Assembly: GCF_000226315.1 (NCBI RefSeq)
Contig: NC_016026.1
Coordinates: 558,001-622,000 of the forward strand
Reading direction: 5' to 3'
DNA length: 64,000 bases
Origin: Micavibrio aeruginosavorus ARL-13
Lineage (GTDB): Bacteria; Pseudomonadota; Alphaproteobacteria; Micavibrionales; Micavibrionaceae
How positions within the stretch are numbered: the stretch's first letter is position 1; every line of letters begins with the position of its first letter. Position numbers and translations under genes: made by a program. Shown here piece after piece: positions 1 to 64,000 of this stretch. The notes below the pieces were generated by a model. That model did not search any database and was not told the DNA's origin. It was given only the letters and a program-made list of their open reading frames with translations.

Positions 1-606
1 TTGGTCGGGATTACAGCTTTGCTAGGGTTCCCGCGCTATTGGTTAAAACGCCGCATTAAAAAACGTCAGGCTAAATTTTTGCTCGAATTTGCGGATGCGC
101 TGGAGGCGATGGTGCGATTGTTGAAGGCGGGTATGCCGGTAACCGAAGCTATCAATATGGCGTCCAAAGAGTTTGAGGGCCCTGTTGGTGAAGAAATGGC
201 CATGATTTACGACGCTCAGCGTGTGGGTATTTCTTTGCCAGAAGCCTCGTTAGAGGCTGCGCGCCGGATGCCAATCACGGAAATGCAAATGTTTGCCACT
301 GCCATGGCAATTCAAGCCCAGACGGGGGCTAGCCTGTCTGAAATTTTGACGAATCTAGCCAAGGTTATTCGTGCTCGTTTCCGCTTGAAGCGAAAGGTTG
401 AAGCCTTGTCGTCCGAAGCAAAAGCATCGGCGATGATTATCGGATCACTGCCCTTTCTGGTCGGTACGGGTATGTATTTCATTAACAATGAATACATGAT
501 GGTCATGTTTACGACCTTTAATGGAAAGATGATGCTGGCTGGGTGTGCTGTATTCATGCTGATGGGGGTCATGGTGATGAAAGCCATGATCAATTTCAAG
601 GTATAG
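1..606 (+). CDS. tadB: TadB, Tad/Flp pilus inner-membrane platform protein (5' end outside window)
   Basis: This is the C-terminal part (about 200 residues) of a type II secretion F-domain protein. The reading frame is open at the left edge, so the TTG at base 1 is probably an internal codon. Seen: the cytoplasmic helical F domain, with acidic and alanine-rich helices around residues 25-130, followed by two hydrophobic segments near residues 145-165 and 177-198. Known: TadB pairs with TadC in the inner membrane as the platform on which the TadA ATPase drives Flp pilin assembly. The tadC-like gene starts 6 bp downstream, as in other tad clusters. Confidence 0.85.
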   Translation: MVGITALLGFPRYWLKRRIKKRQAKFLLEFADALEAMVRLLKAGMPVTEAINMASKEFEGPVGEEMAMIYDAQRVGISLPEASLEAARRMPITEMQMFATAMAIQAQTGASLSEILTNLAKVIRARFRLKRKVEALSSEAKASAMIIGSLPFLVGTGMYFINNEYMMVMFTTFNGKMMLAGCAVFMLMGVMVMKAMINFKV

Positions 607-612
607 CAAATC

Positions 613-1572
613 ATGCAGGAATTTTTTGAAGGTGACGGATTAATTGTTTTTTTGGCGGCTATTGCGGCGGCCATATCGTTTGTCGCCTTTCTCTTGCCAC
701 TGATGCAGCGGTCTGAGAAAAAAGAGCGTTATCGAACCGTTATTGAGAAAAAACGTAAGGCGCTCTTTGAAACAACGCGCGAGCAGTCGAAAAAGGGTTA
801 TCGGCTGGATGAAAAAACCATGTCGGCCAAGGATTCAATGACAACCTTGTTCAAGGTTGAACAATTGATGGGCGATATGGGGGAAAAGGTCCGCGACATG
901 ATGTTACAAGCGGGCAATCGTGATCCGTCTGCGCCGATTAAGTTTATTGTTTCCCGTTTTGCCATCGCAATTTTTTTAGTCGTTTTTGCGATTATCATTA
1001 TTACATCGTCTGATAAAGAAATTTCCAATGGCCTGTCGGCGCTGATCATTATTGCGGCGGCGGGGCTGGGGTACCAAATCCCCAAAATTCTGGTCAAAAA
1101 CCAGATCATGAAACGGTCTCAGGAAATTAACCTGACCTTTGCCGATGCTCTGGACATGATGCTGATTTGCGTTCAGGGCGGCGTTGGCCTGGAGCAAACG
1201 ATTAATCGCATCGCCGATGAGATTTCAGAACATTCCCCGACATTGGCCGAGGAACTGGGTATCCTGAGTGCTGAAATGGCCATGCTGAATGACCGTCGCG
1301 GCGCGTTGCAGGATTTTGCGCGTCGCGTGGGCAGTGGCGCCGCACGATCCTTTGCAACGGCGCTGATTCAGGCTGAGCAGTACGGAACGTCTGTATCACA
1401 GGCCATGCGTGTGATGGCCGATGAATTGCGAGATCAGCGTATGGCAGAGGCCGAGCGCAAGGCCGCCTCGTTACCGCCCAAGCTGACGGTCCCGATGATC
1501 CTGTTCTTTCTGCCCGTGTTGTTTGTGATCATTATTGCCCCCGCCGTGATGCGCGCGTTTTCAAAAATGTAA
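613..1572 (+). CDS. tadC: TadC, Tad/Flp pilus inner-membrane platform protein
   Basis: A complete 319-residue protein with an N-terminal membrane segment (about residues 10-28), a hydrophobic pair near 115-160, a T2SSF domain (about 170-295) and a C-terminal membrane helix ending in a short basic tail. Length and layout match TadC. It lies 6 bp after tadB, so the two are almost certainly co-transcribed. Known role: it forms the inner-membrane assembly platform for Flp pili together with TadB. A strong bidirectional terminator follows the stop. Confidence 0.9.
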   Translation: MQEFFEGDGLIVFLAAIAAAISFVAFLLPLMQRSEKKERYRTVIEKKRKALFETTREQSKKGYRLDEKTMSAKDSMTTLFKVEQLMGDMGEKVRDMMLQAGNRDPSAPIKFIVSRFAIAIFLVVFAIIIITSSDKEISNGLSALIIIAAAGLGYQIPKILVKNQIMKRSQEINLTFADALDMMLICVQGGVGLEQTINRIADEISEHSPTLAEELGILSAEMAMLNDRRGALQDFARRVGSGAARSFATALIQAEQYGTSVSQAMRVMADELRDQRMAEAERKAASLPPKLTVPMILFFLPVLFVIIIAPAVMRAFSKM

Positions 1573-1588
1573 TGATCGCTGTTTCATT

Positions 1589-1621
1589 AAAAAAGGCCGC
1601 AGCGCATGCTGCGGCCTTTTT
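1589..1621. terminator. Bidirectional intrinsic terminator between tadC and the TPR lipoprotein gene
   Basis: A perfect GC-rich hairpin (arm GGCCGCAGC, loop GCAT) is flanked by an A-run on the left and a T-run on the right. It can therefore terminate both convergent transcripts. Confidence 0.85.
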
Positions 1622-1638
1622 GTATGCTCTGAATTCAC

Positions 1639-2598
1639 TTATTGGTTCACGGCTGCGGTCGAAACCGGTTTTTGTGTGGGCACCGGGGCCTGTTTGACGG
1701 CCGGGTCATTCTCCATGATCGGCTTGACGCTCAGGCTGGCCTTTTGCACGGCAGGGGCCGGATGGGGTTTGCTGGGCGGAACGTAAGGCGCGTCATGGTC
1801 AATGGCGGCTTTCTTGTCGTTCTTTTTTTCATCGTCTTTCTTCGGTTTCTTTTCTTCGTCTTTCTCTTCTTGTTTCAGATAAGACGGAACCTGTCCGCCG
1901 CTGACTTGCAGGGCGTTTACGATGCGTAAATTGCGTTCGATTTCTGCACGGTTGGGCGCTGTGGCCGCGGCTTTGCGCAAGGTTTCGGCGGCTTCATCTA
2001 GGAACCCTTGCGCCGCCAGATTAAGGCCCAGATTGTTTAGCAGGGGTGAAGGGTTACCCTGCCAATATTCAAGGCCGCTACGGAAGGCTTCTTCGGCGGG
2101 TTTGTGTTTACCCTGGGCATCCAACGCGACGCCCAGAACATGATAGGCTTTACCCGATTCCGGGTTCTTGTCTACGGCGCGTCGCGCAGCCGCTTCGGCA
2201 CCGGCATGGTTCCCCATGGATGTCTGGATAGAGGCATATTCAACCAGGACATCTGCCGTTGCGGTCTTGCTATCTTGCGCGAACGGTTCAATCACCAGAT
2301 TGGCCCGGGTTAAGCGGTTTTCGTTTCGCAGGGCGCGGGCATAACGCGTTGCAACGCTCGCGTCTTTCGGATTGCGTTTGTACAGTTTTTCAACCAGGGC
2401 CAGAGAATCCTGCGCGCTGCCTGCGGCATCGGCATCGTTGGCGGCGCGTTCGATGGCCTGATCGATTTTGGCCTGACGGCCGACTTCTCCGCCTTGCGCG
2501 GATGACCCCGTGGTCTGACACGCGGCAAGCGCTGTCAAGGCCACCACGCTGGTCATCATCAGGGACAGGGTGCGAATGGAATGGCTGGTCTTGGTCAT
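1639..2598 (-). CDS. tadD: TPR-repeat lipoprotein, TadD-like pilotin of the Tad pilus
   Basis: The protein begins with a lipoprotein signal ending in the lipobox LAAC (Cys about residue 19 from the chosen start), followed by tetratricopeptide repeats to about residue 225. A lysine/glutamate-rich linker and a proline-rich tail follow. Three in-frame ATGs are possible. The third, at 2598, is preceded by GGAAGA at suitable spacing and gives a compact signal peptide. Known: TadD is an outer-membrane TPR lipoprotein needed for secretin assembly. It is convergent with tadBC here rather than downstream on the same strand, so the assignment rests on domain content and neighbourhood. Confidence 0.75.
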   Translation of the reverse strand: MTKTSHSIRTLSLMMTSVVALTALAACQTTGSSAQGGEVGRQAKIDQAIERAANDADAAGSAQDSLALVEKLYKRNPKDASVATRYARALRNENRLTRANLVIEPFAQDSKTATADVLVEYASIQTSMGNHAGAEAAARRAVDKNPESGKAYHVLGVALDAQGKHKPAEEAFRSGLEYWQGNPSPLLNNLGLNLAAQGFLDEAAETLRKAAATAPNRAEIERNLRIVNALQVSGGQVPSYLKQEEKDEEKKPKKDDEKKNDKKAAIDHDAPYVPPSKPHPAPAVQKASLSVKPIMENDPAVKQAPVPTQKPVSTAAVNQ

Positions 2599-2682
2599 CG
2601 TTTTCTTCCGCATTGGCAATGTTGAAAAGCGTCAGGGTTATAGCAGGTTTTTAGCGGGCCGGAAGCCGCATTTACTCAAATA

Positions 2683-3435
2683 TTACTGGGGTTCACCGTC
2701 TTCGCTTCCGTCCTCCGTCGTCTCTTCAGGCTCCTCTTCCATATCGGCTTCGGTGTCCTGCATCTCCTGCTCATCAACCTCATCGGCTGGCGGGGGCTGG
2801 ATAGACGGCGGTGTGATCTGAGATTCTCCGTCAATGTCAGGCGTACTGACTACGGGCAAGCCCATGCTGGTCGATCCGGCATTCGCCGCATTTGTGGTCA
2901 CTAAATCAACGGCATGGCAGGTGTCGGGGCAATAATAAACCGATGTCTCCGCGCATCCATCCACCCCATTACAGCTGCGCCGGATCCGGACATAGTTTTT
3001 GGCGGCGGTGGCTACGGCGACGTGACGCTGCATCATCACCTTGCCCTCCGGGTCCAGAATGCGCAGGAAGGTCGAACCCGGCTGGCGCGGCACCAGAAGC
3101 AGGCTGCGCGGCGTTTCCATGACGACGCTCAATTGGTTCGGGTTGCCGACGATAATGGTGCCTGCATCCTGATCCAGCCGCAAAATCTCGGTTTTATCCG
3201 GGGTCAGGGACAGTTGCGGGTGTGTTGGTGCCGTGCTGAGCAAGCGGCCCGCAATATCATCGCTGCCCGTGGCTGTGGTGCCCTCTCCATATTGAACAAT
3301 GGTTTGCGGCATTAAATCTTTGGCCGGGGCGACGGTGTTTTGTGCGAAGGCTGCGGTCGTGCTGAAAACAAACCCGACAGATACAGCCAGAATGGCAAAC
3401 GCAGCCCGGCGGCTTTGAACAGAAAAATGGGACAT
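2683..3435 (-). CDS. Periplasmic pilus-formation protein (T2SS/T3SS pilus N-terminal domain)
   Basis: The protein has a signal peptide (hydrophobic stretch followed by AFAQ). A domain at about residues 60-150 resembles the 'pilus formation protein N-terminal region' found at the start of CpaC/RcpA secretins, with the pattern LRLDQDAGTIIVGNP and a later IRRSCNGVDGC segment. The secretin barrel itself is absent. The C-terminus is a 45-residue highly acidic, proline-containing tail. I chose the ATG at 3435, which starts the signal peptide; an upstream in-frame ATG would add 27 residues unlike a signal sequence. It probably cooperates with the neighbouring Tad proteins. Confidence 0.75.
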   Translation of the reverse strand: MSHFSVQSRRAAFAILAVSVGFVFSTTAAFAQNTVAPAKDLMPQTIVQYGEGTTATGSDDIAGRLLSTAPTHPQLSLTPDKTEILRLDQDAGTIIVGNPNQLSVVMETPRSLLLVPRQPGSTFLRILDPEGKVMMQRHVAVATAAKNYVRIRRSCNGVDGCAETSVYYCPDTCHAVDLVTTNAANAGSTSMGLPVVSTPDIDGESQITPPSIQPPPADEVDEQEMQDTEADMEEEPEETTEDGSEDGEPQ

Positions 3436-3581
3436 GGCAAACCAACGATAATGTGGTGTGAAGGGCGGACGGAAGGGTGCCCGTATGAAGCTTTGATTAT
3501 ACCGCTGGAATCGCAAGGAATCATCAGTTTTTTGTGGAAAACTGTATTTGAGCGTGATTTTACGTGTTATGGAATTTTGGG

Positions 3582-3631
3582 AGGATGGTGCGCAATACAG
3601 GGATTGAACCTGTGACCCCTACGATGTCAAC
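3582..3631. other. attL: left attachment-site repeat (tRNA-Val 3' half remnant)
   Basis: These 50 bases are identical to 43684-43733, covering the anticodon loop through the 3' CCA of tRNA-Val(GAC) plus a few flanking bases. Identity stops abruptly on both sides. Only a tRNA fragment remains here, while the intact gene is at the right end. Confidence 0.93.
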
Positions 3632-3794
3632 GGGCTGTGCTGTTGGAAAATGCGCGTAAATCCGCCGCTTTTCGTACAAGCCCTTGCTAATATATGCGTG
3701 AACAAAGCGTGAAGGTGCGTGCCCGTTGGTTCAAATGCTCCAAACAAGCGCTATTTTTATGATCGCAATGATGTCAATCGGTTGCGTAGACTCC

Positions 3795-3847
3795 ATTACC
3801 CACCATTAGCACTTATTACCCGTCATTAGCGGTTATTATCCAGTTGG
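3795..3847. repeat. Short tandem repeats with a 20-bp period just inside attL
   Basis: ATTACCCRYCATTAGC occurs at 3795-3810 and 3815-3830 with two differences. A degenerate third unit starts at 3835. The 20-bp spacing is close to two helical turns and lies about 165 bp from the attachment core, where integrase arm-type sites are expected. The rest of 3632-3835 shows no credible gene. Confidence 0.5.
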
Positions 3848-4078
3848 CGTGTGTCCCAACAAGGATCGGCATTTATCAATAGCCTCGGCCTGCCGAAGAA
3901 CCAGGATCGCGCGTTTCTGGTCCGTATAGGGGCGCTCGGGCAGGGCCGGGTGATGGCACTGCTCGGCAGGGTCATTGACCACCACGGTGCGCCCACAGCC
4001 CGTCAATAGCAGCATCGACAGCAGGGGCGGGATAATCAACACCAGCCGGAAGGTTTGTGATAATTTGGTCATAATCAT
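3836..4078 (-). CDS. Outer-membrane spanin lipoprotein (Rz1-like), partly nested in the inner spanin gene
   Basis: An 80-residue protein with a hydrophobic signal and the lipobox LLTGC (Cys 28), followed by a short periplasmic region. The ATG at 4078 is chosen because GGGAG precedes it and it begins the signal peptide; the longer frame upstream has arginine-rich sequence typical of an overlapping-frame artefact. It overlaps the preceding inner-spanin gene by 107 bp in another frame, the classic Rz/Rz1 arrangement. Known role: outer-membrane half of the spanin complex that fuses inner and outer membranes at the end of lysis. Confidence 0.82.
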   Translation of the reverse strand: MIMTKLSQTFRLVLIIPPLLSMLLLTGCGRTVVVNDPAEQCHHPALPERPYTDQKRAILVLRQAEAIDKCRSLLGHTPTG

Positions 4079-4280
4079 TCTGGATTCTCCCGATCTGTTT
4101 TTGGGCTTTGGTCTGGGCCGCCTGTGCCGCAGTGGCGTATCTCGCCTCGCAGGATGCCCGACCGGCGGTGTACCTGGTAAATCCGTACCCATACACAGAC
4201 GCGGCCACCAGTGCCGCCATAATCGCCAGCCCTATGGCTTTGTACTTAACGGGGATCAGACCCCAGATTTTGGCAATCAT
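3972..4280 (-). CDS. Inner-membrane spanin (Rz-like)
   Basis: 102 residues: one N-terminal membrane helix (about 13-34) followed by a charged, alanine/glutamine-rich segment likely to form a coiled coil (about 40-75). It starts in a 4-bp overlap with the endolysin stop. Its 3' part overlaps the lipoprotein spanin gene. Size, topology and position identify an i-spanin, although sequences of this family are poorly conserved. Confidence 0.8.
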   Translation of the reverse strand: MIAKIWGLIPVKYKAIGLAIMAALVAASVYGYGFTRYTAGRASCEARYATAAQAAQTKAQKQIGRIQNDYDQIITNLPAGVDYPAPAVDAAIDGLWAHRGGQ

Positions 4281-4657
4281 CTGTATTTGCTCCGATCCAG
4301 TTCAAAGTGCGGGCCATCCTTAAACGTGGTCCAGTCACCGCCCCACACGATGGCCACACCCAATTCCTTTGCTGCGGCTTTCACAGCCACGGCGATGGCG
4401 TCATACAGGGGCCAGTCCCAGCGGATGCCATTGACGTAAGCGGCTAGATCAACCGCATGGCCTGTCAGGTGTCGGCTGTTCATGGTCTTGCTGGCGCCGG
4501 CGGCCACCAGTTCCTTTTGGCGGGATACGGAGCGCAGGCCTTCGATCACCGCGAAATCAACCGGTGTAAGCTGGATGGCGCGATGGACAACGGCAACCAG
4601 ATCGGGATGAACGCCTTTTAGGTTATCCAGGCTTCTTTTGCTCAGGGTGTATGTCAT
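4277..4657 (-). CDS. Endolysin, M15-family peptidoglycan peptidase
   Basis: 126 residues with the M15/VanY-type zinc motif: SRHLTGHAVDLA supplies the His and Asp ligands and GPHFELD the second His. Known activity of this phage subgroup is cleavage of the peptidoglycan stem peptide (L-alanyl-D-glutamate or related bond). No signal peptide or membrane anchor is present, so release should depend on the holin upstream. Gene order holin, small membrane protein, endolysin, spanins supports the lysis role. Confidence 0.88.
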   Translation of the reverse strand: MTYTLSKRSLDNLKGVHPDLVAVVHRAIQLTPVDFAVIEGLRSVSRQKELVAAGASKTMNSRHLTGHAVDLAAYVNGIRWDWPLYDAIAVAVKAAAKELGVAIVWGGDWTTFKDGPHFELDRSKYR

Positions 4658-4672
4658 TTCGTCACCTCTGTC

Positions 4673-4792
4673 TTAATTAAGCAGCGGTTCAATGGCTGAG
4701 ATGACGCTCGACACCCCAAACGGAACAATGAGAAGGGCAATAAACCAACGAACGCGCCAACTTTCCTTTCGGTTAAGAAATTCAATACACAT
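4673..4792 (-). CDS. Small single-membrane-helix protein in the lysis cassette (39 aa)
   Basis: A short reading frame begins with ATG at 4792, preceded by AAGGAG five bases upstream, an excellent ribosome binding site. It encodes a basic N-terminus (NRKESWRVRW) followed by one hydrophobic helix of about 18 residues. It lies between the holin-like gene and the endolysin. It may be a second holin, an antiholin or a lysis accessory; the sequence alone does not decide. Confidence 0.6.
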   Translation of the reverse strand: MCIEFLNRKESWRVRWFIALLIVPFGVSSVISAIEPLLN

Positions 4793-4851
4793 GGCGACTC
4801 CTTGCATGTCTGGCATATTCAAGCTATAATTTCTCCATCATCAAAATGTGA

Positions 4852-4885
4852 AACCCCCGCAGGATTGCACTCCGTCGCGGGGGTT
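4852..4885 (-). terminator. Hairpin directly after the holin-like gene
   Basis: A nine-base-pair perfect stem (AACCCCCGC with GCGGGGGTT) starts 4 bp after the holin stop. The following T-run on the minus strand is weak, so this may be a partial terminator or a processing/stability hairpin separating the holin from the rest of the lysis genes. Confidence 0.5.
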
Positions 4886-4889
4886 GTTT

Positions 4890-5219
4890 TTACTTGGTAA
4901 CTTTGTCGGTCAGGTTCTCCGCTGCCCGCTTCAAAAGCTGGCCCAGAAATACCCGGTTGTTCATAATGCCGAGCAGAAAATCATGCGCCAAAAGGCTGGC
5001 CGTGCAGGCACCGGCCATGCTGGCAATGTCAGGCACGCCCAGCTCAAGGCAGAGCGCGCCCGCCAATGTTCCAACGGGGATCGATGTTGCGATCGAAGCC
5101 AGGTAAACCTTTACGGGCTGGCCGCCCGGTAAAAGCAAAAGCCGCACAATCCCGAAGATCAGTGCGGCTGCGGCAAAAACAAAGAGGTCGCCGATTTGGT
5201 CGGCCAAGCGTGCGAACAT
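4890..5219 (-). CDS. Putative holin, three membrane helices (109 aa)
   Basis: From the ATG at 5219 (AGGAA upstream) the protein has three hydrophobic segments, at about residues 12-31, 40-62 and 68-88, with a short N-terminus and a basic C-terminal tail. This is the topology of class I holins. It sits at the head of the lysis cassette. The family is not recognised by sequence, so the call rests on topology and location. An upstream in-frame start would add 26 arginine-rich residues and is less likely. Confidence 0.6.
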   Translation of the reverse strand: MFARLADQIGDLFVFAAAALIFGIVRLLLLPGGQPVKVYLASIATSIPVGTLAGALCLELGVPDIASMAGACTASLLAHDFLLGIMNNRVFLGQLLKRAAENLTDKVTK

Positions 5220-5233
5220 TGTGCGGTTCCTGT

Positions 5234-5878
5234 TTACAGCGAAAGCCCGAAGCCTAAGCCAAGAGCCAGTCCATAAAGAGGTTCCGCATAACCCCATCCA
5301 ATACCAACAGTATTACTCCGATACTGGTAAATTGAAATACCCAAAAAATACACGATCGGGAAAGTGGCCCCGGCAATGAGCAACGGCGCTGGGTTTGCGC
5401 CGATCATGGTTGCCAGAACAATGGCCAGCGGTGCCGCCGTAAAGATGCCGCGCTGCACCGCCTTCTTCACCCAAAACATGCGATCGAGGTAAAACAGCTC
5501 GTGCCCACGGTATCCGCCAACGGACGCGCATTCCTCTTTAATCCGCGGGGATACACCCAAAGCCCATGCGACCGCACAGAGCAGGGACAGCATGATCCAC
5601 CCATCACGGAAGACGTATTTTGCGCCGCCTGCAACCATGCCCACATATTCGGCGGTCAGGAAGGGCACGGCCATAAACAGCAGAATAGAGGAAAGCACTT
5701 TTCCATCTGTGATCTGGTAGGCCAAGTATTGCCGCCATCCCTGCGGGTCTGGCTTTCCGTCGTCCGCGAACGGGATACCGATAGCGCGGGCATACCGGTG
5801 GCGTAATGGGGCGTGCCAGCCGCCCTTAATGCTGTAGAGGATGGCGAAGAGCAGGGCGTGAATTGTGATTGTCATCAT
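5234..5878 (-). CDS. Phage multi-pass membrane protein of unknown function
   Basis: 214 residues with about five hydrophobic segments (near residues 3-17, 63-82, 90-108, 145-165 and 170-190) and soluble loops rich in charged residues. It lies between the tail-fibre gene and the holin. Comparable membrane proteins occur at this spot in other alphaproteobacterial prophages. It might assist lysis or act in superinfection exclusion; neither is shown by sequence. Confidence 0.65.
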   Translation of the reverse strand: MMTITIHALLFAILYSIKGGWHAPLRHRYARAIGIPFADDGKPDPQGWRQYLAYQITDGKVLSSILLFMAVPFLTAEYVGMVAGGAKYVFRDGWIMLSLLCAVAWALGVSPRIKEECASVGGYRGHELFYLDRMFWVKKAVQRGIFTAAPLAIVLATMIGANPAPLLIAGATFPIVYFLGISIYQYRSNTVGIGWGYAEPLYGLALGLGFGLSL

Positions 5879-5889
5879 GCCATCCTTGG

Positions 5890-6993
5890 CTAAATTTTGA
5901 TTTCTTCAATGACTAGCGTTGCTTTTGAAACTCCGCCGAACATTCTTCCAGTAGAAATTCCATTGATGTAATACGTACCGGCGGAAACACCGATCCTGAC
6001 CTTCAAATCAATTGTAGAAGCCCCCGGTGTGATTATTACTGGCGGTATACGAGTTTGAGAGAACCCACCAGCGGAACCAGATGTGAATCCAAATGAAATC
6101 GCGTTTGCAACGCTATCTCGGAAAATACCCGCATAAGAAGCCGTGGCCGTACTATGTGATCCTTGGCATTGGAAATAAACGCGCAGGTTATTGCCACTGT
6201 TCACCATCGTGTATGTCGTACTGATAATTTCAATCCCCTCAGTGTTTTGAGGGATCGTGTCGTCAAGAGGGAAAGTGGCAGTAATCGCTGCGGATGTTGC
6301 ATATTCTACAATTGCAGTCTTTACAATCTGCCCTGCTAAAGGCTGTAACGCTGTGTCTGCTTTTGCGCCTTGGGTGGCGGTCGCAAATACGTTTCTTGGT
6401 GGGTTAACCATTTCAACCCAATTGTTGGCTTCACTATACCGACCAACCATGAGATCGCCAGTGTTGTAAGCACCTGATGTGAGATCAGATCCGCGCCACT
6501 TAAGGGTTTTTGCGCCCAATTCGTTGGGGTTTACCGTTGCCGATCCTGTGATGTTTCCGGCTGAATACCAGGCCATCAACATTCCATCGCTAAATCCTAT
6601 TGGTGCAGGATAGAGCGTTAGTGTTTGAGCATTTGCTGTTCCTCCAGCGGTGCTGAATCCTTCTTTGCTGACAAGATTTTCGTCTCGCCAAACCATCGCG
6701 TGAGAGATTGCCCCTATGAATACGTTCCGTGTCCCGGCCCCCCAGTTTACAAGGGCATCGCTGTTGGAAGATTCAAGAACGGCATCACGGCTTAATGTGT
6801 CAGGAGTTCCGGCAGTAACAGTACCAATACCGGATTCCCAATCCGTGCCATCTTCAATAAAATACGCAACCTTTGCGCCATTCCCAACGCCGGAAACAAA
6901 TGATTGTGCACCGATGGTTGGGCCAGCAAGGTTGATCGTTCCGGTTCCAGTGGTTGTGCTGGTTTCAAGCACGCGGTCGGCATACTTAATCAT
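5890..6993 (-). CDS. Tail fibre / receptor-binding protein
   Basis: 367 residues. The first 95 residues have the glycine/threonine-rich layout common to phage tail-fibre attachment domains, with the pattern EDGTDWESGIGT followed by TLSRDAVLESSNS. The C-terminal 150 residues are beta-rich and probably contact the host surface. It is the last structural gene before lysis, the usual fibre location. Its start overlaps the upstream gene by 4 bp. Confidence 0.75.
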   Translation of the reverse strand: MIKYADRVLETSTTTGTGTINLAGPTIGAQSFVSGVGNGAKVAYFIEDGTDWESGIGTVTAGTPDTLSRDAVLESSNSDALVNWGAGTRNVFIGAISHAMVWRDENLVSKEGFSTAGGTANAQTLTLYPAPIGFSDGMLMAWYSAGNITGSATVNPNELGAKTLKWRGSDLTSGAYNTGDLMVGRYSEANNWVEMVNPPRNVFATATQGAKADTALQPLAGQIVKTAIVEYATSAAITATFPLDDTIPQNTEGIEIISTTYTMVNSGNNLRVYFQCQGSHSTATASYAGIFRDSVANAISFGFTSGSAGGFSQTRIPPVIITPGASTIDLKVRIGVSAGTYYINGISTGRMFGGVSKATLVIEEIKI

Positions 6994-7835
6994 TCGATTA
7001 TCTCCTCGATACGGTAGGATTTTTCAAAAAGTTGGAAATTTGCATTAACGATGGGAGCAAGGCCTTTCATAAGGCCGTAAATTGTTCGCTTTTGGAGTGT
7101 GTCTTTTTTAGAGGGATCATTGATAAACAGAACGTCCCGCGTTGTTCCGCGCAGGCGGTCGATTTCAAACGCGATGTCGTACATCTCTTGCTCTGATGCA
7201 AAGGACAGCTTCAGCTCGCAAAACCTGTATTTGGGGCGTTCGTTTGCAATGTTTTTTCCGGAAACCATCCGGGCGATTGTGGATGGGTCGATAAATCCAT
7301 CTGCAACGCCATAATCCATGTTGGTGACGGGTTGGAATGCTTTGGCCATGTATAGGCGACCAACATCGAGATAGCTGATTTCGGTATCAACCATATCAAT
7401 GCGCCAGTATCGGTAATTCTGGGCCGTATCCAGATGCAGGATGAAGTGGTTTGTATCCAGTGCTCCGTATTGTTCATCATCAACACCGGAGGCCCATGTT
7501 TCGTCGTATCCGGATTGGTGGCTGCGCAGGGGAAGGTTTCCGCTGTCATAATCTGGGTCGGCCAGCAGGTCGGCCTCAACGTCGGCGGCCCGGACACGGG
7601 CATACCCACGGCTTGATCCGTTATGGCCCAGCAGGGCGATTAGGTTGACGGCCTTTTCCGTACCAAGATCAATCTGGATAAAAGCATTCTCCGGATCAAT
7701 AAACCGGCACACTTCGCCAATTGGCATCCGTTTCAAATTTCCGACAGGAAGGCTGGCCGGATATGTGGACGCGCTTAATGTCGCCGCATCCGAAAGGACG
7801 GGCGTTGCCAACAGCATGTTTGCCATTATCCCCAA
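6990..7835 (-). CDS. Minor tail / baseplate protein (281 aa)
   Basis: A soluble protein between the putative hub and the fibre. The N-terminal half has a jelly-roll-like alternation (NLIALLGHNGSSRG, YRYWRIDMVD), reminiscent of carbohydrate-binding discoidin-type modules. The C-terminal half contains MYDIAFEIDRLRGTTRDVLFI. It probably belongs to the tail tip. Both ends overlap neighbouring genes by a few bases, indicating translational coupling. Confidence 0.6.
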   Translation of the reverse strand: MGIMANMLLATPVLSDAATLSASTYPASLPVGNLKRMPIGEVCRFIDPENAFIQIDLGTEKAVNLIALLGHNGSSRGYARVRAADVEADLLADPDYDSGNLPLRSHQSGYDETWASGVDDEQYGALDTNHFILHLDTAQNYRYWRIDMVDTEISYLDVGRLYMAKAFQPVTNMDYGVADGFIDPSTIARMVSGKNIANERPKYRFCELKLSFASEQEMYDIAFEIDRLRGTTRDVLFINDPSKKDTLQKRTIYGLMKGLAPIVNANFQLFEKSYRIEEIIE

Positions 7836-9496
7836 AGCTCCAATGTGGTTTGATTGGTTTCCGCGTCCTCTGAAATGCCGACAACGGATAGGTTTTTGTT
7901 AATGTTGAAGCGTGGATATTCCAATTTCACTGGGTCACCAACATAAAGGCGGAAAAGTGTGCCATATGAAGGAACCCGGTATATTTTACGTTCCACGCCA
8001 TAAATGCGAACCAAGCGGGCAAGTAATGACTCGGCATCTGCTTTATCTGCAAGCGTTGTATAAAAAACCCGCTCAACGGCCTGCGCGTTTCGGGTTCTGA
8101 CCGACCGGTCTTCGCTGACAACAGTGCGGTAATCTTGCCCCACAAATGTGCGGTATCCGTCTGTGGCTGAACCGGCGAGTTCATCTTCCTTCTGGACAAC
8201 CCATGCCGGCGCATATGCAACCGATATTCGCCATGCTGGTGATATTGGTGCAGGGGCTTCAATCCCTGACGTATCAATATTGCTGGCGTTGATTGTGGCG
8301 ATTTCGACGCCAGGATCGTCAACATAACCGGCCGTCAGCATTCCGGTCCGGCCAAAGTTCCAATAGGCCCCACATGGGTTAATCAGTGCATCCAGAAAAT
8401 TGCGGATAGGGGCTTTTTCTGTGATGTACAGCCCCATGGCCCCGGGGATTTCATCGTCCAGACGGTTAAATGCGGCGCCATCAATTTCTGTGGCTGAAAA
8501 CGACTGGATGCCGAGCTTTGTCATCACAAGACGACGCGCAATGTCGGCGGCGCTGGAAACATAACCCCCCGCACTGTCCCCGTGTGCATCTGCCGTAATT
8601 CGGCCCGCTGGCGTTGATCCGAGCTTGATGAATCCACTGGATAAACTGGTTGCGTATTTTCCGGCGTCGGGCGCTGCTTCGGCAATGTCCGTCACGTCCT
8701 CATCAAAGGCCAGCAACGCACCTTTGTCGTAAACCGCGTCAACACCCATCATGGGCCCGGCGTGGATCTGGTAAATCAGATTTACCGGGTCAACCAGAAC
8801 AGGCTCAATGTTGAACGCTTCGCCATAGAGCAGGGGTTTCATCTTCCCCGATAGATCGTCACCGCCCTCAAGTCCACCTGTCCCGTCATAGGTCGCGGAA
8901 ACAATGTCCTGATCGATCTTCAAGCCATTATCCCGGATGGTAAGAGTTATGACATCATCATCAAATTCGATGGCGTTGCATAGACCGTCAAAAACCGTGG
9001 TGAATTGGCTGTATTTGAACGATGGCCCGCCAGCTTTGACAACAATACGGCGGCCTTTCCAGCTCAAACCGGCCAGATAATCAAAATCACCGTTTCCGTT
9101 CTGGATCTGGATCGCGCCAAAGGATGGGCTGCTGATCCCGAACTCTTCACCCCGGAGAATGGAAAAATCGAACTGCAACGGATTGTTGACCACCGGGGCA
9201 AAGTATTGGTTCGCCGGGGTGTCCGTCGGTTCGGTAATAAATTTCATGTCTGAAAGGTAAACCGTTTCGATTCCACCCAATGTTTTGGCCTTTGTATATC
9301 CGAACGGAAGCCAACCGATCGGCGCAGGCAACCACGTATGCTCCACGATATTCGATTCATCGTATGGGTGCAGTTCGATCAGGTACCGCAGCTGGATATC
9401 CGGCTCTGACAAAAGCGCGCGGAAAGGGTCCGGCACAGAATTGTCGTATTCTGGCGGAATGTACCCATATGGCAGGAACCCAAATGGCGCGAACAT
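7826..9496 (-). CDS. Baseplate hub / tail-tip protein (556 aa)
   Basis: A large beta-rich protein directly after the tape measure gene, the position of the distal tail or hub protein in siphophages. It starts with an aromatic N-terminus (FGFLPYGYIPPEYD) and lacks membrane segments. No lytic domain was seen. It probably forms the tail tip through which DNA leaves. Assignment is from synteny and size more than sequence. Confidence 0.6.
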   Translation of the reverse strand: MFAPFGFLPYGYIPPEYDNSVPDPFRALLSEPDIQLRYLIELHPYDESNIVEHTWLPAPIGWLPFGYTKAKTLGGIETVYLSDMKFITEPTDTPANQYFAPVVNNPLQFDFSILRGEEFGISSPSFGAIQIQNGNGDFDYLAGLSWKGRRIVVKAGGPSFKYSQFTTVFDGLCNAIEFDDDVITLTIRDNGLKIDQDIVSATYDGTGGLEGGDDLSGKMKPLLYGEAFNIEPVLVDPVNLIYQIHAGPMMGVDAVYDKGALLAFDEDVTDIAEAAPDAGKYATSLSSGFIKLGSTPAGRITADAHGDSAGGYVSSAADIARRLVMTKLGIQSFSATEIDGAAFNRLDDEIPGAMGLYITEKAPIRNFLDALINPCGAYWNFGRTGMLTAGYVDDPGVEIATINASNIDTSGIEAPAPISPAWRISVAYAPAWVVQKEDELAGSATDGYRTFVGQDYRTVVSEDRSVRTRNAQAVERVFYTTLADKADAESLLARLVRIYGVERKIYRVPSYGTLFRLYVGDPVKLEYPRFNINKNLSVVGISEDAETNQTTLELWG

Positions 9497-12400
9497 TACG
9501 ACCTCGCCACAATCATCTGGTTGGCCACTCGGCTCAATTGTCGGGACATTTCGCGCAGGTCTTTACGCATGGCCGCGATCTGCTCGTTATTTTCGGCCAT
9601 TTTTACTTCCATCTGTGCCGATGAGCGGCCAACCATTTCCATGGATTCCTGATTGGTGTGAACGCGCTCACCGCCCCTGAACCGGACCAACTCGGGCCCG
9701 CGCTCACCAACCCACGCCAACCCTGCCGGTGCACTGGCCGTGCCGGTGGCATAGCCGGGGATATCCAGCTCTTTGGCGATCTGGCCAATCGAAGACCGGA
9801 CAAAGCTTTCCAAAGCGGCAAAGCTGGTTGAGGACGCATAAACACCCTGACCAACGGTCAGAAGTTGCTGGGCGGCCTTCAAAAGATCCTGAGTGACGCT
9901 GTAATCACCGCCTTGTGCCGTGCTGAGAAGCTTTCCGAACTGATCTTGTGCCAGTTTCAGTTTGTCCATGGGAGATGCGGACGAAACGCTGCTCATGGAC
10001 TGTTCATATAACCAACCGTCGAATGTGGCCTTCATCGCCTCCATAGACTGGAACCCGGCCTGCATGGCCTTGACGGCTCCGATTGCGACGTCCCGCTGTT
10101 TTTCCAAAGCCTCCGTCACCTTATCCAAAGGCAGGCCTAATTGAGCGGCACGGGTGTACATGGCATCAAACTGTTCATTGATTTGTTTGATGGCCTCAGC
10201 CGCCGATTCTGCGGGCGTGGCGGTGTCCTCAAGGATCGATCGGGCGAATGTGATATCCGACACCAATTGTTCCACATCGCTGCCCAAGCTCAAGGAGCGG
10301 CGCGCAACGGCCATCACGTCACTGTTTGCTCCGGTCAGGTATGAATCGCTGTTCAGAACCTGGCGGATAACGGCGTTTATGTCTCCGGCCGTGCTGGAAA
10401 TTTTGCTGCGGGAACCGCCCCAGAATGTTCCCGTGTCCTTTTTGCCGATGTTCGTCTCGATCAGCGGGATAGCCTGCGCAAATGTTGCATTCAGGGCGCT
10501 GGCCACGGCGTTCAGGCTCTTTGTGACACCTTCCGCGAACTGGTTGGCCTTGGACATGTCAACGCCTTTGGTGCTGACAGCATTGATGCCGAGCAGTCCA
10601 TCTTTCCCGACGTTGTACGATGTTCCGATGGTTTCCCGCTTCGGTCCGCCGCTGAACAGCCCACCAACAGCGGTACCAAGGAATCCACCAATCGCGGCAC
10701 CAATCGGGCCACCGAATCCGCCGCCAATCAGAGAGCCAACGGTGCCCAATCCGGTATCGACCAGGCCATTGCCCGATCCGAGACCCAACAGGTTTGCACC
10801 AAGGCCACCAAGAGCGCCGAACGGAAGTCCGCCGAATGCTTTACCAAGCATCCCGGAGGCCTCAAAGCTCAAGCCAAGGGAACTGCCCAGACCTGCGCCG
10901 GTGTTGTACAAACCTGTGAAGCCCTGCGCCATGGTGATGCTACCGCCTGTGAGCAGGTTCTTACCCAACCCCAACAGGTTACCGATGCCACCAAGACCAC
11001 CACCACCGGTGCCGCCAATATCGCCCAGAATACTGGCCTGTGCCCCGGATGAAATTCCCATGGCGCCACCGATGCCACCAACAACGGACAGGATAACCGG
11101 ACGTGCCAGTGCCATGTATGCCAGATCAGCCAGGAACGTCTTGAAGGTCGATTTCCAGCCTTCGATCAGTTTTTTGAATCCGCCATCGCTTTCGGTGAAA
11201 CCGGTTCGGAAGGCATCGCGGAAACCGTCATCGATCTGGTTTGCAAGGCTTTCAAACGCCTTTGCCACGGGGCCATTGCGCTCCGCCTGCACGCGAACCT
11301 TTTCCAGTTCATCGCCTGCCGCCTTGATGCCACGCTCGATCGCGGTGATTTCCTCTGCGGTTTTCGCGTATCCGCGCAAGGCTTCCAGTTCTTTGATCTT
11401 GGCGTTGTATTTTTCCTGCTCTGTCGCCGTGGATTTCACCAGCGCGGCAAGTTTCTTTGCTGTCTCCTCGGCGGATTTAGCGTCTCCAGATTGTCCCCCA
11501 CCGCCACCGCCCGATCCTTTGCCTGAAAGGGTGCCAAGCCATGTCTGATACGCCTTTTGTGCCTGTGTGCTGCTGGCGGCAACGCCGCGCAGGTGGGCTT
11601 CAAGTTTACCGCCATACTGAAGCTGGTTTTTGCTTGCTTCTTTCATGACGCGATCAGCCGCCCGGTCTGCAACAGATTCAGAGAATCCGCCGAATAAGGG
11701 GGTGTTTGAGCGCGATCTTATGCTTGTTTTGCTGTTTTGAATGACGCCCTGATCATAGGCGCTCAATTCACCGGGTAATACTTTTTTTAAGGTCAGGATT
11801 AATATCGATAATCCATCAATAAGGTCATAAACATTGTTTTTAACGCGCAACAGAACCTCGTCGGCTACATCACCGAACGTCGCCATAGGGTCAATCAGCG
11901 CGGCAAGATCGTCACGGAAAATTATGGCTGCCGTAGAGGCTCCGGCAAGGATGGTTGCCAATAACATGATCGGGTTTGCCAGAAGTGCCGCAGCAAGGGC
12001 GGCGAGCGCCGGGATCACAACGGATGATATGGCTGCGGCCAGAGCAGGGAGGGCCGAACCTGCTAAAATCAGGACCGTGTTTCCGACCACATCGATATTT
12101 TCAGCAAGGAACGCGACCGCTTTGGCCAAAGACTGCGTCCCGCCAATCGTGGCATCTGTTTCTCCGATGTATTTTTGAAGCGCATTGCTCAACATCTGCG
12201 TGGCTCGTGCCAAAGAAAGTGGCATATCAGCGAACCGTGCGGCAATTTCTGCGGACTGCCCAGCGAGGGAATCGAACACATCCTTGGCCAGAACCTCGCC
12301 CGCCAGCACGGCCTGGCGAAGGCTTCCAACTGTCAGGTTCATACCCTTGGCAATCGCGGCTCCGACCTCTGGGATGTTTTCCATGATCGAGTTGAATTCT

Positions 12401-12933
12401 TCGGCACGCAGGATGCCACCGGCCATTGCCTGCGAAAACTGCATGGTACCAGCCGCAAGCGCCATCGTGCTGGCACCGCCGAGTAATCCGAGCTGATTAA
12501 TTGTTTCGGAAAGCGCCAAAACTTCGGAATTTGTTTTTTCTAATTCTTTTGCCCCGATATTGATCCTTTGGAACAGTTGGATATTTCCCTCAAGCGCCGA
12601 TCCTGTGCGTTGGGAAATATCGAACAATTCACGGCTGACGCGGGTATAGTCACCGGTTGCCCGGGTTACACCCTGAATACGGGCCATCAGAACCTGGTAC
12701 GAATCTGCCGATTTCAGGATTTGCTGGATGCCAAAAGCACCCAGCAGCCCCATCATGGTATTACGCAGAGCACCAGCAGCCCGATCAAGGCTCTGCATCT
12801 GGCGTTCTGCGCGTTGCGTTGCTGACGTTACCTTGTCACCGCTGTTGGCGATATCATCCAACGTGCGCTTGACTGTACGGCCACCATTGGTTTCACCACG
12901 AACGGCAACAACAATTTCAGCATCTGTGGTCAT
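9496..12933 (-). CDS. Tail tape measure protein
   Basis: 1145 residues. An N-terminal tape-measure domain (about residues 60-245) carries the family pattern NSIMENIPEVGAAIAKGMN followed by AKDVFDSLAG. A hydrophobic stretch (about 275-340), a central coiled-coil region (about 480-570), long glycine-rich low-complexity sequence (about 610-760) and a C-terminal WVGERGPELVRFRGGERV motif follow. Its length sets tail length; by the usual rule of about 0.15 nm per residue the tail would be near 170 nm. It follows the frameshifting chaperone pair, as expected for long-tailed phages. Confidence 0.92.
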   Translation of the reverse strand: MTTDAEIVVAVRGETNGGRTVKRTLDDIANSGDKVTSATQRAERQMQSLDRAAGALRNTMMGLLGAFGIQQILKSADSYQVLMARIQGVTRATGDYTRVSRELFDISQRTGSALEGNIQLFQRINIGAKELEKTNSEVLALSETINQLGLLGGASTMALAAGTMQFSQAMAGGILRAEEFNSIMENIPEVGAAIAKGMNLTVGSLRQAVLAGEVLAKDVFDSLAGQSAEIAARFADMPLSLARATQMLSNALQKYIGETDATIGGTQSLAKAVAFLAENIDVVGNTVLILAGSALPALAAAISSVVIPALAALAAALLANPIMLLATILAGASTAAIIFRDDLAALIDPMATFGDVADEVLLRVKNNVYDLIDGLSILILTLKKVLPGELSAYDQGVIQNSKTSIRSRSNTPLFGGFSESVADRAADRVMKEASKNQLQYGGKLEAHLRGVAASSTQAQKAYQTWLGTLSGKGSGGGGGGQSGDAKSAEETAKKLAALVKSTATEQEKYNAKIKELEALRGYAKTAEEITAIERGIKAAGDELEKVRVQAERNGPVAKAFESLANQIDDGFRDAFRTGFTESDGGFKKLIEGWKSTFKTFLADLAYMALARPVILSVVGGIGGAMGISSGAQASILGDIGGTGGGGLGGIGNLLGLGKNLLTGGSITMAQGFTGLYNTGAGLGSSLGLSFEASGMLGKAFGGLPFGALGGLGANLLGLGSGNGLVDTGLGTVGSLIGGGFGGPIGAAIGGFLGTAVGGLFSGGPKRETIGTSYNVGKDGLLGINAVSTKGVDMSKANQFAEGVTKSLNAVASALNATFAQAIPLIETNIGKKDTGTFWGGSRSKISSTAGDINAVIRQVLNSDSYLTGANSDVMAVARRSLSLGSDVEQLVSDITFARSILEDTATPAESAAEAIKQINEQFDAMYTRAAQLGLPLDKVTEALEKQRDVAIGAVKAMQAGFQSMEAMKATFDGWLYEQSMSSVSSASPMDKLKLAQDQFGKLLSTAQGGDYSVTQDLLKAAQQLLTVGQGVYASSTSFAALESFVRSSIGQIAKELDIPGYATGTASAPAGLAWVGERGPELVRFRGGERVHTNQESMEMVGRSSAQMEVKMAENNEQIAAMRKDLREMSRQLSRVANQMIVARS

Positions 12934-13190
12934 GCGTTGCCTTTCTTTTCATCATGTTCGCGGTCCGCCTGTTCCATTTTACGGATCAGGTGGTTGAGTT
13001 CGTGGAGGTCGTCGAGGTCGAGGGAGTGGATCTGTGCGAATGTCACAATGGACGACCATGGAATAGGGCCTATGGCCATGCCCATGGGGCGATCATTCTG
13101 CAGATCGATGTACGCGTTGAAATAAAAGTCCAGACCGGGGAGAAGGGCGGGGCGCTCCAATAAGGCCTTGGGCATCTGCCCCATGGCCAC
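12930..13190 (-). CDS. Tail assembly chaperone, downstream (T-type) segment
   Basis: An open frame that can begin at GTG 13190 (86 residues) but remains open upstream to the slippery site at 13253-13259. A -1 frameshift there would join it to the upstream chaperone, giving a fusion of about 242 residues. The extra joined sequence (LCEVLIWWRKWGDK) is protein-like. Known: such G/GT pairs recruit the tape measure protein during tail assembly. Independent translation from GTG is possible but less likely. Confidence 0.75.
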   Translation of the reverse strand: MAMGQMPKALLERPALLPGLDFYFNAYIDLQNDRPMGMAIGPIPWSSIVTFAQIHSLDLDDLHELNHLIRKMEQADREHDEKKGNA

Positions 13191-13237
13191 TACGGCTTCA
13201 AGATCATTGATCTTGTCGCCCCACTTTCTCCACCAAA

Positions 13238-13657
13238 TCAGGACTTCGCAGAGTTTTTTGCGTCTTCTTCCAGCTGTTCGGCACGGAACAGAGCAAAATC
13301 ATCGGCGGCCTGCTGGATGTTTACAAACAGCTCCGGCAAATCGATCAGCAATTTCACGCAATTTTCTTTGGTGAATTTCATGGGCTTGCCATCTGGGCCA
13401 GAAACCCCGCTCCAGCCGATAATGATGGATTCGGCATAAATCTCAGCCATCACGCGGTTAATCACGTCAACATCAGCCGTTTTTGCCTGAATTTGGCGCG
13501 CATACGGTTTCAGCTTTGCGCTTGCCACTTTTGCGTATTTTTGATTCGACCCACCAGCGCGATGGATGGTGATGATGCCAGAGGCACCGTAATCCAGATC
13601 CACGCCTTTGCCGCTTTCCAGATTTTTGTCCGTTGTAAAGTGCTTGTAGAAGCTCAT
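13238..13657 (-). CDS. Tail assembly chaperone, upstream (G-type) protein
   Basis: 139 residues, soluble, between the tail tube gene and the tape measure. The C-terminus is acidic and lysine-containing and ends a few codons after a canonical slippery heptamer. Position and frameshift signal identify it as the short form of the tail chaperone pair. The frame starts with ATG at 13657. Confidence 0.78.
   Translation of the reverse strand: MSFYKHFTTDKNLESGKGVDLDYGASGIITIHRAGGSNQKYAKVASAKLKPYARQIQAKTADVDVINRVMAEIYAESIIIGWSGVSGPDGKPMKFTKENCVKLLIDLPELFVNIQQAADDFALFRAEQLEEDAKNSAKS
13253..13259 (-). other. Programmed -1 ribosomal frameshift site (A AAA AAC)
   Basis: In the upstream chaperone frame the codons are GCA AAA AAC, giving the heptamer A AAA AAC in the correct phase. 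Shifting by -1 continues through 107 open codons to the end of the 12930-13190 frame, while the zero frame stops 13 bases later. This matches the arrangement in lambda-like tail chaperones. Confidence 0.82.
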
Positions 13658-13682
13658 TTTTTAGTCCTTGTTTTCGGGTTGT

Positions 13683-13730
13683 GCGCAGTAGTGGGGACAG
13701 AACCCGATGACTGTCCCCACCATCCTGCGC
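13683..13730. other. Long hairpin between tail tube and chaperone genes
   Basis: GTGGGGACAG (13691-13700) pairs perfectly with CTGTCCCCAC (13711-13720), and the flanking GCGCAG/CTGCGC extends the stem past a small bulge. A second hairpin (AGCCGC, CGAA loop, GCGGCT) lies at 13747-13762. No T-run follows on the minus strand, so this looks like an mRNA 3'-stability or processing structure after the tail tube gene. Confidence 0.6.
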
Positions 13731-13779
13731 GGGATATGGGTATTCAAGCCGCCGAAGCGGCTACCGGGTTGTTAAATGG

Positions 13780-14706
13780 TTACGGGGTTTCGGGCACGCG
13801 GGTGATTTTCAACGTGCACTGCTCTGTCGGGTCGTAGAGAGCTTGGAACGGCAGGGTAATCATAACGTCCTGATCGTTCCCCGGTGTAGCAACATCGGCA
13901 TCACTGAATTTCAGCCGAGGGATGACGAATTCATAATTCGTTTCCGATGCGCCGCCGATGGTGAATGTCAAATCGGTCGCCGTGCCGGCCAAGAACAGGT
14001 CGTACGCTTCCTTGTTCTCAAAATACATGGTCACGGTACCCGTCAGAACAAAGCGACCAGCGCCGACGCCGAGGCTTTCAACGGAACCGACAACGGGCTT
14101 CTGCCGCAGGTTGTTGGTGCCTTGCAGGGACAGGGCTGTGATTTTCGGGCTGGTTACGCCTGTGACAGCCAATGACGCAAAGTTTGTCCCGGCGTTCATG
14201 ACGTCATAGGTCGGCGCATCTGTGTACGTGGCACCGGAAATGGCCGTTGTAGCTACACTTCCGCCTTTGCCCATAAATCCGAATGAACCGGTCACGATCT
14301 GCTGGGTTGAAATATCCAGATTGAAGGTGTTGGCGATCATTCCGGTGTAGCGGAAGAAATTGTCCGTTGCTCCGGTTTCGAATGTTTTTTCGATTGAGAA
14401 CGATTTCGGTGTGATACCGTTCTTCAGGACGTTGCTGCTCCATGCGCTGTACATGAAGGATTCCAGAAAATCATCGAATGTACCGTAGGACAGTTCGAAG
14501 TTTACCCCACCTTCTGCGCCACCAGCCACCTGTACCAGATCGGCCACGTTGCGGTCTGGGCGGATTTCGTTGCTGGTAATGTTCTGGCGCGCGTGTTTCA
14601 GCGATTCGCCGGTATATCGGACCTTTTTAAAGGTCGGGGTGGCCGGGGTGGTGCCATATACGCTTTCGGCGATATAGGCGAGGCGTGTCTGCGAGGTATC
14701 AGCCAT
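13780..14706 (-). CDS. Major tail tube protein
   Basis: 308 residues. The sequence resembles phage tail tube proteins: an N-terminal 'QTRLAYIAESVYGTTP' lead, a central beta-rich domain and conserved glycine-rich turns (VVGSVESLGVGAGRFVLTGT). Tail tube subunits are needed in many copies. The gene has a terminator just upstream and stable hairpins just downstream, consistent with special expression control. It precedes the chaperone pair, as in related siphophages. Confidence 0.85.
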   Translation of the reverse strand: MADTSQTRLAYIAESVYGTTPATPTFKKVRYTGESLKHARQNITSNEIRPDRNVADLVQVAGGAEGGVNFELSYGTFDDFLESFMYSAWSSNVLKNGITPKSFSIEKTFETGATDNFFRYTGMIANTFNLDISTQQIVTGSFGFMGKGGSVATTAISGATYTDAPTYDVMNAGTNFASLAVTGVTSPKITALSLQGTNNLRQKPVVGSVESLGVGAGRFVLTGTVTMYFENKEAYDLFLAGTATDLTFTIGGASETNYEFVIPRLKFSDADVATPGNDQDVMITLPFQALYDPTEQCTLKITRVPETP

Positions 14707-14730
14707 TTCGATGGTCTCCTTTTGGCATTA

Positions 14731-14760
14731 AAAAAGCCCCTGACGGGGCGGTGGGGCTTT
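14731..14760 (-). terminator. Intrinsic terminator upstream of the tail tube gene
   Basis: On the minus strand AAAGCCCC ... GGGGCTTTTTT forms a hairpin followed by six T residues. It lies between the tail terminator gene (14769-15173) and the tail tube gene, inside what otherwise looks like a single late operon. Confidence 0.75.
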
Positions 14761-14768
14761 ATCGGGAA

Positions 14769-15173
14769 TTAGGCAATCCGGTCGTACTTGAATGCGGCGC
14801 TGACCTTCCATTGGTAGGCGCCTGTCGCATCCTTTCCGATGTCCCTGGCATTGATGTTGCTGAACGTGATGCCGGGCAGGGTGTTAGCAAGGAAAATGTC
14901 GTGCGCGATATCGGCCTTTTTGCGGGCGTCGATACTGCCCTGACCAGCAGGCTGGAAAATGTCGATATAAACCATACCGACGCGGCGGAACCGGTTTGAA
15001 CCGGGGCTTCCCATGCTGGCCTGATATCCGTCGTTATTCTTCATACTGAACCGCACCCACGTCGCATTGTTCGGCGGGGTAAAGGATACGTCCGGCCATG
15101 CAATAGGGGTCCGCGCGGCCCATCCTGTATTGAAATAGGCGCGCACCGCGGCTTCGGCTTGTTCAAATTTCAT
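14769..15173 (-). CDS. Tail terminator / tail completion protein (DUF4128-like)
   Basis: 134 residues, soluble. The pattern VRFSMKNNDGYQASMGSPG and later VYIDIFQPAGQG resembles small tail-completion proteins that cap the tail at the head-tail interface. It lies immediately before the tail tube gene and overlaps its upstream neighbour by 4 bp. Confidence 0.68.
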   Translation of the reverse strand: MKFEQAEAAVRAYFNTGWAARTPIAWPDVSFTPPNNATWVRFSMKNNDGYQASMGSPGSNRFRRVGMVYIDIFQPAGQGSIDARKKADIAHDIFLANTLPGITFSNINARDIGKDATGAYQWKVSAAFKYDRIA

Positions 15174-15577
15174 GATTGTTTCGCCAGTTCCTTGCCCTGC
15201 CGGACGCCAATCTGCACCGCGGCATCCACGAAACCAGCCGGGGCTTTTGTTGAGCTTCCATCGTTCAGGGGACGGATATAGGGCAGGTTGTTCGATATAT
15301 AGATCGTGTCGTTCAGTTTGTACGAACCGATAACAGGCAAGGCCTTTTCGGTTCCGTCGTACGACCCGCCTTCCATGCCAGATGGATCGACCAGCGACAC
15401 ATCTACGGTGTTCAGGTCGATATTCCAGTTTGCACGGGCCCGGCCAGTATCGACCGGGGTATTTTCAACAATGTTATTGAAAACCTTGAGGGCGATCAGG
15501 CGAGTGACTTTTTCCTGCGTTCCCAAAACCTTTTCTTCATAGGCCTTGTTTAACTGTCTGCGGAAATCTGCGCTCAT
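15170..15577 (-). CDS. Neck / head-tail protein (HK97 gp10-like)
   Basis: 135 residues with an N-terminal helical segment and the motif NTPVDTGRARANWNI, typical of gp10-like neck and tail-component proteins. Size and position in the connector cluster agree. Both ends overlap neighbours by 4 bp, indicating a tightly coupled operon. Confidence 0.75.
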   Translation of the reverse strand: MSADFRRQLNKAYEEKVLGTQEKVTRLIALKVFNNIVENTPVDTGRARANWNIDLNTVDVSLVDPSGMEGGSYDGTEKALPVIGSYKLNDTIYISNNLPYIRPLNDGSSTKAPAGFVDAAVQIGVRQGKELAKQS

Positions 15578-15849
15578 GCTGATTTTTGCACCTCATCCAT
15601 GACACGCTTTGAAAGCCATCCACAGGCCCCATGCAACAGAACAGGGTTTTCGTCCGGTGATATGCTATAGGCGGTTTGCACATAGCCTTGGGCATTGATT
15701 CCGGCGATCGCAATACTGCGAAATTCTCCGGTTTTCGCCTGTTCTAATGCTTGCGTCAGGTACCGAACAGCATCGTAATTGATTGGGTACGGCATCGGCT
15801 CGACCACGGAAAGCTTTGGTGTGACTTTGCCGATGCGACAGCCTGTCAT
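15574..15849 (-). CDS. Small phage protein in the connector cluster (91 aa)
   Basis: Soluble protein with a central helical segment (YDAVRYLTQALEQAKTGEF) and a C-terminal LLHGACGWLSKRVMDE pattern. Similar small proteins occur in other phages, but their role is not known to me. The 4-bp overlaps on both sides show it is translated as part of the head-tail connector operon. Confidence 0.6.
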   Translation of the reverse strand: MTGCRIGKVTPKLSVVEPMPYPINYDAVRYLTQALEQAKTGEFRSIAIAGINAQGYVQTAYSISPDENPVLLHGACGWLSKRVMDEVQKSA

Positions 15850-16214
15850 TTCCGTACCTGCACCATGTACAGCAGGACGGTGTCGCCGGGCTGCACAACG
15901 TCTGTGTTGATCACGTTGTAGGTGACGCCACCATCAATGATCTTGTGGTCCGTATCCGGAGCCATATCCAGCGATGCACCAGCAATCAGGACGCGTTTAT
16001 CTGTGCGTTTGATCTTTTCCCCATCCACATCGTTTTTGGAAAAATTCGTGAACAGGGCCTTTACCGTTTCATCCACCGGGGTGGCCGCCGTAAAGGTATC
16101 GTTGGATGGGTCATAGACCTGGCCTTCGCCGGGGCGGCGAACGGTGATTTCGCGCCCTTTATCTGCGATCTGTTTCAGCGCAGTTTTGGCCATGTTTTCG
16201 TAAAATTCCGTCAT
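15846..16214 (-). CDS. Probable head-tail joining (stopper) protein
   Basis: 122 residues. The C-terminal half has the beta-rich layout of small head-closure proteins (GGVTYNVINTDVVQPGDTVL) that seal the packaged head before the tail attaches. The position after the head-tail adaptor fits. No catalytic features were seen; the call is mainly by synteny. Confidence 0.6.
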   Translation of the reverse strand: MTEFYENMAKTALKQIADKGREITVRRPGEGQVYDPSNDTFTAATPVDETVKALFTNFSKNDVDGEKIKRTDKRVLIAGASLDMAPDTDHKIIDGGVTYNVINTDVVQPGDTVLLYMVQVRK

Positions 16215-16675
16215 GTGCGCACCAATGGGCGGTTATAGATAGATCCGGAAAGCAAGCCAGACAGCAAGCCATCGATCGCGGGGCGGGTTTTGCCGTTCCG
16301 GGCATTGTCCATGTATTCGACCTCGATCACATCGACCTTTTCCCGCTTAACGGCGCGGTCCTGCGTCGGGTTCAGGTCAGTGGCAATGGCCTCCAGGGCC
16401 AATTGGATGACGGCCTGTTTCAGTTTGGCCGGGACGACAGCCTCATCGCGAGGGAACGAAAGGGCTTGCTCTTCGGTCAGTGCACAGCCCTTCCAGCGGC
16501 CCGCATAGGCCTGTTCCACATAATCCGTGGCGCGGACGAGGGCGGCTTGCTTTACCGAATTGCTTCCGGTCCACGCGGCGTTACCGCGGTCCGTATGATA
16601 TGCGTCTGCCTCAGCGACAGATGCATAGCTGTTTGCGTCCGGTAATCCTGTGCCGTCCTCGACCACGAATGCCAT
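16211..16675 (-). CDS. Head-tail adaptor, DnaT-like phage family
   Basis: 154 residues beginning MAFVVEDGTGLPDANSYAS, the characteristic start of a phage adaptor family that databases label 'DnaT-like ssDNA-binding'. Downstream lie the ATDYVEQAYAGRWKG and LKQAVIQLALEAIA helices. Despite the name, gene position next to the capsid gene indicates a head-tail connector subunit. It overlaps the next gene by 4 bp. Confidence 0.8.
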   Translation of the reverse strand: MAFVVEDGTGLPDANSYASVAEADAYHTDRGNAAWTGSNSVKQAALVRATDYVEQAYAGRWKGCALTEEQALSFPRDEAVVPAKLKQAVIQLALEAIATDLNPTQDRAVKREKVDVIEVEYMDNARNGKTRPAIDGLLSGLLSGSIYNRPLVRT

Positions 16676-16678
16676 GGA

Positions 16679-17077
16679 TTATTGACCTTCGCCTGTGGCC
16701 AGCTTTGCGGCCCGTGCCAGATCAGCCAAAGCGGCTTTATTCGCGTCTGTTTCGAAGGTAACCTTGTTGGCTGTGAGGTATTCGGCCAGTTGTTTTTTGG
16801 TCATCTGGTCGAATTCGTCGCCCTGTTTTTGATTGGGTTTTTGTTCTTCGAGATCTTTGAAGGCCTGCACTTTATCACCGTATGCGGCTTCGATTTTCTT
16901 GTGCGTTCCAAGGGTGATAACGGTATCACACGGTTCGATTTGATCTGCCGTGAACAGCCGGGCGGAGCGCAGGCTAACGTGTGCAAATTTGTCTTTTGCC
17001 CGGATGTCTTCGGACAGGTCCTTCATGGCTTTGTCGTCATCGCCATAAATCAGGGTGGTTGTTTTCTTGCTGCTCAT
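16679..17077 (-). CDS. Phage protein with C-terminal HeH/LEM-type domain
   Basis: 132 residues. The last 45 residues (TKKQLAEYLTANKVTFETD followed by an alanine-rich helix) match the short helix-extended-helix fold seen in SAP/LEM/HeH modules. The N-terminal 80 residues are not recognised. It lies between the capsid region and the adaptor. HeH domains in phage head proteins are common and may contact DNA or the portal. Confidence 0.6.
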   Translation of the reverse strand: MSSKKTTTLIYGDDDKAMKDLSEDIRAKDKFAHVSLRSARLFTADQIEPCDTVITLGTHKKIEAAYGDKVQAFKDLEEQKPNQKQGDEFDQMTKKQLAEYLTANKVTFETDANKAALADLARAAKLATGEGQ

Positions 17078-17877
17078 TGCAATCTCCTTATTGCGTTTAT
17101 GATAAATTCTATGGCCTCTCCGCTGCGCATTTCATCCAGCGTCCACTGGGAGTATGCCAAGCGAGAAAAGTACACTCGTTTCTGCTCTTCTGATGGCGCC
17201 ATGGGCAATTCTGCGTAAGGCGCAGATGGTTCGCAGATGACACGAACGCCATTGATAATTGCCTCGTGGCCCACATTCGAATTTATGCAATGAACGGCAT
17301 GTACAGAGGCCCAATCGATTGGGCCAGACGATATACCATCATGACCAGTTGCGTTCACATCTGGGCTATCAGGGTGTGGCCGCCACAGAACGGGCCTCGC
17401 CCCCTTTGCTTTCGCAATTTCTCGGGTGGCCCAAGCGGAAATTCCATCCGCATCAAGGCCATGTGACGGATCGCCCACATGCTGACCGCAGACCAAGACG
17501 TATTCACCATCATGTTGCGGTTTGAAAAAAATCCCGAGACGATCAAGCCTGTCGGATAGGCACTGGAAAGGAGGAACCCACCCCAATCGGTTAAGGCCCA
17601 CCTGCCAATGTCCGGTGGCCCATGTTTTTATCCCAGAAACTCGGGACATGTAGCCGTAATCAATAACGATAACCGGTTTACCCTTTTTAGCGTATGCGTC
17701 CCGGATAACTGTGCCTTTATCGCGCAGCCCAGACACAACCACGACGTCGAAATCTTCGACTTGATCAGGGGTAAACGGGTTATGGTTACGATATTTGAAA
17801 GGAAGAGTGGCGGCTCTTAACCCTTGGGCAAAAGCCGCCACTTCCATATTCTCTTCTAAGGCATAAAGCCCCAGCAT
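17074..17877 (-). CDS. Glycosyltransferase/capsule-synthesis-like protein inside the head operon
   Basis: 267 residues with alternating beta strands and helices: DFDVVVVSGLRDKG, VIVIDYGYM, YVLVCGQHVGD, PVLWRPHPDSPD, and a C-terminal HCINSNVGHEAIINGV followed by VICEPSAP. The RPHP motif, the conserved Ser/His stretch and the Rossmann-like order resemble the C-terminal nucleotide-sugar half of GT-B or capsule-synthesis proteins. No membrane segment is present. A sugar-transferase-like gene between capsid and connector genes is unusual and suggests virion or DNA decoration, or a repurposed fold. Confidence 0.5.
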   Translation of the reverse strand: MLGLYALEENMEVAAFAQGLRAATLPFKYRNHNPFTPDQVEDFDVVVVSGLRDKGTVIRDAYAKKGKPVIVIDYGYMSRVSGIKTWATGHWQVGLNRLGWVPPFQCLSDRLDRLGIFFKPQHDGEYVLVCGQHVGDPSHGLDADGISAWATREIAKAKGARPVLWRPHPDSPDVNATGHDGISSGPIDWASVHAVHCINSNVGHEAIINGVRVICEPSAPYAELPMAPSEEQKRVYFSRLAYSQWTLDEMRSGEAIEFIINAIRRLQ

Positions 17878-18869
17878 TATCGGGACTGAATGATGCAGCC
17901 AGCAAAATCCTTGCTGGATGTGAAGGCGGCGTCCCAGTTTGATCCGGTACCGAGGGCGGCAGCGTTCGGGTTTTTACCGCCGTTCGCCACATCCCATTTG
18001 AATCCTTTGACGCCGAGGTTGTACCCAAACTCACCCTGCATACGCATAAGGATCTGTTCTTTCCCGGTGATCTCTTGGAAGGTCATGTACTCTTCCTCGG
18101 TTTCGTCCACGATCAGGCCATCAGCGGTCAGGCCGAGGGTCATGTAGTTCGTGTATGCGCCGGTACCTGTGCCGCCTGTTTGCACCAGAGACGCACTGTC
18201 CGTTACCAGAATAGGGCGGTTCAGGGTCACCGGGCCACCGTTGACAATGGTGGTATTCGCAATCAGGTCGCCGTTGTTGGCTGGCGTGACCTGGTATTGG
18301 AACAGGTCGAAGAACACCTTCGAGTGCATTACGAAGGCCTGAATGCGGTTTGCCTGATCCCCGAACTTGGAAAGCCCTGAAACCATTGAGGACGTGTTCA
18401 GGGTTCCGTTTGTCGGAACCGTGTACTTTACCGCTGCTTGGTTGTTCAGGGCGGCAACACCAGCCAGCAAGGAACTGTTCAGCATGTCGGCCAACGCATC
18501 AGCGGCAGCCTGTTCACCTGCAGCAACTTTGATAGCGTCCATATCCAAGCCCGGCTTCAGAATTGCCGCTCGAGACCAGTCAACCGGGCCGATTTTACGG
18601 TTCAGTTTTACGCTGATAATCTGGTCTTGCGTCAGTTTAATGGACGTCGCATCCGAAACGGATGTTTGATCCTGACGGGAAACCAGACCACCAGCGTTCT
18701 TGAAGAACGCTGAATAATCATAATCACCCGGTTTGCGGTTGCTACGGAAAACAATGGTGCCCGCTGATTGGCCGTTAAAGCCATCGATCATTTGGGTGAT
18801 TTTTTCTGTGTATCCAGTTTGGATCAGCGGATCAAAATATTTCATATCGGTAGGAAGGGATGTCGCCAT
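17877..18869 (-). CDS. Major capsid protein
   Basis: 330 residues, position directly downstream of the scaffold gene. The N-terminal half contains SAGTIVFRSNRKPGDYDYSA, and the centre has long helices around AAGEQAAADALADMLNSSLL. C-terminal strands follow (GVKGFKWDVANGGKNPN). The layout matches HK97-fold capsid proteins of the scaffold-using type. A strong terminator sits just upstream of the gene. Confidence 0.85.
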   Translation of the reverse strand: MATSLPTDMKYFDPLIQTGYTEKITQMIDGFNGQSAGTIVFRSNRKPGDYDYSAFFKNAGGLVSRQDQTSVSDATSIKLTQDQIISVKLNRKIGPVDWSRAAILKPGLDMDAIKVAAGEQAAADALADMLNSSLLAGVAALNNQAAVKYTVPTNGTLNTSSMVSGLSKFGDQANRIQAFVMHSKVFFDLFQYQVTPANNGDLIANTTIVNGGPVTLNRPILVTDSASLVQTGGTGTGAYTNYMTLGLTADGLIVDETEEEYMTFQEITGKEQILMRMQGEFGYNLGVKGFKWDVANGGKNPNAAALGTGSNWDAAFTSSKDFAGCIIQSR

Positions 18870-18895
18870 GATGTTGTCCTTTCAGGTCTGACAAT

Positions 18896-18920
18896 TAAAA
18901 ACCCATCGTATGATGGGGGG
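18896..18920 (-). terminator. Intrinsic terminator upstream of the capsid gene
   Basis: On the minus strand CCCATC, loop ATAC, GATGGG is followed by TTTTTAATTG. It separates scaffold and capsid genes within the late operon. Confidence 0.75.
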
Positions 18921-18930
18921 TTTCTTCTCG

Positions 18931-19602
18931 TTATTCGGGAAGCGCGAGATACGCTTCTTGGCCGTGTTCTTTGATGTACGCCGCCTTATCAACATGGTTC
19001 ATCGCAGAACGCGTTTGACCGCCAGCAGCCTTGCCGCCACCGTTTGAGCCACCGGCTCCGCCGCCACTATTTGCTGTGGCGGCAATGAAATGCTTCCCGT
19101 CCTCGCCTTGCGCGAACGATGAAACGAATTCTTGAATGGGCTTGCCGGAGATTGTGGCCACAGCAGCGCCATCCGCATCTGATACCTCAGCCTTGTTTTC
19201 CGCCAAAATCATGGCCTTGGCCGCTTTCAGATGCGCCGGATTGGTTACACCGGCCTTGGTCAGGGCCTCGGTCAGGCCGTTATCGACCAGAAGTTTGTGC
19301 AATTTCGCCTCGCGGTCAGCCAGCTTTGCGGACAGATCGCCCTTTTCTTTGGCATGGCGCGCTTCCAGCGTGGATTTTATTTTCTCCACATCGCCCCCTT
19401 TGGCGGCGGCTTCCTCTTCTGCGGCGTCCTTGGCGGCTTTAAGTTCGTCCAACTGTTCTTGGATTGATTTTGACGAATCCTTGAGTTTTTTAACCTCACC
19501 CAAAAGCTCATCTTTTTTAGCCTTCAGGCCCTCAGTTTCTTTGTCGATCATCTTTTGCAGTTCGGCCTTGCCTTCTGCGGTATCGGTATCAATTACGGGC
19601 AT
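18931..19602 (-). CDS. Capsid scaffolding protein
   Basis: 223 residues. Residues 10-110 form a long charged coiled coil rich in Lys, Glu and Ala, followed by a helical segment and a glycine-rich tail (NSGGGAGGSNGGGKAAGG) ending in a short basic helix. This is the classic shape of internal scaffold proteins that direct procapsid assembly and then leave. It is immediately upstream of the capsid gene. Confidence 0.85.
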   Translation of the reverse strand: MPVIDTDTAEGKAELQKMIDKETEGLKAKKDELLGEVKKLKDSSKSIQEQLDELKAAKDAAEEEAAAKGGDVEKIKSTLEARHAKEKGDLSAKLADREAKLHKLLVDNGLTEALTKAGVTNPAHLKAAKAMILAENKAEVSDADGAAVATISGKPIQEFVSSFAQGEDGKHFIAATANSGGGAGGSNGGGKAAGGQTRSAMNHVDKAAYIKEHGQEAYLALPE

Positions 19603-19645
19603 TCAATCATTCCCCTCGGGTTTGAGTTTCGCGGCCTTGCCGCAT

Positions 19646-19668
19646 TAAAAACCCGCCAACGCGGCGGG
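19646..19668 (-). terminator. Intrinsic terminator upstream of the scaffold gene
   Basis: On the minus strand CCCGCC, a five-base loop, GGCGGG is followed by TTTTTAATG, starting right at the stop of the head-morphogenesis gene. Confidence 0.75.
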
Positions 19669-20736
19669 TTATTCTGAAAATGTCTTGTTCCAGATATTGG
19701 CATCGCGCCGCTTCAGTTCCGCCAGCGTATATTCGCGCCCGGTATCGTCGGCGAACCGGTCAAGCGGTAGGCCACCATCGCGGAACAGTTTGGCTTTTTT
19801 GACGCCTAAGACCTCCTGCTGGACGGATAGAGGCTGGCGTTTAAGCCATTGCTCATAGGTCCAGTCATCGGGCACCGGGCCAAATGCGCTGGCCCGCGAT
19901 CCCTTGATCGATGTTTCGCCCATATACGGAACCTTTCGGCTCCGGCACCGGAAGTGCGCCGGGATCGGTGGCGCGGATTTGACCGGGTACACGCGGCCAT
20001 CGCGCTCCCGGCATGTGGCCGATGTGCGGCTGTCGAGGGTTGAAACCCATTTCAGGCCCTTGATTATGTCGGCGTTGGCTTCCCACACATACTGTCCTGA
20101 TCGGTCAGCAACATGGGCAATGGCGGTGCGCACGATGGAATCCACATCGCGTCTGGATATTTCCAGCACACCGTCACGGTACCGCGCTGCGCGTGTCCCG
20201 CGTATGCGGCGCACGATCTGGTCCGTTGTCTGACCCTCGGCAATACCTATCCGGACAGCATCATTGATGCGGCGGGCGTCGGTCTGCGCCAGGCTGGAAT
20301 ACCATTCCTTGAGCAGGCGGCCCTGAAACGGCTGGGCCCGTACAATTGCCCGGAGCTGTGACGTTGCGGGGCGGTTCATTTCGATTACCGCGGCACCGAT
20401 TGCTGATTTCTCAATCAGGACGGCCTGAAATTCTGCCTCATACTCCGCAAAATCCACCATACCTTCGGCGGATACGTCGGATAGGCCATCATAGAGCGTG
20501 GCCCGCATCTTTGCGATCGATGCACCCATGTCGCGGATGCGTTTCGTTGTCTCCGGCCCGAGGTCAACACCTCGTTCCTCGATCTTGTGAAGACGATCCA
20601 GAAGGGTTTTCTGCAGGCCCGCATCCGCCTTGTTCAGGAGGGCGATTATCTTCCGGACTTCACTGGCCTTGAACCGTTCCAGCCAAACCATGTGGCGAAC
20701 GGAGGCATCAAGGATGCGCTCATTCGCTGTCGTCAT
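19669..20736 (-). CDS. Head morphogenesis / minor capsid protein (SPP1 gp7-like)
   Basis: 355 residues. The central part has the phage head-morphogenesis domain with TDQIVRRIRGTRAARYRDG and RTAIAHVADRSGQYVWEANAD. It ends in WVSTLDSRTSATCRERDG and IPAHFRCRSRKVPY, a Cys/His/Arg signature of this family. It overlaps the portal gene by 17 bp. Known role: a minor head protein near the portal that aids DNA entry or capsid assembly. Confidence 0.87.
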   Translation of the reverse strand: MTTANERILDASVRHMVWLERFKASEVRKIIALLNKADAGLQKTLLDRLHKIEERGVDLGPETTKRIRDMGASIAKMRATLYDGLSDVSAEGMVDFAEYEAEFQAVLIEKSAIGAAVIEMNRPATSQLRAIVRAQPFQGRLLKEWYSSLAQTDARRINDAVRIGIAEGQTTDQIVRRIRGTRAARYRDGVLEISRRDVDSIVRTAIAHVADRSGQYVWEANADIIKGLKWVSTLDSRTSATCRERDGRVYPVKSAPPIPAHFRCRSRKVPYMGETSIKGSRASAFGPVPDDWTYEQWLKRQPLSVQQEVLGVKKAKLFRDGGLPLDRFADDTGREYTLAELKRRDANIWNKTFSE

Positions 20737-22132
20737 CGACTGTCATCGTTCCGAGGGCAGGGGCGCTATCGGCTTTACGGTCCTGTTCCTCTTCAAAGGT
20801 CAGGCCTTCACTGATGACTTCACCAGATTTCAGGCCCTCAAAGAACGTCCTGTCGGACACGCCGCCCGATTGCCATGCACCAACCCATGCGGTCAGGTCT
20901 TGAGCCGACATAGGCGTAGGCAAATAATCCTTGTTCATTTCATAGACGGCTTTACCGCCGAGCCCGGCCCAGTCCACCATAAACTGTAGAGCCTTTCGGA
21001 CCTGCATTTCAACGGAGCCGGCCAGCGTTGCCAGAACACTGTTTTCACCGCCGCGCTTTATGCCCAGAGCGTCCGCCGTTTCTGTTTGGCGCTTCTCCGG
21101 GGCCAGCATGCGGGCACCAAGGGAGGCCATTTGTGCGTCTTTGCGATCCATAAGTTTTTCAATGGACGAGAAACCTTCGGCACCACACTGCAGGAACCCG
21201 GCGGTGGCATCCCGCGGCAATGCCATACCGCTACCGCCCATGTTGAATGTAAAATTTCCAGGATCATCGACGCCAGTAACGTAGGGCGTCGGCAGGCCAG
21301 CCATGTGCGCACCATTCTCAAGATCGGCGCTGTTCCGATACTGGGACAGGTTCAGATCGGCCAGATCCTCGATCGGCGGTTTTTGAACGCTGCAATCCGG
21401 CTCTTTTGGGGCCAAAAAGTAAAACGGTATATCGGTCAGGGGCGTGCCCCCCTTAAGAGGCTGCGCCATGTCGGCCATTTCCCAACCCTTGCCAGTCTGA
21501 CGCCAGATGATCTGGACGTAGTAGCCGTCATAAAGGGTCAGTTCGCGGATCTGCGGCTTTACGGTACCGTCCACATCCTCATAGATTTCTTCAAGCGCGA
21601 CGCGGGAAAGCTTTGTGACATTCCCAATCCTGGCCATTTTCCAGTTCAGGATGGATTCGGCTTTGTATGCGGTCATGTACGGTCGGATTTCCAGACGCGA
21701 CATGTCATGCAAGGTCAGCGCGGCCCCGGACGCAAGATTCGGTGAGGGCGGATAATCAACCAAAATCCCGGCGCGGCCAACCGTGATCACGTCCTCGGTC
21801 AAACCGCGCACAAATCCCTCCAGGCTCATTCCGGCCAGATTGATGTTGGAGGTCCAAGCGTCCTTTACCGACGCGGGCAGGTCAACCACAGGAGCCTTGC
21901 GGAATATCAGGCCTGTGTAGCCATCAACCGTCCTGCCAGTGGCATTGTAGAAAACCGCACGCAATTTGTACGCGTTATATGCTTCCTTGCTTTGGCCATC
22001 CAGTTTTGGCAGATAATTCTCACCGCCGGCATGAACCTTGCGTTGCCCACCAACCACATCGCGGCATTTTCTCCACACCGGTGCATACTCATCGTATTCC
22101 GGGTGTGTTTTGTCTGGTGTTGGTGCGGTCAT
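20720..22132 (-). CDS. Portal protein (DUF4055-type)
   Basis: 470 residues beginning with a short N-terminus and WRKCRDVVGGQRKVHAGGENYLPK, characteristic of DUF4055 phage portals. A central region has PYVTGVDDPGNFTFNMGG and long C-terminal helices (MVDWAGLGGKAVYEMN). It lies between the large terminase (4-bp overlap) and head-morphogenesis genes. Known role: dodecameric ring at one capsid vertex through which DNA is packaged. Confidence 0.87.
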   Translation of the reverse strand: MTAPTPDKTHPEYDEYAPVWRKCRDVVGGQRKVHAGGENYLPKLDGQSKEAYNAYKLRAVFYNATGRTVDGYTGLIFRKAPVVDLPASVKDAWTSNINLAGMSLEGFVRGLTEDVITVGRAGILVDYPPSPNLASGAALTLHDMSRLEIRPYMTAYKAESILNWKMARIGNVTKLSRVALEEIYEDVDGTVKPQIRELTLYDGYYVQIIWRQTGKGWEMADMAQPLKGGTPLTDIPFYFLAPKEPDCSVQKPPIEDLADLNLSQYRNSADLENGAHMAGLPTPYVTGVDDPGNFTFNMGGSGMALPRDATAGFLQCGAEGFSSIEKLMDRKDAQMASLGARMLAPEKRQTETADALGIKRGGENSVLATLAGSVEMQVRKALQFMVDWAGLGGKAVYEMNKDYLPTPMSAQDLTAWVGAWQSGGVSDRTFFEGLKSGEVISEGLTFEEEQDRKADSAPALGTMTVDDDSE

Positions 22133-23430
22133 TTACCTGTGACTTTGATGGTTTGGACTTTGTTGTGAGTAATCGGGAATAGATAGGCAATCGGGTAACC
22201 GCCTGCATCGTTGGCGTGGTCGTGTCCGGATGATTTGTCCGGCTCCCCATTTTCACCCCATATCTGCCGCTCAAGCGATTGGGTGAATTTGGGGCAGGCC
22301 GCTGTATTCACCAGATAGCGCCGATCTCCGCATGTGTTGCAGAACATTGCGTTCATGCTGTTGATGCGATCTTTAACCGAAGGGTTCCGCGAATTGACGC
22401 GGACGATAAACCCAGCCTGTTTCAGCAGGGCTATATCCGTTTCACTGGCATTGCTGCTCTTGCGGTTATCCCCGGAGGCATCAGGATAAACGATAATCTT
22501 GTGGCCCGGGTACCGTTCCTTGATCTTGGCGATCATGGCCGGCGTGTCAAACAGGTCAATCAGTTCAGCGGCGGCACGCGGCAATCCATCGCGCATGACA
22601 TTGACGATCCCTGCCATTTTCCCGACGTTGAAGTCCATCCCGATATGGAGGTCTTCACCCGGCTGTACGGTATCCGTGCAATGGTTCAGGCGGCGGTCGA
22701 AACAGTAATAGATGACGCCCTGATAGTTTTCAAAACTGGCTTCGTATTCCTGCCGAAACGTCCGTGGATCCATTGTCCGGCGCGCGGAATCAATCTCATC
22801 CTCTGGGACGTTTCCACCCTGGAGCGAGGTGTAAAGCCAGCTTTTGTGATCTTGAAGCTGACCCTGTCCGTCCAGATAGGTGTCGTAACAGTGGTTAAAC
22901 CCTTTGGGCGTTCCGATGCGCAAAGCATGGCCGCCGCGGTATTCGACCCCATCCACCGTATAACGGCAGGTGGACAGCATCGGACGCAGAACTTCTTCCC
23001 ATGCCTCATAGGCGCAATCGGCCCATTCATCGACCAGCACAAAGAACAGGCCGGAGCCGCGGAGGTTATCGTAATTGTCCAGCCCCACAATCCGGATAAC
23101 GTGCCCGGTGCGCAGGGTGATGCTGCATTCTGTTTCGTTCGGTTTTCCGGCGCGCCATTCGCGGGGTATCGCCTGCTTTAGCCTGCGCCAGAAAACCCGC
23201 TTAGCCTGTTTGAATGTCGGGGCCGCGTACCAGATTTCATCCTCGATACTGACGCCCCACTTCATGGCCAAACGGGCAGCGCGGCGCATTTCAGCCTTGC
23301 CAAGGTATGTCTTGCCAAACCGGCGGCCACAAACAGCGTCGCGAAAGCGGGCGCATTGTTGCCATCCCCAGACAAAGATGTTGGCCTGTTTGGGCGTCAG
23401 AGCCACCGGGCCATCAGAGGATGGGCGCAT
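22129..23430 (-). CDS. Terminase large subunit
   Basis: 433 residues. Walker A-like AVCGRRFGKTYLGKAEM at about residues 33-49, Walker B LFFVLVDEWADC at about 128-139, and nuclease-region acidic residues in HIGMDFNVGKMAG and VYPDASGDNRKS. This is the ATP-driven DNA translocase/nuclease that packages the genome. It overlaps the small terminase gene by 17 bp and the portal by 4 bp. Confidence 0.93.
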   Translation of the reverse strand: MRPSSDGPVALTPKQANIFVWGWQQCARFRDAVCGRRFGKTYLGKAEMRRAARLAMKWGVSIEDEIWYAAPTFKQAKRVFWRRLKQAIPREWRAGKPNETECSITLRTGHVIRIVGLDNYDNLRGSGLFFVLVDEWADCAYEAWEEVLRPMLSTCRYTVDGVEYRGGHALRIGTPKGFNHCYDTYLDGQGQLQDHKSWLYTSLQGGNVPEDEIDSARRTMDPRTFRQEYEASFENYQGVIYYCFDRRLNHCTDTVQPGEDLHIGMDFNVGKMAGIVNVMRDGLPRAAAELIDLFDTPAMIAKIKERYPGHKIIVYPDASGDNRKSSNASETDIALLKQAGFIVRVNSRNPSVKDRINSMNAMFCNTCGDRRYLVNTAACPKFTQSLERQIWGENGEPDKSSGHDHANDAGGYPIAYLFPITHNKVQTIKVTGK

Positions 23431-23959
23431 TCGGTACCGCCTCGTCAGGCTTCAAAGCGTATTCATCACCAATCGGCGCATCCGAGGGCGGAAGCGCCTC
23501 TGGTTTAGGTGCCCATGTATCGCGGCGGCGGTTTGTCAGCCAAACCGTACAGGCCTGCGTATCTGGCGGGGCCTGTTTGCGAATGGTCACGACCTTGACG
23601 TCTTCATACTCACGGGACTTTTTACCGCCCTCGTACTCAATGACCTTAACCTTGAACGCGACCTCTTCGGTCCATTCTGCACCATTGGCACGTCGGAACA
23701 GAGAATCCGCCACCTCGGTGTCAGCGGGCGTCTTGCCTGCGCGTATAGCCTCCGAGAATTCGGGATAATCGACTTTCCACTTATTGATCGTGCTTTCCGA
23801 TTTTCCAAAGAATTCAGCAATATCTGTATCTGTGGCATCAGATTTAAGCAGGAACAATTTCCGGACTTGTGGCGCAAATTCTGGGCGGTAGTCACTTGGA
23901 CGGCCTGCGCCAGTTCCTTTTTCTTTTTTTGGGGCCTTGCCCTGTGTTTTCTTTGCCAT
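23414..23959 (-). CDS. Terminase small subunit
   Basis: 181 residues with a lysine-rich N-terminus, then an HTH (ATDTDIAEFFGKSESTINKWK at about residues 41-61) for binding the packaging site, and a C-terminal part for oligomerisation. It starts at an ATG preceded by AAGGGG and is the first gene of the late operon. A basic N-terminus followed by GRPSDYRPEFAPQVRKL is typical of this phage family. Confidence 0.88.
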   Translation of the reverse strand: MAKKTQGKAPKKEKGTGAGRPSDYRPEFAPQVRKLFLLKSDATDTDIAEFFGKSESTINKWKVDYPEFSEAIRAGKTPADTEVADSLFRRANGAEWTEEVAFKVKVIEYEGGKKSREYEDVKVVTIRKQAPPDTQACTVWLTNRRRDTWAPKPEALPPSDAPIGDEYALKPDEAVPNAPIL

Positions 23960-24232
23960 GCTCGACCCCTTGGGTGGATGGTTGCAGGCCTAGCCCGCGT
24001 GAAACATGCCGCGCTTCCGTGATTAAGCTGAAATCCTTTACGCCGATCAGCTTTGACCGGGCTCACCTGCATGTCAGGGGCAGGTGGAACGGCATCAACG
24101 GCTTTTCACTTTGGCGCGGGCAAAGTGGGGTCAGGGAGGTATCGGCAACCCACGAAAATCTGGAGGGTGGGGCAATCCGTTACTGTGAGGCAGAACCGAC
24201 AAGGCCATGCGGGGCCAATGCCCCACCCATAG
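23960..24232. promoter_or_regulatory. Untranslated region ahead of the late operon
   Basis: About 270 bp with no convincing gene. It lies upstream of the small terminase gene and should contain the late promoter, but I could not identify clear -35/-10 boxes. The small terminase ribosome binding site (AAGGGG) is at its edge. A plus-strand open frame across this region is arginine- and glycine-rich and not protein-like. Confidence 0.4.
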
Positions 24233-24259
24233 AAAAACCCGCCGAAGCGGGTTTTTTTT
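24233..24259. terminator. Terminator between the XRE pair and the late operon
   Basis: ACCCGC, loop CGAA, GCGGGT flanked by an A-run on the left and eight T residues on the right, so it can act on both strands. It ends the 24258-24805 transcript. Confidence 0.82.
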
Positions 24260-24554
24260 AATCAAACTTTACTTTACCTGAGGAAATCCGAGTTAAAATG
24301 TAACGGGACATTTCATCAACCTCACCACCAGATGGTGAGTATGTCACCAAAACCTCTGCTGTATGGTGCCCCTCATTATCTGCGATACACACCATGCGCC
24401 TCAGGTCTTCGACATTAAGAGAGAGCGAAAATGTCAGATCTTTAACCTCACAATTTCCTAAATCAGCAATTTCAAAACGGGTATTGATCGATACTGCGCC
24501 TGATTCGTTTTCGTCATTGCAGGTGTAAAATGTAGATTTGGCCGCGTTCATCAT
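24258..24554 (-). CDS. Hypothetical protein paired with XRE regulator (98 aa)
   Basis: Soluble, acidic, beta-rich protein with three cysteines. Family not recognised. Its ATG overlaps the stop of the upstream XRE gene, and the pair ends at a strong terminator, so they form a two-gene unit. This regulator-plus-partner arrangement would fit a toxin-antitoxin-like or regulator/effector pair, but nothing in the sequence proves it. Confidence 0.6.
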   Translation of the reverse strand: MMNAAKSTFYTCNDENESGAVSINTRFEIADLGNCEVKDLTFSLSLNVEDLRRMVCIADNEGHHTAEVLVTYSPSGGEVDEMSRYILTRISSGKVKFD

Positions 24555-24805
24555 TAATCCCTCACGCTATGCTTTTCGCAATGCGCGCCTGATGGACATA
24601 TACAGCCAGACTTGCAGAAAGAAATTCCGGCACCCTCAAAAGCAAGGATGATGTTTTTTACCGTTGAGAACGAAGATGTCTCCGGTCCATTTAATTCTAT
24701 GCGCTTTATTGTTGGGGCAGAAACCCCAGAATGTTCCGCCAGATCGCCCTGATTCCAATCAAGAAAAGCGCGAGCTGCTCGTATCTGTCCAGATGATATC
24801 ATCAT
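24554..24805 (-). CDS. XRE-family DNA-binding protein (83 aa)
   Basis: An HTH at about residues 8-45 (IRAARAFLDWNQGDLAEHSG then APTIKRIE) of the XRE type. The C-terminal segment is short and cysteine-rich (FCKSGCICPSGAHC), which might bind a metal or act as a redox switch. AT-rich sequence upstream (24806-24890) probably holds its promoter. It is separate from the repressor/Cro switch at 30.2-30.8 kb. Confidence 0.72.
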   Translation of the reverse strand: MMISSGQIRAARAFLDWNQGDLAEHSGVSAPTIKRIELNGPETSSFSTVKNIILAFEGAGISFCKSGCICPSGAHCEKHSVRD

Positions 24806-24898
24806 AACCTCTATGTTGATCGTTATTGCAACATAAATGTATTACTTTGATACTTTTTTGTCAACCTTTAATATTAAAAGTTTTCGACTTGAATTGTC

Positions 24899-25052
24899 TG
24901 GACGGGCACCCGGGGCTTGATACCACGCGCATAAAGCGCGCTGTCACACGCGATTGGCGACTCGACCACATCCGGCGTTGCCCGTCCATGTGTGCTGTGT
25001 TCTGGCCTGTACCCGCTCATGGCGGGGATTGGAGCGCATAGTCACAGCACGC
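24899..25052. ncRNA. Structured intergenic element, candidate RNA of unknown function
   Basis: No gene is convincing between 24806 and 25352. Within it, TGGACGGGCA (24899-24908) pairs perfectly with TGCCCGTCCA (24979-24988), enclosing a CGCGC/GCGCG hairpin and a CCGG/CCGG helix. GTGCTGTG (24992-24999) pairs with CACAGCAC (25043-25050) around a CCCGC/GCGGG hairpin. Two adjacent multi-helix domains suggest a folded RNA or extruded DNA. The transcribed strand is unknown. Confidence 0.4.
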
Positions 25053-25235
25053 ATCGAGGGGCGCATCGAGTTACATAACGCGTTCTGATGTGGTATAACG
25101 AGCAAGGTAAAAACAATGAAATACAGCGCATTCGGTGGCCCCGTTTTGCGCTGATTTTAGTAAGAAAAACGAAAGGGGTGATGGGAGCGGGGGCTTGATT
25201 TTGTACCCGCCGGATTTGGTACAATTGTCTAATCA

Positions 25236-25263
25236 ATAAAAACCCCACCATGGTGGCGGGGTT
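25236..25263 (-). terminator. Terminator for the early minus-strand operon
   Basis: On the minus strand AACCCCGCC ... GGTGGGGTTTTT forms a hairpin with a T-run. It lies beyond the end of the 25591 gene, so operon transcripts would run antisense across the plus-strand gene at 25353 before stopping. Confidence 0.65.
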
Positions 25264-25352
25264 GGTACTGGCGCAAAACACCAGCATGCCTATGAGTATA
25301 GGGGGGCCTGGGGTAGGGGGTCAAGTGCATAAATTTAGAAAAGGAAAATAAC

Positions 25353-25607
25353 ATGAAAGTATTTTTACACTGCAGCAATAAAGAAGAAACGAATTATCCA
25401 TACAACGATGTTGTGATCATGGAATCATTACCGCGCGTTGGTGAATATATCTCAGTACAAAAAGACGATGATGGAGATATTGACGGCTTTTTCGAGGTGA
25501 AGGGCGTCATTCATTGTGTGGATTATGGCGACGACTCTGAGTGGGACGTCGATGTATTCGCAACAGAAACTGACAAAACAATGGCCGACATTAAGTTTGG
25601 TTCGTAA
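25353..25607 (+). CDS. Acidic phage protein of unknown function (84 aa)
   Basis: Strongly acidic protein (DDDGDIDGFFEVKG, DYGDDSEWDVDV) starting at ATG 25353 after AAAAGGAAAAT. It is transcribed against its neighbours, and its last 17 bp overlap the end of the 25591 gene. Acidic small phage proteins can be DNA mimics or inhibitors; no family was recognised, so this is only a possibility. Confidence 0.65.
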   Translation: MKVFLHCSNKEETNYPYNDVVIMESLPRVGEYISVQKDDDGDIDGFFEVKGVIHCVDYGDDSEWDVDVFATETDKTMADIKFGS

Positions 25608-26103
25608 TCGCCCATAACACAGCCAAAGCCCGGAGCCCCGTCAAAAGGGCCCGGGTTCTTGCCGGCGTCCCTGCGTATTGGTCATTCCCGCACACATCCC
25701 AGATAACATCCTGCTCCTGCGGTGTCAGCACTTCCAGCGCCTTCTCAAGCCGGATTTGGTAATCGGTCTTTGATGCGAATGGGTCCTGCCCGCGGCGGCC
25801 GGAAACGAAATCCCCATACATTGGCGTTGTACGCGGCAGTTTCCCGGCACAGAAAAAATAGAACGTAAACCGGCACCCGGCCTTCCACATGTCCTCGGTG
25901 ATGGTCCCGGCGTTCAGGTACCAATCCAGCTTGCATGTGATCTTTGCGCGCTGGCGGACCTGCACGACCCCGCCCTTGGCATCCCGATCAACAGCCTCGA
26001 TCGATACACCGCCTTCCTGCCGCATACGTTCTGGGGTGGCGAACTCGCTGGCCTTGATCAGGGGCGCTTTGTCTGCGGCTGATTTCTTGGTCTTTTTGGT
26101 CAT
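25591..26103 (-). CDS. Hypothetical early-operon terminal protein, possible late regulator
   Basis: 170 residues. A basic lysine-rich N-terminus and a C-terminal helical region (RLEKALEVLTPQEQDVIWDVCG, ARTRALLTGLRALAVL) that could be an HTH. It is the last gene of the early operon, next upstream of the late operon, where lambdoid phages place their late activator. The role is inferred from position only. Its start overlaps the DUF1376 gene by 4 bp. Confidence 0.55.
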   Translation of the reverse strand: MTKKTKKSAADKAPLIKASEFATPERMRQEGGVSIEAVDRDAKGGVVQVRQRAKITCKLDWYLNAGTITEDMWKAGCRFTFYFFCAGKLPRTTPMYGDFVSGRRGQDPFASKTDYQIRLEKALEVLTPQEQDVIWDVCGNDQYAGTPARTRALLTGLRALAVLWAITNQT

Positions 26104-27104
26104 GCTGCGGTCTCCTGTGTGGGTTTGGCTGGGGTGTAGACGAGCTGGATGTCTGCTCCGAGGGCACGTTGCAGAGCGGTGAAATAGTCGGTCTTGACGC
26201 GGTCCATGGCGAACTTACCCGGCATCGTCAGAACCGGGGCTGACCAGAGGGCGTCGCGGAACCATGCCACCGTGGCCGCGGCGCCGATCTCGGCGGCGAT
26301 GGCGCGTTGCCAATCGGCCATGTCTTCGGTGCTGATGGCTTTTGGTTCCGGCACGTTCAGGGCGGCATCGAGATAATACTGCTCATGCAGCCATTTCTTT
26401 GCATGCGTCACGAACTTTGGCTCGATCTTGTTCTCGGCGCATTTCCGGGCGTAGGCCTTGGCCGCACGGGTCATCTGGGCGGGATCAGCGCCTTTGAACA
26501 TGATCTGATTCAGGAACTGCGCCCGCGCCGCGGTTTCCCCTTCGTCGCTGGGATATGCGGCCCAGAACTCAGCGAACCCGCTGTCATCGGCAATCGGTCG
26601 TGGCTTCGGTTTGGTTCCACGTGAAACCTTTTCACCCGAAGGGGGCAAGGGGGATTCTTTTAATTGGTTATTGGGTTCTTGGTTAGTTGGTACGCCCGTG
26701 GGTTCAGCCGTTGCAACGTCCGTACCAACAGCCGTTGAACCTGTTTCGTTATCTTTCAATGCCTTGCGCGCCTCAGCGGACAATTTTCCGGCGACGCTCT
26801 TTTGCTCAATATTTGCACGAGATTTTTCTAATTTTTTCGTGCATACGACGTTGCGAATTTTTCCATTCTCGACATAGATTTTTTTGTGCACCTCGATCAG
26901 GGCCTTTTTAATCGCCTTCCATTTCGGTCCGGTCTTCGTGCTGTACTGCAGGACTTTGTCATCATCCAGCAGGTCGTCATTGGTCGCATAGATCATGTCC
27001 AGCACCCGGCGATAGGCCAGTTCTGTCATCGGGTCCATTTGCTGGGTACCGTCCAGCGCATCCTTTGCGCACCATTCAACGAAGAGAACCTTGTGTTCGG
27101 TCAT
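26100..27104 (-). CDS. DUF1376/YdaU-family phage replication protein
   Basis: 334 residues. The N-terminal ~90 residues match DUF1376 (MDPMTELAYRRVLDMIYATN). A low-complexity linker follows, then a C-terminal helical region (FAEFWAAYPSDEGETAARAQF) resembling the domain of phage O-like replication initiators. It probably recruits the host helicase at the phage origin. It overlaps neighbours by 4 bp on both sides in a coupled early operon. Confidence 0.72.
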   Translation of the reverse strand: MTEHKVLFVEWCAKDALDGTQQMDPMTELAYRRVLDMIYATNDDLLDDDKVLQYSTKTGPKWKAIKKALIEVHKKIYVENGKIRNVVCTKKLEKSRANIEQKSVAGKLSAEARKALKDNETGSTAVGTDVATAEPTGVPTNQEPNNQLKESPLPPSGEKVSRGTKPKPRPIADDSGFAEFWAAYPSDEGETAARAQFLNQIMFKGADPAQMTRAAKAYARKCAENKIEPKFVTHAKKWLHEQYYLDAALNVPEPKAISTEDMADWQRAIAAEIGAAATVAWFRDALWSAPVLTMPGKFAMDRVKTDYFTALQRALGADIQLVYTPAKPTQETAA

Positions 27105-28237
27105 GCTACGGCCCCCGCAAACAACGGGCCAGCGTCTTTGCTTTTCTCTGGCGTATCTGCCTTGACAGAAACCAATCCAGCACGTAGTCGGTCACGGGCA
27201 ATGTCGATATAATCGGCATTTAACTCGATCAGGATGGAATCCAGCCCCATGCTTTCCGCAACCAGCCCCGTAGTGCCAGATCCGCCGAATGGATCCAAAA
27301 CAACCCCACCAGATGGGCACCCGGCCAACAGGCAACGCCGGACCAGTTCCGGCGGGAACGTGGCAAAATGCGCGCCGCTGAATGCATGGGTCGGGATTTC
27401 CCAGACCTGCATATAAGCGGGTTCATAATTGCGCAGTGCCCGCCCGTTGGATTGCTGCTCCGCTTTGGACATGTGATCCCAGCGGTCATTAAACCCGGCA
27501 TGCCGGCGGCTATGCCCCCGCTGCTTTTCCGGAAGGTTTTCGCCAAGCGTATGGCGGCCATAAGTGTCCCGTCCTCGGGTTTTGTGTGGTGTCCGGCCAT
27601 CCTTGTTAAATTTACCGTGCGAACCTTCGTCGCCCCAGCTGGACGGTGCGTAATAATCACCAGACGTCTTTTGCTGAACCCTGACATCCTGATGGTTGTA
27701 AAAATACTTTCTGGATTTTGTCAGAAGAAAGATTTTTTCATGTGCGACTGCGGGGCGATCTTTGGCACTGTCGGGCATTGCGTTGGGTTTTGCCCACACA
27801 ATTTCAGACCGGACCCACCACCGGGCTTTGCTGCCTTCCGGTTCCCATTCCTGCAAGGCAATAGCCAGGCGGTTGGGCAGCATGCAAAGGTCTTTGGCTT
27901 TCAATTTCCCTTGGATGGTGCTGAAAGGCTTGTCCCGGAATGCCCGGTCATCATTTTGGATGTCTTTGGCCGGGCGGCCGTTCGGGGTTGATGCATAGCA
28001 ATCCCCATAGTTCAGCCACACGGTTCCGGTTTTTTTCAGGACGCGGTGAATTTCTGCGAACACTGCGACTATGTTCTGGATATGCTCGGACAGCGTCATT
28101 TCCATGCCAAGCTGCCCTTCGACGCCATAATCGCGCAGGCCCCAGTATGGTGGGCTGGTCACGACAATATCTACAGATTCATCGGGCAACGATTTTAAAC
28201 GATCAATTACATCACCGTGTAGTATTTGAACGGTCAT
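27101..28237 (-). CDS. Phage DNA methyltransferase (N4-cytosine/N6-adenine, beta class)
   Basis: 378 residues. Catalytic motif IV TSPPYWGLRDYG lies near residue 29, and the SAM-binding motif FGGSGTTGLVAE near residue 320, i.e. the beta-class order with a central target-recognition region. TSPPYW is usual for N4-cytosine or some N6-adenine enzymes. No restriction partner is nearby, so it is probably an orphan enzyme protecting phage DNA or affecting regulation. Confidence 0.88.
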   Translation of the reverse strand: MTVQILHGDVIDRLKSLPDESVDIVVTSPPYWGLRDYGVEGQLGMEMTLSEHIQNIVAVFAEIHRVLKKTGTVWLNYGDCYASTPNGRPAKDIQNDDRAFRDKPFSTIQGKLKAKDLCMLPNRLAIALQEWEPEGSKARWWVRSEIVWAKPNAMPDSAKDRPAVAHEKIFLLTKSRKYFYNHQDVRVQQKTSGDYYAPSSWGDEGSHGKFNKDGRTPHKTRGRDTYGRHTLGENLPEKQRGHSRRHAGFNDRWDHMSKAEQQSNGRALRNYEPAYMQVWEIPTHAFSGAHFATFPPELVRRCLLAGCPSGGVVLDPFGGSGTTGLVAESMGLDSILIELNADYIDIARDRLRAGLVSVKADTPEKSKDAGPLFAGAVA

Positions 28238-28419
28238 TTCTGAATCCCTTCCAAAATCGTGCGCTTATCGCCTTTTTTGACCCAATCAACGGTTTGCATA
28301 CGGCGCAGGTTGTTCAGTGCGGCGTCCATGGCAACGCTGTGCGGGAAGGTCAACAATTCCTCGCGTCCGGTCGTTTTGTATTTGACGGTCAGCTGGTATT
28401 TTTTGCGGTTCAGGGTCAT
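28234..28419 (-). CDS. Small basic phage protein (61 aa)
   Basis: Starts in a 4-bp overlap with the upstream gene and ends in a 4-bp overlap with the methyltransferase gene, so it is translated in the same chain. Basic, beta-rich N-terminus (NRKKYQLTVKYKTTGREELL). No family recognised. Confidence 0.6.
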   Translation of the reverse strand: MTLNRKKYQLTVKYKTTGREELLTFPHSVAMDAALNNLRRMQTVDWVKKGDKRTILEGIQK

Positions 28420-28616
28420 TGCGCTCTCCGTTTCCCGAACATCTTTTCGGCGACGTTTTTCATGTGCTGGCCATCAAAGGCGTTGTGAATCCATTCCGGT
28501 TTAATCATCACGGTGCCGGTTTCGTGCCAGAGCTTTGCGGCCTTGTGGCGCAACTCTGCATCGTTCATCGGCGTATAGGGCTGGTACCGGGCCAAGCTGG
28601 TGCGAGGGTGGGTCAT
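28416..28616 (-). CDS. Small phage protein (66 aa)
   Basis: Coupled by 4-bp overlaps to RusA upstream and the 61-residue gene downstream. Helical, basic, with a central AELRHKAAKLWHETG helix. No family recognised; early-operon accessory. Confidence 0.6.
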   Translation of the reverse strand: MTHPRTSLARYQPYTPMNDAELRHKAAKLWHETGTVMIKPEWIHNAFDGQHMKNVAEKMFGKRRAQ

Positions 28617-28963
28617 GGCTGTATCTCCTTGATCGTCACATAAACGCCGTTGCCGGTGTTTAGGCGCGTCATTCGCATGTCATCAATCTGGCAATCGTTC
28701 AGGTAGACACCGGATTCTTCCAAAAAATCGGACAGGGCTTTTTCGAAGTTTGCGATGTCCCGGCGGCGCTTGTCCGGAAAACCGAACCCGTAATGCACAA
28801 TCAGACGACCGGTCATTGGGGCGATGGTTTCGATCTGTGATTTGAGGGCCTGCTCCGCTTCCGCCGACCATGCGCGATAGCGTGCCGATTTGATCACCCG
28901 GCCATTTACGGCGCGGTATGCGGCATTCACGGATGGGGGGATAGGGAGCAGGGCCTCGAACAT
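28613..28963 (-). CDS. RusA-family Holliday junction resolvase
   Basis: 116 residues. The family signatures are present: PPSVNAAYR near the N-terminus, the acidic/basic core DKRRRDIANFEKALSDFL with catalytic aspartates, and a final strand NTGNGVYVTI. Known activity: a small dimeric, metal-dependent endonuclease that cleaves four-way DNA junctions, used in phages to resolve recombination intermediates before packaging. It starts one base after the GapR gene stop. Confidence 0.88.
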   Translation of the reverse strand: MFEALLPIPPSVNAAYRAVNGRVIKSARYRAWSAEAEQALKSQIETIAPMTGRLIVHYGFGFPDKRRRDIANFEKALSDFLEESGVYLNDCQIDDMRMTRLNTGNGVYVTIKEIQP

Positions 28964-29251
28964 TTATTCCATCCCGATCGCGGCTTTGTACGATTCCCGC
29001 AACATGTCGCGTTCCCGACGTTTTTCGAGGTCGATTTTGCGTTCGCGCACGATCTCGCGGATGGTTTTGGTATCAAACCCAGTGGCCTTAGCCTCGGCGT
29101 ACACGTCCTTGATGTCTTCGTTCAGGGCGTCTTTTTCCTCACCCAGACGCTCAAGGCGTTCAATGAAGGCTTTCAGGCGCTTACCCGTCACGCCATCAAC
29201 CTCGCGTTCTCCATCGCTGTTGTGGCCGATTCCTGGCGTATCCTCTGTCAT
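28964..29251 (-). CDS. GapR-family (DUF2312) DNA-binding protein
   Basis: 95 residues with the GapR pattern: a coiled-coil region (LKAFIERLERLGEEKDALN), the DIKDVYAEAKATGFDTK core, and a C-terminal basic helix. In alphaproteobacteria GapR binds overtwisted DNA ahead of replication forks and stimulates topoisomerases. A phage copy in the replication operon suggests help with phage replication topology or interference with the host protein. Confidence 0.87.
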   Translation of the reverse strand: MTEDTPGIGHNSDGEREVDGVTGKRLKAFIERLERLGEEKDALNEDIKDVYAEAKATGFDTKTIREIVRERKIDLEKRRERDMLRESYKAAIGME

Positions 29252-29272
29252 GGTGTCCTCGTTTGATTGTGA

Positions 29273-29467
29273 TTAAAGGGGCAGGCGACCTTGCTTGGCG
29301 TCCGGCTTTGGTCGCGGGATGCCAGCAACGTCACAAAGACGATCGATAAAGTCGTGTCGAAGAATCCAGAAGGTCAGGAACCCTGCACACAGAATCCGGA
29401 CGTCACGGTTTCTGGCTGCTGATAGTCCGTGCCAACCGTGGATCTGGATCAGTATTGATTTCGGCAT
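29273..29467 (-). CDS. Small phage protein (64 aa)
   Basis: Begins at ATG 29467 just after GGGGGAG. It overlaps the 3' end of the upstream gene by 65 bp in another frame. A hydrophobic stretch (DVRILCAGFLTFWIL) suggests a membrane segment. No family recognised. Confidence 0.5.
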   Translation of the reverse strand: MPKSILIQIHGWHGLSAARNRDVRILCAGFLTFWILRHDFIDRLCDVAGIPRPKPDAKQGRLPL

Positions 29468-29846
29468 GTTCTCCCCCACTGAGAATGCTCATAATTTGCT
29501 GTATTCGATGATTGTCTAAGCCGGACGGCTTCACTGAATTGCGGTCGGCAAGGCACAAAACGGCCTCATGAACCTCGTCGAACTCCCGCATGAGTTGGAT
29601 GAGGGTGGCAGCTGATGGGGCATTAGCCCCTTCCATGATGTTTCGGATCGTGCGCGCGTTCTTACCCACACACCGCGCAACACGTTTCCCCGGGGCCGAC
29701 AACCCGGACACAGCCGACCGCAAAGCGCTTGATACGCTTTCGGCCACCATATCGGATGTAATCACCCCGGATTGCATCATGGCTTTTTCACCCCGCAACC
29801 TGCGCGGCGGAAAAGTTCGGTCATTTTTTGTGAAAGACATTTCCAT
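29403..29846 (-). CDS. Hypothetical protein, possible HTH regulator (147 aa)
   Basis: Central region has a helical stretch NARTIRNIMEGANAPSAATL, similar to the recognition part of repressor-type HTHs that bind in response to copy state. It lies second or third after the Cro-like gene, where lambdoid phages carry CII-type activators. An internal ATG at 29780 is an alternative start with GGGGTG upstream; the longer frame has GAGG four bases ahead of its ATG. Confidence 0.55.
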   Translation of the reverse strand: MEMSFTKNDRTFPPRRLRGEKAMMQSGVITSDMVAESVSSALRSAVSGLSAPGKRVARCVGKNARTIRNIMEGANAPSAATLIQLMREFDEVHEAVLCLADRNSVKPSGLDNHRIQQIMSILSGGEHAEINTDPDPRLARTISSQKP

Positions 29847-29890
29847 ACGTCCTCTGTCATGGTTTCGACATGACGAGGAAGGGACGGAAA

Positions 29891-30100
29891 ATGGAAAGCA
29901 CTGAGAACGTTATTCAATTTCCCAAAGGGCGCACCGGCTGCAACCGGTTGCGCGCCCCTGGACCAGAACTCGATATGGCCCGGGATTTCTTGGCCATAGC
30001 CAATTACCTGGACAGCATTTCCCACCGGACGGACTGGTCCGGATGGGTTGGAACCATTGCAAATGAAATTCGAGAAATGGCGAGAGATATTGGCGGATAG
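29891..30100 (+). CDS. Small phage protein on the opposite strand (69 aa)
   Basis: Begins at ATG 29891 preceded by GGAAGGG. Sequence MESTENVIQFPKGRTG and a helical C-terminus look protein-like. It is oriented against the early operon in which it lies, so the operon transcript is antisense to it. No family recognised. Confidence 0.55.
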   Translation: MESTENVIQFPKGRTGCNRLRAPGPELDMARDFLAIANYLDSISHRTDWSGWVGTIANEIREMARDIGG

Positions 30101-30102
30101 CA

Positions 30103-30210
30103 TCAGAAACCATCCTCCAGATTGACGGCCGCATTGACGGCCATGCCGACCAAAACAGCAATAATTGCCAGAAATGCAACGATCCCAATAAACAGCAGTA
30201 AAATTGTCAT
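30103..30210 (-). CDS. Small membrane protein next to the Cro-like gene (35 aa)
   Basis: A short frame from ATG 30210, with GGAGG at good spacing and a 4-bp overlap with the Cro-like gene stop. It encodes one hydrophobic helix of about 25 residues (MTILLLFIGIVAFLAIIAVL) and an acidic tail. Translational coupling and the strong ribosome binding site argue it is real. Confidence 0.55.
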   Translation of the reverse strand: MTILLLFIGIVAFLAIIAVLVGMAVNAAVNLEDGF

Positions 30211-30404
30211 ACCTTGACCTCCGCATAGAAGCTGTCGGCGGTGACTTTCCCGCCGGTGGCCTCAATAATCCGGTTCATGATTGGCTTGACGGGAATGCGC
30301 CGACCGCTGCGGTAATGGCCAACAGCATTCGCGGTTACGGAGATTTTCCGCGCGAATTCGGCGTTTGAGGTGTTTGTGTCGGTAAGGTGCTGATCCAGTG
30401 TCAT
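30207..30404 (-). CDS. Cro-like regulator (65 aa)
   Basis: From ATG 30404 the protein has an HTH (NAEFARKISVTANAVGHYRSG) resembling YdaS/Cro-type phage regulators. It is the first gene of the leftward early operon and its start lies next to operator O1. The frame can be extended upstream over the operator sequence, but that extension is unlike a protein. Probable role: competes with the repressor at the shared operators to commit to lytic growth. Confidence 0.75.
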   Translation of the reverse strand: MTLDQHLTDTNTSNAEFARKISVTANAVGHYRSGRRIPVKPIMNRIIEATGGKVTADSFYAEVKV

Positions 30405-30410
30405 GGAGCA

Positions 30411-30431
30411 ATACAAACATATTGTTTGTAT
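30411..30431. promoter_or_regulatory. Operator O1 of the immunity switch
   Basis: A perfect 21-bp inverted repeat, ATACAAACA-N3-TGTTTGTAT, just upstream of the Cro-like gene. A minus-strand promoter is plausible here (-35 TTGCCT, 17-bp spacer, -10 TATGTT), with its -10 inside O1. Confidence 0.88.
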
Positions 30432-30446
30432 CCAATCAAGGCAAAA

Positions 30447-30467
30447 ATACAAACAGTGTGTTTGTAT
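30447..30467. promoter_or_regulatory. Operator O2 of the immunity switch
   Basis: A second perfect copy of ATACAAACA-N3-TGTTTGTAT, centred 36 bp from O1 and 43 bp before the repressor-gene centre-proximal start region (start codon at 30500). Confidence 0.88.
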
Positions 30468-30499
30468 CTAAAATTTAAGATTTTCCCTACTATTTCATT

Positions 30500-30808
30500 G
30501 TGAAACATAGACTTAAGGAAATTAGAAAAGATCTGGGCTTGACCCAGACCCAACTGGCAGAGATGTGCGGATCATCTCTACAGATGATCCAGTATATCGA
30601 AAATGGTCAACGGCAATTGACCCCGAAGTGGATGGAAAAGATTGAATCGGCTCTCGGCGTAGAGCCATGGATGCTTTGGGTTGATCCCAAAACAACGGTC
30701 GATGAAAAGGATCGGGAAATCTTATCCCGCTATCGTGCACTGCCTGATAACTTGCGTGCCGCCGTTGATGCGATTTTGTTCGGGGAACAGAAAGATGTTG
30801 CCAAATAA
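30500..30808 (+). CDS. Prophage repressor, XRE family (CI-like, 102 aa)
   Basis: HTH in residues 5-58 (RLKEIRKDLGLTQTQLAEMCG then GSSLQMIQYIENG). The C-terminal half is short and lacks the LexA/CI autoprotease catalytic domain, so induction cannot be by RecA-stimulated self-cleavage of this protein. GTG start with no obvious Shine-Dalgarno. It is divergent from the Cro-like gene across operators O1 and O2, and the same operator recurs before the recombination operon. Confidence 0.8.
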   Translation: MKHRLKEIRKDLGLTQTQLAEMCGSSLQMIQYIENGQRQLTPKWMEKIESALGVEPWMLWVDPKTTVDEKDREILSRYRALPDNLRAAVDAILFGEQKDVAK

Positions 30809-31514
30809 AAACACTCCCCATAAATGGTCGCATTATACCGTTTTTTTACTCCTGTTTTGTATTGGGATTGCGTTTTTTTCTGCCGCCCCAGTTTCGTCCT
30901 TTATCATTTGGGGATGTTCGCTGTGCTTTCTCCCAGTATGGGGAGCAGGAAAGGGGGCGCGCTCTCTCTTGGGGGTAAGGCCGCCTCATTCAGAAATTAA
31001 TGCGAATACAATTAGAAACCGAGATTTTTATAATCATCATAGCGATATTATTAAGGGCTATAAACTGTTAGTGACGCTGAATTTTTGGACGCCCTTAGAA
31101 TACTTAAAAATGCACGGTGTTTTGTTCAAAACCCCAGAAGAAACATTTGAAATTAACCCTCGCTTTGGGGCGTGGATTCCATATTTAGGCGAAACCTCCA
31201 CACCATCACCGCACGCATCTGTTTTTGGATTAGTAATTCCTGATGAGGTTTTGCCAATCCTGATGCATTACAGGGAAATTGTGGAGGCTGATTTTCCACC
31301 GGATGAAAAATTCAGGCGGTTGCAAAAAATGACCGCCGATGACACCAATCCGAATTGGTTGCGACATATCCAATATGCATTACATGGGAAATATTCTGAC
31401 ATGGCGGAATATTGGGCAATAAACGATCTTACATCTTTGCAAGGGGTTGGCCCGGCAAAAGCGCGCAAGTTAATTGGGCGGGGTATTTATACCGCAGACC
31501 AAATTCTGCAATAA
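30795..31514 (+). CDS. Membrane protein with C-terminal helix-hairpin-helix, in the immunity region
   Basis: From ATG 30795 (overlapping the repressor gene by 14 bp) the protein has two membrane helices within residues 10-50, then about 190 soluble residues. The C-terminal 35 residues, LTSLQGVGPAKARKLIGRG, form a helix-hairpin-helix DNA-binding motif. Co-transcription with the repressor in the lysogen makes superinfection exclusion or anchoring of DNA at the membrane attractive, though unproven. A longer upstream frame would lie inside the repressor gene. Confidence 0.65.
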   Translation: MLPNKNTPHKWSHYTVFLLLFCIGIAFFSAAPVSSFIIWGCSLCFLPVWGAGKGARSLLGVRPPHSEINANTIRNRDFYNHHSDIIKGYKLLVTLNFWTPLEYLKMHGVLFKTPEETFEINPRFGAWIPYLGETSTPSPHASVFGLVIPDEVLPILMHYREIVEADFPPDEKFRRLQKMTADDTNPNWLRHIQYALHGKYSDMAEYWAINDLTSLQGVGPAKARKLIGRGIYTADQILQ

Positions 31515-31543
31515 AAACCCGCCCGGTGTGTGGTCCGGGCGGG
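31512..31543 (-). terminator. Terminator for the 31563 gene
   Basis: Perfect nine-bp stem CCCGCCCGG/CCGGGCGGG. Read leftwards it is followed by TTTTTATT. Read rightwards there is no T-run, so it mainly ends the minus-strand transcript. Confidence 0.75.
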
Positions 31544-31562
31544 CGTGGGGTAGAAATCTGTA

Positions 31563-31937
31563 TCAGGCTGCGCGGAATGACTGCGCGGCCTTTTGTTTTG
31601 CCGTTGCGATGTACACTTCGCTCATGATGCGGCTATCGCGTTGAATGGCACGATAGGTGGAAACGGCGGCACCCATTTCCTGAACCTTATGGCCCAGAAG
31701 GACGCAGAGCTGGTAACGGTGGATCAAGTCACGGCTACGCCCCAGTTGGGTGCGCAGGGCTCGGATCTCGGCAACCATGGATCGGACGTTGTTGCGCCAC
31801 TCTATGGTCATTTCATTCATGGCTTTACAGTCGATATAGCCAGGCTCAAGGGCGTCCCCATCCCTCAGCCCGTAAATTGAGTTTATAGTCATAATTTCCC
31901 CATACACGTCAGTGTTTTTGTTGTTTTTATTCGTCAC
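31563..31937 (-). CDS. Helical phage protein of unknown function (124 aa)
   Basis: Lysine/asparagine-rich start, then long helices (EWRNNVRSMVAEIRALRTQL, AAVSTYRAIQRDS) with no membrane segment. An internal ATG at 31892 is an alternative start. It is divergent from the XRE regulator across an AT-rich region, and has its own terminator. Not recognised. Confidence 0.55.
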   Translation of the reverse strand: MTNKNNKNTDVYGEIMTINSIYGLRDGDALEPGYIDCKAMNEMTIEWRNNVRSMVAEIRALRTQLGRSRDLIHRYQLCVLLGHKVQEMGAAVSTYRAIQRDSRIMSEVYIATAKQKAAQSFRAA

Positions 31938-32035
31938 ACCGAATAAAATATATTCTTATGGATAAAGAATAAAACTGGAAATTGCAATAAAAAATATGGT
32001 ACAAGAAATAAATTATTGCTTATTGGGGTAAATCT
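31938..32035. promoter_or_regulatory. Divergent AT-rich promoter region with an imperfect inverted repeat
   Basis: ATTCTTAT-N2-ATAAAGAAT at 31952-31970 is a near-palindrome, and GAATAAAA occurs twice around it. It lies between divergent genes and is a candidate binding site for the adjacent XRE regulator. Confidence 0.5.
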
Positions 32036-32671
32036 ATGGATTTTCAGGGTCTTATACCCGCAGCGCGCGCCCTTGTCGGATGGTCCCAAGCGGATCTGGC
32101 CAGTCGTGTTGGCATGACGCAGGCATCGATCGCCGGCATCGAAAAGGGGCGGGGCGATCCGCACAAATCATCGCTGGAAAAAATACGCGCGGCCTTTGAT
32201 CGGGTTGGTGTCGAGTTCCTGCCCAGTGGCGTTCAACTGCGCAGAACCCCGGTGTTTTTTATCGAGGGGGATACCTGGTACACCAGCCTTCTTGACGATG
32301 TTTCCGCCACCCTGCCAGATGGGGGCGAGGTGCTTATTGAGAATGTGGATGACCGCAAATCATCCCCACGGGTTATTGATCATCTGCGCCAGATGCGCCG
32401 CGCTGGTATTACATTCCGGATGACCGCAATGGAGGGCAATACGTACCTTTCCGCACCCGTGAGCTGGTACCGCTTTATTCCGGCCCAATACTTCAAAAAC
32501 TGGATTGTAATGGTGTACGGCGACAAGGTTGCATATTCCGTTGCCGATGAAACCGGGTGCATGGTTATTACCGATGCGAACCTGGCTGACGCCATGCGCA
32601 ACCGCTTTGACATGCTGTGGAACATGTTCCCGGAGCTGAAGATCGAAAGCACCGCGGCGGAGCGTATTTGA
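32036..32671 (+). CDS. XRE-family regulator with PLD-like C-terminal domain, coupled to the cyclodipeptide synthase
   Basis: 211 residues. N-terminal XRE HTH at residues 6-45 (IPAARALVGWSQADLASRVG, TQASIAGIEKG). The C-terminal ~140 residues (VLIENVDDRKSSPRV, LRQMRRAGITFRMTAMEGN, NWIVMVYGDKVAYSV) resemble the effector-binding half of TrmB-like or XRE regulators with a PLD-type fold. The stop overlaps the next ATG (TGATG), so synthesis of the two proteins is coupled. Good ribosome binding site (GGGGT) before ATG 32036. Confidence 0.78.
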   Translation: MDFQGLIPAARALVGWSQADLASRVGMTQASIAGIEKGRGDPHKSSLEKIRAAFDRVGVEFLPSGVQLRRTPVFFIEGDTWYTSLLDDVSATLPDGGEVLIENVDDRKSSPRVIDHLRQMRRAGITFRMTAMEGNTYLSAPVSWYRFIPAQYFKNWIVMVYGDKVAYSVADETGCMVITDANLADAMRNRFDMLWNMFPELKIESTAAERI

Positions 32672-33282
32672 TGAATTACAAGGTCAAAATCCTCGGCCCG
32701 AATGCGACACACAGCCACCCGGTAGGGCGGTTGGATATCAGTGTTGGTCAACCATACCACGAAGGCGAAAAGCTGGCTGCCACCATTCAATGGGCGCATG
32801 CGCGCTTTGGTCACGTCATTGTGTCGGTGGCGGACACCCTGCAACGGTTCAACATGATGGCTGATGGGGTGGAGCAGGGCGAGGCATGGCAGAAATCATA
32901 CGATGCCGGTACCGAATGGATTGGCCGCAACGCGAACCTGTTGAAGGGCTGCACCGTGATTCGTTGGGACGAGCGTGTTCGTCATCCATTGTTCCAGCAA
33001 TTCATGATGCGCACCCTTGATCTGATCAGGGATGACGCGGATCTAATGGGCCGGATGCATGCCGCGGCCAACCAATATGCAGACCGGCGAGGTGTGCATC
33101 ACGCCGCCCCGCGCATGGGCTATCTGATCGAGGAAATGGCTGTATTCGATATGCTTTTCCGCCTTGAACCGGCGGCGGACGTGTACCCGGGCAGCATCCT
33201 GCCATTCTGGTCACACCCGGCCTATGGCGACCGTGCTGCGTTTACACGGATTGATTTCGTGCGTCGAGTCGCGATTTCATAA
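32671..33282 (+). CDS. tRNA-dependent cyclodipeptide synthase, XYP type
   Basis: 203 residues. Catalytic pattern of CDPSs is present: Ser24 in ISVGQPYHEGEKL (equivalent to the acyl-accepting serine), Asp55 in VADTLQRFN, Tyr151 and Glu155 four residues apart in GYLIEE, and Tyr172-Pro173 in VYPGS, the YP signature of the XYP subfamily. Known activity: takes aminoacyl-tRNAs and makes a cyclic dipeptide without a ribosome. The ATG overlaps the regulator stop. The substrate pocket is not predictable from sequence alone, so the product is unknown. Confidence 0.85.
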   Translation: MNYKVKILGPNATHSHPVGRLDISVGQPYHEGEKLAATIQWAHARFGHVIVSVADTLQRFNMMADGVEQGEAWQKSYDAGTEWIGRNANLLKGCTVIRWDERVRHPLFQQFMMRTLDLIRDDADLMGRMHAAANQYADRRGVHHAAPRMGYLIEEMAVFDMLFRLEPAADVYPGSILPFWSHPAYGDRAAFTRIDFVRRVAIS

Positions 33283-33383
33283 TGGCGGACTAAGTCCTAA
33301 ATTATCCACAAATGGTTAACGAAAATAGGATATTTCCTAAAAATACATTTGTATATCAATGTGTTAAATAAAAATTTAACTTG

Positions 33384-33411
33384 TTGATTAAGGCTGGTCG
33401 TGTACTATATA
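33384..33411 (+). promoter_or_regulatory. Promoter of the moron gene
   Basis: TTGATT (33384-33389), 16-bp spacer, TATATA (33406-33411). The upstream 100 bp are AT-rich. A hairpin (GGTGCCGG with CCGGCGCC) follows in the leader, just before the GAGGG ribosome binding site. Confidence 0.6.
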
Positions 33412-33463
33412 AGGACCAGGTGCCGGAAAATACAGAGTGGGGCCGGCGCCATGTGAGGGATTT

Positions 33464-34045
33464 ATGGTTGAGCTTTTTACAGCGCTGCAGTCAGAGCTTA
33501 ATAGCAGCGTTTTTGTTTTAATTGTCATATTGGTGATGGCGTTTGTGCTGACCTTCAAGGTTGGTGGCTGGAAACAGACGTTTATTGAGCATCAGGGAAG
33601 GATTGATAAGGTCGAGAAAATTTCTGATCTGATCGTCGAAATCAAAACTAAAGTTGATCTTATCTATCAAAATAATCCGAATGCCTTGTATAGAGCACAA
33701 AGCCCAATAAGCTTGACAGACTTGGGAAGGGAGTTGGCTACGAAGGTTAACGCCGACTCAATAATTGAGAAGTATTCTTCCAAGTTAGTGAAGCATGTCG
33801 ATGATAAAGGGCCTAAAAACGCCTATGACATTCAAAAATGCGCCTTTACGGTAGCTCGCAATGAGCTCAAAGACCTCTTGAGCGATGTGGAGCTGACAGC
33901 CGTTAAGCAGGAAGCATTCAACAGAGGCCTTCCGGTCGAGGAGATATATACGCTGTTCGGGATTTTATTGAGAAATAAAATTCTTAAAGATAAAGGGATA
34001 CCAATAGCGGATGTAGATAAGCACGAGAAAGCCTCTAAGGAATAA
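33464..34045 (+). CDS. Membrane-anchored accessory (moron) protein
   Basis: From ATG 33464 (GAGGG upstream): a short N-terminus, one membrane helix (about residues 15-33, VFVLIVILVMAFVLTF), a helical linker, and a cytoplasmic domain with SPISLTDLGRELATKVNAD and a C-terminal FGILLRNKILKDKGI. Related proteins of unknown function occur in mobile elements. Lower GC content, its own promoter and two terminators mark it as a cargo gene expressed from the lysogen. Confidence 0.72.
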   Translation: MVELFTALQSELNSSVFVLIVILVMAFVLTFKVGGWKQTFIEHQGRIDKVEKISDLIVEIKTKVDLIYQNNPNALYRAQSPISLTDLGRELATKVNADSIIEKYSSKLVKHVDDKGPKNAYDIQKCAFTVARNELKDLLSDVELTAVKQEAFNRGLPVEEIYTLFGILLRNKILKDKGIPIADVDKHEKASKE

Positions 34046-34046
34046 G

Positions 34047-34072
34047 AAAAACCCCGCTTCGGCGGGGTTTTT
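34047..34072. terminator. First terminator after the moron gene
   Basis: CCCCGC, loop TTCG, GCGGGG with an A-run before and T-run after; works in both directions. Confidence 0.85.
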
Positions 34073-34117
34073 GTTTGTGCGCTTTTAATTTCTTACAAAA
34101 ATTTCACACGAAAAACG

Positions 34118-34138
34118 CCCGGATTTTCCGGGTTTTTT
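34118..34138 (+). terminator. Second terminator after the moron gene
   Basis: CCCGG, loop ATTTT, CCGGG followed by TTTTTT. It insulates the recombination operon from moron transcription. Confidence 0.8.
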
Positions 34139-34152
34139 GTGCTCAAATAAAA

Positions 34153-34173
34153 ATACAAACAAATTGTTTGTTT
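34153..34173. promoter_or_regulatory. Operator O3 ahead of the recombination operon
   Basis: ATACAAACA-N3-TGTTTGTTT, one mismatch from the O1/O2 palindrome. Confidence 0.8.
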
Positions 34174-34178
34174 TTCTG

Positions 34179-34208
34179 TTGACGTTATACAAACAATCTG
34201 TTTGTATT
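34179..34208 (+). promoter_or_regulatory. Recombination-operon promoter overlapping operator O4
   Basis: -35 TTGACG at 34179-34184 and a -10 TGTATT around 34203-34208 embed operator O4 (34187-34207, perfect ATACAAACA-N3-TGTTTGTAT). Bound repressor would block the promoter. Confidence 0.72.
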
Positions 34209-34281
34209 CCCTCACACCACCTGATCTGGCTCCGGCCACGCAAGACGGTGGGGCGTGCTGACACACGAGATGAGGACAGAA

Positions 34282-34737
34282 ATGAGCATTAAACCCCGCA
34301 CGGCGCTGATTGCCGACCTTGAGGCTTTGCAAGCTAAACCCGCCTTTGCTGGCCGGGACATTGTTGGCAAGGCTGATAATTTCCAGAATGATTTCCAGTT
34401 GCATTGCTATGTCGAACGTTGCCGGAAAGAGGTGGCCACCGATCAAAGCAAGCCAGACCTGTACACGGACCTGAAGGCGCTGGACCTGCAGCTTAAAAAG
34501 CTGATGGAAGTCCACGCGACCGAAATTGCCGGGACCGTCCATTACTCCCGCCACGGAATTTCCACCACCGCATTCAAATTGCAAAGCCACCTCGACGGTG
34601 TCGCTGACCATCTGTTTGATGCGCTGGACACCTACCGCGAGGCCAACCGCAACCATGGCGCCGAGGAAGAAGCCGAGCGCGCCGAAGCGCGTCAGGCCGA
34701 GCTGGACCGTTCCCATTTCCACAGCATCACAGGTTAG
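34282..34737 (+). CDS. First gene of the recombination operon, unknown function (151 aa)
   Basis: From ATG 34282 (AGGA upstream). Basic start, a central region with LYTDLKALDLQLKKLMEVH, and a long charged C-terminal helix rich in Glu/Ala/Arg. Not recognised. It is the first gene under the O3/O4 control region. An upstream ATG at 34270 adds four residues. Confidence 0.6.
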   Translation: MSIKPRTALIADLEALQAKPAFAGRDIVGKADNFQNDFQLHCYVERCRKEVATDQSKPDLYTDLKALDLQLKKLMEVHATEIAGTVHYSRHGISTTAFKLQSHLDGVADHLFDALDTYREANRNHGAEEEAERAEARQAELDRSHFHSITG

Positions 34738-34745
34738 GGCCAGCC

Positions 34746-34940
34746 ATGACCAGCAACAATGTACCGCGGTGGTTCTTCCGCGTTGATTACGACCGCAACG
34801 AAGAACCGGTGAGCGTGACATTCCGCCGGTTCAATGAAAGCCAGTGCTATCGCGTCCAGTTCGATGCGCCGCATTCTGAACGCCGAAGAACAGCGTCAGA
34901 AATTGGCACAGCGCGCGGAAATCGCTTGGAATGTCGCTAA
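34746..34940 (+). CDS. Small early protein (64 aa), overlapping the next frame
   Basis: Starts at ATG 34746 after AGGG. The first ~45 residues (NNVPRWFFRVDYDRNEEP) look genuine. The last ~25 residues share DNA with the start of the next gene in another frame. Function unknown. Confidence 0.5.
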   Translation: MTSNNVPRWFFRVDYDRNEEPVSVTFRRFNESQCYRVQFDAPHSERRRTASEIGTARGNRLECR

Positions 34941-35214
34941 AGAGCTTATCCGTGAACTGGACGGACGGAGTGATTGCAAGACAGCCGTTGGCATCCTGCG
35001 TCGTCACCTGACCACGTTTGAGCTGGAAACGGAAAATCTGGGTATCGGCCTGACCTTTGACCCGGATCGCCCGGCACCGCCCCGGCCCGTCGGTGAGGTT
35101 ATTAACGCCTCGCTTGTTATCGCCGGCTGCGTGTTTTGCTTTGTCGCCGGGATGGTGGTGATGGCTTTCCTGAGCAGTGGAGGGTGCGCCGATGCGATTC
35201 AAAATCTGCTCTGA
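34864..35214 (+). CDS. Small membrane protein of the recombination operon (116 aa)
   Basis: ATG 34864 chosen because it follows directly on protein-like sequence (MRRILNAEEQRQKLAQRAEI). A helical N-terminal half and a C-terminal membrane segment (ASLVIAGCVFCFVAGMVVMAF). Longer upstream start possible. No family recognised. Confidence 0.55.
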   Translation: MRRILNAEEQRQKLAQRAEIAWNVAKELIRELDGRSDCKTAVGILRRHLTTFELETENLGIGLTFDPDRPAPPRPVGEVINASLVIAGCVFCFVAGMVVMAFLSSGGCADAIQNLL

Positions 35215-35317
35215 CAGCTTCGACTTCGTCCACTGGATGATTTGCACGCCATCCACAATGCGGCCGCCAGCGAACGACAACAACGGATTGGCCGTGATGG
35301 CCGGACTTAAATTTTAA
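35192..35317 (+). CDS. Small protein (41 aa) with strong ribosome binding site
   Basis: ATG 35192 has GGAGGG seven bases upstream and overlaps the end of the previous gene. Codes for a short cysteine-containing protein (MRFKICSDSFDFVHWMICTP). Function unknown. Confidence 0.45.
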   Translation: MRFKICSDSFDFVHWMICTPSTMRPPANDNNGLAVMAGLKF

Positions 35318-35337
35318 TACTGACAATTGAGAACGAA

Positions 35338-36462
35338 ATGACCCAACAGATTATTTATGACGTGATGGATCAGGCTATGATCCCGGAACTGCCTGCGCAT
35401 ATTAAAGCGCCGCAGATCGACACAGGAATGCTGCATGAACCGGGCATCTATTTTGGTATGCCGGACGACGAATATCATGCAATCCCGGCATTTTCGACCA
35501 GTGGTACCAAAGAACTGCTGGTGTCTCCGATGGATTTCTGGACCCAGTCATGGATGAACCCGCAACGGGTGGATAAAGACACTCAGGCAAAGATTGAGGG
35601 AAGGGCATATCACGCTCGAATTTTGGAAGGAAAAGAAGTCTTTTTCCTTCGGTATGTCGAATCTTTTGATGAAAGCTTGCATCCAAATGCTTTGGATACT
35701 GTGGATGATATCAAAAAAGAGCTGAAGTCTTTGGGACAGAAGGTGACTGGGAAAAAAGATGAGTTGATCGAACGGCTACTGGATGCTGATCCGTCTTATC
35801 AGATCATGGACCATCTTTGTGCAGAATATGCGCGCAAGAATCCCGGGAAAATCATGATTTCCAAAAGCTTGATTGCCAATATCGAGAAGAGCGCATTCAT
35901 GATTGAGCGCGATCCTGCCGCAATCAACTGTTTCCGGGGTGGATATCCTGAGGTGGTCATTATCTGGATTGACCCGATTACAAAAGTGCCGATGAAGGCC
36001 AAGCTTGATTATCTGAAAATCAAGGCAATCTGCGATCTTAAGACGTTTAGCAACCCGCAGAGAAAGCATATTGACGCCGCGATTGGTGCCGCTGTTGGCG
36101 GTCGCCGCTACCACCTCCAGGTGGCCAATTATCTCGAAGCAGATGAACATGCCCGAAGATTTGCCGCAACCGGCAGAGTGTTTGGTGATGTTGATCCGGA
36201 CTGGCTCAAGGCTTACGCGGAATACAGAGAACCCTGTGCATTCTTCTTTGTTTTCCAGCAATCCGGAGATTCCCCGATTACCCGGGTGAAAGAGTTCTCC
36301 CGGGTACTCGAAACGTACAAAGCGGCCACCGGCGCGGTTCGGCAGGCGCGCGCCACGTTCGCTGAATACTGGCGGATATACGGCACGGACCCATGGCTTG
36401 ATCTTAAGCCGATCGAACAGTTCAGCGATTGCGATTTCCCCCTTTACATTATGGAGGCATAA
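35338..36462 (+). CDS. RecE-like PD-(D/E)XK exonuclease with embedded SAP segment
   Basis: 374 residues. Nuclease core: KIEGRAYHARILEGKE, then PEVVIIWIDPITKVPMKAKLD and AICDLKTFSN, which supply the acidic and lysine residues of the RecE/Exo VIII-type PD-(D/E)XK fold. Inserted at about residues 123-150 is a SAP-like sequence (VDDIKKELKSLGQKVTGKKD then ELIERLLDADPS), a DNA-binding module. Works with the ATPase genes that follow in phage recombination, generating 3' ssDNA tails. Confidence 0.83.
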   Translation: MTQQIIYDVMDQAMIPELPAHIKAPQIDTGMLHEPGIYFGMPDDEYHAIPAFSTSGTKELLVSPMDFWTQSWMNPQRVDKDTQAKIEGRAYHARILEGKEVFFLRYVESFDESLHPNALDTVDDIKKELKSLGQKVTGKKDELIERLLDADPSYQIMDHLCAEYARKNPGKIMISKSLIANIEKSAFMIERDPAAINCFRGGYPEVVIIWIDPITKVPMKAKLDYLKIKAICDLKTFSNPQRKHIDAAIGAAVGGRRYHLQVANYLEADEHARRFAATGRVFGDVDPDWLKAYAEYREPCAFFFVFQQSGDSPITRVKEFSRVLETYKAATGAVRQARATFAEYWRIYGTDPWLDLKPIEQFSDCDFPLYIMEA

Positions 36463-36463
36463 A

Positions 36464-37504
36464 ATGTCACAGGAAGATTTCTCTTTTAAAATTCAAGAAT
36501 CCGTACGGGAAGCGGTGCCGCCGCTGATCTCCCTCTGGTCAAAATCTGGTGGCGGGAAAACGTACTCCGCCCTGTTGTTGGCGCGCGGCATGGTCGGACC
36601 CAGCGGCAAGATTGTGGTCATCGATACCGAAAACGGGCGATCCAAATTCTATTCGGATGTTTCTGCGCCATGGTTCCACCTCGACCTGCAACCACCATTC
36701 ACACCAGACAAATACAAAGCCGCCTTTGAGTTTTCCGAAAAGTGGGGCGCGGACGTGATCATTGTCGATTCAGGCTCACACGTCTGGGAAGGCGAGGGCG
36801 GTGTTATCGACATGGCCGATCGCAACGGCGGCTCCGGCCTTCAGAAATGGAACGCGCCCAAGATGGCTCACAAACGGATGATGAACAATTTGACCCGCTC
36901 GCCGATCCCGGTGATTTTCTGCCTTCGTGCCAAGGAGGGCGTCAAGCAGGTTGGGAATAAAATTGAGCATGTTGGGCTTGTACCAATTGCTGAGAGGAAC
37001 TTCGTTTTTGAAATGACGTTGGATTTGTGCATGACCAAAGACGGTCATTACGATCTCGAAGCCTCAAAAACCGTTCCCGAAGGCTTGCGCGGTGTTGTGA
37101 CCAAAGGCGGCCGAGTCACGTCCGAAATGGGCAAAAAAATCGCTGAATGGATGGGGTCTGGTGCCAAGGTTGATGCCGAATTCCTGAAGCTGAAGCGCGA
37201 CGGTCAGGAAGCCGCTATGTCCGGGCTTGACGCCTATCGTGCATGGACCGCTTCCCTGTCAGAGGATCAAAAATCTAAGGTCCGCCACCTGCATTCCGGA
37301 TGGGTCGCCGAAGCCAAAACAGCCGATGCCGACGCGGCAATGAATGCTCCGCCAAAACAAACACAGCAGGGCCCCTCCGGGGCGTCGGCTCTGGATGATT
37401 CATTCACGGGCACCTGCACCAATTGCAATGGCCGCGGCGTCATCGTCACCGACGACAGCAAAGAGCCGTGCCCGAACTGCTCTACACAAAAGAACGCTGC
37501 GTAA
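36464..37504 (+). CDS. Sak4/RecA-like single-strand annealing ATPase with C-terminal zinc ribbon
   Basis: 346 residues from ATG 36464. Walker A SKSGGGKTYSALLLARG at about residues 24-40, IVVIDTENGRS, VIIVDSGSHVWEGEGG as Walker B region, then the core of Sak4-type RecA-like proteins. The C-terminus is FTGTCTNCNGRG ... EPCPNCS, a treble-clef or zinc ribbon. Known: Sak4 anneals DNA during phage recombination. It begins one base after the nuclease gene stop codon. Confidence 0.85.
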   Translation: MSQEDFSFKIQESVREAVPPLISLWSKSGGGKTYSALLLARGMVGPSGKIVVIDTENGRSKFYSDVSAPWFHLDLQPPFTPDKYKAAFEFSEKWGADVIIVDSGSHVWEGEGGVIDMADRNGGSGLQKWNAPKMAHKRMMNNLTRSPIPVIFCLRAKEGVKQVGNKIEHVGLVPIAERNFVFEMTLDLCMTKDGHYDLEASKTVPEGLRGVVTKGGRVTSEMGKKIAEWMGSGAKVDAEFLKLKRDGQEAAMSGLDAYRAWTASLSEDQKSKVRHLHSGWVAEAKTADADAAMNAPPKQTQQGPSGASALDDSFTGTCTNCNGRGVIVTDDSKEPCPNCSTQKNAA

Positions 37505-37527
37505 TTTCAAACAACGAGAGGTCAGAT

Positions 37528-38781
37528 ATGAAAATCCTTAATTTAAAAGCAGAGAATATCAAGAAACTGGTGGCCGTGGACATTACGCCCAATGGGGACA
37601 CCGTGGTCATCAGCGGAAAGAACGGGGCCGGGAAATCCAGTGTCTTGGATTCGATCTATTGGGCTCTGGCCGGTTCAAAGCACATCGATGCCATGCCGAT
37701 CCGGCAGGGTGAAGAGAAGGGATCGATCCGCCTTGATCTTGGAAAATATGTAGTTGAGCGTCGCTTCACAGAGAAAAGTAGCTATTTGACGGTTACGGCA
37801 AAGGATGGTGCCCGGTACCCAAGCCCGCAGGATCTGCTGAATGAAATGACGGCGTCAATCACGTTCGACCCGCTGGAATTTTCCCGCCTTAAACCGCAGG
37901 AGCAGTACGATGCATTGCGCGGTTTAGTCAAAATTGATGCCGATATCGAAGCGTTGGATGCACAAAACGAGAAAGATTTTGACAATCGGACAGATGTAAA
38001 CCGGCAGATCAAGGCCCTTGATGCGCAGATCGAAGGGATCAAGGCAAAAATCCCAGACGGGACGCCGGACGAGCCGATTGATGTAATGGATCTGAGCAAT
38101 AAAATTAACGGCGAGAAGGACAAAATCCGTACGCACGGCAATTATTGCGAACGTATTGCAAACGCTGACAAGGCGATTGCCGACACCGAAAGCGAGATTG
38201 AAGCATTAAGCAAAAAATTGGATGGGTACCGGAAGGCGCGGTTGGACATTGCATCCGCAAAATCTGAGATCACGCTTGTGGATGCCGCGGTTGTTCAGGA
38301 TTGGCAGGATCGTCTTGAGAAATCACAGGAAACCAATCAGGCCGTATCCCTGAAAGCGGACATGCTCGAAAAGCGGAGTACGCTGGATGATCTGATCAAA
38401 AAATCAGAGGGCCTGACGAAAGCCATTAAAGACCGGGAGTTGGAAAAGGCTCAAGCCATTGCCGATGCGGAAATGCCAATCCCGGGCCTGACGTTGGCCA
38501 ACGGTGTGGTCTTTTATGAAGGTGTCCCGTTTAGCCAGGCATCCAGCGCCCAGCAACTGCGCGTATCTACCGCCATCGCCATGGCAATGAATCCAGAACT
38601 GCGCGTGATCCGTATCAAAGACGGTTCCCTGCTGGATCGGGAGGGCATGGACATGATCAAGTCCATGGCCAAGGACAAGGATTTCCAAATCTGGATTGAG
38701 CGTGTTGCGGATGATGACCCGGTGGCCATCGTTATTGAAGACGGTCAGGTAAAGCAAAGCGAGATGTCAGAGGCCGCATAA
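37528..38781 (+). CDS. RecF/SMC-like AAA ATPase
   Basis: 417 residues. Walker A SGKNGAGKSSVLDSIYWAL near residue 30, a long coiled-coil centre (about residues 140-310), and the C-terminal half-site with SSAQQLRVSTAIAMAMNPEL and RIKDGSLLDREG. Typical of phage RecF/SbcC-like ATPases that accompany exonuclease and Sak4. AGAGG precedes the ATG. Confidence 0.82.
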   Translation: MKILNLKAENIKKLVAVDITPNGDTVVISGKNGAGKSSVLDSIYWALAGSKHIDAMPIRQGEEKGSIRLDLGKYVVERRFTEKSSYLTVTAKDGARYPSPQDLLNEMTASITFDPLEFSRLKPQEQYDALRGLVKIDADIEALDAQNEKDFDNRTDVNRQIKALDAQIEGIKAKIPDGTPDEPIDVMDLSNKINGEKDKIRTHGNYCERIANADKAIADTESEIEALSKKLDGYRKARLDIASAKSEITLVDAAVVQDWQDRLEKSQETNQAVSLKADMLEKRSTLDDLIKKSEGLTKAIKDRELEKAQAIADAEMPIPGLTLANGVVFYEGVPFSQASSAQQLRVSTAIAMAMNPELRVIRIKDGSLLDREGMDMIKSMAKDKDFQIWIERVADDDPVAIVIEDGQVKQSEMSEAA

Positions 38782-38791
38782 GAATACCAGT

Positions 38792-38934
38792 CCGCCGATA
38801 ATGTCTTCATCGGCGGCGGGCTCGGTACCGGGCGGTGGTGTCAAAAACACCCCAGTGTCAGTGGGGGATACCCCGCCCGGATCAGCCCCTCGATGTGTGC
38901 CGCTGGATTGTCGGAAACCTCCGGCGGCACACAT
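38792..38934 (+). ncRNA. Structured RNA region with three adjacent hairpin domains
   Basis: No gene between 38782 and 39044. CCGCCGAT (38792-38799) pairs with ATCGGCGG (38809-38816). CCGGGCGG (38828-38835) pairs with CCGCCCGG (38873-38880) around two inner hairpins (GGTGT/ACACC; CCCC/GGGG). ATGTGTGCCGC (38893-38903) pairs perfectly with GCGGCACACAT (38924-38934), ending exactly where the tRNA-like element begins. Co-transcribed with the recombination operon. Confidence 0.55.
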
Positions 38935-39021
38935 GGACGGGTTCATGGCCGAATGAAATAGGAGATCGGCTGATCGGCGTACGCGATCATGACGCGGGTG
39001 CAATTCCCGCCCCGTCTACCA
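38935..39021 (+). tRNA. tRNA-like element with GUA anticodon loop, encoded CCA
   Basis: Cloverleaf seen: acceptor GGACGGG/CCCGTCT with one G-U, discriminator A, CCA 39019-39021. T-arm GCGGG-TGCAATT-CCCGC. Anticodon arm GATCG-GCGTACG-CGATC with GTA at 38979-38981. D-arm GCCGA/TCGGC with a 13-base loop containing GG. Variable loop five bases. Oddities: six bases instead of two between acceptor and D-arm, C instead of U before the anticodon, G instead of pseudouridine at T-loop position 2, and class I shape although bacterial tRNA-Tyr is class II. May be a degenerate or specialised tRNA. Confidence 0.45.
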
Positions 39022-39044
39022 ACAACAGCCCAGAGGAGGGCATC

Positions 39045-39251
39045 ATGACGAACCAATGGGACACATTCAAGGCGGCTTTCGACGAAGCCACGCGGACAAT
39101 CAGGATCGCGGATAACCATGTGAATGACATGGCCGGGATGGTCCGTGGACGTTTGCGGGCATGTTCTGTGTCGCACTCAACGCTCTGCGAATTGAAGCGC
39201 GAACTGGCAGACTACAACATGCACACCGGGAAATGGAAGGAACAGCAATGA
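39045..39251 (+). CDS. Small phage protein (68 aa)
   Basis: ATG 39045 with GAGGAGGG upstream. Helical protein (MTNQWDTFKAAFDEATRTIR). The frame extends further upstream over the tRNA-like element, but only the part from this ATG is protein-like. Unknown function. Confidence 0.6.
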   Translation: MTNQWDTFKAAFDEATRTIRIADNHVNDMAGMVRGRLRACSVSHSTLCELKRELADYNMHTGKWKEQQ

Positions 39252-39550
39252 CCAACGACAACAACGCACTTCACGCAGCCGCCGGGTTGTGCGCGCCGAA
39301 ATCGGATATGGCCGCAAATGTCAGAACGCACGTTCCTGATTTTGACATGGCCACAGAGATTATCCGCATTATCGGGTGCCATGACGCTCTGTTTGAGGCT
39401 TTAAAGGAAATTGCGAACGCTGATGTTTATTATGATGACCTTGGTGGGGATATTCCGCGCAGTCAGATAAATGAGGTCGTAACTGCAAACGTGGTGAAAA
39501 TCGCAAAAGCCGCCCTCGAACTGGCGAAAGGAGAAGTCCATGACCGATAA
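39248..39550 (+). CDS. Small phage protein (100 aa)
   Basis: ATG 39248 overlaps the previous stop (ATGA) with AAGGA upstream. The protein has a helical C-terminus (KIAKAALELAKGEVHD). Acidic middle. Early accessory; family not recognised. Confidence 0.6.
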   Translation: MTNDNNALHAAAGLCAPKSDMAANVRTHVPDFDMATEIIRIIGCHDALFEALKEIANADVYYDDLGGDIPRSQINEVVTANVVKIAKAALELAKGEVHDR

Positions 39551-39908
39551 ATTCAACCCATGCGATCCGGCGCAACTGGACGCGCTGATGGAATTGGCGA
39601 ACGGGGCAACGCCGGGGCCTTGGGAAACAGGCGAGGCTTCGTGGAACGAAGAAGGTGATGCACGATACACTTTGCATGGCATTAAAGAAGTTCATGCTTT
39701 TGATTGCCAATTCATCGCCGCCAGCCGCGAAGCCGTCCCCGCGCTGATCGAGGAAGTGAAGCGGTTTCGGAAATACGTTCAGATAATTGCGATGCAGAAA
39801 AAGGTTCATGAGGTGGACGAAGAAGATCGCGATGATGAATGTTTTAAATACGCATACGACAAAATCATCGACACCGCCCGCGAAGCACTGAAAGCGGAGG
39901 GCGTGTGA
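39540..39908 (+). CDS. Ead/Ea22-like phage protein
   Basis: 122 residues with the pattern ATPGPWETGEASW ... FIAASREAVPALIEEVKRFR seen in Ea22/Ead-type accessory proteins of temperate phages. Function of that family is not established. AAAGGAG precedes the ATG, which overlaps the previous gene by 11 bp. Confidence 0.65.
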   Translation: MTDKFNPCDPAQLDALMELANGATPGPWETGEASWNEEGDARYTLHGIKEVHAFDCQFIAASREAVPALIEEVKRFRKYVQIIAMQKKVHEVDEEDRDDECFKYAYDKIIDTAREALKAEGV

Positions 39909-40402
39909 TGACAGATTTTTGGTGTGAAAAATGCGAAGGACCGAAAGAACTGGTATGCCATTACAGGAGTGGATGCATGTTCGAGCAGGACAAGGCCATG
40001 CTTGCGGAAAAACTTGAAGAGATTTTTGAGCAAATTCCCTGTAACGATTTTTACGAAACTGGCTCAAAGTTCATTTGTAATCCGCCTGTTCTGGACACGG
40101 ACGAGGATTATGTTTTCGATTGCAGCGAAGTCGGGCAGGCTGATGCGGCTGGTGAGTTTCTGTCTGGGTACGGATTTTATGTGCTGGACATGGCAGATGA
40201 TGAATATGACGACATCAGGGAAAATTTTACGTCGTACAGACTTGGCGATTTGAATTTCATCATTTGCAATAACAAGCTGTTTTACAAGAAATTTGTTCTA
40301 GCTACACAGCTATCCGCAGAATTAAATCTTTTGAAAAAAGAAGATCGAATCCTTCTTTTTCAAGCGATTTTGTACGGAAAAATTCATGGGGAGGAAGTGT
40401 AA
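39905..40402 (+). CDS. Probable nucleotidyltransferase-like phage protein
   Basis: 165 residues. The segment GSKFICNPPVLDTDEDYVFD recalls the GS...D-x-D strand of MNT-type nucleotidyltransferases, and YRLGDLNFIICNNKLFYKKF followed by EDRILLFQAILYG resembles phage members of this group. Two cysteine pairs at the N-terminus (CEKCEGPKELVC) may bind zinc. Catalytic activity is not certain. Confidence 0.5.
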   Translation: MMTDFWCEKCEGPKELVCHYRSGCMFEQDKAMLAEKLEEIFEQIPCNDFYETGSKFICNPPVLDTDEDYVFDCSEVGQADAAGEFLSGYGFYVLDMADDEYDDIRENFTSYRLGDLNFIICNNKLFYKKFVLATQLSAELNLLKKEDRILLFQAILYGKIHGEEV

Positions 40403-40764
40403 TGACCACAGACCCGATACAGGCCGCGATTGATGCGCTGGAGAAATGCCGAAACTATCAAATAGGCGATGAGATTGATCGGATTGTATGTCCGGTAATC
40501 GAACAACTCCGCGCCCACCAGTCAGCGCAGGGATGGCAGCCTATTGAAACTGCGCCGAAGGATGGAACACCATTTTATGCACGATTTAAAACACCGTTCC
40601 GATGGTGGCCCTACAAGAAAGACGCCCAGCGACAGGGGTACCCAGAGGGGCGATGGCAGGAAATGAATGAATATGGTGGGTGGAAAAACACAGACATCGT
40701 GCCGGAGGAATGGATGCCGCATGAAAAACACGCCTCCACGATCAAAGCGGCTGGGGGTGAGTGA
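40402..40764 (+). CDS. DUF551-like phage protein
   Basis: 120 residues. The motif GWQPIETAPKDGTPFYARF, then WPYKKDAQRQGYPEGRW and EEWMPHE, is typical of DUF551-type proteins found widely in phages. Function unknown. The start codon shares its A with the preceding stop codon. Confidence 0.75.
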   Translation: MTTDPIQAAIDALEKCRNYQIGDEIDRIVCPVIEQLRAHQSAQGWQPIETAPKDGTPFYARFKTPFRWWPYKKDAQRQGYPEGRWQEMNEYGGWKNTDIVPEEWMPHEKHASTIKAAGGE

Positions 40765-40967
40765 TGTGTGAGCAAGAGCAACAGTTTGAGCAGCAATACT
40801 TTGAACAAATGCAACTCGAACAAGAATTGGATCAAGCCGCATCATTTCTGATGTCGCATGGGTTTTTAGTAATACCAAGAGAGGACATTGCTAAATTCAT
40901 GGGCCGATACTCAATCGTTCCTTTGCCTGACAATAACATCGTGAATGAAGATGAAATCCCTTTTTAA
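40764..40967 (+). CDS. Glutamine-rich small protein (67 aa)
   Basis: ATG 40764 overlaps the previous stop codon by one base and has a GGGGG run upstream. Glu/Gln-rich helix, then a short hydrophobic part. No family recognised. Confidence 0.55.
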   Translation: MCEQEQQFEQQYFEQMQLEQELDQAASFLMSHGFLVIPREDIAKFMGRYSIVPLPDNNIVNEDEIPF

Positions 40968-40979
40968 GGAGAAAGCAGA

Positions 40980-41078
40980 ATGACGTGTGTTTGTAAACGG
41001 TGCGGATTGTTCGATAGGCGAATTTTTATCTATTGCCAATCCTGCGCTGATGAACTTTGGAAAAAGTTATGGAGATAA
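40980..41078 (+). CDS. Mini zinc-ribbon protein (32 aa)
   Basis: ATG 40980 preceded by AAGGAG. The sequence MTCVCKRCG ... YCQSCADELW has two cysteine pairs in CxxC arrangement spaced to bind one zinc. Small size and strong ribosome binding site make it a likely real gene; function unknown. Confidence 0.55.
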   Translation: MTCVCKRCGLFDRRIFIYCQSCADELWKKLWR

Positions 41079-41082
41079 TAGA

Positions 41083-41148
41083 ATGATCGAAGCTTTAATG
41101 TACGTGGTAATGGGGTTCTTTGCAGGTTTATCGCGGCAGAAACAATGA
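41083..41148 (+). CDS. Tiny hydrophobic peptide frame (21 aa)
   Basis: ATG 41083 with GGAG upstream encodes MIEALMYVVMGFFAGLSRQK. It might be a membrane peptide or a leader that couples translation to the next gene. Weak evidence. Confidence 0.3.
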   Translation: MIEALMYVVMGFFAGLSRQKQ

Positions 41149-41158
41149 GAAAAAAGTG

Positions 41159-41395
41159 ATGGAAAATACACAAGCATCAATAGATCGAGTTTGCGAATAT
41201 CGCGGATTACCAAAAATAAAAAAAGGGCATCCATGCATTGTGGATGGTCATGAAGGCGTGATTGTTGGCGGAAATTCGTCCGCAAACTTCAACGTCGAAT
41301 TTCCCGTTAAACAGATCAGAAACTGCCATCCATACTGGCGAATGACCATATGGGACACAGGCGGAAACGTGGTTTACCAGAGCAAGGACGATTAA
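41159..41395 (+). CDS. Small beta-rich phage protein (78 aa)
   Basis: ATG 41159. Sequence ENTQASIDRVCEYRGLP, then KIKKGHPCIVDGHEGVIVGG, resembles small beta-barrel accessory proteins; family uncertain. The ribosome binding site is weak, consistent with coupling to the tiny upstream frame. Confidence 0.55.
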   Translation: MENTQASIDRVCEYRGLPKIKKGHPCIVDGHEGVIVGGNSSANFNVEFPVKQIRNCHPYWRMTIWDTGGNVVYQSKDD

Positions 41396-41396
41396 A

Positions 41397-42011
41397 ATGA
41401 CAAACGAAAATGAACTGATGCAGTGCCCGTTTTGTGGACATGTCCCAGTATTTTACGCGGTCACTCAACGTCTTGTTACTTGCAGATGTGACAACCCATC
41501 CTGCCTATTGGAGTTGTCATTTTTTTTCGAAACGTATGAAGAAGCCGCCGCCGCATGGAACACCCGCGCCGCCGCACCAAAACAGAATACACCCCCCACG
41601 CCTCTCAACGATGCGCACCTTGGAGACCTGAATCAACAGGATGATCCGCCGGACGCGGTGGAGAGGGGTGTTGATATTGAAGAGCTGAAGCGTGATGTGG
41701 TCGATTTACCCAGCGTGTACAAAATCGACAGCGTTCATCGTGCGGAACAATATGAGGACCGCCTCCGCGTTATAAACTATCTCCACCAGCGCGGACTGAT
41801 CAGTTGTCTATCAAATTCCGAGAAATCTGAACATCAAACGGGTTTGACCGTCACGGGTGAACAACAAGAACCGGAGTGGTTCTACCGCTGGGCGGCGCGG
41901 GCAACGGCTGGTAACTGCACGGCGGAGGAGGCAATCAGCATGATTTTCTGCTGTCCGTTCAATCCGTATGCGGACAATAACCCTTGGGAGAAAAAGCAGG
42001 AGGCGCAGTAA
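41397..42011 (+). CDS. Lar-like zinc-finger protein with unknown C-terminal part
   Basis: 204 residues. Residues 1-60 match the restriction-alleviation Lar family pattern: MQCPFCGHVPVF, a second cysteine pair, and EEAAAAWNTRA. The C-terminal 140 residues (about 75-204) are unknown, with helices and a cysteine near ISMIFCCPFNPYAD. Lar proteins modulate type I restriction; whether this one does is uncertain. Confidence 0.65.
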   Translation: MTNENELMQCPFCGHVPVFYAVTQRLVTCRCDNPSCLLELSFFFETYEEAAAAWNTRAAAPKQNTPPTPLNDAHLGDLNQQDDPPDAVERGVDIEELKRDVVDLPSVYKIDSVHRAEQYEDRLRVINYLHQRGLISCLSNSEKSEHQTGLTVTGEQQEPEWFYRWAARATAGNCTAEEAISMIFCCPFNPYADNNPWEKKQEAQ

Positions 42012-42514
42012 TGGCACACCCTGATCTTTTCCCAGAAACAAAGCCACCCAGAAAAAAGCCCCGTGTTTTGATGCACTTTATTGATGCGGGCAATGGCGAT
42101 GGCTTTGGGACACCGTATTGCGCGCAATTCCAGTGCCGTAAATGCGGACGCAAAAGCGATTGGTTTGGCTTCACAACCATAACTGAAATCAAGCGCGGGA
42201 TACCGTGCGATTATTGCAACGGTGTAAGAAAGCGCCGCCGCCTTGTCCTGCACGTCAAGGATATTTATTTCCAGCAGACGCTGGCGGGCCTGAAACCGTT
42301 TGAGTTCCGCCTGCGCACCCCGTACTGGACCAAGCGACTGGTCGGACAGCACTATGACGATTATGTCCTCATGTCGGGATACCCGGCAGCCGGGGACACC
42401 AGCAAGATTCTGGTCATGCCGTACCGCGGGTATGAGGAGCAGACCATCACGCATCCGCACTTTGGCGATGGTCAGAGGGATGTTTTTGCAATTATTCAGG
42501 AGGTGCAACAATGA
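42011..42514 (+). CDS. Zinc-binding ASCH-like domain protein
   Basis: From ATG 42011, 167 residues. N-terminal CxxC pair (CRKCGRKSDW) with a partner CDYCNGV, forming a zinc site. The C-terminal domain has RLVLHVKDIYFQQTLAGLKP and FEFRLRTPYWTKRL, the layout of ASCH/PUA-like domains that bind RNA or nucleotides. A possible role in phage RNA regulation is inferred only from the domain. Confidence 0.6.
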   Translation: MAHPDLFPETKPPRKKPRVLMHFIDAGNGDGFGTPYCAQFQCRKCGRKSDWFGFTTITEIKRGIPCDYCNGVRKRRRLVLHVKDIYFQQTLAGLKPFEFRLRTPYWTKRLVGQHYDDYVLMSGYPAAGDTSKILVMPYRGYEEQTITHPHFGDGQRDVFAIIQEVQQ

Positions 42515-42786
42515 CGGACAAGGCATTTTCAACACGGGCCCTCGCCGAACGCTGGGACTGTACCGAGGCCCACATACGCGGCATGATCCGTGGCGGGGCA
42601 ATTAAGGCGTTCCGGCTGGGCACGTTGTGGCGAATTAAATTGGAAGAGGTTGAAAGAATCGAATGCGGCTCAAGCAATACCGAGGAACATGGTGCGCTGT
42701 CTGGAATGACGGAAAAACAACCCGCCGCGCGTCCCTTCGTACCAAGGACCGTGCCATTGCTGAACAGCGCTTCCAAGGCTTCATAA
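42511..42786 (+). CDS. Excisionase-like HTH protein
   Basis: 91 residues. Residues 1-50 carry a MerR/excisionase-type winged HTH (TRALAERWDCTEAHIRGMIRG). Position immediately before integrase fits Xis. The C-terminal ~40 residues overlap the integrase frame by 124 bp. It probably directs excision at attL/attR. Confidence 0.7.
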   Translation: MTDKAFSTRALAERWDCTEAHIRGMIRGGAIKAFRLGTLWRIKLEEVERIECGSSNTEEHGALSGMTEKQPAARPFVPRTVPLLNSASKAS

Positions 42787-43622
42787 AGGAAGCCAGAACC
42801 CCATCGCGGACAGTGGCCGAGATATTTGCCGCCTATCAGGACGACAGGCAGGGCCGGGCCAGCCATGAGGGTTTGAAATATGTGTGGAAAAATATTAAGC
42901 CATATTTTGGCAACCTGACCCCGGAGCAAGTTGATCGCGGGCTTTGCCGGGATTACCGGGCATTCCGGAACAAGGCCGGAATATCAGATGGCACAATCCA
43001 CCGCGAACTGGGCATGTTGCGCGCCGCCCTGCGCTGGCACGATCCGAACACCAAAGCCGTGGTTGAATTGCCGTCAAAACCAGCACCCAAAGATCGGTAT
43101 TTGACCCGGGATGAATACCGGGCGTTATTGGATGCGGCGGAAACAAACCATATCCGGCTTTTCATCGTCATCGCGCTGGCCACCGCTGCGCGGGCCGGGG
43201 CCATTCTGGACATGACATGGGACCAGGTTGATTTTGACCGTGGCCTGATTCGGCTTTCGAAAGGGAAGGAATCGCGGCTTAAGGGCCGGGCAACCGTCCC
43301 GATGACGGCCCTGGCACGGGATGCGCTGGCGCAGGCCTATGAGGCAAGGGAAACGGATTGGGTGATTGAATGGGCCGGGAAGAACGTGGCATCGATTAAA
43401 ACGGGGTTCAGGCTGACCGTGCGCCGGGCCGGTCTTGATGGCGTCACACCTCATGTGTTGCGCCACACGGCGGCCGTATGGATGGCTGAGGCTGGAATAC
43501 CGATGTCAGAGATCGCCCAGTATCTGGGCCATACATCCACAATGGTGACGGAACGGGTTTATGCCCGATATAGCCCTGATTACCTGCGCGGGGCCGCTTC
43601 TGCCCTTGAGGTTCAAATGTAA
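42663..43622 (+). CDS. int: Prophage tyrosine integrase
   Basis: 319 residues. An N-terminal arm-binding segment, a core-binding domain (about 55-145) and a catalytic domain. The active residues are visible: Arg in ATAARAGAILDMTW, Lys in LSKGKESRLKG, HVLRHTAAVW (His and Arg), LGHTS (His) and Tyr in ERVYARYSPDY. It lies 61 bp from attR. It is predicted to catalyse integration into tRNA-Val. Confidence 0.93.
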   Translation: MRLKQYRGTWCAVWNDGKTTRRASLRTKDRAIAEQRFQGFIKEARTPSRTVAEIFAAYQDDRQGRASHEGLKYVWKNIKPYFGNLTPEQVDRGLCRDYRAFRNKAGISDGTIHRELGMLRAALRWHDPNTKAVVELPSKPAPKDRYLTRDEYRALLDAAETNHIRLFIVIALATAARAGAILDMTWDQVDFDRGLIRLSKGKESRLKGRATVPMTALARDALAQAYEARETDWVIEWAGKNVASIKTGFRLTVRRAGLDGVTPHVLRHTAAVWMAEAGIPMSEIAQYLGHTSTMVTERVYARYSPDYLRGAASALEVQM

Positions 43623-43627
43623 CAAAT

Positions 43628-43658
43628 GCACCCTATTTCTTTTTGAAACAGGATGTGC
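43628..43658. terminator. Imperfect hairpin after integrase
   Basis: GCAC...GTGC with an inner CCTATTTC/GAAACAGG-like stem (one mismatch) around a T-rich loop. It could terminate int or tRNA-Val transcription, but there is no good T-run, so weakly supported. Confidence 0.35.
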
Positions 43659-43683
43659 TTAATGCTTTGATTATAAAGGGAAA

Positions 43684-43733
43684 AGGATGGTGCGCAATAC
43701 AGGGATTGAACCTGTGACCCCTACGATGTCAAC
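43684..43733. other. attR: right attachment-site repeat
   Basis: 50 bases identical to 3582-3631. Together with flanking chromosome it rebuilds the full tRNA-Val gene, so integration does not disrupt the tRNA. Confidence 0.93.
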
Positions 43734-43762
43734 ATAGTGCTCTACCGCTGAGCTAATTGCGC
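43688..43762 (-). tRNA. tRNA-Val(GAC)
   Basis: Acceptor GCGCAAT/ATTGCGC, D-arm GCTCAGCGGTAGAGC, anticodon loop TTGACAT (GAC), T-arm with GTTCAATC, encoded CCA. The prophage supplies its 3' half. Confidence 0.95.
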
Positions 43763-43870
43763 GTCTTAATCCTAACGTCCGGTGCCGGCCAATTTTGTCC
43801 GCCGTAACCGAGGGTGAAAAAACCAGAAATCGGCATCGATGACAAGTGGTTTTTTACGGGAATGCGGGCT

Positions 43871-44227
43871 TTATGCCGCCAAAAGCTGCCCCACCTGATC
43901 CACCAGGTCTTTCAGGTGGAAGGGTTTGGACAGGATTTTGGCGTCGTTTTCGGCCCCGTTCTCGGCGGCAACAGCCGCAAAACCCGTGATAAACATGACT
44001 TTCAGGGTGGGCGCGACGGCCACGGCCTTGCGAGACAGTTCAATCCCGTCGATTCCGGGCATCACAATGTCCGAGAGCAGCAGGTCATAGGCCGGGTCGG
44101 TTTCGATGGTTTGCAGGGCCAGGATACCGTTTTCACATAATGTGACCGTGTGCCCCGCTTTTTCCAATGCCATCGCCAGAAACTGGCGCATTGATGCGTC
44201 ATCTTCGGCAATCAGAATGCGGGCCAT
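43871..44227 (-). CDS. cpdR: CpdR-like single-domain response regulator
   Basis: 118 residues, receiver domain only. Acidic pocket AEDD at residues 7-10, phosphoacceptor Asp53 in LLLSDIVMPGIDG, Thr in FITGFA and Lys in ILSKPFHL. The C-terminal LSKPFHLKDLVDQV strongly matches alphaproteobacterial CpdR, which in unphosphorylated form delivers substrates such as CtrA-pathway proteins to ClpXP. No output domain. Confidence 0.85.
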   Translation of the reverse strand: MARILIAEDDASMRQFLAMALEKAGHTVTLCENGILALQTIETDPAYDLLLSDIVMPGIDGIELSRKAVAVAPTLKVMFITGFAAVAAENGAENDAKILSKPFHLKDLVDQVGQLLAA

Positions 44228-44352
44228 GGGCGTATCCTTTGTGGGTGGGACGGGTGGTCAAATTACAATACGGGCCTGATGTGTCAACAGGGGGTGGTCT
44301 TGAACCAAGCCTTTCGCGCCTATATAGCAAAGGGCAGGGGAGACCATAAAGA

Positions 44353-45327
44353 ATGACCGCCACAGGATTGATTGCCGATATTGGCGCGACCAACGCCCGC
44401 TTTGCCTTAGTTCGTAATGGGGTGCGGAATGGCGCGCTGGAGAATGTGCAGGTTTTGAAATGCGCCGATTACGCCACGATCGTGGATGCGGCGCGGGCGT
44501 ATCTGGCCATGTGCGGCGCGCCGGATGTGCGGGCGGCCAGCTTTGCCATTGCCGGCCCGGTGACGGGCGACCATTTCACCATGACCAACCATCCGTGGGA
44601 TTTTTCGATTGAGCAAACACGCCTTGCGTTGGGGCTCGACCATTTCACGTTGATGAATGATTTTAAGGCCGTCGCGCTGGCCATTCCGCATTTGCACGAA
44701 ACGGATCGGCGGCAAATTGGTGGCACACAAACGCCAGTGAATGAATCCCCCATCGCTGTCATTGGCCCCGGTACCGGATTGGGTGTGGGGTCACTGGTCT
44801 GGGATGGACAGGCTTATCGTGCGATACCGGGTGAGGGTGGCCATGTCACCATGCCCGCAAAGACGCAGCGTGAATTTGATGTGTTTCAGGCCCTGCACGA
44901 CAAATACCGCCATATATCCGCCGAGCGCGTATGTTCGGGCAAGGGGTTGGTGAATATTTACAATGCCCTGCGTATTATCGACCACCGCAATGATTTGCCG
45001 GATCGTTCACCGGAGGAGATCAGCGCGGCCGCTCTTGATGGATCCTGCACACTCTGTGCCGAGGCTCTGCGTATGATGATTGCCTTCTTGGGCAGCATTG
45101 CGGGCAATCTGGCGCTGACGCTGGGGGCGGCGGGTGGTGTGTATATTGCGGGTGGAATTTGCGCACAACTGGGCGAGGCATTTTTCCAATCCGATTTCCG
45201 CGATCAATTTGAATCCAAGGGGCGGTTCCAATCCTATCTGGCACCCATTCCAACCTATCTGATCACGCATCCCTTCATTGCCTTTATCGGGTTACAGGCT
45301 GAATTAAAGCCGTTCTTGTGCGATTAA
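44353..45327 (+). CDS. glk: Glucokinase
   Basis: 324 residues. The ATP/phosphate motif LIADIGATNARFALV at the N-terminus, GPGTGLGVGSLVW, and GEGGHVTMP near the glucose-binding region are characteristic of bacterial Glk. It phosphorylates glucose to glucose-6-phosphate in the cytoplasm. Start ATG follows AGGGGAG. A BIME-like repeat lies just downstream. Confidence 0.93.
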   Translation: MTATGLIADIGATNARFALVRNGVRNGALENVQVLKCADYATIVDAARAYLAMCGAPDVRAASFAIAGPVTGDHFTMTNHPWDFSIEQTRLALGLDHFTLMNDFKAVALAIPHLHETDRRQIGGTQTPVNESPIAVIGPGTGLGVGSLVWDGQAYRAIPGEGGHVTMPAKTQREFDVFQALHDKYRHISAERVCSGKGLVNIYNALRIIDHRNDLPDRSPEEISAAALDGSCTLCAEALRMMIAFLGSIAGNLALTLGAAGGVYIAGGICAQLGEAFFQSDFRDQFESKGRFQSYLAPIPTYLITHPFIAFIGLQAELKPFLCD

Positions 45328-45340
45328 ACTCAATGATGTC

Positions 45341-45419
45341 GTCATCACCCGGTTTATCCGGGTGATCCATGCAGGGTTGTGGGCTGTTTATGGATTGCCC
45401 GGATAAACCGGGCAATGAC
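45341..45419. repeat. BIME-like pair of inverted REP-type hairpins
   Basis: Two 30-bp sequences, 45341-45370 and 45390-45419, in opposite orientation. Each folds into a nine-bp perfect stem (ATCACCCGG/CCGGGTGAT; ATTGCCCGG/CCGGGCAAT). They differ at only four positions, and these are compensatory within each stem. Lies between two convergent genes. Confidence 0.78.
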
Positions 45420-45433
45420 GAAAAAGAGTGACC

Positions 45434-46495
45434 TTAGCGCTTAATCGCGGCGGCGTGTTGCATGTCTGCAAACTGGTTTGCGGCTTGATCCCATGTGTAA
45501 TGGTGCAGGACGTGGGCATAGCGCCCTTCCGCTGTGCCGTGGCCCATGGCCTTGTGCGTGGCGATTTCGAGATTGTCGTCCAGCGCCCCCAGCGTGTCAT
45601 CGGTGACAATATCCATCGGGCCGGGCACGGGATAGGCGGCGATGGGCAGGCCGCAGGCCATCGCCTCGATCAAGACCATGCCAAACGTATCGGTTTTGGA
45701 TGGAAACACGAACACATCGCCCGCGCGGTAATGGGCGGCCAGATCGTGGCCCACCTGTTTTCCGGCAAAATGCACATTCGGATAATCACGCATTAAAGCC
45801 GGGCGATCCGGACCGTCACCGACAACAATTTTCGATCCGTCCCAATGCATGTCCAGAAAGGCGCGAATGTTTTTTTCAATCGCCACCCGGCCAACATACA
45901 GGGCCACAGGGGTTTTCATGTTTGGAATATTCGCAACCGGTGCGTTGTCATGCGTGCGGGGGTAGAAGATGTTTTTATCAATCCCGCGTGTGACGCGATG
46001 AAACGGCGTTTCAATGGCCCAGCCACGCAATTGATCCTCAATGCTTTGCGTCGTGGTCATCACAGCATGGGAATACGCATGAAATTTGCGGACCAGATAA
46101 ATACAAAAATTCCGCACAGGGTTATACAAAAACGGTAAAAATTTCGCGGCGCGCAGGGCGGTGTAATCCGGGAATTGCGTGTGATAGGCAGTGGTATAAG
46201 CCCACCCACGCGAACGGCATAATCCGCGCGCGGCCCAGCCCAACGGCCCTTCGGTCGCGATATGGATGGAATCGGGTTTCAGCGCGTCAATTTTTTGCGC
46301 CAATCCCGTGCGCGGGAACATCACCAGTTCAATTTCTCGATATCCCGGCATGGGGAATCGTTTGGGAAAATCGGCGGGGCCAATCACATGCACATCATGC
46401 CCCATCCGTTCCAGATCGGGGATCATCAATTCATAGGTCCGCACCACCCCGTTGATCTGGGGCTTCCAGGCGTCGCTGATGATAACAATACGCAT
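45434..46495 (-). CDS. GT4-family glycosyltransferase
   Basis: 353 residues from ATG 46495 (AGGA upstream). GT-B fold: N-terminal IVIISDAWKPQINGVVRTYE, the inter-domain ALYVGRVAIEKN, and the donor-site SKTDTFGMVLIEAMACGLP with EAMACG. Typical of hexosyltransferases acting on lipids or polysaccharides (mannosyl- or glucosyl-diacylglycerol types). Acceptor is unknown. Confidence 0.85.
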   Translation of the reverse strand: MRIVIISDAWKPQINGVVRTYELMIPDLERMGHDVHVIGPADFPKRFPMPGYREIELVMFPRTGLAQKIDALKPDSIHIATEGPLGWAARGLCRSRGWAYTTAYHTQFPDYTALRAAKFLPFLYNPVRNFCIYLVRKFHAYSHAVMTTTQSIEDQLRGWAIETPFHRVTRGIDKNIFYPRTHDNAPVANIPNMKTPVALYVGRVAIEKNIRAFLDMHWDGSKIVVGDGPDRPALMRDYPNVHFAGKQVGHDLAAHYRAGDVFVFPSKTDTFGMVLIEAMACGLPIAAYPVPGPMDIVTDDTLGALDDNLEIATHKAMGHGTAEGRYAHVLHHYTWDQAANQFADMQHAAAIKR

Positions 46496-46590
46496 GCGTT
46501 GATCCTGTATCAAAGAGGGCAGATGGACATAACGGGCAAAGCGGACTAGAGTCAATATACGGTCCATTTTTATGCTATGATAAAAGCACG

Positions 46591-48123
46591 ATGTCCTTGA
46601 TGTCCTTTTCTTTTTTCAGATTTATGCGCGGCACGGCCCTGGTGGTCGGGCTGGGGGTGTTGGCATCCGGCCCCATGGCGGGTTCGGCTGTGGCCCAGGC
46701 CCCCGTTCCGGGCCTTCCGGCCTGTGATTTAGCACGCGAAGCGATCGTGAATTTAAAGAAGCCGAATTTCGGCGTTCCGGTGGTTTGGGACGGTCTGTTT
46801 GGCGATGAATCCAAATTGATGCGTTTTTCCGCCGCGACGCCGCTGCCGTCGGGCAGCGTTCTGATCGCCGGGGAACATTTGAATGAAAAATTCGAACCGC
46901 TTCAAACGTTCATTGTTGAGATGAACAGCCGCGGGCGCGGCATTGGCGAAAAACGGATTCAAGCGTTGAAGGGGGAAAAGGTCACCGACCTTGTCCCCGT
47001 TGATCATGGGTATGTGGTGGCTAGCAATATTCTGGCCGGGGCCAATGATGAAAAACAGGTGCGGCTGTCGTGGTATGATGAAACACGCACTTATATCCGT
47101 GATCTGATTTTAAAAGATGCCGCCCACGATTTTGAATCCTACACCTTATTACCCGCGAACGAAGGAAACGGATTTATCGCTGTGGTCCATGCCCGCCCGC
47201 GTCAGGGTTCGATGGATGAACACGGTATTCTCTATCGCATCAGTGCGACAGGAAAAATTTTATGGAAGCGTGCCTATCGTTCCGGCGCGGCCAGTCTGAT
47301 GCACGGTATCGCCCCGGTGGGGGATAAGGGATATGTTGTAACGGGGCGTGAGCTGGCCGAAAATGGCCGGATTTCCGGTATGGCCATGGAAATCAACAAT
47401 GATGGAACGCTGGTGTGGCAACAACCCTATCCGCGCGGCGTTCATGCCCTGTTGCGCAAGGCCAGCGTGCGGGACGATGGCCGCGTGGTCATGGTCGGGC
47501 AAATTACACCGTTTGGTGAAACCTATTCCACCGCCTGGGTGATGGAGGTGGATACGAATGGCGAAATATTGTGGCAACGTTATTTCCCGCTGGGTGGAAA
47601 TGAAACTGACGCGCGCGGGGTTATCACCTATGACGATGGCCGCACGGTGGTGATGCTGAATGTGCGAGCGCGCAATGAATATGCTGATGATCGGGACCAT
47701 ATCCGGTTGCTGACCTTGTCGCCGCGCGGCGAAATCCTGCGGGATGAACCTTATGTCGAGGGACAGCATGCGCAAGCCAGCCAGATCAGCCTGGGGTATA
47801 AAAGCGAACGCGTCGTGATTGCCTTTGTTGAGGGCACCGCCGGGTCGTTGTTGCCGGACGAGGTTGTACTGATCACCGAACAGATTAAAAAACAAGGCCG
47901 CCGCACCGTTGGTGCCGATGGCAAGGTCGTTGAATCATATGTTGCGCCAGAAGAAGAAAAGATAGAAGACAAACCTGTAACGCTGCCTCCGCCGGAAACG
48001 GTGGCAACTGAAGAAAAGAAAGAGGATCCGTCCTTCCGTGGTTGGGTCTTTGTTGCAACGGCATTGGATCCGTACAAGGATCCGTGCCTGCCCCTTGAAA
48101 TTCCAAGAGTACAAGACAAGTGA
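46591..48123 (+). CDS. Exported beta-propeller-like protein
   Basis: 510 residues with a signal peptide (GTALVVGLGVLASGPMAGSA then VAQA). The mature part has repeated strand-turn motifs (GKILWKRAYRSG, GTLVWQQPYPRG, GEILWQRYFPLGG), the W-rich signature of PQQ/quinoprotein-like propellers. A long acidic, proline-rich tail follows. It is probably periplasmic. Its role is unknown; it overlaps the rluD start by 4 bp. Confidence 0.7.
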   Translation: MSLMSFSFFRFMRGTALVVGLGVLASGPMAGSAVAQAPVPGLPACDLAREAIVNLKKPNFGVPVVWDGLFGDESKLMRFSAATPLPSGSVLIAGEHLNEKFEPLQTFIVEMNSRGRGIGEKRIQALKGEKVTDLVPVDHGYVVASNILAGANDEKQVRLSWYDETRTYIRDLILKDAAHDFESYTLLPANEGNGFIAVVHARPRQGSMDEHGILYRISATGKILWKRAYRSGAASLMHGIAPVGDKGYVVTGRELAENGRISGMAMEINNDGTLVWQQPYPRGVHALLRKASVRDDGRVVMVGQITPFGETYSTAWVMEVDTNGEILWQRYFPLGGNETDARGVITYDDGRTVVMLNVRARNEYADDRDHIRLLTLSPRGEILRDEPYVEGQHAQASQISLGYKSERVVIAFVEGTAGSLLPDEVVLITEQIKKQGRRTVGADGKVVESYVAPEEEKIEDKPVTLPPPETVATEEKKEDPSFRGWVFVATALDPYKDPCLPLEIPRVQDK

Positions 48124-49124
48124 TCGAAATCGAAGAAGACGATGACAATAACGGCGTACAAGTCACTGTATCCGATGAACTGAATGGCATGCGTCTGGAC
48201 AAGGCGCTGGCGGCCTTGTGCCCCGATCATTCCCGTACACGGCTTAAGGCCCTGATCGAAGGCGGGCAGGTCACGGCGGGCGGAAAAAAGTTACGCGATG
48301 CCTCGACTCCGGTGAAGGCCGGCCTGGTGTTACAGGTCGTTGTGCCGCAAGCGGTTGAGGCAACGCCACAGCCGGAGAACATTCCGCTGGATATTGTGTA
48401 CGAAGATTCCGATTTATTGGTCATCAATAAACAGGCCGGGTTGGTTGTGCATCCCGGTGCGGGAAACCCCACGGGCACGTTGGTGAATGCGTTGCTGTAT
48501 CATTGCGGTGATACGCTCTCTGGCATTGGCGGCGTCATGCGCCCCGGTATCGTCCATCGCTTGGATATGGAGACAACGGGCCTGATGGTTGTGGCCAAGA
48601 ACGATATCGCGCATCGCGGATTATCGGATCAATTGGCGGATCGCACGCTGCACCGTTTATACATGGCGATTGTCTGGCGCATTCCGGCGCACAAAGGTGT
48701 GGTGGACATGCCCATCGGGCGTCACCCATCCTTTCGCCAGAAAATGGCGGTGAATGTGCGCGGTGGCCGCGAAGCACGCACGCATTACAATGTGGAGCGC
48801 AGTTTCGGTGAAGCCGCATCGTTGATTACCTGCAAACTGGAATCCGGGCGCACGCACCAGATTCGTGTGCATATGACGGCCATTCGTCACCCGCTGGTGG
48901 GCGACCCGCTTTATGGCCTGCAACACAATGCGCAGGAATCATTGCTGCGAAAGGGGGGCCTCAGTCCGGAGGAGGCGGATTTCGTTCTGAAATTCCCGCG
49001 TCAGGCCCTGCATGCCCGTCATATTGGCTTTATCCACCCGGTGACAGGTGAGGAAATTGGGTTCGATGCGGAACCGCCAGCGGATATTGAAGAGCTGCTT
49101 TCTGTAATGGAAACAATAAATTAG
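48120..49124 (+). CDS. rluD: RluD-type 23S rRNA pseudouridine synthase
   Basis: 334 residues: S4 RNA-binding domain at about 14-75 (GMRLDKALAALCPDHSRTRL), a link, and the catalytic domain with HRLDMETTGLMV (catalytic Asp) and the later LESGRTHQIRVHM motif. Converts uridines in helix 69 of 23S rRNA. GTG start at 48120 overlaps the upstream stop. Confidence 0.9.
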   Translation: MIEIEEDDDNNGVQVTVSDELNGMRLDKALAALCPDHSRTRLKALIEGGQVTAGGKKLRDASTPVKAGLVLQVVVPQAVEATPQPENIPLDIVYEDSDLLVINKQAGLVVHPGAGNPTGTLVNALLYHCGDTLSGIGGVMRPGIVHRLDMETTGLMVVAKNDIAHRGLSDQLADRTLHRLYMAIVWRIPAHKGVVDMPIGRHPSFRQKMAVNVRGGREARTHYNVERSFGEAASLITCKLESGRTHQIRVHMTAIRHPLVGDPLYGLQHNAQESLLRKGGLSPEEADFVLKFPRQALHARHIGFIHPVTGEEIGFDAEPPADIEELLSVMETIN

Positions 49125-49144
49125 AAATTCGCATAAAAAACCGC

Positions 49145-49173
49145 TTGAATTTACATAAAATTGTATGTATTCT
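49145..49173 (+). promoter_or_regulatory. Promoter of candidate small RNA
   Basis: -35 TTGAAT (49145-49150), 17-bp spacer, -10 TATTCT (49168-49173). Start of transcription expected near 49180. Confidence 0.65.
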
Positions 49174-49179
49174 AGAATT

Positions 49180-49425
49180 ATGGAATACGACGTTGAGCAG
49201 GTGATCAACGGATGAGAGGCAAAAGCCTCCTGTGTGAGAGATTAAAAGAACCGCGCCGAACAATAATAGGCGGCCTGATGTGGTGGGACACAAGCGTAAA
49301 GAAGAATAACTGCGAAATTTAAAGGCGACTTTTTGAAGGGGTTCGAGAGGCGCTTTTCCAAGGTTTACCTTTGACCGATCTGGTATCGAAACTGGCCATC
49401 AACGAAAGTTGATGGCCACTTTTTT
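49180..49425 (+). ncRNA. Candidate small RNA (about 245 nt) with own promoter and terminator
   Basis: The 390-bp rluD-leucine dehydrogenase interval has no convincing gene. After the promoter come a GAGGC-AAAA-GCCTC hairpin, a CGCC/GGCG stem and other local pairings. The interval ends with a perfect 11-bp terminator stem TGGCCATCAAC-GAAA-GTTGATGGCCA and CTTTTTT (49393-49425). An 11-codon frame at 49180 is probably untranslated. Family not recognised. Confidence 0.6.
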
Positions 49426-49514
49426 GTTTGATTTGTTGCGGTGCAGATCGTTATCTGCACATGATGGTGTTACAATGACGGTATGTTTTCTGACAATAAG
49501 ACAGGATCAATCCC

Positions 49515-50639
49515 ATGGCGTATGACGATCTCTCCCCTGAATTTCTTTCCGCGTTCCCCGACTATGATGGGCACGAAACCGTGCGCAAGATTGTCGATGC
49601 GGATACAGGGCTGACGGCTTTTATTGGCGTGCATAACCGCGCGCTGGGGCCTGCGCTGGGCGGGTGCCGTATGTATCCCTACGCAGGTGGGGAGGCGGAT
49701 GCCATCCGCGACGTTTTGCGTCTCTCACGCGGGATGACATATAAAAACGCGCTGGCGGGCTTGCCGCTGGGCGGCGGGAAAAGCGTTATTCTGGGCGATC
49801 CGTTTACGCAAAAAACCCCGGCGCTGATGCGCGCCATGGGTCGGGCCGTTCAATCGCTGGAGGGTCATTACATCACCGCGGAAGATAGCGGCACCAGCGA
49901 AGCCGACATGCAGGAAATGGGAAGCGAAACATCTTACGTCGTTGGTCTGCATTTACCGCAAGGTGACACCAGTGCATTGGGGGGCAACCCGTCACCCGTC
50001 ACCGCCTATGGCGTGTATATGGGGATCAAGGCGGCGGTGCGCCGCAAACACAATACGGATTCTGTTGCCGGTCTGCACGTTGTCGTGCAAGGGTTAGGGT
50101 CTGTGGGTTATGCCCTGTGCGAATATCTGCACCGTGATGGCGCCAGCCTGACCGTGACGGATACACGTCCTTCCATCCTTGACCGGGCCGTGGCCGAAAT
50201 GCCGGGGACGAAAGTGGTCACGCCGGATCAGATTTTCGCGGTTGAAGGTGATATTTTCGCGCCGTGCGCGCTGGGGGCCCAGATCAATGATGAAACGGTG
50301 CCGCAATTGCGCGTGGGCATCGTGGCCGGGGCGGCCAACAACCAATTGGCGACGAAACAGCATGACGACATGCTGGCCGATCGCGGTATTTTGTATGTAC
50401 CGGATTACGTCATCAATGCGGGCGGTGTGATTGCCGTGGCCTATGAATATTTCGCCCGCACGGGCCGTAACCCGTTCACCGCACCGTTGACCCGCGATGT
50501 GATGATGGATCATGTCACCGGCATTGGCCGCACCATTGATAAAATTCTGGCACTGGCCGAAACCCAAGGCCTGCCCCCGGGCCGGGCCGCGGACCGGATG
50601 GCGGAATCCATTTTCATGGCGGAAAAAATCCGGGCGTAA
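49515..50639 (+). CDS. Leucine (Leu/Phe/Val) dehydrogenase
   Basis: 374 residues of the Glu/Leu/Phe/Val dehydrogenase family: GLPLGGGKSVILGDP with the catalytic Lys, a Rossmann NAD site VVQGLGSVGYALCEYLH, and DYVINAGGVIAVAYEY. Catalyses reversible oxidative deamination of branched-chain amino acids. A REP-like hairpin lies downstream. Confidence 0.88.
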   Translation: MAYDDLSPEFLSAFPDYDGHETVRKIVDADTGLTAFIGVHNRALGPALGGCRMYPYAGGEADAIRDVLRLSRGMTYKNALAGLPLGGGKSVILGDPFTQKTPALMRAMGRAVQSLEGHYITAEDSGTSEADMQEMGSETSYVVGLHLPQGDTSALGGNPSPVTAYGVYMGIKAAVRRKHNTDSVAGLHVVVQGLGSVGYALCEYLHRDGASLTVTDTRPSILDRAVAEMPGTKVVTPDQIFAVEGDIFAPCALGAQINDETVPQLRVGIVAGAANNQLATKQHDDMLADRGILYVPDYVINAGGVIAVAYEYFARTGRNPFTAPLTRDVMMDHVTGIGRTIDKILALAETQGLPPGRAADRMAESIFMAEKIRA

Positions 50640-50664
50640 TTCACGCAGAATAAAAAATTCATGG

Positions 50665-50692
50665 CGTCACCCCGGCCTGCGCCGGGATGACG
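50665..50692. repeat. REP-like hairpin between convergent genes
   Basis: CGTCA-C-CCCGGC, loop CTGC, GCCGGG-A-TGACG. A typical imperfect REP-type palindrome with one mismatch; may terminate both genes. Confidence 0.65.
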
Positions 50693-50706
50693 GAGTCCGT
50701 GAGGTT

Positions 50707-52872
50707 CTATTTCTGCAACTGGTCCCAACTGCGTGAAATGGCACGGTAGGATAGCGGTTCGCTCACGTCGTACAACGGCAACGGCGTGTCCAGAGTTTGT
50801 CCCGCATTCCGGCCCAGCGGGGCAATGGTGGTGCGCATTTCGCTGCCATCCACCATACGTCGCCATGTGCCGAGCGGCAGGGTCAGGCGCAGGCCGCTAT
50901 AGAGATGGGTAGTCCCGCCGAAAATATCCGGGTCTTCATCTTCGCTGGCCGTGACAAAGGCGGTAACGCGCACGCCGCTATCCATCCGTTTATCCAGCGA
51001 TACCGTCGCCCCAAAATCTTCACCCAGATAACGGCCCACTTTTAACCCGGCGGTCAGGTCGCTGTCCGGAAATTCATACCAGGCATTGAAAAAGCCGGTC
51101 AGGGTTGAATCGTCCTGTAAATCCAGAACCAGATCGCTATACGGATCGCGCCGCCAGACATTCCATCCCTCCGCCCCGATGGCGAATGTTTTACCAAATG
51201 GGCGATAGAGAATTTCGCCGCCAAATCCCGCATACATTTCCTCCAGATATCCGGCCGTGAAACCGGTATGAATATCGGGGGACAGGCTGTGCATAAACGC
51301 GCCATACAGGCGATCAACGGATACCAAAGCCCCGGCGAATTCGGCGACATCACTGCGCACCGGTTTATCAACGGGCAGATATTGCGATGACAGCGATTCC
51401 AGATCATCGGAAAAGTTCAGCCGGAACCCGCCACCAACCGTAATATTTTTCGGCCAGTTCAGTTGCGTTTCCTGCACCAGCGATTCCCGGTGCAAAATGC
51501 CGCCATCTTCTTCGGACAGGCTCATTTGATTGTCCAAAATGAAGCGGAAGGACGCGAAGGGGCGGTTGGGGCTGCGGAGATCTTTCACCTTTTCGGCGTT
51601 TTGCAGGTCGGTGGGCACAATCGCGGGCATGGTCATGTTGCGCCAGATTTCCGCCGGGCTGCCATTGCGCTCCTCGCTCAGGGCGGCGGCCACATCACGG
51701 CGCACCATGCGCAAGGTCGGCCCGGTCAGGCCGTAATGGCTGGGCGTAATATAAATTTCCGCCGGGCCTTCAGGATCGACTTCGGTCAGGTGCCGCAGGG
51801 CGCGGCCAATTTGCATGCCAATCGGTAATTCGTCGTGGGCGTATAGATTGGCCCATACACCCTTATCATTCGCGCGGGTGGTTTGAATTTGAATGGTTGA
51901 TGGATCTTCCGGCGAAGGTTCTTCCCATTGATAGGGCCAATCATTCAAGGCACCGGAAATATTCACGCTGGCCATGATTTTTTCACCACCCAGGATGCCA
52001 AGGCCAAAGCCCAGATGTTCGGTGGGTTGATAATGCAATCCAACCGACCACGGATCGGGCGCGTCATAACCGGGGTCGATAAGCGCCTCCGTCGAATAAT
52101 CATCCGCTCCCCAATCGGCTTTCAGGGACAGGCCATTGATCGGTGTAAAATATTCCACCCCGGCGAACAGGCCGATTTTATCCCCCGTGAACCAATCATC
52201 GGGGCCGTTGGCATCTTCGCTGGTGGCATCGCGGTCGCGTTCAAAATGTGATCCGAACACTTTCAGTGGGTTGGAAAAATGCCCGGCGCTGGCCATGCGG
52301 CCCCAGCCAAGACCGCCTGTAAAGTCAAAGTTATTATAGCGTTTTGACAGGGCCAGATATTCCGCCGCCATTTGTTTATGGCCATAGGCGGACATTAAGC
52401 CCAAGGCGATTTCAGGACGATAGGCGCTTTCATTCAGCAGGCGCACTTTCAAATCCACCGCCGGATACAATCGGTCTGCGGCCTCGCGCAAATTTGAAAC
52501 ATATCCGTTCTGGCGCAACGTGATGTTCAGCGGGTCCGCAATTTGCATCGACAATGCGGCGGTGGCATAGGGGTCGAGTGTGGACAGATGAAACCGCATC
52601 ATGCCCGATTTATCCATGCGGGCGGAGGGAACCGTATTCAATCCCAGCGATCCGGCCCAGTTCGGGCTGGGCTTTGGGTCCTTCGGTGCGGCAGGCGGCA
52701 GCAATTCCGCCCCGGCGGGGACCGGAGCACACAATAATCCAGCCATACCGATCAGCAAAGGAAGTGCGCGCAAGACGAATACAAAACGAAAAAGATGGAG
52801 AAAATGAATACACAGAAAAGTGGTTCCGTAATTCTTTCGAAATATACGATTGTAGTCAAATAAAACGGACAT
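50707..52872 (-). CDS. YjbH-like outer-membrane protein
   Basis: 721 residues. N-terminal hydrophobic export signal (about 32-55), then strand-rich sequence with the YjbH layout: LGLNTVPSARMDKSGMMRF, repeated Gly/aromatic amphipathic strands and a C-terminal TTHLYSGLRLTLPLG. YjbH proteins are outer-membrane proteins linked to exopolysaccharide production. No partner gymABC-like cluster is seen next to it, so its role here is inferred. Confidence 0.75.
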   Translation of the reverse strand: MSVLFDYNRIFRKNYGTTFLCIHFLHLFRFVFVLRALPLLIGMAGLLCAPVPAGAELLPPAAPKDPKPSPNWAGSLGLNTVPSARMDKSGMMRFHLSTLDPYATAALSMQIADPLNITLRQNGYVSNLREAADRLYPAVDLKVRLLNESAYRPEIALGLMSAYGHKQMAAEYLALSKRYNNFDFTGGLGWGRMASAGHFSNPLKVFGSHFERDRDATSEDANGPDDWFTGDKIGLFAGVEYFTPINGLSLKADWGADDYSTEALIDPGYDAPDPWSVGLHYQPTEHLGFGLGILGGEKIMASVNISGALNDWPYQWEEPSPEDPSTIQIQTTRANDKGVWANLYAHDELPIGMQIGRALRHLTEVDPEGPAEIYITPSHYGLTGPTLRMVRRDVAAALSEERNGSPAEIWRNMTMPAIVPTDLQNAEKVKDLRSPNRPFASFRFILDNQMSLSEEDGGILHRESLVQETQLNWPKNITVGGGFRLNFSDDLESLSSQYLPVDKPVRSDVAEFAGALVSVDRLYGAFMHSLSPDIHTGFTAGYLEEMYAGFGGEILYRPFGKTFAIGAEGWNVWRRDPYSDLVLDLQDDSTLTGFFNAWYEFPDSDLTAGLKVGRYLGEDFGATVSLDKRMDSGVRVTAFVTASEDEDPDIFGGTTHLYSGLRLTLPLGTWRRMVDGSEMRTTIAPLGRNAGQTLDTPLPLYDVSEPLSYRAISRSWDQLQK

Positions 52873-52961
52873 TATGTCATTTCATGCCTGTGGAATGTTC
52901 GGCGCGGCCTTGTATAATGGCGGACGGTTCAGTGTTTACCCTCCTTCAGGCAGGCGATTCG

Positions 52962-54548
52962 ATGTCATCCCGACCCAGCATTCCCGATTACGATCTGTGC
53001 ATCATTGGCGGTGGCGTGAACGGGGCGGGAATCGCCCGTGACGCAACCGGGCGGGGTTTGAGCGTTTTGTTGCTCGAGATTGGCGATCTGGCTGGTGCGA
53101 CCAGCTCGGCCAGTTCGAAAATGATCCATGGCGGGTTGCGTTATCTGGAATATTTCGAATTCAAACTGGTGCGTGAGGCGTTGATCGAACGCGATGTCCT
53201 GCTGGGCATCGCCCCGCATATCATGTACCCGATGGATTTCATCCTGCCACACGCGCATACCATTCGCCCGGCGTGGATGATCCGGCTGGGGTTGTTCCTG
53301 TATGACCATCTGGCGCGTATTCGCCATTTTAAACGCTCCACCGCGATCAAGGTGGCGGAGGATGCGCGGTGCGCCCCGCTGAAAAATGATTACAAAACGG
53401 CGTTTACTTACGCTGATGGTTGGGTGGACGATGCCCGTCTGGTCGCATTAAATGCGGTGGATGCGGCGGAAATGGGTGCGCATATCCTGACCCATGCGGC
53501 GTGCACGGGCTTGCACGTTGAAAACGGCATCTGGCACGTTGAGATGTATGATACGGATACGGGCCAGTCGGCCACCCATACGGCCCGCATGGTTGTGAAT
53601 GCGGCGGGTCCGTGGGTGCGCGATATTCTGGATGGATCGCAACTGACCATCCCCGGAAAAACACCGAATGTCCGTTTGGTAAAGGGCAGCCATATTGTCG
53701 TGCCGAAATTGTATGACGGATCGCAGGCCTTCAACTTGCAACAACCGGACCGTCGCGTCATTTTTGTGATTCCGTATCAGGATAAATACACCTTGATCGG
53801 CACCACCGACATCGATCATCCGGATGATACGCAAGCCCCGGAAATATCGCCGGAAGAAACGCAATATCTGTGTGATTGCGTGAACCGTTATTTCAAATCA
53901 TCCATTGCGCCATCCGATGTGGTCTGGAGCTATAGCGGCGTGCGTCCCTTGTTTGACGATGGGCGGGGTAAAGCCAGCAAGGTCACGCGCGATTATCGCC
54001 TGATTCTGGATACGGACCATGGCGCGCCGATTCTCTCGGTCTTTGGCGGGAAAATCACAACTTATCGCCATCTGGCACAGGAAGCGGTGAATAAATTGAT
54101 CCGGTTCTGGCCGAATTATGCGGCGGCGCGTGGTATGGATACCATCAAACCATGGACGCATACGATGCACCTGCCCGGTGGGGATATTGGTGATGATGGT
54201 ATGGATGCGTTTATCGCCGAACGCACCCGTCGTTATAAATTTTTACCCGCCACTGTGGTGCGGCGTTATGCCACCACCTATGGCACACGTATGGACCGCA
54301 TTCTGGCCGAGGCCACGGATCTGGACTCGCTGGGGCGGCATTTCGGTGATGGCGTGTATATGGCCGAAATCAATTATCTGATCCAGAATGAATGGGTTAA
54401 ATGCGCGGATGATATGCTGTGGCGCCGGACAAAACTGGGCCTACACATCAGTGATGAAACGCGGACGGCGATTGAGCAGTATTTTGAGGGCCATCCGGTC
54501 TCATCGCAGACGGCCCGTGGTGCCAACGTGACGCGACAGATTCATTAA
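52962..54548 (+). CDS. glpD: Aerobic glycerol-3-phosphate dehydrogenase
   Basis: 528 residues from ATG 52962. FAD-binding DYDLCIIGGGVNGAGIARDA at the N-terminus, then ATSSASSKMIHGGLRYLE and KVTRDYRLILDTDHGAPILS. Membrane-associated flavoenzyme that oxidises glycerol-3-phosphate to DHAP. The open frame continues further upstream, but that part is antisense to the YjbH gene. Operon with glpK, 14 bp apart. Confidence 0.93.
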   Translation: MSSRPSIPDYDLCIIGGGVNGAGIARDATGRGLSVLLLEIGDLAGATSSASSKMIHGGLRYLEYFEFKLVREALIERDVLLGIAPHIMYPMDFILPHAHTIRPAWMIRLGLFLYDHLARIRHFKRSTAIKVAEDARCAPLKNDYKTAFTYADGWVDDARLVALNAVDAAEMGAHILTHAACTGLHVENGIWHVEMYDTDTGQSATHTARMVVNAAGPWVRDILDGSQLTIPGKTPNVRLVKGSHIVVPKLYDGSQAFNLQQPDRRVIFVIPYQDKYTLIGTTDIDHPDDTQAPEISPEETQYLCDCVNRYFKSSIAPSDVVWSYSGVRPLFDDGRGKASKVTRDYRLILDTDHGAPILSVFGGKITTYRHLAQEAVNKLIRFWPNYAAARGMDTIKPWTHTMHLPGGDIGDDGMDAFIAERTRRYKFLPATVVRRYATTYGTRMDRILAEATDLDSLGRHFGDGVYMAEINYLIQNEWVKCADDMLWRRTKLGLHISDETRTAIEQYFEGHPVSSQTARGANVTRQIH

Positions 54549-54562
54549 GGGGTGATTTGAAG

Positions 54563-56047
54563 ATGCAAAAGACAACCATCCTCGCCATCGATCAGGGCAC
54601 GACATCATCCCGCGCGATTTTATTCTCCGCCAGCGGTGACATTCTGGCCGTGCGTCAAAAGGAACTGGAATTATTCTATCCCCATAATGGCTGGGTGGAA
54701 CAGGACCCGGTGAATATCTGGAACGATACGCTCTGGGCCTGTCGCGCCGTGATGGAGGATTCACCGGATGCGGCGGCGAATATTGCCGCCATCGGTATCA
54801 CCAATCAACGCGAAACCACGATTGTTTGGGACCGCAAAACGGGCGAACCGGTTTATCGCGCCATCGTTTGGCAAGACCGCCGCACCGCCGATCTGTGCCA
54901 GAAATTGAAGAAAGCCGGGCACGAGGATGCCGTGCGCTCCAAAACCGGGCTTTTGCTCGATCCGTATTTTTCGGGCACGAAACTGGCGTGGATCTTGGAC
55001 AATGTTCCCGGTGTTCGCAAACGGGCCGATGCCGGGGATCTGGCCTTTGGTACGGTGGATTGTTATTTGCTGTGGAAATTGACGGGTGGGCGTGTGCATG
55101 CCACCGATGCCACCAATGCCGCACGCACGATGCTCTATAACATTGTGACGCAAGAATGGGACGATGATCTGCTCCGCCTGCTGAATATCCCGCGTGGCTT
55201 GTTGCCCGATGTGCGCGATAACGTGGCCGATTTTGGGGCAACCGATCCGGCTTTGCTGGGACGCTCTTTCACCATTGGCGGTATGGCGGGTGACCAGCAG
55301 GCCGCTGTGGTGGGGCAGGCGTGCTTCCATGATGGCATGGTGAAATCCACCTATGGCACCGGATGTTTTGCGCTGATGAATATTGGCGGTACGTTCCGGG
55401 AATCGAAAAACCGCCTTCTGACCACGCCGGCCTATCGTTTGAACGGTGATATTACTTACGCGATTGAGGGGTCCATTTTCGTCTCTGGTGCCGCCGTGCA
55501 ATGGCTGCGCGATGGACTGGGCCTGTTCCGGCAGGCGTCGGAAAGCGAAGGGCTGGCAACATCCGTTGCCGATACCAATGGCGTTTACCTTGTCCCGGCC
55601 TTCACCGGCATGGGTGCCCCGTATTGGGATGCGGATGCGCGCGGGCTGCTCTGTGGTATTACGCGCGACGTCACCGCCGCCCATATCACCCGCGCCGCGT
55701 TAGAGGCCCAAGCCTATCAAACCCGCGATCTGATCGGCGCGATGGAGGCGGACACAGGCAAAAAAATCGACATTATCCGCGCCGATGGCGGATTGGTGGC
55801 GAATAAATTCGTCTGCCAATTCCTGGCCGACATCCTGAATTGCCCCGTCGATATTCCCCGCGTGGCCGAAACAACGGCCCTGGGCGCGGCGTACCTGGCC
55901 GGGTTACAGGCGGGCGTTTATAACGGTCTGGATGATATCACCAACGCCTGGCACGCCGTTCGCCATTACGCCCCATCCATGGATGTTGATACGCGGGATG
56001 ATTTGTACGCCGGATGGCGTAAGGCGGTGGAAAGGACGCTGCTCTAG
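54563..56047 (+). CDS. glpK: Glycerol kinase
   Basis: 494 residues from ATG 54563 (AAGGGG upstream). FGGY-kinase signatures: ILAIDQGTTSSRAILFS, NIWNDTLWACRAV, GTGCFALMNIGG, and MGAPYWDADARGLLCGI. Converts glycerol to glycerol-3-phosphate. No glpF nearby, so uptake may be elsewhere. Confidence 0.94.
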   Translation: MQKTTILAIDQGTTSSRAILFSASGDILAVRQKELELFYPHNGWVEQDPVNIWNDTLWACRAVMEDSPDAAANIAAIGITNQRETTIVWDRKTGEPVYRAIVWQDRRTADLCQKLKKAGHEDAVRSKTGLLLDPYFSGTKLAWILDNVPGVRKRADAGDLAFGTVDCYLLWKLTGGRVHATDATNAARTMLYNIVTQEWDDDLLRLLNIPRGLLPDVRDNVADFGATDPALLGRSFTIGGMAGDQQAAVVGQACFHDGMVKSTYGTGCFALMNIGGTFRESKNRLLTTPAYRLNGDITYAIEGSIFVSGAAVQWLRDGLGLFRQASESEGLATSVADTNGVYLVPAFTGMGAPYWDADARGLLCGITRDVTAAHITRAALEAQAYQTRDLIGAMEADTGKKIDIIRADGGLVANKFVCQFLADILNCPVDIPRVAETTALGAAYLAGLQAGVYNGLDDITNAWHAVRHYAPSMDVDTRDDLYAGWRKAVERTLL

Positions 56048-56374
56048 ATGGATGATATTGCGATTGATAAAAACCGGAATTTAAGACTGTCATTGTTGGC
56101 TTTCTTTGGCCCATTCCTTGTTCTTCTTTGTGATGGGATGTTTGCGTCGGTTTTTAAGTTCAGTCTTTTGTTCAACGGGCTTGAGAAGGTTGGCGTATCC
56201 GACGGGTCGCTTTTAATTCTTTGTTTTGTTCCAAGTGTCATCGCTGTGTTCAGGATGGAGATTGGGCTGGCTATGAAATTGGCGGGTCTGTTGTTGGGTG
56301 GCTTGGTTATTTCGCCTTTTTTGTTTGTGGCTGTTCTGATGGCGGGATGTTTGTTTGGCGGCCGGTGTTTTTAA
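56048..56374 (+). CDS. Small multi-pass membrane protein (108 aa)
   Basis: Begins directly after the glpK stop. Three hydrophobic segments (about 13-35, 53-68, 76-100). Lower complexity and codon use than glpK. May be co-transcribed with glpDK; function unknown. Confidence 0.55.
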   Translation: MDDIAIDKNRNLRLSLLAFFGPFLVLLCDGMFASVFKFSLLFNGLEKVGVSDGSLLILCFVPSVIAVFRMEIGLAMKLAGLLLGGLVISPFLFVAVLMAGCLFGGRCF

Positions 56375-56395
56375 TTTTCTCTGACCTGCAACAAT

Positions 56396-56427
56396 AAAAA
56401 ACCGCCCAAACCACAATGTGGGGGCGG
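56396..56427 (-). terminator. Terminator of tRNA-Phe
   Basis: CCGCCC ... GGGCGG with inner CCACA/TGTGG, then TTTTTTATT on the minus strand. Confidence 0.75.
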
Positions 56428-56439
56428 ACGGTAGAGAGA

Positions 56440-56515
56440 TGGTGCCCGAGGGCGGATTTGAACCACCGACACGGCGATTTTCAGTCGCCTGCTCTACCAA
56501 CTGAGCTACTCGGGC
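56440..56515 (-). tRNA. tRNA-Phe(GAA)
   Basis: Acceptor GCCCGAG/CTCGGGC, D-arm GCTCAGTTGGTAGAGC, anticodon loop CTGAAAA, T-arm with GTTCAAAT, encoded CCA. Confidence 0.95.
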
Positions 56516-56620
56516 CCGCTTCGAAAAACGGATTATGGGCTTATACAGGTCTGAAACCGGAATGTCCAGAGGGTTTTATATGAAATATTTCAAAGATTTG
56601 CCGGATCGGGTCAGGCGGTT

Positions 56621-57862
56621 TTAGTCGAATTTCGTGTAAAACCGGTCGTGCAACGGCGGGGTGCGGCGGCTGCGGGTGATTTCCATCAGGCCCATGGGTG
56701 AAAAACCGTGAATTTGGACGGTGCACGGGTCGGTGCCGATGGCATCTTCCATCGCACGGCGCAGGGCGTCTTGTTCATCCTTGCTTTTCAGCCGAATAAA
56801 ATCAATCAGGATCATGCCGCCCAGATTGCGGATGCGGATCTGGCGCGCAATTTCGATGGCGGCCTCGATATTGATGGCCAGATTGGATCGTTTGTCGCCG
56901 CCACGGTTTACATCAATCGCGGTCAGGGCGGCGGTTTTCTCGATAATCACGCTGCCGCCGTTTTCGAGGACCATATAAGGCTGAAACAAATCTTCGATCT
57001 GGCCCATAATGTCGCGCTCATCGAACAGGGCCATATCCTCTTCGCCGTTTTCCAGTTCGACGGCCTGAATTTTGGTGACCAGATCGGGAGCGAAAATTTC
57101 ACACCATTCTTCGGCGTATTGATAATGGTCCATGGTGGCCACTTCGATACGATTGATCCGGCCGATCGATTGGTCGCTTAACGTCCGTTGCACGGAATCG
57201 GGGCCGAGCATGAGCAGGGTGGGTTCAACCCCCGTAAAATGTTCCTGCACCTGTTCCCAGATCGCACGCAAAATTTCGGCTTCGCGCGTCAAAATAACCG
57301 TTTGTGTGTCGGCGGCAGCGGCGCGCAGGATATAGCCATGCATTTCATGGAAAGAATCCAGCATGGTCTTTAATTGATCGCGCATCTGTTTATTGCGAAT
57401 GCGTGATGATACACGGTTTTCCCGGCCCAACGGCGTGTGGATTAAATAGCGGCCCGGTAAAGCGATGTTCATGGTCAGGCGGGGAATTTTCTCCTCGCTG
57501 TGCGGGAACATTTCGTCATCTTGTTTGGGGACGTATCCGGATTTAGCCTGTACCGCGATCATTTGTCCGGCTTGCAGGATTTTACCAATAGCGACATCGC
57601 CACCCCGGCGGATTTTTCCGTCCGGTTCCTGCAAATACACATCGGCGTTGTTCAGGATGCCCTTGTTCTGCCCGTCCAGATCGACGAACACGGCGTCCAA
57701 TGCGGCATCAATGCGGAAGACGCGGCCCCAGTAAATGGAGCCCCAGCGGACTTCTTCATGCACCGGATCGACCTCGAGCCCGACCAGACGGTTTTTCTCC
57801 ATCGTGGCGACCCACAGGCTGCCATCCAGCTCTTCGATCAGAATGTCAACGCCACTGGCCAT
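56621..57862 (-). CDS. RNase E/G family ribonuclease
   Basis: 413 residues, RNase G-like length without the long RNase E C-terminal scaffold. S1 domain at about 38-115 (GSIYWGRVFRIDAALDAVFV), then the catalytic domain with LTAIDVNRGGDKRSN and GGMILIDFIRLKSK carrying the two metal-binding aspartates. Cuts single-stranded RNA 5' of AU-rich sites and processes rRNA. In the murA-UPF0262-infA-maf-rng cluster. Confidence 0.9.
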   Translation of the reverse strand: MASGVDILIEELDGSLWVATMEKNRLVGLEVDPVHEEVRWGSIYWGRVFRIDAALDAVFVDLDGQNKGILNNADVYLQEPDGKIRRGGDVAIGKILQAGQMIAVQAKSGYVPKQDDEMFPHSEEKIPRLTMNIALPGRYLIHTPLGRENRVSSRIRNKQMRDQLKTMLDSFHEMHGYILRAAAADTQTVILTREAEILRAIWEQVQEHFTGVEPTLLMLGPDSVQRTLSDQSIGRINRIEVATMDHYQYAEEWCEIFAPDLVTKIQAVELENGEEDMALFDERDIMGQIEDLFQPYMVLENGGSVIIEKTAALTAIDVNRGGDKRSNLAINIEAAIEIARQIRIRNLGGMILIDFIRLKSKDEQDALRRAMEDAIGTDPCTVQIHGFSPMGLMEITRSRRTPPLHDRFYTKFD

Positions 57863-57864
57863 GC

Positions 57865-58458
57865 TTAATCCTGACTGTACCCTGCACGATTCAACAGACG
57901 CATTGTATCATACAGGGACAACCCGACAATTGTGGAGTATGACCCGCTGATAAAGGGAATGAATGCGGCGGCGCGGCCCTGAATGGCGTAACCGCCCGCC
58001 TTGCCGTGCCATTCGCCACTGGCGATATAGGATTCGGCTTCAACGCGGGACAGGGCCTTGATCCGCACGATGGTGTTGGTGATGGCCGTGTGCTCCGTGC
58101 CATCCGCGCCAATCACGCAAATGCCGTTATAAACACGGTGGCGACGGCCGGAGAGGATTTTCAAACATTCGCGCGCTTGCGCTTCGCTCTCGGCCTTGGG
58201 CAAAATGCGGCGGCCACAGGCGACGACCGTATCGGCGGCAAGAACGATGGATGCGGGGTGTTTGGCGGCCACGGCGCGGGCTTTCTCAATCGCCAGGCGC
58301 AACGCGTGCGCGTCCGGCGTTTCCGCCTTCAACGGCGTTTCATCAAGATCAGCGGGGGCGATGTGATCGGGGGTAATGCCCATCTGGGCCAGAAGGTCCA
58401 GACGGCGCGGCGACGCCGAGGCCAAAACCAACGGCGCGCGGTTTAGATTATTTTTCAC
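57865..58458 (-). CDS. maf: Maf-family nucleoside triphosphate pyrophosphatase
   Basis: 197 residues with the N-terminal [17 protein letters not shown] and [12 protein letters not shown], plus the later conserved [18 protein letters not shown]. Maf enzymes hydrolyse dTTP/UTP or modified nucleotides. Starts within the infA stop region with an 11-bp overlap. Confidence 0.92.
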
Positions 58459-58666
58459 GGAAAATAATGCGGCCTTTGGTCAGGTCATACGGGGTCATTT
58501 CAACAACGACCGTATCACCCGCCAGAACGCGAATGCGGTTCTTACGCATCTTGCCCGCCGTGTGGGCCAGAATTTCGTGGTTGTTTTCGAGTTTGACGCG
58601 GAACATTGCGTTGGGAAGAACTTCCAACACCGTTCCCTTAAACTCCATCAGATCTTCTTTTGCCAT
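58448..58666 (-). CDS. infA: Translation initiation factor IF-1
   Basis: 72 residues, S1/OB-fold: [37 protein letters not shown], and [18 protein letters not shown]. Length and sequence are standard. Binds the ribosomal A site during initiation. Confidence 0.96.
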
Positions 58667-58741
58667 TCAGTCCAAATTCCAAAAAGTGCTTTAAAACAGA
58701 CGGTTATTTAACGCAATCCGGGGCCGTTTGCAACCCGAAGC

Positions 58742-59209
58742 CTATAAAATCGGCCCACGACCCCCATAAAGCGCACAAATCAGGGTGAAAAGGCGCCGGG
58801 CAGTTTCAAAATCCATGGAAATCCGGTCTTTTAACCGGTCCTGAAGCAGTTCGGCCCCTTCGTTATGCAGGCCGCGGCGGCCCATATCGATGGCCTCCAA
58901 TCGCATATGGTGACCGTCCCGGCGGGCGGTTTCATAACTTTCAATCATCATGAAATAGTCGCGGATCAGCCGGGCATAGGGGCGCAAGGACAGGACCAAG
59001 GTGGGCAAGGACAGGCCATTGGCATCGGTTAATTCCATGACCAGCCGGTTATCCTGAATCGACAGGGTCAGGTCGAATGGACCCGGCGCATCGGTGCCCA
59101 GCGGAGAAAAATTATTCTTGGTCGCCAGCCCATCCAGCGCACTTTTACGTTCACAGGACAGCGACCCGGTTTCATCACATTCTTTTAATGTGATGTTTGC
59201 AATGCTCAT
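58742..59209 (-). CDS. UPF0262-family protein
   Basis: 155 residues with the alphaproteobacterial UPF0262 signature: central [35 protein letters not shown], and [20 protein letters not shown]. The function is unknown. Start overlaps the murA stop by 4 bp; this order is conserved among alphaproteobacteria. Confidence 0.85.
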
Positions 59210-60480
59210 GCCGACGCAACGCGCTCGATATCCGCGCCAACGGCGGACAGTTTTTCAACCAGACGTTCATATCCGCGGTCCAGGTGATAGATGCGGTTGA
59301 CGTATGTATCGCCATCGGCGACCAGACCAGCCAGAACCAACGCAACGGACGCGCGCAAATCGGTGGCCATAACCTCGGCCCCCTTCAAACGTTTCACACC
59401 GCGCACGATGGCGGACCCGTTATGCACGGTGATATTCGCGCCCATGCGGCACAGTTCCGGAACGTGCATGAAACGGTTTTCAAAAATCGTTTCCGTGACC
59501 ATGCCCGCGCCCTCGCATTGGGTCAGCATGGTCATAAATTGTGCCTGCATATCGGTGGGGAAACCGGGGTAGGGCTCGGTCATAATATCCGTGCCCTTCA
59601 ACGGCGTGCCGTTGCGGCTGACGATGACGCCGCTGCCATCCGCGCTGTCTTCGATATGGACACCAGCGGCTTTCAACGGGCCGACCAGGGCCTTCAAATG
59701 TTCCAGTCGCGCACGTTTCAGGGTCAGTGACCCGCCCGTCAATGCAACGGCAATCATAAACGTGCCGGTTTCAATGCGGTCCGGTACGACCGGGTGCAAG
59801 GCGTCGTGCAGTTTTTCAACACCGCGAATGGTGATGGTATCGGTTCCATGACCGGAAATATCCGCGCCCATGGCGATCAGGCATTCGGCCAGATCGACAA
59901 TCTCCGGCTCTTTCGCCGCGTTGTACAGTTTGGTTTCACCCTTGGCCAGTGTTGCGGCCATCATGATGTTCTCGGTCGCGCCCACGGATACTTTGGGAAA
60001 GGTGATTTCCGCGCCCTTCAATCCGCCGGGGGCTTTGGCGTGTACATATCCGCCATCCAGTTCGATTTTTGCGCCCATGGCTTCCAGCCCCATGATGTGG
60101 AGGTCGATCGGGCGTGTGCCGATCGCGCATCCACCCGGCAGGGATACGGTGGCCGTGCCCGTGCGCGCAACCAGCGGACCCATAACCAGAATGCTGGCAC
60201 GCATTTTACGCACCAGTTCGTAATCGGCGTGGGTGTCGCTGATTTGCGTGGCCTGCATGATCATCGCGCCATCATCGTTGGTGGCGATCGCAACGCCCAG
60301 GCTTTCCAAAACCTGGCGCAGGGTTTTAATGTCCTGCAACCCGGTCGGCACGTTGGTCAGGCGCAGCGGTTCCGCACTCAGCAAGCACGCGCACATCAGC
60401 GGCAGGGCTGCGTTCTTGGCACCGGAAATTTCAATGGTGCCATTCAGGCGGTTACCACCGCCAACGCGAATTTTATCCAT
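59206..60480 (-). CDS. murA: UDP-N-acetylglucosamine 1-carboxyvinyltransferase
   Basis: 424 residues from ATG 60480, the standard family start ([20 protein letters not shown]), preceded by GGAG and GGG. Catalytic Cys in [15 protein letters not shown]. Transfers enolpyruvate from PEP to UDP-GlcNAc, the first committed step of peptidoglycan synthesis. An upstream ATG at 60549 would add 23 non-conserved residues. Confidence 0.94.
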
Positions 60481-60573
60481 GCCCTTTTTCTCCGGCGATG
60501 TTTCTGCGCTGTTATCGGCAACGGCCTGTGCGGATTGTGTCGGTGTCATGTCGGTGCTTTCTTGGTGTCTGAA

Positions 60574-61194
60574 TTACAGGCGCGGCAATGTGACGCCACG
60601 TTGGCCCATATATTTACCGCTGCGGTCAGCGTAGCTGACTTCGCATGCATCCGATCCCTTGAAGAACAGGAACTGGCACAGCCCTTCGTTCGCGTAAATT
60701 TTCGCGGGCAGGGGGGTGGTGTTGGAAATTTCCAATGTCACATGGCCTTCCCAACCCGGTTCCAGCGGTGTGACATTCACGATCAGACCGCAGCGTGCAT
60801 AGGTGCTTTTGCCCAGGCAGATGACCAGAACATCCTTTGGAATGCGGAAATATTCCACCGTGCGGGTCAGCACGAAGCTGTTGGGTGGAATGACGCACAC
60901 GTCGGTTTTGCGTTCAACGAAGCTCTGGTTCGAAAAATTCTTCGGGTCGACGATGGCGTTGTCGATATTGGTGAAGATCATGAAATCGTCGGAGCAGCGC
61001 GCGTCATAACCATAGGATGACAGGCCGTACGAAATCACGCCCTCGCGGGTTTGTTTTTCCACGAACGGTTCGATCATGCCCTCGTTCTGCGCCAGCCAGC
61101 GGATCTGGTGGTCGGCCAGAATGCCGGGAATGGCATCGGCGCCCACGTTTGCGGCCAGCTTTTCAATATCTTTCAGGGCGTGTTCGGCGGTCAT
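60574..61194 (-). CDS. dcd: dCTP deaminase
   Basis: 206 residues, about 20 longer at the N-terminus than typical Dcd. Motifs: [35 protein letters not shown], and the catalytic [18 protein letters not shown]. Deaminates dCTP to dUTP for thymidylate synthesis. The usual family start would be near GMIEPF, but no in-frame ATG lies there. Confidence 0.93.
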
Positions 61195-61197
61195 GTC

Positions 61198-61365
61198 TTA
61201 CTGGTCCTTCTCGGTCTTGTCGTTATTCTGGTCTGCAATTTGTTCTGCGCGCTCGCGGCTTTGTCCTTTGCGACGGGCCAGATTTTGGCGCAGGGCTTCG
61301 GCTCGCTTTTCGGCTTTCGCCCTGTCTGCGGCCAGCGTCGCGGCGTTTCTGGTTTGATTCGTCAT
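61198..61365 (-). CDS. Small basic helical protein (55 aa)
   Basis: ATG 61365 with AGGA upstream, and 4-bp spacing to dcd. A lysine/arginine-rich helix (AEKRAEALRQNLARRKGQSR) and an acidic tail. Similar small proteins next to dcd occur in other alphaproteobacteria, but no role is known to me. Confidence 0.5.
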   Translation of the reverse strand: MTNQTRNAATLAADRAKAEKRAEALRQNLARRKGQSRERAEQIADQNNDKTEKDQ

Positions 61366-61563
61366 AAGGGTCGAATCCTGTCATCGTTTTTGGGAAACAC
61401 GGTTTTTATAGCGTCCAAACCCCCTTTGGACCAGTAAAAACCGGATTTTCCGCCCGGTTATCCGCCATTTTGCAGGTTTCATGGTCCTGTAATATGGTGC
61501 TGGACACCGGGGAATGAATGGGTTAGAAGTTTGCCCGGTTTCAAACGACCGTTTCCCCGGCGC

Positions 61564-61638
<75 letters not shown>

Positions 61639-61653
61639 TTTTCCCTTTATATA

Positions 61654-62712
61654 TCAATGTATTGTGTTTTTGTTCCAGAATCGTTTCCGGAACCAGAAGG
61701 CCACGCTGACCATGGCGATCAGGACAGGGACCTCGACCAGCGGTCCGATCACCGTGGCAAAGGCAACGGGCGAGGCCAGGCCGAAAGTCGCAATGGCCAC
61801 GGCGATGGCCAGTTCAAAATTATTGCTGGCGGCGGTGAAGGAGGTTGCGGTGGTTTTACCGTAATCGGCCCCGATCATTTTCCCCATGGCAAAGCTGATG
61901 ACAAACATCACCACAAAATAAATGGCCAGCGGAAGGGCAATGCGCACCACGTCCAGCGGCAATTCCAAAACCATGCCGCCCTTCAATGAAAACATCGCCA
62001 CGATGGTCAGCAACAGCGCAATCAATGTCATCGGATTAATGCTGGGCAGGAAACGGGTTTCGTACCAATCGCGTCCTTTTTTCTGGATCAAGATTTTGCG
62101 CGTGAAAAATCCGGCAAAAAACGGAATGCCCAGATAAATGAAAACACTTTCGGTGATGGTGATGAAATCCACATTGATGATCTGGCCGTTTAATCCAAAG
62201 GCGGGCGGCAAAACGCTCAGGAAAAACCACGCATAGACACTGAAGAAAACCAGTTGAAAAATACTGTTAAACGCGACCAATGCGGCGACATATTGGTTAT
62301 CCCCCTCGGCCAGTTGGTTCCACACAATCACCATGGCAATGCACCGCGCCAGACCAATCAGGATCAGGCCCGTCATATATTCGGGGTAATCACGCAAAAA
62401 CAAAACCGCCAGCGCGAACATCAACACGGGCCCAATCACCCAGTTTTGTACCAACGACAGGGTCAGGATTTTCCAATCCTTGAAAACGAGCAGCAATTCT
62501 TCGTATTTCACCCGCGCCAAGGGCGGATACATCATCAAAATCAAGCCAATCGCTATGGGGATATTGGTGGACCCGATGGACAGGCTGTTTAAAAAATCCG
62601 GTGCGCTGGTGAAGATGGACCCAATTCCAACACCCATCGCCATGGCCAGAAAGATCCAGAGCGTTAAATAACGATCCAGAAAGGACAGGCGGCGCGGAGT
62701 GCAGGAGGTCAT
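61654..62712 (-). CDS. acr3: ACR3-family arsenite efflux pump
   Basis: 352 residues, ten hydrophobic helices. The conserved Cys of the ACR3 GLARCIAMV motif and [12 protein letters not shown] are present. Exports arsenite across the inner membrane. It overlaps the arsC stop by 4 bp and ends the ars operon. Confidence 0.93.
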
Positions 62713-63119
62713 GCTAGGTACTCTTCAATCCGGTGCTTCAGTTGGTGGAATACGTCATCAAATGCGGCTTGAATATCCGCATCCGTTCCTGTTGCCTTGG
62801 CGGGATCTGGGGTGGACCAGTGCAGTTTTTTGGTTGGTCCCAAAAATACCGGGCAAATTTCCGCCGCCGCTTGATCGCAGACGGTGATGACCAGATCAAA
62901 ATTTTGATCTGCAAAGGCGTCCCATGACTGGCTGCGCGGCTGGCCGGGATCGATGCCGTGACGATTCAACGTGGCGAGGGAGAGCGGGTGAACGTGGCCC
63001 GTGGGGCGGCTGCCCGCGCTGACCGACACGACACGTCCGCGCCCCAGATGATTGAGCAGAGCCTCGGCCATGATCGACCGGCACGAATTGCCGGTGCAGA
63101 GAACCAAAATCCGTTCCAT
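62709..63119 (-). CDS. arsC: Arsenate reductase, low-molecular-weight phosphatase type
   Basis: 136 residues from ATG 63119. Active site [18 protein letters not shown] (Cys-x5-Arg loop) with further catalytic residues in VITVCDQAA. Reduces arsenate to arsenite with thioredoxin. Start codon shares bases with the upstream glyoxalase stop. Confidence 0.92.
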
Positions 63120-63562
63120 TATCCGCAGCAGCTCCCGCTTTTTGTAGTGGGAACGCAGCACGCACCGCTTTCTGATGATGTATCGGCGGCGGAGAAAATC
63201 TGTGCATCCTCCATGGTGTGGTAGGCTTCCCATGCAATGCCATTCGGATCTTCGACCCATGATTTTTCGGATTTGGCGTAGCAGCAAGTTGTTTCGCCGT
63301 CGCTGTGCGTGCTGATATTCGCATCCGACATCTGGGTGCGGATGGCGTTTAATTCATCGGCCGTATCGACCTGAATGCCCATATGGTCCACGCCGGTTTT
63401 TCCCGCGCGGGTGGAGATGGCGAAATTGACGTGCGGGTCATCCAGCATCCATTTCGCGTAATCCGGTTTGTGTTTGACCGGATCGGCCCCGAACAGGGCG
63501 GAATAAAACCGCACACTGTCATCAATATTTTTTACGCCAAGGTGAATGTGTAAGCGTTTCAT
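63119..63562 (-). CDS. arsI: ArsI/CadI-type glyoxalase-superfamily protein
   Basis: 147 residues from ATG 63562. Vicinal-oxygen-chelate fold: RLHIHLGVKNIDDSVRFYSA, DHMGIQVDTADEL and VEDPNGIAWEAYHT provide the metal-binding His/Glu. A vicinal Cys pair (ETTCCYAKSEKSW) matches ArsI C-As lyases or CadI. Cleaves methyl- or aryl-arsenite C-As bonds if truly ArsI. A cysteine-rich tail (ACCVPTTKSGSCCG) may bind metalloid. Confidence 0.78.
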   Translation of the reverse strand: MKRLHIHLGVKNIDDSVRFYSALFGADPVKHKPDYAKWMLDDPHVNFAISTRAGKTGVDHMGIQVDTADELNAIRTQMSDANISTHSDGETTCCYAKSEKSWVEDPNGIAWEAYHTMEDAQIFSAADTSSESGACCVPTTKSGSCCG

Positions 63563-63936
63563 TGTGTTTTCTCCTTCTGTGATGTGGGGCAGCAAGGGGT
63601 GAGTTCAATCACTGCGCAGCCGCGTTTTTTGTCATCTTTGATCCGCGCGAAATCGACACTGCAACAATCTTCGATCATGAAGCGGATCAGCCCGGTGAAC
63701 AGATCGAAATTAACGGAATAGATAATCGATCGCCCCTCGCGTCGCGACTGGATCAATCCCGCATTGCTCATATGGTTCAAATGGAACGACAGCGTATTGT
63801 GCGGAATGCCCAGTGTGTCGCTCAGATGCCCGGCGGGGGCACCGTCCGGCCCATAACCGACCAACAGGCGAAACGCCCGCAGGCGGGTTTCTTGAGACAG
63901 CGCATCAAAGGCGATAAGGGCGTTTTGTATGTCCAT
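63559..63936 (-). CDS. arsR: ArsR-family arsenic-responsive repressor
   Basis: 125 residues from ATG 63936. Winged HTH in 27-90 (PAGHLSDTLGIPHNTLSFHL). C-terminal cysteines (EDCCSVDF; TPCCPTSQ) may bind arsenite instead of the usual N-terminal pair. First gene of the ars operon and overlaps the next gene by 4 bp. The longer frame to the window edge crosses the promoter and is not used. Confidence 0.88.
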   Translation of the reverse strand: MDIQNALIAFDALSQETRLRAFRLLVGYGPDGAPAGHLSDTLGIPHNTLSFHLNHMSNAGLIQSRREGRSIIYSVNFDLFTGLIRFMIEDCCSVDFARIKDDKKRGCAVIELTPCCPTSQKEKTQ

Positions 63937-63972
63937 ATGTCCAGAATAATCGACATATTCGGGAAATGTCAA
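63935..63972 (-). promoter_or_regulatory. ars promoter and operator
   Basis: -35 TTGACA (63972-63967), 18-bp spacer, -10 TATTCT (63948-63943). Inverted repeat ATATGTC-N10-GACATAT (63935-63958) straddles the -10, and GACAT-N9-ATGTC (63952-63970) straddles the spacer. The expected start of transcription is at or within a base of the arsR ATG. Confidence 0.7.
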
Positions 63973-64000
63973 GCGGGATGATAAAGTCAGTCTTTCCAAC

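Follow-up and report, generated by a model that had tools for sequence, protein, structure and literature searches.

The window, by which we mean the whole 64,000-nucleotide stretch analysed here, lies in a host genome that consists of a single contig of 2,481,983 bases, with a tmRNA tag that ARAGORN matches to Micavibrio aeruginosavorus, and it carries a prophage bounded by a 50-bp repeat (3582-3631 and 43684-43733). The right repeat sits within an intact tRNA-Val, and at the left att copy a 3' fragment of a tRNA remains, which scores 19.5 bits with Rfam; tRNA-dependent lysogeny (PMC10865867) was ruled out, as the 50-bp att core restores the intact host tRNA-Val. Within the prophage, a tRNA-like element lies in the intergenic region between a gene for a recombination ATPase and a small ORF, and is co-directional with these flanking operon genes (Table 1). 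The downstream ORF has the Shine-Dalgarno sequence GAGGAGG at 39033-39039; family searches gave no match for this ORF or for the protein of an overlapping ORF at 38835-39251.

Table 1. Features of the tRNA-like element and its surroundings (window coordinates)
Feature	Position	Strand	Remarks
Upstream gene, AAA/SbcC-like recombination ATPase	37528..38781	+	phrog_1499
Intergenic region around the element	38782..39044	+	263 nt, highly structured, z -6.15
Strong hairpin directly before the element's 5' end	38893..38934	+	Predicted fold
tRNA-like element	38935..39021	+	87 nt, CCA encoded
5' acceptor strand GGACGGG	38935..38941	+	Pairs with 39011-39017
Linker TTCAT	38942..38946	+	5 nt, ordinary tRNAs having 2 nt
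D-arm-like hairpin GGCCGA / 13-nt loop / TCGGCT	38947..38971	+	Predicted fold
Hairpin at anticodon-arm position, GATCG/GCGTACG/CGATC	38972..38988	+	Stem perfect, extendable by T-A
Five-base variable loop ATGAC	38989..38993	+	Sequence
T arm GCGGG/TGCAATT/CCCGC, G55	38994..39010	+	Perfect pairing
3' acceptor strand CCCGTCT, then A73 and CCA	39011..39021	+	Sequence
Downstream small ORF	39045..39251	+	Start codon 23 nt past the CCA end

Read in order, the first half of the element is GGACGGG-TTCAT-GGCCGA-ATGAAATAGGAGA-TCGGCT-GATCG-GCGTACG-CGATC and the second half is ATGAC-GCGGG-TGCAATT-CCCGC-CCCGTCT-ACCA. An earlier note on this DNA had described the element, and its coordinates and parts proved correct when we re-read the sequence. 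It had also called the acceptor/T-arm stack perfect, which is true of the T arm, whereas the acceptor stem contains one G-U among its seven base pairs (six Watson-Crick pairs and G1-U72). A73 and the encoded CCA occupy 39018-39021. The loop GCGTACG holds GTA at 38979-38981 and has G32, C33, C37, and G38; the D-like loop holds AATAGGA, which matches the A18-G19 D-loop type of phage tRNAs with G55, and the linker TTCAT could pair alternatively with ATGAA at 38953-38957. The minimum-energy fold of the element is a cloverleaf of -33.7 kcal/mol, in which a 5-nt linker precedes a D-like stem of 6 bp (GGCCGA/UCGGCU) that closes a 13-nt loop; the folding energy itself is unremarkable (z -1.41).

We searched the 64-kb window with a descriptor made up of a 7-bp acceptor, T arm, anticodon-position hairpin, and CCA. 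It matched exactly the three tRNAs called by ARAGORN and the element; there were no matches in 60 shuffles of the window, and the acceptor, T arm, and CCA together gave none in 400 shuffles of the prophage. Of the canonical tRNA features, the element has the 7-bp acceptor, the T arm of 5 bp and 7 nt, and the CCA; it lacks the 2-nt linker and D domain of about 19 nt, and also U33 and a purine at position 37. A standard ARAGORN run made no call at the element, which was called only at thresholds that yielded 530 calls in the window, and then with a different parse. The element remained below the gathering score (29 bits) of the Rfam tRNA model RF00005, and when that model was relaxed to E 10 genome-wide, 45 other places were listed and the element was absent. 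Likewise, ARAGORN made no tmRNA call at the element, and the alpha_tmRNA model gave it 11.3 bits against a cut-off of 50. Searches by blastn with the element found no homologue in phages and plasmids or in 58 related genomes, and exact and degenerate patterns found none in IMG/VR and 85k genomes. A single-sequence covariance model run on 289 alphaproteobacterial genomes had only ordinary tRNAs as its best matches, and the element was absent from relatives of the neighbouring ATPase gene. As no homologue was found, there is no covariation support for the element. We concluded that it is a non-random, orphan tRNA-like element.

An inverted repeat at 38881-38946, with 27-nt arms that are 81% complementary, has a 3' arm that includes the 5' acceptor strand, so that the upstream hairpin and the cloverleaf would be mutually exclusive. 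The two structures are 3.1 kcal/mol apart, and in the minimum-energy fold of the full leader the 5' acceptor strand is sequestered in an extended upstream hairpin. About half of real host tRNAs behaved likewise in the same leader-fold test; therefore, riboswitch-like competition is not diagnostic. The anticodon arm was also considered as a repeated DNA operator and rejected, with 6 sites found vs 4 expected.

Elsewhere in the prophage, at 32036-33282, an HTH gene is translationally coupled (ATGA) to a gene resembling those for cyclodipeptide synthases (CDPSs), the substrates of which are aminoacyl-tRNAs. The CDPS-like gene scored 41.9 bits with TIGR04539, just under the cut-off, and matched PDB 5mlq with E 1.2e-15. 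The HTH-CDPS pair also occurs in other alphaproteobacteria (genomes G061 and G260), and in G061 an ARAGORN tRNA-Val lies directly outside it; no relative was found in the phage collection. A link between the CDPS and the element was rejected, since CDPS-HTH relatives in other alphaproteobacteria have no such tRNA-like element nearby.

Vibrio phage Pylo carries an RNA without annotation (L006:1429-1530) that belongs to a family with 24 phage records. Members of this tRNA-Ile-like family occur in Escherichia, Pectobacterium, Klebsiella, Vibrio, and Pseudomonas phages of several phage families, with further members at about positions 294-401 of L361-L371; some of the records are annotated as tRNA-Ile, and ARAGORN misses the family. 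In an alignment of 12 members (A2), paired cells made up 98.7% and 16 of the 26 pairs were changed on both sides, pairing and covariation values that no shuffle reached, and controls in which the alignment was slid collapsed. The D arm of the family holds an extra hairpin with a nearly invariant loop, CTTATAC, and the loop at the anticodon position, CAGATAA, has A33; these are two anticodon-like 7-nt loops. With the element the family shares the acceptor/T-arm stack and CCA, an oversized D arm, a 5-nt variable loop, an anticodon-position hairpin with a non-U33 loop, and being missed by ARAGORN; in contrast, its conserved loops (TTGCTAAT, CTTATAC, CAGATAA, and GTAA) are all absent from the element. 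A covariance model of the family, built without the element in training, gave the element 29.0 bits, with E 4e-5 over 280 kb, a further sign that it did not arise by chance; as members score 111-124 and ordinary tRNAs 14-51, we rejected the element as a member, and with it a homology to the Pylo RNA that had been suspected at first. The family is nonetheless its closest parallel in architecture, and shows that enlarged D arms and non-U33 loops do occur in tRNA-like RNAs maintained by phages.

For a wider comparison we used 517 unique ARAGORN tRNAs from 120 viral loci (L020-L139), a set biased towards the T loop TGCAATT because the loci had been fetched for containing that sequence. Once all tRNAs with the exact TGCAATT loop were excluded, G55 was still present in 66 of 470 phage tRNAs. 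Positions 18 and 55 of the phage tRNAs covary, U55 occurring with G18-G19 and G55 mostly with A18-G19; after removal of the selection loops, 57 of the 66 G55 tRNAs lacked the D-loop GG, as did 21 of the 399 T55 tRNAs, the other 378 having it (Fisher p 1.7e-45 for the 18-55 coupling). In most G55 phage tRNAs A-G replaces the GG. The AATAGGA of the element is close to AATAGTA, a common D-loop motif of the G55 type, although this support is weak, the motif being found in 4-14% of shuffled D domains. The element has in common with the G55/A18-G19 phage tRNAs the T loop TGCAATT, an A18-G19-like motif, and CCA, and differs from them at the atypical positions 32, 33, 37, and 38 and in the length from acceptor to anticodon stem. 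This stretch is 30 nt in the element vs 15-23 in the 517 phage tRNAs, the excess of 7 nt over the longest in the set being biased by ARAGORN's own limits. In the anticodon loops of the same set, C37 did not occur, and G32, G38, and C33 occurred 2, 16, and 17 times. The oddities listed in the earlier note therefore divide: the overlong linker and D domain are indeed unusual, whereas G55 is frequent and C33, with its 17 occurrences, is tolerated. What is genuinely unusual is the overlong D domain together with the anticodon loop as a whole (G32, C33, C37, and G38). The GUA anticodon that had been named is present as GTA in a 7-nt loop; as a decoding site it is weakly supported, given the absence of C37 from the set, the 30-nt stretch where the set has at most 23, and the fact that any 7-nt loop shows some triplet.

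RNase P and CCA-dependent tRNA enzymes read the acceptor/T module with CCA; as this module is intact in the element and the CCA is encoded, maturation is plausible. The explanation that we favour, tentatively and with somewhat less than even confidence, is that the element gives rise to a tRNA-derived, CCA-ended, and probably non-decoding RNA. We propose that host tRNA-maturation enzymes would excise it from the recombination-operon transcript, with a predicted RNase P cut at 38934/38935 and trimming of the 3' end back to the encoded CCA. This would yield an 87-nt tRNA mimic ending in CCA, most likely without decoding, in which the acceptor/T module, as read by tRNA enzymes, would be kept intact and the central domain would be altered, with a long linker and D arm and an anticodon-position loop without U33 or R37; it is this loop that makes decoding unlikely. 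We infer transcription, processing, and non-decoding; as to use, the guesses that we find most plausible are that the RNA might act as a decoy, drawing enzymes that bind or cut tRNAs, or might be tRNA-style punctuation, at which the operon transcript would be split shortly before the ribosome-binding site of the next gene. Should a mature RNA with a CCA end be produced, phages would have in it a tRNA mimic invisible to standard annotation. It would then join the tRNA-Ile-like family with its D-arm hairpin as evidence of phage tRNA-like RNAs with remodelled centres, and the question of whether phage tRNAs have non-decoding roles could be tested on an RNA that is small and defined.

A decaying phage tRNA gene, with D-domain insertions, loop substitutions, and no present function, is nearly as good an explanation, and we regard it as a serious possibility, if a rather doubtful one. 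Decay would suit a singleton without relatives that fails with ARAGORN and Rfam, has several defects together (C33, C37, and the long D domain), and resides in a host with a complete tRNA-Tyr of its own. Decay should, however, have hit the stems too; instead, the acceptor, T-arm, and anticodon-position pairs are all intact and the CCA is kept. Since the departures are confined to loops and the D domain, and random decay would rarely leave such clean stems, we lean to the mimic, and for this reason only.

The host tRNA-Tyr(GUA) is a normal, complete class II tRNA (G000:C1:2235860-2235942) that has in common with the element the anticodon GTA, A73, and TGGCCGA(A/G)TG; its acceptor also resembles that of the element, with a compensated 4-69 pair. 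Relative to it, the element is longer by 4 nt inserted before position 8 and has a larger D loop; the variable arm is missing, the anticodon loop differs, and the first acceptor pair is G1-U72. The earlier statement that this is not an ordinary tRNA-Tyr was thus upheld, the host tRNA-Tyr being class II and the element having a 5-nt variable loop and failing with ARAGORN and Rfam. Anticodon U35 and A73 have been reported as critical for tyrosylation, and G1-C72 is used by bacterial TyrRS (PMC9976931); of the features of bacterial tRNA-Tyr, the element has A73 and GUA and lacks the long variable arm and G1-C72. The likeness of its D domain to that of the host tRNA-Tyr was equalled by 22-28% of shuffles across all host tRNAs. 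The link to tRNA-Tyr, for which the sequence offers GUA, A73, and the start of a D arm as in class II tRNAs, is therefore not significant against the host tRNAs as a whole, and descent from the host tRNA-Tyr is only suggestive. That the element is a working tRNA which decodes with the anticodon GUA, its variable loop being short and its D arm elongated, appears improbable: GUA, the two nucleotides critical for tyrosylation, a class-II-like D-arm start (TGGCCGAATG) as in the host tRNA-Tyr, and the tolerance of C33 in some phage tRNAs would favour it, but C37 in none of 517 phage tRNAs, G1-U72 in place of the G1-C72 of bacterial TyrRS, the missing long variable arm, and a D-domain likeness that shuffles match so often all argue against it.

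Phage tRNA-Tyr evades retron-Eco7 and Septu, defences that cut tRNA-Tyr (PMC11555353, PMC13096335). Like the element, these evading tRNAs are phage-borne GUA RNAs; unlike it, they are complete tRNA-Tyr genes, and the defences cut the variable loop of tRNA-Tyr, which in the element is short. A functional non-decoding mimic of a temperate phage, which would be retained for being processed like a tRNA and would titrate or replace a defence-targeted tRNA or donate an aminoacyl group outside translation, seems to us unlikely.

The element could also be read, very improbably, as a class II tRNA-like RNA whose anticodon arm has been lost, its GCGTACG hairpin being the variable arm and its "GUA" accidental; the D arm would then be TTCAT/ATGAA with the loop GGCCGA, a part of the reading that we consider just as improbable. 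Every anticodon-loop anomaly would be explained together, TTCAT and ATGAA can pair, and TGGCCGAATG resembles class II D arms; nevertheless, the hairpin stands five bases from the T stem, the spacing of an anticodon arm, and the D-stem GGCCGA/TCGGCT is the stronger. We give least credence to a structured leader or processing element, or a tmRNA-derived piece, that is tRNA-like in its 3' half only: the leader is highly structured over all its 263 nt and the closest sequence matches to the 3' end are tmRNA ends (L005 and, by inspection, L007, L372, and L373) or an odd tRNA (L006), but the 5' acceptor strand is an exact match to its 3' partner, a result found in 0 of 400 shuffles, the T loop of the host tmRNA is not the same (GGGCAGT), and ARAGORN makes no tmRNA call. 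Descent from the host tmRNA was rejected.

In the short stretches L372 and L373, ARAGORN calls no gene. The match in the giant Caulobacter phage CcrPW (L005:1443-1858) is an unannotated permuted tmRNA with the tag VNDNDAPVMEQRLAA, and similar permuted-tmRNA-like 3' ends are present in many IMG/VR contigs with TGCAATT. The tmRNA-like 3' ends of L373 and L372 come from plasmids: one from the megaplasmid pMPPla107 of Pseudomonas amygdali, where smpB is its neighbour, the other from a plasmid of Legionella adelaidensis, where it adjoins an integrase.
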